A stretch of 36,097 bases of DNA from Sulfurimonas sp. (GTDB taxonomy: Bacteria > Campylobacterota > Campylobacteria > Campylobacterales > Sulfurimonadaceae): NCBI GenBank assembly GCA_002899765.1, contig PPDH01000016.1, forward strand, positions 36,243 to 72,339, read 5' to 3'. Below, piece by piece: positions 1 to 36,097 of the stretch. Every line of letters starts with the position of its first letter. Within the stretch, counting starts at the first letter, position 1. The translations under genes were made by a program, and so were the position numbers. The notes beneath the pieces were generated by a model. It was not told where the DNA came from and did no database searches. It saw only the letters and a list, made by a program, of their open reading frames with translations.

Positions 1-75
1 AAAACTGAAAAATACATGTCAATAGATATGACAAATGCTGAGAGAATACCGCTACTACCGAATGTAACACTATAA
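1..75 (+). CDS. 3' end of an unidentified gene (partial)
   Basis: From the first base an open frame of 24 codons runs to a TAA at 73-75, reading KTEKYMSIDMTNAERIPLLP and then NVTL. It may be the C-terminus of a gene that starts outside the window. It meets the next gene tail to tail with a 6-nt overlap, as other convergent pairs here do. The fragment is too short to identify and could be chance. Confidence 0.35.
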   Translation, partial: KTEKYMSIDMTNAERIPLLPNVTL

Positions 76-900
76 AATTAGGTGCGAAAGCTCAGTAATC
101 TGCTCTATAGACAAAGCAACTTTATTGTAGATTTTTACAATAGACATCATTGAAACAACATTCCATTTCAAGCCGCTCTCTGCTTTGATTTGGGGAACTT
201 TATATTTTTTGCCGTTAACGACTATGACATCTAAGGAGTAGTAATTTAAAAACCCTATAACCTGTTTGTTCAACATGCTTACTTCAAAGAGTATAAAGTG
301 AGCGATATATTCAAACATCTCTTCAAAGTGTATTCTAAAAACATATCCGGAAAATCCCTTAAAAAAGACATCATTTTTGTCATATTTTGAAGTTAGTTTC
401 TCATTTATGATTGATTGAATATATTGAAAAACATTTTTTTCATAGGTTTCATTGTCTATCTTTTTCTCAATCAGATAAACATCCACAAACTCTCTTGCAG
501 CTTCACGATAAAAATCATCACTCTCTTTTGCAGTACAAAAATTATCATAAAATAATTTCAGCTCATCTTCGTCGAGTCCGTTATATATACATGCAATAGT
601 TCCTTTTTCCTCTTCACAGATAATCTTTACTTTAGAAGTGTCGAAAAATTTTATAAAGATACAATCATTTTTAAAAAATACAATATCGCTCTCATGCAAT
701 TCATGCGCTTTTCTAACAGCCTGTCTGATAATCTCTTTTTGATTTGCCTCTTCATCCGATTGTGTTTTTAAATAGGAGTTTATTTTATCTACCAATCTTT
801 TAGAAATACAGGTTAAATCGTCTTTGTTTTTATAGCAATGAGTTATCAGCTTGTCATTAGAATTTAAAATTTTTATAATATTTGTGATTATGGCAGACAT
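70..900 (-). CDS. hypothetical protein, 276 aa
   Basis: I do not recognise this protein. It has no obvious signal peptide or membrane helix, so it is probably cytoplasmic. It is rich in charged and aromatic residues. The N-terminal third looks helical and charged; the rest mixes helix with short hydrophobic strands, and no catalytic motif is evident. The ATG at 900 is supported by an AAGG Shine-Dalgarno sequence about 5 nt upstream. It stands alone on its strand, with a 370-bp gap upstream and only the edge of the window downstream, so context gives no functional clue. Its low-complexity AT-rich coding sequence and lack of a recognisable family suggest a lineage-specific or accessory gene. 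Confidence 0.75.
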   Translation of the reverse strand: MSAIITNIIKILNSNDKLITHCYKNKDDLTCISKRLVDKINSYLKTQSDEEANQKEIIRQAVRKAHELHESDIVFFKNDCIFIKFFDTSKVKIICEEEKGTIACIYNGLDEDELKLFYDNFCTAKESDDFYREAAREFVDVYLIEKKIDNETYEKNVFQYIQSIINEKLTSKYDKNDVFFKGFSGYVFRIHFEEMFEYIAHFILFEVSMLNKQVIGFLNYYSLDVIVVNGKKYKVPQIKAESGLKWNVVSMMSIVKIYNKVALSIEQITELSHLIL

Positions 901-1270
901 GATTACCTTATTTTTACCGTTGTCGGCGGATTTTTAGAACAAACTTTTTTTATAACTCTTTTATGTTTCATCGTCTTTAAGTATGTAAATGTACTATATT
1001 TTATATCTAAATTTATTGAAAATTTTCCAAATGTCTCTGAAATAACTCATATAAAATTTACACTGATTATACTATAATTTTTTACAATTACGGTGACATA
1101 GAAATATGTCAATAAATTCACCCCTTTAACTCTGTTTCAATATATTACATGTGTCGGTTAAAACTGTTTTATTATTTTTGACTCTTCTTAATTTCTTTGC
1201 AAATTGCCATACTTTATATCAAATTATTAAAGAAAGCACTTTTTTAGACCAATCTTGCTAAAATCTCTTT
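901..1270. other. AT-rich intergenic gap without a gene
   Basis: This 370-bp gap separates two divergent genes. I find no convincing ORF, tRNA or repeat. It holds a small inverted repeat (TGACAT at 1094-1099 and ATGTCA at 1106-1111) flanked by GGTGA/TCACC, and the ispG promoter at its right end. The rest is T/A tracts. Confidence 0.6.
1259..1264 (+). promoter_or_regulatory. probable -10 box of ispG
   Basis: TGCTAAAAT gives an extended -10 element (TAAAAT) that ends 6 nt before the ispG ATG. No Shine-Dalgarno sequence lies between them. Transcription would start at or next to the ATG, suggesting a leaderless message. This is inferred from sequence only. Confidence 0.45.
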
Positions 1271-2308
1271 ATGATAAAAAGAGTCCAAACCAAACAAATA
1301 TTTGTCGGTAATGTTGCGGTAGGCGGTGATGCGCCTATCAGTGTGCAGTCTATGACATTTTCAAAAACTTCGGATATTGATTCAACAGTTGAACAGATAA
1401 AAAGACTTCATTTTGCAGGATGCGATATAGTCCGTGTGGCAGTTCCCGACATGGAGGATGCACTAGCATTAAAATCTATAAAAGAGCAGATTTCACTCCC
1501 TCTTGTAGCGGATATCCATTTCAACCATCGTCTCGCACTTGTTGCAGCCGAAGTGGTTGACTGTATACGCATAAATCCGGGAAACATCGGCTCAAAAGAG
1601 CGTGTAAAAGAGGTTGTAAAAGCTTGTCAAGCACGCAATATCCCGATACGAATCGGCGTAAATGCGGGGAGTTTGGAAAAAGAGTTTTTAAACAAGTACG
1701 GGCAAACTTCCGAAGGTATGGTGGCATCAGCCGAGTACAACATAAAGTATCTTGAAGATTTAGGTTTTAGCGATATTAAAATCTCTCTAAAAGCAAGCGA
1801 TGTTCAAAGAACCGTCGATGCTTACCGCATGCTTCGCCCTAAAAACAGCTATCCGTTTCATCTAGGCGTAACTGAAGCGGGAACGCTATTTCATGCTACC
1901 GTAAAGAGTGCTATAGGTCTTGGTTCACTTTTGCTTGACGGTATAGGCGATACCATGAGAGTCTCTATCACGGGAGAACTGGAACAAGAGATAAAAGTTG
2001 CGCGTGCAATTTTAAAAGATAGCGGTGCAGTAAAAGACGGGCTAAATATCATCTCATGTCCTACATGTGGACGTATTGAAGCGGACTTAGTAACAGCCGT
2101 AGGAGAGATAGAGGAGAGAACGGCTCATATAAAAGCGCCTCTAAATGTCTCTGTTATGGGATGCGTGGTAAATGCAATCGGGGAAGCGGCTCATGCAGAT
2201 GTAGCAATCGCTTATGGCAAAGGCAAAGGACTTGTGATGGTTAAGGGAGAGGTTGTAGCAAACCTCGATGAGAGCGAACTTGTGGACAGATTTGTAGCCG
2301 AAGTTTAA
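1271..2308 (+). CDS. ispG: 4-hydroxy-3-methylbut-2-enyl diphosphate synthase (IspG/GcpE)
   Basis: IspG carries out the next-to-last step of the MEP isoprenoid pathway. It reductively converts 2-C-methyl-D-erythritol 2,4-cyclodiphosphate to HMBDP with a [4Fe-4S] cluster in the cytosol. The 345-aa protein has the family N-terminus ([13 protein letters not shown]), a TIM-barrel with VADIHFN and RINPGNIG, and the cluster ligands Cys263 and Cys266 (SCPTCGR), Cys298 ([11 protein letters not shown]) and probably Glu305. Length is normal for the short bacterial form. The ATG at 1271 opens the conserved N-terminus but has no Shine-Dalgarno sequence. dnaB follows after 23 nt, so the two are probably cotranscribed. 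Confidence 0.97.
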
Positions 2309-2331
2309 AAAATGGCGAGAGAGACAAACTG

Positions 2332-3777
2332 ATGCAGGAAAACTTATACAATCTCGCTTTTGAGCGAAGCATCTTAAGTTCAATAGTCTTTGAACCAAGC
2401 CAATTTGACGAGCTTAGCGTTGCCCTTAGACAGGATGATTTTTACCTTCCTGCTCATCAAGACATCTTTAAAGCCATGACTCTTCTTCTGCAAAAAGATC
2501 AGCCCATCGATGAGGAGTTTATCAAAAAAGAGCTCATAAAGATGAAAAAGTTTGATGAGACGGTTATGCTTGAGATTCTCTCGGCAAACCCTATCTCAAA
2601 CACCAAAGCTTATGTTAATGAGATAAAAGACAAATCTCTAAAACGCCATCTTTTAACACTAACTACGGAGATAAAAAGAGTAACGGTAGAAGAGGAATTC
2701 TCAAGTGCGGAAGTTATCGACATAGTAGAGAAAAAACTCTATTAGATAACTCAAGACAACCAGACAAGCGACTTTAAAGACTCTCCAAAAATGACTTTTG
2801 ACACGATGGAGTACATCAAAGAGATGAAAGCCCGCGGCAACAGTGTGCTTGTCGGAGTCGATACAGGTTTTCATGAGCTAAACAAAATGACGACAGGCTT
2901 TGGCAAAGGCGACCTAGTTATCGTTGCGGCACGCCCTGCCATGGGAAAAACATCTTTTATACTCAACACCGTAAACAGCCTTATCACACAAGGAAAAGGT
3001 GTTGCGTTTTTCTCGCTTGAGATGCCTGCAGAACAGCTTATGCTAAGACTTCTCTCCATTCAAACTTCCATTCCTCTTCAAAAACTGCGTGTGGGAGACA
3101 TGAATGATGATCAGTGGAGCTCGTTAAACGGCGCGATTGACAAGATGAACTTTGCAAAACTTTTCGTTGATGACCAAGGCAGCATAAATATTAACCAACT
3201 CCGCTCAAAACTGCGAAAACTAAAAAACCAGCACCCAGAGATAGAGATAGCGGTAATCGACTATCTTCAAATCATGCAGGGGGTCGGGAGTCAAGACAGA
3301 CACCTGCAGGTCTCGGAAATCTCGCGCGGGCTTAAGATGCTTGCTCGTGAACTAAACATGCCTATTGTCGCGCTCTCACAACTAAACCGTGGTTTAGAGA
3401 GCAGAAACGACAAACGCCCTATGCTTAGCGATATCCGTGAATCTGGTTCGATTGAGCAGGATGCGGATATTATCCTATTTGTCTACCGCGACGACGTTTA
3501 TCTCTATAAAGAAGAAAAAGAGCGCGAAAAAGCGGCAAAAGCAGAGGGCAAAGAGTTTAATCCTACTTACATCGAAAAAGAGGAAGAGGACGCTGAAATT
3601 ATCATAGGGAAACAGAGAAACGGTCCGACGGGACATGTAAAACTTGTTTTTCAAAAGAAACTTACCCGCTTTGTGGACTCAACACCTAGAGCAGTTGAGA
3701 CGATTTACGAAAATGTGGACACCCGTTCGGCAAACATACATGTAGGCAACGATACAATATCCATGCCGCCGCTCTAA
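2332..3777 (+). pseudogene. dnaB: replicative DNA helicase DnaB, interrupted by an in-frame TAG
   Basis: DnaB is the hexameric helicase that unwinds DNA at the replication fork. The frame from ATG 2332 is open for 137 codons, hits TAG at 2743-2745, then continues in the same frame to TAA at 3775-3777. Read through, it is 481 aa, normal for the family. The first part is the N-terminal collar domain ending KKLY. The second part carries the RecA-like domain with Walker A (ARPAMGKTS, about residues 200-208), Walker B (VIDYLQIM) and the RESGSIEQDADI motif. The stop sits in the linker between domains. No Shine-Dalgarno sequence precedes the next in-frame ATG (2791). Since dnaB is essential, a base error is the likeliest cause; nonsense suppression or a split helicase are alternatives. 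Confidence 0.93.
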
Positions 3778-5040
3778 ATGATACAAAGAGCCCAGCTTTT
3801 TACCTCAAAGCGAGACTCTCTTCTTCTACTCTTAACTTCCTTTTTTATCCTCACTGTTTCACTCTATATAGAGTACAAAAATTACCAAGAGTTTATAGTT
3901 TTTGACTCGGCTCTTGTAGATGCAACGGTTTTAAAACAGTACACCAAAACTAAGAACAACAGAACATATCAGGTGCTAAAACTAAAGAACAAAGAAGGTC
4001 TTGTTTTTTACACAACTGCCAAAAAATCGCTTCATGATATCAAAAACCAAGAGATTGAACTTGAGATTTGGCCCAAAGATTTAACCTTTTATAAATACCT
4101 TACAACATTTTACGGACCGAGTAAAATCATCGACATAAAGAGTACAAAAAGTAACAAACAGAACCTGAACGCACTTATCTCATCCTCGCATAAAAAAGAA
4201 GAGGTAACAAATATTTATCAAGCTCTATACACCGCAACTCCCTTAGATTACAAACTACAAAGTGACTTTTCGACTTTGGGAATTTCACATCTTCTTGCCA
4301 TCAGCGGTTTTCATCTAGGCGTTCTCAGTGCGCTTTTGTTCTTTTTGTTTCGTCCGATTTATGTCTTGATGCAAAACAGATTTTTTCCATACGCAAATGC
4401 AAACCGTGACATCTTCTTACTCGTCGGAGCTACTCTTTTTATCTACGTGCTCTTTTTAGATTCGCCGCCTTCGCTTATCCGCGCGTTTGGGATGCTCGTT
4501 ATAGGTTTTATACTTTATGACAGAGGCATTAAAATAATCTCCATGCAGACCCTGTTTTTAACTATTTTGCTTCTTTTATCTCTCTTCCCGCGGCTTTTTT
4601 TCTCCCTAGGATTTTGGCTCTCCTCAAGCGGAGTTTTTTACATATTTCTCTTTTTGATTTACTTTAAAACCTTAAAAAAATTGTGGCAATTTTTGCTTCT
4701 GCCAACCTGGGTCTATCTCTTGATGCTTCCCTTCTCTTTGGCAATTTTTGAAAACTTTAGCATTTACCATCCGCTCTCAATTCTCTGGACATCGCTCTTT
4801 AGCATCTTTTATCCGTTAAGTATATTTCTACATGTCATAGGGATTGGAAATCTTTTTGACTCTGTTTTGTTATGGCTTTTAGAACTGGGTAAAGATGGAG
4901 TTTTGGTTAGCTTAAATCAGTATCTTTTTTTCTTCTATATCTTGCTTAGCCTCGGAGCTGTTTTTAGCAGACTCCTCATGTGGGCTCTGCTTTTGACGGC
5001 TTGCTCTATTTTCATATACGCGGTTTATCATGTAGCATAA
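3778..5040 (+). CDS. comEC: ComEC/Rec2-type DNA uptake channel, short form
   Basis: ComEC forms the inner-membrane channel that brings single-stranded DNA into naturally competent cells. The 420-aa protein has an N-terminal membrane segment, a soluble OB-like region to about residue 140, the competence-domain signature SHLLAISGFHLGVLSALL at about 165-185, then many hydrophobic helices to the end. It lacks the C-terminal metallo-beta-lactamase domain of longer ComEC proteins, as do the Campylobacterota homologues I know of. Its ATG abuts the dnaB stop with no gap, indicating translational coupling and cotranscription. Its last 129 nt overlap the 3' end of the convergent YihY gene. Confidence 0.88.
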   Translation: MIQRAQLFTSKRDSLLLLLTSFFILTVSLYIEYKNYQEFIVFDSALVDATVLKQYTKTKNNRTYQVLKLKNKEGLVFYTTAKKSLHDIKNQEIELEIWPKDLTFYKYLTTFYGPSKIIDIKSTKSNKQNLNALISSSHKKEEVTNIYQALYTATPLDYKLQSDFSTLGISHLLAISGFHLGVLSALLFFLFRPIYVLMQNRFFPYANANRDIFLLVGATLFIYVLFLDSPPSLIRAFGMLVIGFILYDRGIKIISMQTLFLTILLLLSLFPRLFFSLGFWLSSSGVFYIFLFLIYFKTLKKLWQFLLLPTWVYLLMLPFSLAIFENFSIYHPLSILWTSLFSIFYPLSIFLHVIGIGNLFDSVLLWLLELGKDGVLVSLNQYLFFFYILLSLGAVFSRLLMWALLLTACSIFIYAVYHVA

Positions 5041-5820
5041 CTTGAGTCCATACACAAAGATTATCCATGATGCATAAATCCACAAAAATAAAAACATGAC
5101 GATGGAAAAAGAGCCGTACATGGTAGCGTACGCTTTATTGTAAAAAACATAGAAGATAAATCCGTTTTTGGCAATACTAAAAACTATCGATGTTACAAAG
5201 GAGCTTATTAACGAAGCTTTTGCATGGATTTTTGTATTTGCAACAATCTGAAATATCAGAAAAAAGAGTGCCCAAATTATGAGATAGGGAACATAAGGAA
5301 GAATGTTTATGCCTGCCGTATACTCGCTTCTTGCCATAAGTGATGCGACATATCCCGTAATATAAAAAGAGACTCCAAGTCCTATGGGCGTGAGCGTTAA
5401 AAGCGTCCAAAATGTAGTGACGGATTCCCAAAGACCTCTCTTTTTTGCATGAAAAATCTTATTTGCAATATACTCAAAATTTTGAAAAAACAGAAGTGAA
5501 GAGACGATTATAACGGCAAAACTGATTATACTCATCTCAACCGAGTTTTGCAAAAATGAGTTTATCTGTCCCATTAGAGCCTCTGAATTAACAGGCATAA
5601 TGTTTGAGAAAATAAACTCTTGAATCTTCTCATAATGTTCCGAGAAATTTGGCATGGAGGTAAAGAGCGTAAGAGTGATTACAAGAAGCGGTATAAGTGT
5701 AAAAATCGTATAAAAACTAAGACTCGCTGCATAAAAAGTAAGGTCTTTATCTATAAACGTAGTTATGAAAAACTTCAAATGTTTATAGAGTTTAAAAACA
5801 TTACTTTTTATCTCTTGCAT
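4912..5820 (-). CDS. YihY/BrkB-family inner-membrane protein (once called RNase BN)
   Basis: This 302-aa polytopic membrane protein has about six hydrophobic helices. The family hallmarks FYAASLSFYTIFTLIPLLV (about residues 29-47) and MYGSFSIVMFLFLWIYASW (about 234-252) are visible. The family was misnamed ribonuclease BN; its real function is unknown and a transport role has been suggested. The C-terminal tail of about 40 residues is hydrophilic and low in complexity, and lies within the 129-nt overlap with comEC. The gene is last in a three-gene minus-strand group, 6 nt after the FAD oxidase. Confidence 0.88.
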   Translation of the reverse strand: MQEIKSNVFKLYKHLKFFITTFIDKDLTFYAASLSFYTIFTLIPLLVITLTLFTSMPNFSEHYEKIQEFIFSNIMPVNSEALMGQINSFLQNSVEMSIISFAVIIVSSLLFFQNFEYIANKIFHAKKRGLWESVTTFWTLLTLTPIGLGVSFYITGYVASLMARSEYTAGINILPYVPYLIIWALFFLIFQIVANTKIHAKASLISSFVTSIVFSIAKNGFIFYVFYNKAYATMYGSFSIVMFLFLWIYASWIIFVYGLKLCYMINRVYENRASRQKQSPHEESAKNSSEAKQDIEEKKILI

Positions 5821-5826
5821 TATTTT

Positions 5827-7212
5827 TTAACTTAGTCCCATTTTTGAGGGATTTAAAATATTGTTTGGATCAAACGCCATCTTAATCGACTTAAAAAGCG
5901 CCATCTCCTCGGGAGTAAATGCCATTGACATGTAAGGCGCTTTTGCAAGCCCTATGCCATGTTCACCGCTCAGAGTTCCGCCCAAATCAATAGTCGCTTG
6001 AAATACCTCTTCTATGGCTTGATAAGCAATTTTTACCTGCTGCGGGTCTTTGCCGTCAACCATAACGTTTGTGTGTACGTTACCGTCTCCTGTATGCCCA
6101 AAACATGGAATCTTAACGTTGTATTTCTCGGCTATCGCGTAAAATTTCTCTAAAAGTTCAGGCAGAGCGGAACGCGGAACCGTTACATCCTCGTTTAGCT
6201 TCTTGCTCCCATAAACACTTAGTGCAGGCGAAGCATTGCGTCTTGCAAACCAAAGGTCGCTTGCCTCTTTTTTATCTTTTGCAATCTTAAACTCATAACA
6301 ACCGTTGGCTTTAAAAACCTTCTCTATTTCGGCAAGTTGAAAATCAAGATCCTCTTCTAAATTTCCGTCCACATCGGTTACTAAAAGCGCGCCTGCATCA
6401 ACGGGAAGCCCTTTGTTAAAAGTCTTCTCAACCGCACGAATAGTCAAGTTGTCCAAAAATTCCATAGCAACAGGCGTTATACCGCTCGCCATAGTTTTAT
6501 ATACTGCATTCATAGCATCGCTGACACTGTTAAAAACTCCCATTGCAGTTTTTGTAATTTTAGGTTTTGGAATAAGTCTTAGAGTTATTTCACTAAGCAC
6601 CGCCAAAGTTCCCTCAGAAGCTATTAAAATACCGCTAATGTTATAGCCTGCTACATCTTTTATGGTTCTCTTTCCCGCTTTTATGATATCTCCGTTTGGA
6701 AGTACAGCGCGAGTTGCCATGACATAATCTTTTGTGATTCCGTATTTTGCAGCTCTCATGCCGCCTGCGTTTTCACTTACATTTCCGCCGATGCTTGAGT
6801 ACTCTTGAGAAGCAGGATCGGGCGGATAAAAGAGTCCGACCTCTTCGACCGCACGTTGTAAATCCATATTGATAACACCAGGTTGAACGACTGCGACCAT
6901 ATTTTTCATATCTATCTCTAAGATTTTATTCATATGCTTCTCAAACGCTAAAACTATTCCGCCGTTACTAGGGAGTGCTCCACCAGTAAAACCGCTTCCT
7001 GCCCCGCGAGGAACTATAATAATTTTGTGTTCATTGCAATATTTTAAAACTTTGCTTATATCATCTTCATTTCTTGGAAATATAACGGCATCAGGCTCGA
7101 AATGCTCTCGCGTCGCATCATAAGAGTATGCTATCAGATGTGCTTTATCGCTATAGATATTTTCATCGCCGACAACTTGACTAAAATAGTCCAAATGTTT
7201 TTTTTCTATCAT
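5827..7212 (-). CDS. glcD: GlcD-type FAD-linked oxidase (glycolate/D-lactate dehydrogenase family)
   Basis: This enzyme belongs to the VAO/PCMH flavoprotein group that oxidises 2-hydroxyacids such as glycolate or D-lactate and passes electrons to the respiratory chain. The FAD domain has PRGAGSGFTGGALPSNGG and SSIGGNVSENAGGMRAAKYG. The C-terminal cap has CFGHTGDGNVHTNV and SGEHGIGLAKAPYM, followed by the family ending ILNPSKMG. I place the start at the ATG at 7212 (461 aa), which has an AAGGAA Shine-Dalgarno sequence 7-8 nt upstream; an in-frame ATG at 7242 would add ten residues. Either start overlaps the upstream gene, so translation is probably coupled. No GlcE or GlcF partner is adjacent, so the substrate cannot be fixed. 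Confidence 0.92.
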   Translation of the reverse strand: MIEKKHLDYFSQVVGDENIYSDKAHLIAYSYDATREHFEPDAVIFPRNEDDISKVLKYCNEHKIIIVPRGAGSGFTGGALPSNGGIVLAFEKHMNKILEIDMKNMVAVVQPGVINMDLQRAVEEVGLFYPPDPASQEYSSIGGNVSENAGGMRAAKYGITKDYVMATRAVLPNGDIIKAGKRTIKDVAGYNISGILIASEGTLAVLSEITLRLIPKPKITKTAMGVFNSVSDAMNAVYKTMASGITPVAMEFLDNLTIRAVEKTFNKGLPVDAGALLVTDVDGNLEEDLDFQLAEIEKVFKANGCYEFKIAKDKKEASDLWFARRNASPALSVYGSKKLNEDVTVPRSALPELLEKFYAIAEKYNVKIPCFGHTGDGNVHTNVMVDGKDPQQVKIAYQAIEEVFQATIDLGGTLSGEHGIGLAKAPYMSMAFTPEEMALFKSIKMAFDPNNILNPSKMGLS

Positions 7213-8014
7213 CTTTTTTTCCTTCAAAATCAAATTCTTCAAGCAGATACTTTAGTTTTTCGCCGCCGTTTTTTACTATCTCATAAAGCTCTTTGTTTTT
7301 TAAATTTGCTTTTATCATCAGTTTATAGTAGTGAGGTTCATACTCGTCAAGTTCGTCACTTCCCTCTCCCCACCAAGCAGCGTCGATTTCAGGCACTCTT
7401 GTATAAAAAGGAAGATTCAACTCTTTTTGTTCAAGTTTTGCATCTGTAATCGTTAAAATTTTAAAGCTTTTTGCATCAAGCGTATAAACTCTTCCATCCA
7501 AATAGATAAAGACCAAACCCACAGATGCACTAGAGCTCATCTCCGTAAAATCACTTCTAAGCGGGGTAGGATGTCCGTTAAACGAAAGTATGGTTGCAAA
7601 AATATCCGGATGTATCCACTGAAGGTTGGAACTCTTAGTAATTCTATGATATATCTCTTCATTTGGAGCAATCAAAAGACCTCTTGTATATCCAAAAGCC
7701 AAAACAGCCATATCGCCTATTTTAACACTCCATTTGCTTGTCGGAAGAGCACTGTTACTTAGCGCATTAAACTCGCTAAGAGCTACTTTTGCGGTTTTAC
7801 TCTTTGCATCAAAACTCTTTACAATGGCATTTTTCAAAATAACCGAGTGCATATCATTAATCCTATGCACTATAAAACCGCTCACTCCGACATCAATTTT
7901 TTCTATCTCAATCGTAACTTCCGCTGCGGCTTCATTTATCGACACAACGGGAGATTTTACGACAACTCCAAAAAGCTCTAAAGCTATAATAAACAACAAA
8001 AACAGATACTTCAT
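7181..8014 (-). CDS. exported protein with a PgbA-like N-terminal domain
   Basis: The 277-aa product starts with a signal peptide (MKYLFLLFIIALELFG) followed by a soluble, strand-rich region, so it should be exported. The overall pattern, including VSGFIVHRI and a conserved FGYTRGLLIAPN, resembles the plasminogen-binding PgbA/PgbB N-terminal family of Campylobacterota, an assignment made from memory. It lacks the long lysine-rich repeats linked to plasminogen binding in Helicobacter, so a general envelope role is more likely. The C-terminus is charged (EGKKDDRKKTFGLF). It heads the minus-strand group, overlaps the FAD oxidase gene by 32 nt, and has a -10 box about 30 nt upstream. Confidence 0.75.
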   Translation of the reverse strand: MKYLFLLFIIALELFGVVVKSPVVSINEAAAEVTIEIEKIDVGVSGFIVHRINDMHSVILKNAIVKSFDAKSKTAKVALSEFNALSNSALPTSKWSVKIGDMAVLAFGYTRGLLIAPNEEIYHRITKSSNLQWIHPDIFATILSFNGHPTPLRSDFTEMSSSASVGLVFIYLDGRVYTLDAKSFKILTITDAKLEQKELNLPFYTRVPEIDAAWWGEGSDELDEYEPHYYKLMIKANLKNKELYEIVKNGGEKLKYLLEEFDFEGKKDDRKKTFGLF

Positions 8015-8043
8015 TCAAACTACTTTGTAAATAATATAGTGCG

Positions 8044-8049
8044 ATTATA
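8044..8049 (-). promoter_or_regulatory. -10 box for the PgbA-like/glcD/yihY group
   Basis: On the minus strand TTTGCTATAATCGC gives an extended -10 (TGC-TATAAT). With a start about 7 nt downstream the leader would be around 22 nt before the ATG at 8014. It is the only good promoter for the three-gene group. Confidence 0.6.
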
Positions 8050-8128
8050 GCAAACAAACCTCACACTAAGGCAAATTTTGTTAGAGTTTTAAAATTATTT
8101 TCAAAATTTTATGTTTACGGTTAACTAT

Positions 8129-9331
8129 ATGATACGATTTTTACTTCTTTTTTTATTCACAACCTACCTTTTTGCTGCACAAGTTGAAACGTTTCGCTGG
8201 GGTGAGGGCGAAACATATCTGATGTTTTTAGAAAAAAACAATCTTCCGCTAAAACCGCTTTACTACAATCTTGATGAAGATGAGCAACAACTTAGTGAAG
8301 AGATCTATTCGGGAGTTAATTATCATATTTCAAGAGAAAACAACGGTCAAATTTCTCAAGTTTTTATACCATTAAACGATGAGTTGCAAATACATATCTA
8401 TAAAAACAAAGAAGAGTACTTTTTTGATACTCTGCCCATCATAAGTGAAACGAGAGTAGAGGCTTTCACACTCAAAATAGAGCATTCTCCATATCTTGAC
8501 ATCATAAGAGAGACAGGCTCTACAAAACTTGCAACTATTTTTGTCTCAAGCTTCAAACACTCTCTTAACTTTAAAAGAGATTTAAGAAAAGGCGATACGC
8601 TCGCCATGATATATGAGCAAAAATATCGTCTTGGCAAACCGTTTTCTATGCCTACGCTTAAAGCTGCCATGATAGAGATGAGAGGTAAAAAACACTATAT
8701 CTACCTCAATGACGACGGCAGATTTTACAATGAAGACGCAAAAGAAGTAGAGGGTTTTTTACTCGGTAATCCGGTCAGAGGGGCAAGAATATCTTCACAC
8801 TTTACAAAAAGAAGATACCACCCTATTTTAAAAAAATACCGCGCACATTTGGGAGTTGATTATGCTGCCTCGCGCGGAACTCCTATAGCAGCAGCAGGAA
8901 GCGGAAGAGTTGTTTATATAGGACAAACAAGAGGTTACGGCAAGCTGATTAAAGTGCAGCATAGCGACGGCTATTTAACTCTCTATGCGCATCAAAACTC
9001 TTTTAGAAAAGGGATAAAAAACGGCTCTTACGTAAAAAAAGGACAGATTATAGGTTACGTCGGCAGCACGGGTCTCTCAACAGGACCGCATCTTCATTTT
9101 GGGCTCTACAAAAACAATCAAGCTATCGACCCGCTTAGAGTCGTTCAAGTAGCTACAAAAAAACTATCAGGCAAAGACAAAACAGCATTTTTGCAACTAA
9201 AATCAAACTATGACGAGAGTATAAACTTGCATATTGCAAACGAGACAAGATATGCGAAACTTAACGATTCTGAACCTGTTTGTTATTTTTTCAACAAAGA
9301 GATTTGTTCAAACTCTATGAAAAATCTATAG
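8129..9331 (+). CDS. M23-family peptidoglycan endopeptidase (LytM domain)
   Basis: This is a zinc metallopeptidase that cuts peptide crosslinks in periplasmic peptidoglycan. The start at 8129 opens directly with a signal peptide (MIRFLLLFLFTTYLFAA); an ATG at 8111 would add six residues, and neither start has a clear Shine-Dalgarno sequence. The N-terminal half is an accessory region. The LytM domain in the C-terminal half has the zinc ligands HLGVDYAA (HxxxD) and HLHFG (HxH). Length near 400 aa and layout resemble the Helicobacter Csd3/HdpA cell-shape peptidase, so a role in cell curvature is plausible but inferred. Its 3' end overlaps priA by 17 nt. Confidence 0.93.
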   Translation: MIRFLLLFLFTTYLFAAQVETFRWGEGETYLMFLEKNNLPLKPLYYNLDEDEQQLSEEIYSGVNYHISRENNGQISQVFIPLNDELQIHIYKNKEEYFFDTLPIISETRVEAFTLKIEHSPYLDIIRETGSTKLATIFVSSFKHSLNFKRDLRKGDTLAMIYEQKYRLGKPFSMPTLKAAMIEMRGKKHYIYLNDDGRFYNEDAKEVEGFLLGNPVRGARISSHFTKRRYHPILKKYRAHLGVDYAASRGTPIAAAGSGRVVYIGQTRGYGKLIKVQHSDGYLTLYAHQNSFRKGIKNGSYVKKGQIIGYVGSTGLSTGPHLHFGLYKNNQAIDPLRVVQVATKKLSGKDKTAFLQLKSNYDESINLHIANETRYAKLNDSEPVCYFFNKEICSNSMKNL

Positions 9332-11291
9332 GATCCATATCTATTTCGGCAAGTCCGACCTTGCATGCAGCTATTGCTTTTATGAGATTTGTACTTTTAT
9401 CTGAGCGCAAAAGTATCTCAAATCTATACTTGTCCGCAACTCTCTCAATACCGCACTTTCCAAATCCCACTATCTCGATATTTGAAAAATTACGCAAATT
9501 TGAGAGCATCTCGTTCATAGCATCTGCAGCTTTTATACCGTTTTTATGAGAAAAAAGGATACGGCATAGTTTTTTATATGGCGGATAGAGCTCTTTTCTA
9601 TACTCATTTTCATCCTCTAAAAAATTCTCATATTTATTTACATAAGTACTGAAAAAATCCTCATTGAAACTTTGTACTAAAACTTTGGCATTCTCTTTTC
9701 GCCCGCTCCTTCCCGCTACTTGAATAAGCATGGAGAGAGCCTTTTCTCTAGCTCTGTAGTCGCTCATGCTAAGCATATTATCAAGCCCCAAAACTACCGC
9801 CAAAGAGACTCCATGATAGTCATGACCTTTACTAATCATCTGTGTACCGACAAGTATATCTATCTCTTTGTCGTTAAATCTCTTAAGCGTTTTTTTTAGC
9901 TTGTTTGATGTAGTGATAACATCTCTGTCAAACTGCTCGATAGCTGCTTCTTCAAACTCACTCTTTATATCTTTTACAACCTCAGCTGTTCCGAGTCTTG
10001 TACTTATAAGATTTGAGCTGCCGCACTCTGAACACTCTTGCGGTATAGCTTGAGCGAAATTGCAGTAGTGGCACTTAAGAGAGCGTGTTTTTTGATTGAT
10101 GCTCATACCGACGCTGCAAAATACACACTTGTAGTTATGTCCGCAATCCCCGCAGATGAGATACTTAAAATTTGCACGAGTAGGGAGAAAAAGTATCGCT
10201 TGTTCCTTTGCTTCTAACGTATTTTTTAAGCTGCCAAGTATCATCGGCGATAATTTTTCGTCACTGCGCTCATAGACAAACTCTTTGTTTGAACTAAAAT
10301 GTCCGCCTCTAAGTCTTACATGTGGAAATTTTACGTAAGTTGTCAAACTCGGCGTCGCACTCCCTAAAACAACTGGAATGTCATAAAGTTTTCCCATATA
10401 TATAGCTAAGTCTCTTGCGTTGTAGCGAGGGCGTGCGGATGATTTGTAACTGTCATCATGCTCTTCATCTACTACAATCAAATCCAAATCTTTTATGGGT
10501 AAAAATAGAGCCGAACGTGGTCCCGCTACTATTTTTGCACTTCCGTCATGGATAGAGGCAAGTGCACTTTTTTTCTGTTTAGGCGTTAGTTTTGAGTGCC
10601 ACATGACAACCGCATCACCAAAGTGCTTATGGAGTCTCTGGTTCATCTGCGGAGTAAGAGATATTTCGGGCATAAGGAAAATAGAGCGTTTTTTTTGCTC
10701 TATAATCGCTTCAAAATACTTCATATATATCTCTGTTTTTCCACTTCCCGTATCGCCAAAAAGAAGTGAGGTTTTATGCTTTTTTAAAAACTCCAATGCT
10801 TCGTTTTGTTTTGCTGAGAGGATTATGTTAGAACTCACATAATATTGCCGCGCTTCGCTCGCAATGACTGAATGTTTACTATTTTGAATCTCTTCTGTCA
10901 CTGCGAGGAACGAAGTTACGCGGCAGTCTTCGGATTTTTGAGATTGCCACGCTTCGCTCGCAATGACTTGCGGGATGTCACTCTGAACAAGATTTTGAAG
11001 CTCACACTCGTAACTCATCATAAGCCCAAGCGCTTCGCCGAGTGAGCAAAAATAGTATACGGAGATAAACCTTGCAAGGGAGAGTTGTTTTGAAGAATAA
11101 ACCGAGTTGTAGATTTCTAATATTTCATTTGTTTTAAAATCAGGCTCTTTACATGTAGCCAGCACAACCCCGTCAATTTCTCTGTTTTTTACCTTGACTT
11201 TGACTTTTGTACCGATATCTATTATGTTTTTACTCTGATATGTAAACGGTTCTAACGGAGAGTTTATAAGTGAGATATTATAGTAATTCAA
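9315..11291 (-). CDS. priA: primosomal helicase PriA, carrying a repeat-encoded insert
   Basis: PriA recognises stalled or recombination forks and reloads DnaB. The 658-aa protein has an N-terminal DNA-binding domain, Walker A GDTGSGKT at residues 179-186, the DEEH box (VVDEEHDDSYK), a zinc region of paired cysteines (CGDCGHNYKCVFC, CHYCNF, CSECGSS) and the late helicase motif QVAGRSGR. It is longer than I would expect because residues about 109-150 are encoded by three copies of a palindromic repeat. The insert lies in the linker before the helicase core, is free of stops and keeps the frame, so the enzyme may still work. The 3' end overlaps the M23 gene by 17 nt. Confidence 0.96.
   Translation of the reverse strand: MNYYNISLINSPLEPFTYQSKNIIDIGTKVKVKVKNREIDGVVLATCKEPDFKTNEILEIYNSVYSSKQLSLARFISVYYFCSLGEALGLMMSYECELQNLVQSDIPQVIASEAWQSQKSEDCRVTSFLAVTEEIQNSKHSVIASEARQYYVSSNIILSAKQNEALEFLKKHKTSLLFGDTGSGKTEIYMKYFEAIIEQKKRSIFLMPEISLTPQMNQRLHKHFGDAVVMWHSKLTPKQKKSALASIHDGSAKIVAGPRSALFLPIKDLDLIVVDEEHDDSYKSSARPRYNARDLAIYMGKLYDIPVVLGSATPSLTTYVKFPHVRLRGGHFSSNKEFVYERSDEKLSPMILGSLKNTLEAKEQAILFLPTRANFKYLICGDCGHNYKCVFCSVGMSINQKTRSLKCHYCNFAQAIPQECSECGSSNLISTRLGTAEVVKDIKSEFEEAAIEQFDRDVITTSNKLKKTLKRFNDKEIDILVGTQMISKGHDYHGVSLAVVLGLDNMLSMSDYRAREKALSMLIQVAGRSGRKENAKVLVQSFNEDFFSTYVNKYENFLEDENEYRKELYPPYKKLCRILFSHKNGIKAADAMNEMLSNLRNFSNIEIVGFGKCGIERVADKYRFEILLRSDKSTNLIKAIAACKVGLAEIDMDPIDFS
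10844..10967. repeat. three palindromic-repeat units inside priA
   Basis: Units sit at 10844-10868, 10897-10928 (inverted) and 10940-10967. The shared core is CGCTTCGCTCGCAATGAC, and the middle unit is the related inverse form beginning TGTCACTGCGAGGAACGAAG. On the coding strand the outer units read VIASEARQ and VIASEAWQS. The same core recurs at 13809-13837. Alternating orientation would let the RNA or single-stranded DNA fold into long stems. Confidence 0.85.
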
Positions 11292-11346
11292 AATTTTTTT
11301 ATTTTTGCACTAAGTATATTTTTTTCATCTGTTATAAAAAACTTAA

Positions 11347-11787
11347 TCAATTGATAAGCAGTTTACACATTTCACCGTAAGTGACGTTTGTCGTATCACA
11401 TGTAAAAGTACCGTTGTTTTGGTTATAAGTAAAAGGAACAGGAATATTATCTACTCTAAAGACATACGTGCCACTCCCTGCCGTAGCACTCCATTTTCCA
11501 TTTTTACCTGATTCATTTGCAACAGGATACATAAGAACGCCGCCAAAGAGACCACTGGCGGTATCTAGATTTGCTGCTGTTATCCAGCTGGAGACACCTG
11601 TTATAAGTCTGCTTTGTCTCTCTGTTATAATAGCTGAACGCACGGATGCGACATCTGCACGCCCTTTTGATATCTCTGCATCGGTTCTCGTAGCCGCAAG
11701 CCTAGGCACTGCAATACTTGCTAAAATACCAAGAACGACAATAACAAAGACCATCTCAAGCATGGTAAAAGCATGGGAAAATTTCAT
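11347..11787 (-). CDS. type IV pilin-like (pseudopilin) protein
   Basis: The 146-aa protein has a short leader MKFSHA, then the class III prepilin site before FTMLE with the conserved Glu at mature position 5. A hydrophobic helix follows (MVFVIVVLGILASIAVPRL), then a soluble domain ending with a Cys pair (FTCDTT...GEMC) that may form a disulphide. It should be processed by a prepilin peptidase and act in a type II secretion, type IV pilus or competence pseudopilus. It shares the segment AVPRLAATRTDA with the next pilin upstream, so the two are recent paralogues at their N-termini. No pilus-assembly gene is in the window; a link with comEC is only a guess. Confidence 0.85.
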   Translation of the reverse strand: MKFSHAFTMLEMVFVIVVLGILASIAVPRLAATRTDAEISKGRADVASVRSAIITERQSRLITGVSSWITAANLDTASGLFGGVLMYPVANESGKNGKWSATAGSGTYVFRVDNIPVPFTYNQNNGTFTCDTTNVTYGEMCKLLIN

Positions 11788-11854
11788 AAAAACCTTACAT
11801 AATAATTTTAAAATTATTCTAAAATAACTTGAAAATAATTACCTTGTATATGCA

Positions 11855-11876
11855 TTCCCACGCAGGAGCGTGGGAA
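11855..11876. repeat. 9-bp perfect palindrome between the pilin genes
   Basis: TTCCCACGC at 11855-11863 and GCGTGGGAA at 11868-11876 flank a 4-nt loop. GC content is far above the surroundings. No T-run follows on the minus strand, so it is a poor terminator. It resembles the short GC-rich interspersed palindromes scattered through many bacterial genomes. Confidence 0.75.
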
Positions 11877-11885
11877 CGAGAAAAA

Positions 11886-12305
11886 CTAACGATTCACTGC
11901 TTGACCTAAAACAGTAATAACAGTGCCACTTACAAATTCTTGACCAACTAAAGCACACGCAGGATCTGCAACATTAGCACCATCAGTAAGTGAGATACCA
12001 GTCGTACCATTTATATCAATATTCGCACATTCCAACGTACCAGACATTATGTCAAGGTTGTTCCCATCTGCTTCAATACTACCCGCATTAATAGTAGTCG
12101 CTCCACTCAAAGGAGAGGCTATAACACCCTGCGCCATAGCATTAGTTTGAATATCTTTCACTGCTGTCTTAAAGTCGGATAATGCAGAAGTAGCCTGCGC
12201 ATCTGTACGCGTAGCTGCAAGTCTCGGCACCGCGACCGCTGCCAAAATACCTAAAATAACGATAACAAATATCAACTCTATCATTGTAAAACCAGCTCTT
12301 TTCAT
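11886..12305 (-). CDS. type IV pilin-like (pseudopilin) protein
   Basis: The 139-aa protein begins MKRAG followed by the prepilin motif FTMIE and a hydrophobic helix (LIFVIVILGILAAVAVPRL). The soluble domain is rich in Ala, Gly, Asn and Thr and contains two Cys residues (LECANID and DPACAL) that may pair. The start has a strong AAGGAG Shine-Dalgarno sequence. It lies upstream of a second pilin with a near-identical N-terminus but a different C-terminal domain, separated by about 100 nt that hold a palindromic repeat. It may be a major or minor pseudopilin of a type II-like or pilus machine; the exact system cannot be told from here. Confidence 0.86.
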   Translation of the reverse strand: MKRAGFTMIELIFVIVILGILAAVAVPRLAATRTDAQATSALSDFKTAVKDIQTNAMAQGVIASPLSGATTINAGSIEADGNNLDIMSGTLECANIDINGTTGISLTDGANVADPACALVGQEFVSGTVITVLGQAVNR

Positions 12306-12409
12306 AAGAACTCCTTAGTAAAAACAAATTTTTGTATTACTCTTGTAACCTTGTCGATTATTATGAAGCATATATGATTAATAGTTGCTTAAGAGCTTTA
12401 TAGCTCATA

Positions 12410-12427
12410 TTGGAACTTTAATTGCTT
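12410..12427 (+). promoter_or_regulatory. sigma-54 (RpoN) promoter of the flgB operon
   Basis: TTGGAAC, 5 nt, TTGCTT gives a full -24/-12 element with GG and GC exactly 12 nt apart. It ends 31 nt before the flgB ATG. Rod and basal-body genes of Campylobacterota are known RpoN targets activated by the FlgS/FlgR system. A small inverted repeat (GAGCT/AGCTC, 12392-12405) lies just upstream. Confidence 0.85.
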
Positions 12428-12458
12428 GTACAACTACAAATAAACAGAAGGAGTTTGT

Positions 12459-12890
12459 ATGAGCATAGAGGTTTCCGCTTCGCAGGCACTTGCCGCAAAA
12501 GCACTTGATTATAGAGCTGTTCGTCAAGACATGATATCCTCAAACATTGCAAATGCAGACACCCCTTACTATAGACCAAGAGATATACGGTTTGAAGATG
12601 CGCTTGCGGCAGAGAGTGCTAAAATCTTAAACCAAGGCACTCCAAAGCTGCAGATGGCTCAAACAAACGAAGCTCATCTGCCCCTAACAGATGAAAAAAG
12701 CTCCTCAAGAGCCAAAACATTTTTTAGAGACGGGCACATGGCTAGAAATGACGGCAACAGTGTAGACCTTGATGTTGAGACAACAGAGATGAGCAAAAAC
12801 TCTATCATGTTTAACGCTCTAGTCGGTGCAATGAAAAAAAATTCAGGCATATACAAGAGTGTTATAGATGCATCTTCAAAAATTAGTTAA
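12459..12890 (+). CDS. flgB: flagellar proximal rod protein FlgB
   Basis: FlgB is a rod subunit of the flagellar basal body, placed between the MS ring and the distal rod. The 143-aa protein has the N-terminal heptad region shared by rod and hook proteins (SSNIANADTPYYRPRDIRFEDAL) and a C-terminal helix (VDLDVETTEMSKNSIMFNALVGAM). Length is normal. The ATG has an AAGGAG Shine-Dalgarno sequence and lies 31 nt after a sigma-54 promoter. It leads a flgB-flgC-fliE operon with short gaps, which supports RpoN-dependent expression of early basal-body genes. Confidence 0.97.
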   Translation: MSIEVSASQALAAKALDYRAVRQDMISSNIANADTPYYRPRDIRFEDALAAESAKILNQGTPKLQMAQTNEAHLPLTDEKSSSRAKTFFRDGHMARNDGNSVDLDVETTEMSKNSIMFNALVGAMKKNSGIYKSVIDASSKIS

Positions 12891-12899
12891 GGATAAATT

Positions 12900-13394
12900 A
12901 TGTCAAATTTTTTAAACAGTTTTGATATCAGCGGTTATGGGTTATCTGCTCAGCGTGTCCGTGTAAATACCATCTCGCAAAATATAGCAAATGCTCAAAC
13001 GACTAGAACCGATGAAGGTGGACCTTATAGAAGAAAAGAGGTCATCTTTAAAGCGATTGACTTTAATGAGCAATTCAACAAAGCACTAGAGGGAATGACG
13101 GATAGTGCAAAATATCAAGACCCGCTAAATGAGGGTGAATTCGGTAAAAAGGTAAATCCCGCTATAATGAGCGTTATAGTTGATAAAATCTCACGCGATG
13201 ACAGAGAGCCTAAGCTAAAATTTGACCCTGCGCATCCCGATGCGGATGCAAATGGTTATGTAGCATATCCAAATATTAATCCTGTCATCGAAATGGCCGA
13301 TTTAGTAGAAGCAACAAGAAGTTATCAGGCGAATATCGCCGCTTTTGAGAGTTCTAAAAACATGGCAAACAGCGCAATTTCGCTGTTACAATAA
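12900..13394 (+). CDS. flgC: flagellar proximal rod protein FlgC
   Basis: FlgC is a second proximal rod subunit. The 164-aa protein shows the rod/hook N-terminal motif (GLSAQRVRVNTISQNIANAQT), the FlgC-type central segment GYVAYPNINPVIEMADLVEA and a C-terminal helix with TRSYQANIAAFESSKNM. Length is slightly above the usual 135-150 aa because of a central insertion, as in other Campylobacterota. It follows flgB by 9 nt with an AAGGAT Shine-Dalgarno sequence, and fliE follows after 16 nt, so all three are one transcription unit. Confidence 0.97.
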   Translation: MSNFLNSFDISGYGLSAQRVRVNTISQNIANAQTTRTDEGGPYRRKEVIFKAIDFNEQFNKALEGMTDSAKYQDPLNEGEFGKKVNPAIMSVIVDKISRDDREPKLKFDPAHPDADANGYVAYPNINPVIEMADLVEATRSYQANIAAFESSKNMANSAISLLQ

Positions 13395-13410
13395 TAATTT
13401 GAGGTAGATT

Positions 13411-13710
13411 ATGAGTGGTATTGAGAGTATTTCAGGCGTTTCTTCCGCCGACTTATTAAAACAAAAGAGCAAGATAGAAGGTTCCGGCACAGAAGATTTT
13501 GCCAAAGCCCTAAAATCTGCCATAAATGAAGTAAATGAGCTTCAAGAAAAGGGCGATAAAGCCGTCGGAGATATGGCAAGCGGGCAGGTAAAAGACCTTC
13601 ATCAAGCCGCACTTGCCATCGGAAAAGCGGAAACAAGCATGAAACTTATGCTGGAAATTCGCAATAAAGCACTTAGTGCATACAAAGAGATAGGAAGAAC
13701 GCAGCTATAA
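13411..13710 (+). CDS. fliE: flagellar MS-ring/rod junction protein FliE
   Basis: FliE joins the MS ring (FliF) to the rod and is needed for export of rod proteins. The 99-aa product has the normal size. Its C-terminal half carries the family pattern (DLHQAALAIGKAETSMKLML then EIRNKALSAYKEIGRTQL). The start has a GAGGT Shine-Dalgarno sequence. It closes the flgB-flgC-fliE operon. A 263-bp gap containing palindromic repeats separates it from ftsI, so ftsI probably has its own promoter. Confidence 0.95.
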   Translation: MSGIESISGVSSADLLKQKSKIEGSGTEDFAKALKSAINEVNELQEKGDKAVGDMASGQVKDLHQAALAIGKAETSMKLMLEIRNKALSAYKEIGRTQL

Positions 13711-13762
13711 ATAATAGTGCCGAGACTTTGCGTTAGGTTGATTAATCTTAAATACTCTTATA

Positions 13763-13790
13763 CTGCTGCGTCGCTGCGCTCCTTGTTGGA
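13763..13790. repeat. possible second repeat fragment downstream of fliE
   Basis: A GC-rich stretch containing CTGCGTCGCTGCGCTCCTTG stands out from AT-rich flanks. On the minus strand it reads NKERSDAAV, a phrase I associate with translated interspersed repeats. Only one copy is in this window, so the call rests on base composition and recollection. Confidence 0.4.
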
Positions 13791-13808
13791 CGACAATTGT
13801 ACATCATT

Positions 13809-13890
13809 GAGATTGCCGCGCTTCGCTCGCAATGACGGGGTTGGTAAATTGCCGCACTTGTCGTTGCGAGGCATAAGCTGCGGCAATCTC
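13809..13890. repeat. inverted pair of palindromic-repeat units between fliE and ftsI
   Basis: A direct unit at 13809-13837 (GAGATTGCCG, then CGCTTCGCTCGCAATGAC) faces an inverted, diverged unit ending GCGGCAATCTC at 13890. The second unit is itself bounded by ATTGCCGCA (13848-13856) and TGCGGCAAT (13879-13887). The pair could form one long cruciform. The core is the same as in the priA insert. Small frames read through it are spurious. Confidence 0.85.
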
Positions 13891-13940
13891 CTTCTCCTTA
13901 TTTTGTCTCTTGAGAAAGGGTTATAAAAGAACTCTAATGC

Positions 13941-13946
13941 TACAAT
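13941..13946 (+). promoter_or_regulatory. probable -10 box of ftsI
   Basis: TGC-TACAAT forms an extended -10 about 28 nt before the ftsI ATG, downstream of the repeat cluster. It would let ftsI be expressed apart from the sigma-54 flagellar operon. A second TAAAAT touches the ATG itself. Confidence 0.45.
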
Positions 13947-13973
13947 CCATTTAAAAACCAAGACAGCTAAAAT

Positions 13974-15749
13974 ATGAATAACAAAAACAAAAACAGAGAA
14001 AACAAAAGCAAAAAAATATTTATTCTCTACTCTCTTATCGTGCTTGGTTTTTTACTCTTTTTGGGAGCTATGCTTATCACTACGCTTAAACCGCGTGATT
14101 TACCTTCGCTCTATACAAAAGAGAGTTCAAAAGCGATTCGCGGCTCCATTATAAGTGCAGACGGTTTTCACATCGCATCTACCATAAAACTCTACAAAGC
14201 CGTTGTCAACACTCACTATATCGACCCTAAAAAAAGAGAACTTTTTATAGAGCTTTTTAGTATCTACTCGGGTATTGATGCCAAAGAGATAAAAGAGAAG
14301 ATACAGAAAAAAAAAGGCGTTGTAGTACTTAGCTACAACATACCCCAAAAACAGGCTCAATACCTTAAACAACTCGCTTATGAACTCAGACGTCTCGATG
14401 TTTTTGTAGAGAGAAAAAACCCCATAAGCGGAAAAACATCGCTTCATGGATTAAATATTATTGAGAGCGGAGAGAGCAGAGAATATCCCTACGACAAACT
14501 CTTAACCCCGATAATCGGTTATCCGCATAAAATCGAAGATGACGGATATACCTACGTAAAAGGCGTTAAAGGAATAGAGAGAAAATTTGAAAACGAACTT
14601 CAAGCAAAACAGGACGAATTAAGACAAGGTCAAAGAGATGTCAACGGATATATTATTTTAAATAAAAATAGTTTTACCAAGCCTGAGATTGAAGGTCTTG
14701 ACGTAAAACTAAATATTCCTATTGCACTTCAACTGCGAGTCGAGAAGATGCTTGATAAAATGAAAATTGAACTAGAAGCAAAAGAGATTATGACAGCAGT
14801 TATGGATACAAAAAACGGTCATATTATTGCAATGGCAAGCTCAAACAGATATCTGCCCAAATCTATACAAAAAAGTGACTATCCTTCTCTAAACAGCAGT
14901 ATGATTGAGTATAGTTTTGAGCCTGGAAGCGTCATTAAAACTATCACTTTTGCACTTCTATTAGACAAAGGACTCGTAAATCCGTACGATTTAATCAACG
15001 GACATAACGGACGATTTAAAATCGGAAGAAAAGTTATAACCGATGAGCATAAATTTGACTGGCTTAGTGCCGAAAATGTGATAGTACACTCATCAAACAT
15101 AGGAATTGCGCAGCTTGCACAAAAACTCTCTGGAGTTCAGTTCAATCAAGGTCTGCTTGATTTTGGTTTTTCATCAAAATCTACTCCGGATCTCATCTAT
15201 GAAAAAGTCGGCTCCGTCCCTCATATAATGAAGTTAGAAAATGAGATTTATAAAGCAACCTGCTCTTACGGATACGGCATGCGGGCAAACCTTATGCAGC
15301 TTATCAAGGCATACAGCGTCTTTAACAACAACGGAAGAATGGTTACTCCAAAAATAGTAGAGTGTTTTGTTGATAATTATGCTAAAGAGATTATGATTCC
15401 ACAAGAAGAACAGAAGCAAGTCATAAAAAGCTCAACCGCACATAGAATAAAAAAGATTTTGATAAAAACCGTAGATGAAGGAACGGGCGTAAAAGCCCAA
15501 ACAGACGGTTTAGAGGTTGGAGGTAAAACAGGAACGGCGCATATTGTTGAGAGCAAAGAGTATGTCAACGAATATAACACCGCCTTTTTGGGCTTTTCAA
15601 ACGATAAGCAAAACAGATACACCATCGGTGTTATTGTAGTTCGACCAAAAAAGAGCCAGTTTGCCGCTCAAACTGCCGTACCTGTATTTAAAAATATAAT
15701 TGATATTTTAGTTGAAGAGAGCTATTTAAAGCCAGATATTATCAAGTAG
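13974..15749 (+). CDS. ftsI: FtsI-type penicillin-binding protein (class B transpeptidase)
   Basis: A class B PBP that crosslinks septal peptidoglycan with FtsW. The 591-aa protein has a basic cytoplasmic tail, one membrane anchor at about residues 18-40 (FILYSLIVLGFLLFLGAMLI), a PBP-dimer domain beginning RGSIISADG, and a transpeptidase domain. Active-site motifs are SVIK at about 319-322, SSN at about 373-375 and KTG at about 518-520. Position after flgB-flgC-fliE matches what I recall for pbpB in Campylobacter. The ATG has no clear Shine-Dalgarno sequence. The 3' end overlaps panC by 24 nt. An MrdA (PBP2) assignment is less likely from context. Confidence 0.92.
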   Translation: MNNKNKNRENKSKKIFILYSLIVLGFLLFLGAMLITTLKPRDLPSLYTKESSKAIRGSIISADGFHIASTIKLYKAVVNTHYIDPKKRELFIELFSIYSGIDAKEIKEKIQKKKGVVVLSYNIPQKQAQYLKQLAYELRRLDVFVERKNPISGKTSLHGLNIIESGESREYPYDKLLTPIIGYPHKIEDDGYTYVKGVKGIERKFENELQAKQDELRQGQRDVNGYIILNKNSFTKPEIEGLDVKLNIPIALQLRVEKMLDKMKIELEAKEIMTAVMDTKNGHIIAMASSNRYLPKSIQKSDYPSLNSSMIEYSFEPGSVIKTITFALLLDKGLVNPYDLINGHNGRFKIGRKVITDEHKFDWLSAENVIVHSSNIGIAQLAQKLSGVQFNQGLLDFGFSSKSTPDLIYEKVGSVPHIMKLENEIYKATCSYGYGMRANLMQLIKAYSVFNNNGRMVTPKIVECFVDNYAKEIMIPQEEQKQVIKSSTAHRIKKILIKTVDEGTGVKAQTDGLEVGGKTGTAHIVESKEYVNEYNTAFLGFSNDKQNRYTIGVIVVRPKKSQFAAQTAVPVFKNIIDILVEESYLKPDIIK

Positions 15750-16547
15750 TCTTGTTGTTCCTACATTTACCTCTACCAAAATAACCGTATTTCCAATCTC
15801 TACATGTAAAAGCGGGTTAAACTCACGGTCTAAAATTTCTACATAAAAAATCTCTAATGGCGCTAAAACTTCTCTCATGGAATCCATTATCTCATGTGAG
15901 TTCAAAACTCCTTTACTTACCATGGCACTAGCGGCACGCAAAGACGATGCTACCTTAAGTGCTTCTACTCTCTCATCCTTGTTTAAATAAATATTTCTGC
16001 TGCTAAGTGCTAAGCCGTCTTTTTCGCGAACCGTATCCACGGGAACTATTTCCACATTCATAAAAAGCTGTTTTACCATCAAAGAGATAAGATTTAGCTG
16101 CTGCGCATCTTTTTTGCCAAAATATGCTCTTGTCGGATTTACTATATTTAAAAGCTTCATGACAACCGTTAAAACACCGTTAAAATGTCCCGGTCTGCTC
16201 TGCCCTTCCAAAACATAGCCTCTTACTTTAGGTGCAAGGATTGAGACTTCATCCACTCCGTACATGTCACTTGTTTGAGGAAAGAAAATAACATCGACAC
16301 CGCTAAGGGAGCATATCTTCTTGTCAGCTTCATCTTTTTTGGGATATTTTTCTAAATCCTCACCTTTTAAAAATTGTGTAGGATTTAAAAATATTGAAAC
16401 GACTACCATCTCATTTTGTTCTTTTGCTTTTTTTATAAGCGATATATGACCTTCATGTAAAGCGCCCATTGTCGGCACGAAACCAACGGATAGTTTTATG
16501 TTTTTAAGGTGCTCTTTTAACTCTAAGGGACTAGAAATAATCTTCAT
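15726..16547 (-). CDS. panC: pantothenate synthetase PanC
   Basis: PanC makes pantothenate from pantoate and beta-alanine with ATP, for coenzyme A synthesis. Motifs seen are the ATP-binding [49 protein letters not shown] and the KMSKS-like [11 protein letters not shown] place the start at the ATG at 16547 (273 aa), which has a GAGG Shine-Dalgarno sequence and begins at the conserved MKIISS. A longer frame to 16583 would run through the promoter. It stands alone, divergent from prfB with only 51 nt between starts. Confidence 0.95.
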
Positions 16548-16564
16548 TTTAAGCCTCAATTTAA

Positions 16565-16580
16565 TATAATCGCAATTATA
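16565..16580. promoter_or_regulatory. back-to-back -10 boxes for prfB and panC
   Basis: TATAAT at 16565-16570 faces right toward prfB. ATTATA at 16575-16580 is a TATAAT facing left toward panC. They lie 4 nt apart in a 51-nt gap, so the two promoters overlap and polymerase could probably bind only one at a time. Confidence 0.6.
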
Positions 16581-16598
16581 CACTATTGGATTGATTTT

Positions 16599-17696
16599 AT
16601 GGATAATTACGAATACACTGAACTTTTAAAGAACCTTTCAAAGAAGATGAACAATATTACGGGTGTAGTTGAGCCGCATAAACTTCAAGCGCGTCTAGAT
16701 GAAATTACCGAACTTGAAAACTCTCAAGACTTTTGGACTGATGCTTCGCATGCTGCAGTAATTCAAAAAGAAAAAATACAGTGTGAGAGAAAACTTAACA
16801 AATATGCCGTTGCAAAAAATGCTATAGAAGATGCCAAAGAACTTTACGAAATGGCTAAAGACGAGAATGATGAAGAGGCTATCAAAGAGTGTTTTGAAAG
16901 TGCTATAAAACTTGAGGATTTTATCCGTGACATGGAGATTGAAGTACTTTTGAGCGAAGAAACGGATGCGAACAATGCCATCCTCTCCATTCATCCTGGT
17001 GCAGGAGGCACGGAGTCTCAAGATTGGGCTTCTATGCTTCTTAGAATGTATAAAAGATTTGCCGAGAGACGCGGATGGAGCGTTGAACTGCTTGATTATC
17101 AAGCAGGTGAAGAGGCCGGTATAAAAGATGTCTCCTTACTTATCAAGGGTGAAAATGCCTACGGATATTTAAAAGTTGAAAATGGAATCCATAGACTTGT
17201 ACGCATATCTCCTTTTGACTCTAATGCCAAAAGACATACATCCTTTAGTTCCGTCATGGTCTCTCCAGAGGTTGATGATGATATAAATATAGAGATAGAA
17301 GATAAAGATATTCGTGTTGATACGTATCGTTCAAGCGGTGCTGGAGGGCAACATGTCAACAAAACAGAGTCGGCAATACGTATCACGCATATAGCAACAG
17401 GTGTAGTTGTTCAGTGCCAAAACGATAGAAGCCAGCATAAAAACAGGGCAACGGCTATGAAGATGTTAAAATCGCGCCTTTATGAACTCGAACTTGAGCA
17501 TCAAAAAGCAGAAGCCGACGGCATAGCCAAAAGTGAAATAGGGTGGGGACATCAAATCCGTTCTTACGTCATGCAGCCCTATCAGCAGATTAAAGATACA
17601 AGAAGCAACATGGCATACTCAAACGTAAATGCCATACTTGACGGAGACATCGACAAAATGATTGAAGATGTGCTTATTTCTCAGAATCGCTCTTAG
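16599..17696 (+). CDS. prfB: peptide chain release factor 2 (RF2)
   Basis: RF2 ends translation at UAA and UGA. The 365-aa protein has the RF2 codon-recognition motif SPF ([17 protein letters not shown]), the catalytic GGQ ([17 protein letters not shown]) and the family C-terminus. The gene is one uninterrupted frame; the autoregulatory +1 frameshift at an early UGA found in many bacteria is absent. SPF rather than PxT rules out RF1. The start lies 51 nt from panC on the opposite strand. The 3' end overlaps the next convergent gene by 23 nt. RF1, which would read the TAG inside dnaB, is not in this window. Confidence 0.97.
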
Positions 17697-18018
17697 GCTT
17701 AGAGATAAAACTATAGCCTAAAAAAAGTACCCCAAAAGCCATACTAAGAATAGTTAGATACTGGATTTGTGCTTTTTGTGCATTTTTAAGCTCTTCTATA
17801 AACTTGGAAGTCTCCGGTTTAGAACTTTTTTTTGAAGATGTAGAAGTACCGCCGCGAACACTCGCCTCCATTCTTGCAACATTTGCTGCTGCAATCTCAT
17901 TTTCGCTAACCACCTCTTTTGGAGTCATCCAAAAGTATGCCGCAAAGCCAGAAACCAGCATTACTGCACCTCCGACTCTGAAAATAATAATTTTATATTT
18001 TTTAAATATCTCTTTCAT
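17674..18018 (-). CDS. hypothetical membrane protein with two helices, 114 aa
   Basis: I do not recognise a family. A hydrophobic segment at about residues 11-30 ([20 protein letters not shown]) and another at about 87-106 ([19 protein letters not shown]) bracket a hydrophilic loop rich in Ser, Lys and Glu. With basic residues at both ends, both termini are probably cytoplasmic and the loop periplasmic. The ATG has an AAAGG Shine-Dalgarno sequence. The gene is convergent with prfB (23-nt overlap) and divergent from bpt. Composition is like the rest of the window. Confidence 0.78.
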
Positions 18019-18060
18019 TTCTATACCTTTTTCTAATAATAATTATGTCAAACTTCGCGT

Positions 18061-18774
18061 ATGAATATACTTAAAGAGTTTAAACTAAGCAACAAATGCT
18101 CCTATTTATCAGATAAAAATCAAACAACGCATTATAAGATAATCGAAGAGTGTTCCATCTATCATTGTCAAGATCTCATCGAACGCGGATACAGAAGATT
18201 CGGTAAAATGTATTTTAGACCAATCTGTCTTACATGTGATGAGTGTAAAAGTATAAAAATAGATGTGGCAAATTTTAAATTTTCTTCATCGCAAAAGAGA
18301 GTTATAAAAAAAGCCTCTGAGATTAAAAGTTATATCCAAAAACCCACAATCAGCAAAGCTCATTTAGAACTCTTTGAGAGATACCATCTTTTTATGAAGG
18401 AAAAAAAAGGGTGGGATTATACACCAACATCAGTACAAAGCTACTACAGCTCTTTTGTAGATGCACACAATGATTTCGGATACGAGGTATTATATTTTTT
18501 GGAGGATAAACTTATCGGAGTAGATTTAATCGACATACTGCAAGACGGCGTATCGTCTATCTACTTTTACTACGATCCAGATTATGCACGTTTTTCTCTT
18601 GGAAAACTTTATTTGTACAACCAAATACTCTTTGCAAAAAGAAGCCAAAAAAAGTGGATTTATCTTGGCTACTATGTAAAAGATTGCCCTTCTTTATCCT
18701 ACAAAGCTCATTACAAGCCATATGTAACACTTGAAGGAAAACCAAACGGATATGAAGATCCAATATGGTTATAG
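18061..18774 (+). CDS. bpt: aspartate/glutamate leucyltransferase (Bpt; arginyltransferase family)
   Basis: Bpt moves leucine from Leu-tRNA to proteins with N-terminal Asp or Glu, marking them for ClpS-ClpAP degradation (bacterial N-degron pathway). The 237-aa protein has the ATE N-terminal motif CSYLSDK with its Cys, a Cys-rich stretch CLTCDECKSIKID, and the C-terminal acyltransferase-like core with SSIYFYYDPDYARFSLGKL and YLGYYVKDCPSLSYKAHYKP. Length is typical. Whether leucine or arginine is transferred cannot be proven from sequence; bacterial short forms are usually Bpt. No Shine-Dalgarno sequence is evident. Confidence 0.9.
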   Translation: MNILKEFKLSNKCSYLSDKNQTTHYKIIEECSIYHCQDLIERGYRRFGKMYFRPICLTCDECKSIKIDVANFKFSSSQKRVIKKASEIKSYIQKPTISKAHLELFERYHLFMKEKKGWDYTPTSVQSYYSSFVDAHNDFGYEVLYFLEDKLIGVDLIDILQDGVSSIYFYYDPDYARFSLGKLYLYNQILFAKRSQKKWIYLGYYVKDCPSLSYKAHYKPYVTLEGKPNGYEDPIWL

Positions 18775-18838
18775 AATTTATCTCTTCTTTTTTTTGAATT
18801 ATTCATGTATATAGAGTAAATTTTAAAATTATAATTGA

Positions 18839-18844
18839 TATAAT
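18839..18844 (+). promoter_or_regulatory. probable -10 box of the small membrane protein gene
   Basis: TGA-TATAAT is an extended -10 that ends 6 nt before the ATG at 18851, the same spacing as at ispG. With no Shine-Dalgarno sequence this also suggests a leaderless transcript. Confidence 0.45.
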
Positions 18845-18850
18845 TACGCC

Positions 18851-19081
18851 ATGATTAAAAAAATAAAAATAGAACTTATTTACTTTATAGCTATATTGCT
18901 TATTTTAGCGATAATACAACATTCAGACCTACTCCACTCTCCGCTTGGCAGAGTTAGTTTAATGTCAGAGAAGGGAAATTATTTTCATCCGTTTCTTTGG
19001 ACATTTCCTATTTATGCCATAGTTGGCTTATTCAGGTTACTGGTTAATTATCTACTTCGCTTAAAAAACAGAGCAGATTAA
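18851..19081 (+). CDS. hypothetical small membrane protein, 76 aa
   Basis: No family recognised. Two hydrophobic segments (LIYFIAILLILAII at about residues 9-22, and FLWTFPIYAIVGLFRLLVNY at about 48-67) separate a short polar loop. The positive residues at both ends suggest cytoplasmic termini. It is supported by a good -10 box 6 nt upstream and a typical small-membrane-protein composition, but not by homology. It is convergent with fusA, with 145 nt between them holding a terminator. Confidence 0.65.
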   Translation: MIKKIKIELIYFIAILLILAIIQHSDLLHSPLGRVSLMSEKGNYFHPFLWTFPIYAIVGLFRLLVNYLLRLKNRAD

Positions 19082-19187
19082 TCTAAAGAGACGCACGCCG
19101 TATTTATCTTAAAACTTGTAAATGTAACAATATAATTTTTGCAAAGCGCTGAAGTTTATTGGGGGTTGAAGTTTTTTATATAGAAGA

Positions 19188-19218
19188 AAATATTATCTCC
19201 GTCATGGAGATAATATTT
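19188..19218 (-). terminator. hairpin terminator after fusA
   Basis: A perfect 13-bp stem (AAATATTATCTCC at 19188-19200 with its complement at 19206-19218) has a 5-nt loop. On the minus strand it is followed by TTTTCTTCT. It closes the long ribosomal/RNA polymerase block. Confidence 0.85.
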
Positions 19219-19226
19219 AAGATAGT

Positions 19227-21317
19227 CTAACCGTTTCTCTTTTTAATGATCTCTTCAGATACATTTTTCGGAACTTCTTCATAGTGATCAAATTCCATAG
19301 AGTACGTTGCTCTACCTTGAGTAGCAGAACGAAGGTCTGTTGAGTAACCAAACATCTCAGCAAGAGGAACGAATGCATCAACAATTTTGTTTCCGCTTCT
19401 ATCGCTCATCGCGTTGATTTGTCCACGACGACGGTTAAGGTCACCGATAACATCGCCCATGTAATCTTCAGGAACTTCTACTTCTACTTTCATCATTGGC
19501 TCTAAAATTGAAGGGTTTGCTTTTCTACAACCCTCTTTAAAGCCCATTGAAGCAGCAAGTTTAAATGCCATCTCATTTGAGTCAACTTCATGGTATGAAC
19601 CGTCATAAAGTGTAATTTCAACGTCTTCCATCGGGTAACCTGCAAGAACACCGTTAGCCATAGTTTCAGAACAACCCTTCTCTACTGCCGTGATATACTC
19701 TTTTGGAATTACACCACCCTTAATTTCATTATGGAAAACAAAGCCTGTACCAGCCTCGCCCGGCTTAATTCTAAGGTAAACGTGACCAAAAGCACCGCGT
19801 CCACCAGACTGTTTCGCGTATTTATACTCTTGTTCAACTTCTTTTTTGATAGTTTCACGGTAAGAAACTTGCGGAGCACCGACTTCAGCTTCTACTTTAA
19901 ACTCTCTTTTCATACGGTCAACAAGAATTTCAAGATGCAATTCACCCATTCCTGAGATAATCGTTTGTACTGTCTCTTCGTCAGTATGAACTCTAAATGA
20001 TGGATCTTCTGCAGCAAGTTTACCAAGTGCTAGTCCCATTTTCTCTTGATCGGCTTTTGTTTTTGGTTAAACCGCAACAGAAATAACCGGCTCAGGGAAT
20101 ACCATACGCTCTAGCACAACAGTCTCTTCTGAATCACAAAGAGTATCACCTGTAGTAGTATATTTAAGACCGACTACTGCACCGATTTCGCCTGCATAAA
20201 TCTCTTTAACTTCTTCACGCTTAATAGCATGCATCTTCACGATACGGCCAATACGCTCTTTTTTATCTTTTGTAGAGTTATGAACGAATGAACCCGCTTC
20301 TAATGAACCACGATAAACACGGATAAAAGTCAATGTTCCAACGAATGGGTCTGTCATAATTTTAAACGCCAAAGATGCAAACTTACCGTTATCAGTAGAT
20401 GGAACTACAACTTCTTGTTCTTCATCATCCATCATAGTACCCTTAATCGGAGCACATTCGACAGGAGAAGGAAGATACGCAACAACTGCGTCAAGAAGAG
20501 TCTGAACACCTTTATTTTTAAATGCCGTTCCTGCAGTCATAGGAACTATATGCATAGCTATTGTTGCAGCTTTAATTCCTGCAATAATTTCATCTTCAGT
20601 AAGCTCTTCACCTTCAAGATATTTTTCGGCAAGTTCTTCATTTCCGTCAACTTCAGAGATTGATTCAATCATTTTTTCACGATACTCTGCAGCTTTATCC
20701 AGCATATTTGCCGGAATCTCTTCTACATGGTAATTTGAACCCATTGCAGCATCTACATCCCAAACAATAGCTTTCATCTTAACAAGATCTACAATTCCTG
20801 CGAAACTATCCTCTGCACCGATTGGCAGTTGGATTGGAACCGGATTGCCTTTTAAGCGATCACGAATTTGAGCTTCAACTTGATAAAAATCAGCGCCCGT
20901 TCTATCCATTTTGTTAACAAATACAATCGATGGTACGCCATAACGATTTCTTTGTCTCCATACAGTTTCAGATTGCGGCTGAACACCACAAACAGCACAG
21001 AAAACTGAAACAGCACCGTCAAGTACACGCATAGAACGTTCAACTTCAATAGTAAAGTCAACGTGACCCGGAGTGTCTATAATGTTAATTTGTTTGCCGG
21101 CCCATTCACAAGTTGTTGCAGCTGAAGTAATTGTAATACCACGCTCTTGCTCTTGCTCCATCCAGTCCATTGTAGCAGCGCCGTCATGAACCTCGCCGAT
21201 TTTATGCTCACGACCCGTATAGAATAAAATTCTTTCAGTTGTTGTCGTTTTACCTGCATCAATGTGAGCAGCGATACCGATGTTTCTTACGTCTTCTAGT
21301 TTATGTGATCTTGCCAT
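19227..21317 (-). pseudogene. fusA: elongation factor G, interrupted by an in-frame TAA
   Basis: EF-G is the GTPase that drives ribosomal translocation and, with RRF, recycling. From ATG 21317 the frame runs 416 codons, meets TAA at 20067-20069, then continues in frame to 19227. Read through, it is 696 aa, normal length. The first part has [28 protein letters not shown] and domain II. The second part has domains III-V, including [13 protein letters not shown]. The stop replaces the Glu of the near-universal [14 protein letters not shown], close to the domain II/III boundary, so GAA to TAA is the simple explanation. The next in-frame ATG (20039) has only a weak AAGAG upstream. fusA is essential and no second copy is in view, so a sequence error is likeliest. 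It lies 11 nt after rpsG. Confidence 0.94.
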
Positions 21318-21328
21318 AATTTATCCTA

Positions 21329-21808
<480 letters not shown>

Positions 21809-21839
21809 TTACTTCAATTTTTTTTTAAATTTACTCAAA

Positions 21840-21859
21840 ATATATCACCTAAGATATAT
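21840..21859 (-). promoter_or_regulatory. hairpin in the rpsL-rpsG gap
   Basis: ATATATC and GATATAT make a 7-bp stem with a 6-nt loop in the leader of rpsG. It sits where E. coli has its S7-binding regulatory structure. The link is by position only. Confidence 0.35.
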
Positions 21860-21903
21860 CCTGTGCTATTTTCTATAATTTAGTCAGCTTCTTTTTTTAG
21901 AAA

Positions 21904-22284
21904 CTACTTTTTATCTTTTGGTCTCTTAGTTCCGTATTTAGAACGAGCAACAGTACGATTTGCAACACCTGCAGTATCGAGTGCACCACGAACGATGTGA
22001 TACTTAACACCAGGTAAATCTTTTATACGACCGCCACGAACCAGTACGATTGAGTGTTCTTGAAGGTTATGACCCTCACCACCGATATAAGAAATAACTT
22101 CAAAACCTGAAGTTAAACGAACTTTTGCAACTTTTCTCAAAGCCGAGTTAGGTTTTTTTGGTGTTGTAGTGTAAACACGAGTACAAACACCGCGACGCTG
22201 TGGACATGATACAAGAGCAGGTGATTTTGACTTTTTAACCACACGTTTACGCTCATTGCGAATCAATTGATTGATTGTAGGCAT
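21904..22284 (-). CDS. rpsL: 30S ribosomal protein S12
   Basis: S12 monitors codon-anticodon pairing at the decoding centre. The 126-aa protein starts [13 protein letters not shown] and has the conserved loops [15 protein letters not shown] and [13 protein letters not shown]. The two lysines where streptomycin-resistance changes usually arise are both wild type. It is the first gene after a promoter and after the rpoC terminator hairpin, so it may lead its own str transcription unit with rpsG and fusA. Confidence 0.98.
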
Positions 22285-22353
22285 ACAATTCCTTTACTTA
22301 ATTTTTTTCCAGTAGAATTTAACTCACTATTTTTAGGGAGTTATAGACGCGTG

Positions 22354-22359
22354 ATTATA
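22354..22359 (-). promoter_or_regulatory. -10 box of the rpsL-rpsG-fusA unit
   Basis: On the minus strand TATAAT lies about 70 nt before the rpsL ATG, in a 235-nt gap. The leader that follows contains a small inverted repeat (CTCACTA/TAGGGAG, 22324-22340) that could serve regulation. Confidence 0.55.
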
Positions 22360-22465
22360 ATAGGAATATAATAAAAGTTAGCTTATTTTAAGTATTAATT
22401 AATATATAGAATTTTATGTGAGAAGTAATTGTCATTAATTATAGTAGTACTATTATTTAATATGC

Positions 22466-22495
22466 AATACCCCTTGCATAAATGTAAGGGGTATT
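22466..22495 (-). terminator. hairpin after rpoC
   Basis: AATACCCCTT at 22466-22475 and AAGGGGTATT at 22486-22495 form a perfect 10-bp stem that can extend inward. It lies 25 nt past the rpoC stop. The 3' T-run is weak, so termination may be partial and allow some flow into rpsL. Confidence 0.6.
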
Positions 22496-22519
22496 ATTAA
22501 GATTTAAAAAGAAGAAAAA

Positions 22520-31178
<8,659 letters not shown>

Positions 31179-31229
31179 CTACCTCGATGAGTTGTATTTA
31201 AGACTTAATCGTTAAGATTAAGATATCGT

Positions 31230-31366
31230 ATCTAGGCGTCCCTAGATGATTTTTTAGCTCAAAAATCAGAGCTTTTTTATAGTGCTTATTAACGACATAA
31301 GGGCACTTTTACGAAGAGATAAAAATCCATTCGTAAAAGCGCCCAAAAAGTGAGAGCTTAGAGAGA
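31230..31366 (-). promoter_or_regulatory. hairpin-rich rplL-rpoB intercistronic region
   Basis: Several stems fall in this gap. The largest is 31301-31315 with 31330-31344, a 15-bp stem that on the minus-strand RNA is complete apart from one G-U pair, with a 14-nt loop. Others are ATCTAGG/CCTAGAT (31230-31247) and AGAGAGA/TCTCTCT (31360-31376, just downstream of rplL). By position it may be an attenuator or RNase III cleavage site that sets the ratio of L12 to RNA polymerase. Confidence 0.6.
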
Positions 31367-31396
31367 AAATCTCTCTTTAGCATCTCTTTGCAGAAA

Positions 31397-31765
31397 TTAT
31401 TTAACTTCTACTTTTGCACCAGCTTCTTCAAGTTGCTTTTTAGCATCCATAGCTGTATCTTTATCTACGCCTTCTTTAATTGTTGAAGGTACATTTTCAG
31501 TTGCTTCTTTAGCTTCTTTTAGACCTAAACCTGTAAGAGCACTAACAACTTTAATTACGTTGATTTTCTTATCGCCTGCATCAGTAATGATTACATTGAA
31601 TTCTGTTTGCTCTTCAGCAGCAACTGCAGCTACGGCACCGCCGGCAACAGCAACAGGTTGTGCAGATACGCCGAATTTTTCTTCAAACTCTTTTACCAAC
31701 TCAGAAAGTTCTAATACAGAAAGTCCTGAGATAAACTCTAATACATCTTCTTTAGTTATAGCCAT
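31397..31765 (-). CDS. rplL: 50S ribosomal protein L7/L12
   Basis: L7/L12 forms the flexible stalk dimers that recruit EF-G, EF-Tu and other GTPases. The 122-aa acidic protein has an N-terminal dimerisation helix, an Ala-rich hinge (about residues 37-53) and the globular C-terminal domain with [20 protein letters not shown] and the ending [16 protein letters not shown]. It has an AAGGAG Shine-Dalgarno sequence. A 112-nt gap with a hairpin separates it from rplJ, fitting its higher copy number, and a more structured gap separates it from rpoB. Confidence 0.98.
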
Positions 31766-31877
31766 AATATAGCTCCTTAATTTTTATATTTATAAAATGA
31801 AGAAAATCCTCATTTATTCCTAACGATGTCGGAAATAAATCCGCTATCTACGCTAAAGCTCAATCTCTAAAAAGTAA

Positions 31878-32357
31878 TTATGCTTCTTCTTTTTTTTGTC
31901 TTAACGCATCAAGTCCAATCGTAAAGCATGTAATCGGTGCCATCCAAGTAGCAGCAAGCATAGCAAGAAGCTCCTCACGACCAGGAAGTTTTGCAAACGC
32001 TTCAACTTTAGCAGCATCAGCAGGCTCACGGTCTACATATGCAGATTTGATTACAAACTTATCGTTGTCTTTAGCAAAATCGGCAGCTATTTTAGAAGTA
32101 GCAACCGAATCAGAACCCCATACTAAAATGTTAGTGTCTTTTAATTCAACACCTGTAAGTTCAGCATTGCTCAGTGCAATCGTTGCTAAAGTATTTTTAA
32201 CAACTTGAACTTTTGCATCTTTCGCACGAGCAGCTTTTCTTAAAGTCTCAAGTTTAGAAACGCCTAAACCTTTATAATCACAAAAGATTACACTTTGAGC
32301 TTCTTTGAACTCATTTGAAAGTACTTCAATAATTTCAGCTTTTTGTGTTTTTGTCAT
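31878..32357 (-). CDS. rplJ: 50S ribosomal protein L10
   Basis: L10 anchors L7/L12 dimers to 23S rRNA. I place the start at the ATG at 32357 (MTKTQKAEIIEVL, 159 aa), which has a strong GGAAAGGAGAT Shine-Dalgarno region. The longer frame to 32399 runs into the leader. Conserved features are VIFCDYKGLGV, LRKAARAKDAKVQVVKNTLA and the C-terminal helix that binds L12. The gene is preceded by a recognisable L10 leader, so L10-(L12)4 probably represses its own translation. Confidence 0.97.
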   Translation of the reverse strand: MTKTQKAEIIEVLSNEFKEAQSVIFCDYKGLGVSKLETLRKAARAKDAKVQVVKNTLATIALSNAELTGVELKDTNILVWGSDSVATSKIAADFAKDNDKFVIKSAYVDREPADAAKVEAFAKLPGREELLAMLAATWMAPITCFTIGLDALRQKKEEA

Positions 32358-32472
32358 AGAATATCTCCTTTCCAGACAATACTTCAACAGGCATACCAAC
32401 TATTAATCGGCATATTAAGCTTTCACTCCTATATCTTCAGTCCATAAAATGCAGTTACCAAAGCAGTAACTT
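32358..32472 (-). promoter_or_regulatory. L10 leader (autoregulatory mRNA element)
   Basis: The minus-strand RNA upstream of rplJ contains CTGAAGATATAGGAGTGAA and then AGCTTAATATGCC, matching my recollection of the bacterial L10 leader core with its kink-turn (GAAGA...CTTAAT). A stem AGTTAC/GTAACT (32453-32471) lies at its 5' end. Known role: the L10-L12 complex binds it and blocks rplJ-rplL translation. Confidence 0.7.
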
Positions 32473-32474
32473 AA

Positions 32475-32498
32475 TAGTGCTTTACGAATAAAGCACTA
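32475..32498 (-). terminator. TTCG-loop hairpin between rplA and rplJ
   Basis: TAGTGCTTTA and TAAAGCACTA form a perfect 10-bp stem closed, on the minus strand, by a TTCG tetraloop. It starts 13 nt after the rplA stop. Without a good T-run it may be a processing or pausing site, or a partial terminator, rather than a full stop. Confidence 0.55.
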
Positions 32499-32510
32499 AA
32501 AATTACTCTC

Positions 32511-33203
32511 TTATTTAATATCAGCTAATTGCATAACATCAAGTTTAATAGCAGGACTCATAGTTAAACTAAGTGCGCCATTTTTGATATAGCGACCTTT
32601 TGCTGAAGAAGGTTTATGCTTATTGATAGCTCTTACGAAAGATGATAGATTTTCTGCAATTTTATCAGCGTCAAAACTTGCTTTACCTATACCTGCATGT
32701 ATATTTCCTTTTTTATCAACACGGAAATTTACTTGCCCACCCTTTACATTAGCAACAGCAGTTGCAACATCTGGAGTTACAGTACCTGTTTTAGGATTAG
32801 GCATCATACCTTTTGGCCCTAAAATACGACCGATTTGACCGACTAGCCCCATACAATCAGGTGCAGCAACAACTATATCAAAGTTAAAAATACCATCTTT
32901 GATTTGTTGTACTAAATCATCTGTACCGACTATATCAGCACCTGCTGCTTTTGCCTCATCTGCTTTAACACCTTTAGCAAAAACTGCAACACGAACAGTT
33001 TTTCCTGTTCCATGAGGAAGAACAATTGCACCACGAATCATTTGATCCGCATGTCTTGGGTCTACATTTAAGTTTAGTGCAACTTCAACAGTCTCATCAA
33101 ATTTTGCACTTACTAGGTTTTTTACTACTGTTGAAGCCTCATCAACACTGTATGTTTTTGTAGTATCAACTTTTTCTATTAATTGTTTATATCTTTTGCT
33201 CAT
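32511..33203 (-). CDS. rplA: 50S ribosomal protein L1
   Basis: L1 forms the mobile stalk at the ribosomal E site and can repress its own operon. The 230-aa protein begins [13 protein letters not shown] and has the conserved [47 protein letters not shown] and [19 protein letters not shown]. Length is normal. It follows rplK by 65 nt and precedes the L10 leader. Confidence 0.98.
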
Positions 33204-33268
33204 TATGAAATTCTCCTATGAAATTCTGCCACAAAAATTTATATCATTGTGGTCGATGATATTTATAT

Positions 33269-33694
33269 TTAGTCTATTACTTCTATACCGATTGAACGCG
33301 CAGAACCGGCAATAATATTTGCTGCCATTTCTTTGTCATCAGTATTTAAGTCTTCAATTTTTCTATTTACAACTTCCATAATCTGCGCACGAGTAATCTT
33401 TGCAACTTTATTTTTAAGTGCATTATCTGAACCTTTTTTAAGTCCTGCTGCATTCATTAAAAGTGCTGATGCCGGTGGTTGTTTTGTGATAAAAGTAAAA
33501 CTTTTGTCAGTATAAACAGTAATAATAACAGGAACTTTAAATCCCATTTTATCTTTTGTTTTTTCATTAAATGCTTTAGTAAATTCCATGATGTTAACAC
33601 CACGTTGCCCTAAAGCTGGTCCAACCGGTGGAGCAGGTGTTGCTTTACCGGCTTCAATTTGCAGCTTGATATAGCCTAATATTTTTTTTGCCAT
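33269..33694 (-). CDS. rplK: 50S ribosomal protein L11
   Basis: L11 sits at the GTPase-associated centre beside the L12 stalk and is needed for the stringent response. The 141-aa protein has the typical [35 protein letters not shown] and the C-terminal [10 protein letters not shown]. Length is normal. It lies 19 nt after nusG, so the two are cotranscribed. Confidence 0.98.
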
Positions 33695-33713
33695 TTTTTT
33701 TCCTTTTTAAAAT

Positions 33714-34256
33714 TTAAATTATCTTTTCAACTTGAGTATAAGAGATATCAACCGGAGTTGCTCTACCAAAAATTGAAACGTTAAGTTTTAGAGTTCCGTG
33801 CTCTAAATCATACTCATCTACAGTTGCCGTAAAATTCGCAAATGGACCATCCGTAATACGAACTGTTTCACCGCTGTCAAAAAACACCTTTGGCTTAGGT
33901 GCCGCTCTATTTTGTACACGATCAAGTATTACATTAATATCATGCTCGCTTAAAGGTGTCGGTGTATTTGCTTCACCGATAAATCCAGAGACCTTTTGAA
34001 TAGTCTGGATAAGATGTTGTATCTCTGTATTGAGATCTATTCTTGCAAAAACATAACCTGAGTAGAGAGACCTCTCAGATATTTTTTTCTTGCCGTCTTT
34101 GACTTCTATAACATCTTCAGTAGGAACAATAACATCTGTTATTTTGTCCTGTAATCCCATCTCTTCAATCATATTTAAGATTGCTAAACGAACTGTTCTC
34201 TCATTTCCATATGTCTGTATAGAGTACCACTGATGATTACTTTTTTTTTCCTCCAC
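33714..34256 (-). CDS. nusG: transcription antitermination/elongation factor NusG
   Basis: NusG binds RNA polymerase and links it to Rho and to the ribosome (through S10). The 180-aa protein has the N-terminal NGN domain (HQWYSIQTYGNERTV, LYSGYVFARI, GFIGEANTPTPLS) and a C-terminal KOW domain (GETVRITDGPFANFTATVDEY). The start is GTG at 34256, supported by an AGGAGT Shine-Dalgarno sequence that overlaps the end of secE; the secE stop is 9 nt upstream. An internal alternative start would cut into the NGN domain. Confidence 0.97.
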   Translation of the reverse strand: MEEKKSNHQWYSIQTYGNERTVRLAILNMIEEMGLQDKITDVIVPTEDVIEVKDGKKKISERSLYSGYVFARIDLNTEIQHLIQTIQKVSGFIGEANTPTPLSEHDINVILDRVQNRAAPKPKVFFDSGETVRITDGPFANFTATVDEYDLEHGTLKLNVSIFGRATPVDISYTQVEKII

Positions 34257-34265
34257 TGCTACTCC

Positions 34266-34445
34266 TTATCCTAAGATTGCTGACATGACCGACGACATTA
34301 TTAAGTCAATCAATGCTAAAAAAGCAGCTATAACAGTAACAACTATTACAACTGAAATATAAGCTTGTTTTACTTGACCTTTTGTAGGAAAAATAACTTT
34401 GCTTAGCTCTATTTTAGCATTTCTGATATGTGTACCTAAATTCAT
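34266..34445 (-). CDS. secE: protein translocase subunit SecE
   Basis: SecE is the small essential clamp subunit of the SecYEG channel. The 59-aa frame starts MNLGTHIRNAKIELSKVIFP, followed by TKGQVKQAYISVVIVVTVIA and a hydrophobic end. This matches single-helix SecE proteins: an amphipathic helix with the KVxxPTKxQ-type motif, then one membrane span (about residues 30-55). It is too short for default gene finders but its place between tRNA-Trp and nusG is canonical. Confidence 0.95.
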   Translation of the reverse strand: MNLGTHIRNAKIELSKVIFPTKGQVKQAYISVVIVVTVIAAFLALIDLIMSSVMSAILG

Positions 34446-34506
34446 TTAACTTTCCTAATAGTCATTAATTATAGATAAAGCCCTATAGCTTTACAAATAA
34501 TTAATG

Positions 34507-34583
34507 TGGCAGGCGTAGAGAGATTCGAACTCCCAACACCCGGATTTGGAATCCGGTGCTCTAACCGTTGGAGCTACACGCCT
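34507..34583 (-). tRNA. tRNA-Trp (anticodon CCA)
   Basis: The 77-nt minus-strand sequence folds into a full cloverleaf. The acceptor stem is AGGCGTG with TACGCCT, discriminator G and an encoded CCA. The anticodon arm is CCGGA-TTCCAAA-TCCGG, giving CCA. The T arm is GGGAG-TTCGAAT-CTCTC. It lies between rpmG and secE, the usual place in this phylum. Confidence 0.98.
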
Positions 34584-34637
34584 ATATTAAAACAAAAAAG
34601 CTAAGTCAAAAAGACTTAAGCTTAAATTGCAACTATA

Positions 34638-34790
34638 TTAGAGTTTCATCTCTTTGTGAACAGTATGCTCACGACAAAACTTACAATATTTTTTTACTGA
34701 AAATTTTTCAGTATGAGTTTTTTTATTTTTAGTAGTGTGATAGTTACGACGAGTACACTTTTCACATCCTAAATGTATTGCTTCTCTCAT
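34638..34790 (-). CDS. rpmG: 50S ribosomal protein L33
   Basis: L33 is a small zinc-ribbon-type protein near the E site. The 50-aa frame begins MREAIHLGCEKCTRRNYHTT and continues with a second Cys pair (KYCKFC) and the end REHTVHKEMKL. Both CxxC pairs are kept, so this is the zinc-binding (C+) form rather than the Cys-less paralogue. It lies 43 nt after tuf and 54 nt before the tRNA gene. Confidence 0.96.
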   Translation of the reverse strand: MREAIHLGCEKCTRRNYHTTKNKKTHTEKFSVKKYCKFCREHTVHKEMKL

Positions 34791-34833
34791 GTTATTAACC
34801 TTTTAAAGGATTTTGCATATCGCCAAAGGCGAA

Positions 34834-36033
34834 TTATGCAAGAATCTCAGCTACAACACCGGCACCAACTGTACGTCCACCCTCACGGATAGCGAACTTA
34901 GTACCTTTTTCCATAGCGATTGGGTGAATTAATTCAACAGTAATACTTACGTTGTCACCTGGCATAACCATCTCAGTACCTTCTGGTAGAGAAATTGCAC
35001 CTGTAACGTCTGTTGTACGAACATAGAACTGTGGACGATAGTTAGTAAAGAAAGGAGTATGACGACCACCCTCTTCTTTGCTTAGTACGTAAATCTCAGC
35101 TGTAAATTTTGTGTGAGGATTGATTGTACCCGGCTTACAAAGTACTTGACCACGCTCAACATCATCTTTACCAATACCACGAACAAGAATACCACAGTTA
35201 TCACCTGCTTCACCTTGATCCATCTCTTTACGGAACATCTCAATACCTGTAACAGTAGTTTTTTGAGTATCACGGATACCAACGATTTCAATAGTATCAC
35301 CTATTTTAACGATACCACGTTCGATACGACCAGTTACAACTGTACCACGTCCAGAGATTGAGAAAACATCCTCAACTGGCATTAAGAAATCTTTATCAGT
35401 TTCACGAGTAGGCTCAGGGATATATCTATCCACTTCAGCCATTAGCTTTTGAATTTTAGCAGACCATGGTCCAAGATTACCGCTTTTTGCTTCTTCTAAA
35501 GCTTCTTTAGCTGAACCTTCAACGATTGGAGTGTCATCACCAGGGAAATCATAAGTATCAAGAAGTTCACGAATTTCCATCTCAACTAACTCTAACAACT
35601 CTTCATCATCAACCATATCTTCTTTGTTCATGAAAACAACGATATAAGGAACACCAACTTGCTTAGAAAGAAGAATGTGCTCACGTGTTTGCGGCATAGG
35701 ACCATCAGCTGCAGAAACAACTAAAATAGCACCATCCATTTGTGCAGCACCCGTAATCATGTTTTTAACATAATCGGCGTGACCCGGACAGTCAACGTGT
35801 GCATAATGACGATTATCTGTTTCATACTCTACGTGTGAAGTTGCGATTGTAATACCACGTTCACGCTCTTCAGGAGCATTATCGATTGCATCATAATCCA
35901 TCATTTTTGCACCGTTAGTTACTGCTAATACTGCAGTAATTGCAGCTGTCAATGTTGTTTTACCATGGTCTACGTGACCAATAGTTCCAATGTTTACGTG
36001 CGGTTTATTACGCTCAAACTTTTCTTTTGCCAT
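34834..36033 (-). CDS. tuf: elongation factor Tu
   Basis: EF-Tu brings aminoacyl-tRNA to the ribosome as a GTP complex. The 399-aa protein has all G motifs: GHVDHGKTT, the switch I region [30 protein letters not shown] and GSAKEAL. Domains II and III follow, with [26 protein letters not shown] and the ending [17 protein letters not shown]. Full length and uninterrupted, unlike fusA. A GGAGGA Shine-Dalgarno sequence and a strong promoter precede it. It heads the 17-kb minus-strand block; no second tuf is in this window. Confidence 0.99.
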
Positions 36034-36068
36034 AGTGTCCTCCGACTTAATTTGTGAATAGAAATGGA

Positions 36069-36074
36069 ATTATA
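36069..36074 (-). promoter_or_regulatory. -10 box of tuf
   Basis: On the minus strand TTTTTGGGTATAATTCC has a perfect TATAAT about 35 nt before the tuf ATG, preceded by a T-run, the AT-periodic form usual for Campylobacterota sigma-70 promoters, which lack a fixed -35. It probably drives tuf through nusG or further. Confidence 0.7.
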
Positions 36075-36097
36075 CCCAAAAATTATTCAATTATTGC

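Follow-up and report, generated by a model that had tools for sequence, protein, structure and literature searches.

The priA gene of Sulfurimonas has probably received REP-type palindromes by recurrent in-frame insertion, and the repeats have been kept by a permissive linker of PriA that is predicted to be disordered. Of 87 linkers from full congeneric priA genes, 40 contain one or more of six palindrome families (F1, F2, F3, F4, F5/F7, and F6), versus 0 of 1391 segments of equal length elsewhere in the same genes. The linkers themselves contributed to the definition of these families, and therefore independent checks, such as the dispersal of the repeats in the genomes, matter.

F1 repeat units in priA and in the source genome

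The window, i.e., the whole stretch of 36,097 nucleotides that was analysed, belongs to the source genome G000, which has a length of 2.39 Mb, consists of 45 contigs, and is 98% complete. The priA gene (9315-11291, minus strand) is one open frame of 658 codons with TTG as the listed start. Pfam domains of its product are the 3'BD (residues 14-92), the DEAD helicase (161-317), the Zn ribbon, Helicase_C, and PriA_C. The original prediction placed three palindromic units within priA at 10844-10967, and they were indeed found there, as two exact matches to the repeat core and one inverted, diverged unit. In the coding order, unit A (10967-10940, minus strand, in the sense of priA) encodes VIASEAWQS, unit B (10930-10897, inverted, i.e., on the plus strand, and more diverged than the other two) encodes DCRVTSFLAVT, and unit C (10868-10844, minus strand) encodes VIASEARQ. 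Units A and B pair as one long hairpin (-19.2 kcal/mol with DNA parameters). The addition of about 40 residues without a stop or frameshift, which had also been predicted, amounts to 41 residues, VIASEAWQS-QKSE-DCRVTSFLAVTEE-IQNSKHS-VIASEARQ.

The 18-nt F1 core CGCTTCGCTCGCAATGAC is present in exact form at 10851-10868 and 10950-10967, both in priA, and at 13819-13836. Three exact copies in the window compare with 0.01 expected, and no shuffled sequence gave three. The intergenic repeat reported at 13.8 kb is this third core copy, which together with a second F1 unit makes up an inverted pair (13809-13890). A probable decayed F2 copy (10977-11001, plus strand), weak at up to six mismatches, encodes ELQNLVQSD where relatives have EILNQVQDD, and an intergenic palindrome (11850-11880, plus strand) belongs to F3, a family seen in the priA linker of relatives. 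Elsewhere in the window, dnaB (2332-3777, plus strand) and fusA (19227-21317, minus strand) are each interrupted by one in-frame stop (TAG at 2743 and TAA at 20069, respectively), the frames being otherwise open. These stops are probably consensus errors of the draft; otherwise, essential genes have been hit by nonsense changes.

With up to three mismatches, the F1 core has 59 copies in the genome, mostly intergenic, versus none for the reversed control. In 51 of the 59 copies, GTC is preceded by C or T, which makes a CGTC/TGTC tag. The unit folds into a 5 + 3 bp stem with an interior loop and a terminal loop of 3 nt, and its tail is CTC or CTA, not CCA, in most copies among those listed. Five of the six reading frames of the F1 monomer (about 28 bp) are open, and most F1 clusters in G000 have no long open frame across them in the stretches fetched around the copies. 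On such fetched stretches, which may miss intragenic copies of greater divergence, in-frame F1 was detected in three genes other than priA, all of them absent from the original prediction: a sugar epimerase (two sites), an M10-type peptidase, and an MBOAT acyltransferase. The frames used by these intragenic copies differ (VIASEAKQS, DCRASLAVT, and SHCEERSDAA). Two matches with three mismatches, L088:4070 and L090:4039, lie in genes with no repeat context and were taken as chance. A dense F1 cluster with many copies 23 nt apart can be noted at L078:8979-15355, around S-layer and secretion genes (DUF4214, M10 peptidase, and ABC exporter).

Among 135 congeneric genomes, F1 is abundant in six (17-81 copies) and sparse in the others. 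It lies within the priA linker of G000, G061, G120, G132, G103, and G131, and also of G063, beside an assembly gap.

The PriA linker and its palindrome families

The linker joining the 3'BD to the helicase (residues 98-151; 10839-11000, minus strand) has an AlphaFold2 pLDDT below 50 in a model whose input was 37 sequences, the window PriA and named relatives. The value is about 30 in the insert and linker and about 90 in residues 1-90 and the first helicase residues. The insert is predicted to be disordered between two well-folded PriA domains. The G000 linker has 71 residues versus 25-32 in most of the congeners in which no repeat was recognised. The predicted fold matches the PriA of E. coli and Klebsiella; the E. 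coli winged-helix deletion protein ranks second among the matches. In E. coli PriA, a winged helix separates the 3' DNA-binding domain from the helicase. Because Walker A begins 45 residues later in E. coli PriA (8fak) than here, despite the 41-residue insert, Sulfurimonas PriA appears, from lengths and the model, to have no winged helix of the E. coli type.

PriA was located in 123 of the 135 congeneric genomes, an uneven sample of the genus in which many genomes are metagenome drafts. When the protein is aligned with its relatives, those without such repeat DNA carry other residues at the site. The idea that the insert is peculiar to this species was rejected, as the linkers of other congeners also bear repeats, and at least five other palindrome families occupying the same linker in related species are missing from the original prediction. 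DNA hairpins with z < -2 were found in 33 of 83 linkers versus 4 of 165 flanking control segments. Of the 87 linkers, 47 contain no recognised family, and many have no hairpin. Sampled members of the order's other families have short linkers without these repeats.

The families that were checked are scattered repeats in their own genomes. F2 (GTCATTCTGAACTTGATTCAGAATCT), with a perfect 8-bp stem and a 5-nt loop, occurs 38 times in G015 and 31 times in G077, and both genomes have F2 in priA. F3 (GCATTCCCACGCGGAGCGTGGGAACGAG) has eight copies in G004, one of them in priA; F4 occurs 18 times in G033 (two of them in priA) and twice in G032 (one in priA). A pooled search indicated that the remaining families are dispersed in their carrier genomes as well, G069 giving only one match. 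Six frames of F3 and five of F6 are open; the linker copies of both occur in a single polar frame and orientation, which could reflect old shared insertions. In G020 (L039, G020:C32:3274-5132), priA is broken (stop or frameshift) at the very place at which an F3 palindrome separates the two halves, which could be explained either by a failed insertion or by a draft error.

PriA is not the only protein affected; the assumption that priA is the sole gene concerned was rejected by the epimerase alignment. In the sugar epimerase (L083:3588-4721; L353-L362), two loops are filled by F1 or F2 in different species: F1 was found in G000, G132, and G103, F2 in G061, and another F1 frame in G120. The alignment revealed no repeat at the second loop in G114, and the G077 epimerase contains a decayed F2-like stretch.

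Turnover and origin of the linker repeats

On a PriA tree built without the linker, parsimony counts, which are blind to gain versus loss, give at least 22 changes in the presence of any repeat; for single families, the counts are 5 for F1, 9 for F2, 8 for F3, 1 for F4, 13 for F5/F7, and 5 for F6. The two 300-nt flanks of the linker are 91.5% and 94.7% identical between the sisters G077 and G031, and the linkers themselves (76 versus 26 residues) are 58% identical and unrelated. Similarly, the flanks of the sisters G117 and G091 are 92.3% and 88.0% identical, while the identity of the linkers is 43%. A single clean in-frame indel of 72 nt with a palindrome at its boundary distinguishes G071 from G098. 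The repeats in the priA linkers of G077 and G033 are exact consensus copies, and that of G004 is identical to another copy in its own genome. F1 in the G131 linker is read in a different frame (RHCERSEAIS). The spacer CTCAAAAATC around the F1 units is common to G000, G061, and G120; therefore, that F1 insertion is shared by descent. Neither an insertion event nor a target-site footprint was seen.

Candidate mobilising genes were found for two families. F3 lies on both sides of a RAYT-like gene of 194 aa in G153 (L206), and F6 on both sides of one of 185 aa in G061 (L211); in G004, F3 coordinates likewise lie on both sides of a Y1 match. The layout in which repeat copies flank a RAYT gene on both sides is named a REPtron. 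For F1, the search revealed no intact HUH gene with F1 copies around it. A Y1-SapC fusion of 462-477 aa, with a Y1 transposase-like domain, is encoded in all six F1-rich genomes (L078:13776-15161 in G000; L205, L199, L200, L203, and L210), and F1 adjoins the gene in four of them. The SapC part was identified by Pfam in G000 and is presumed in the others from length and N-terminal similarity. The G000 gene also has an in-frame TAG. Since the HUH motif is missing, the fusion is not claimed as the F1 transposase. The lack of a detected HUH gene for F1 agrees with Di Nocera et al. (2013, PMC3733652), who describe CGTC REPs as having no dedicated transposase.

Recurrent insertion would proceed as follows. 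REP-type short palindromes would spread in Sulfurimonas genomes, landing mostly between genes, and the disordered PriA linker would be one tolerated intragenic landing place. Units may enter by transposition, with RAYT/HUH enzymes for F3 and F6, or by repeat-mediated recombination; presumably only in-frame, stop-free, and polar outcomes survive, and decay and slippage deletion may later remove the repeats. The outcome would be a linker sequence of fast turnover made from mobile DNA. For the function of PriA, this turnover is probably almost neutral. We infer that the repeats are mobile and that PriA functions with the insert.

The copy numbers in the linker may point to more than tolerance. 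F1 was observed there 6 times versus 0.17 expected, F2 7 versus 0.40, F3 6 versus 0.03, and F4 2 versus 0.014, the expectation using identical patterns for linkers and genomes and assuming that all copies lie in a noncoding fraction of 8% and that the linker is equally open. The species are related, and therefore the probabilities of this comparison are too small. Since the repeat density is far above that of noncoding DNA, tolerance alone may not suffice, and the main rival is a linker that is a preferred target, in which an existing palindrome or a hairpin single-stranded at replication attracts more units, and families stack or replace one another beyond what tolerance gives. Two or more families per linker (G061, G132, G131, G103, G157, G113, and G077) are consistent with such targeting, as is the complete genome of G077, where none of the other F2 copies (up to four mismatches, 19 fetched regions) was found in an ORF of at least 120 aa. 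However, the 8% fraction is assumed, the species are not independent, and better retention in the linker than between genes may mimic targeting. The epimerase loops, moreover, behave alike without any PriA-specific feature; for this reason, we prefer recurrent insertion with survival in permissive loops and regard targeting as rather unlikely. We put forward only tentatively the broader proposal of a genuine hot spot, in which palindromes of unrelated families are inserted into the PriA linker, or kept there, in preference to other sites and mobile DNA continually rewrites a disordered segment as the genus diversifies.

Retention for a function, be it control of priA by a hairpin in the DNA or mRNA or a benefit of greater linker length to PriA, is improbable. 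The single polar frame of all F3 and F6 linker copies, despite six and five open frames, argues for it, and so do F1 units that seem, by inspection of the sequences, less diverged than their flanks between related species. The linkers themselves argue against it: more than half lack a recognised family, many lack a hairpin, they differ freely in sequence, length (25-110 residues), and family, and those sampled in other families of the order are short and repeat-free. There is also little chance that each family was inserted once, long ago, and then inherited vertically with many losses. The common spacer of G000, G061, and G120 would fit this history, and parsimony cannot tell gain from loss; however, a linker of about 25 residues cannot have contained all six families from the start, and the exact-consensus copies of G077 and G033, the own-genome match of G004, and the deviating frame of G131 also speak against it. 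That the insert is an artefact of assembly or annotation, or that this priA is a pseudogene, is very improbable. The stops in dnaB and fusA do point to draft base errors or nonsense changes in the window, but repeat-bearing linkers are present in the single-contig genomes G077, G010, G157, G116, and G150, the frames are open in many independent assemblies, and the helicase and zinc motifs are all invariant in the PriA alignment. Recurrent insertion into a permissive linker remains the best explanation.

Comparison with known systems

Rickettsia palindromic elements (RPEs), to which the original prediction likened the priA repeats, are described in a 2024 review (PMC10969869, citing Ogata 2000, 2002) as inserted in frame in many genes, and RPE-4 and RPE-6 are classed as CGTC REPs in PMC3733652. 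The comparison is apt, given the tag-like sequence of most F1 copies. The data support a dispersed palindromic repeat that is read through in frame and serves as a linker, although the phylum is only distantly related to Rickettsia. Like RPEs, the Sulfurimonas repeats are dispersed palindromes in frame in unrelated protein genes, have several usable frames, and carry the CGTC tag. Open in-frame insertions, as with RPEs, were found in G000 in priA, at both epimerase sites, and in the M10 peptidase and MBOAT genes. Unlike RPEs, they belong to another phylum, are REP monomers or dimers of about 28 bp, and enter one linker as several families across species.

According to PMC3733652, CGTC REPs have an unpaired CGTC (or TGTC/CCTC) end tag, a stem of 8-9 bp that starts with A-T, a loop of 4-5 nt, and a CCA tail. 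The Sulfurimonas repeats share the CGTC/TGTC tag, the inverted dimers, the mostly intergenic location, and the occurrence of some copies in replication and repair genes, and they seem to share the AT-starting stem. F2 also shares the 8-bp stem and 5-nt loop, whereas F1 differs in its interrupted stem and in CTC instead of CCA. With respect to REPIN/RAYT systems, F3 and F6 flank RAYT-like genes on both sides and F1 forms inverted pairs; for F1, however, no cognate HUH-bearing RAYT was found, the Y1-SapC gene beside it in four genomes being without HUH. No Campylobacterota case and no mention of priA were found in the excerpts of PMC3733652. A literature pattern search for CATTGCGAG returned only primers and unrelated papers, and no description of one protein linker repeatedly colonised by several families across a genus was found in the open-access literature, which is weak evidence.

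Parasitic repeat DNA appears to become protein sequence at one spot in many Sulfurimonas species. Protein-coding palindromes have hitherto been treated as a Rickettsia peculiarity; the 2024 review leaves undecided whether other prokaryotes use the same route of protein evolution (PMC10969869). With dozens of natural replicates at a single linker, several families whose copies are exactly like the dispersed ones, sisters that differ, and single-contig genomes, it becomes a testable question how often mobile DNA turns into disordered protein sequence and what filters it passes.

A close parallel is Xanthomonas recB. According to PMC3733652, intragenic REPs are often in replication and repair genes, some of which are the only REP-bearing genes of a species, and different REPs occupy about one shared site of recB in two species. 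The PriA linker resembles this case in that different REPs occupy one place of a replication/repair gene in related species, but the present case extends over 40 of 87 species and six families. The phenomenon is of a kind already known from Rickettsia RPEs and intragenic REPs (Di Nocera et al. 2013); what appears new is its occurrence in Campylobacterota and the recurrence of many families at one site.
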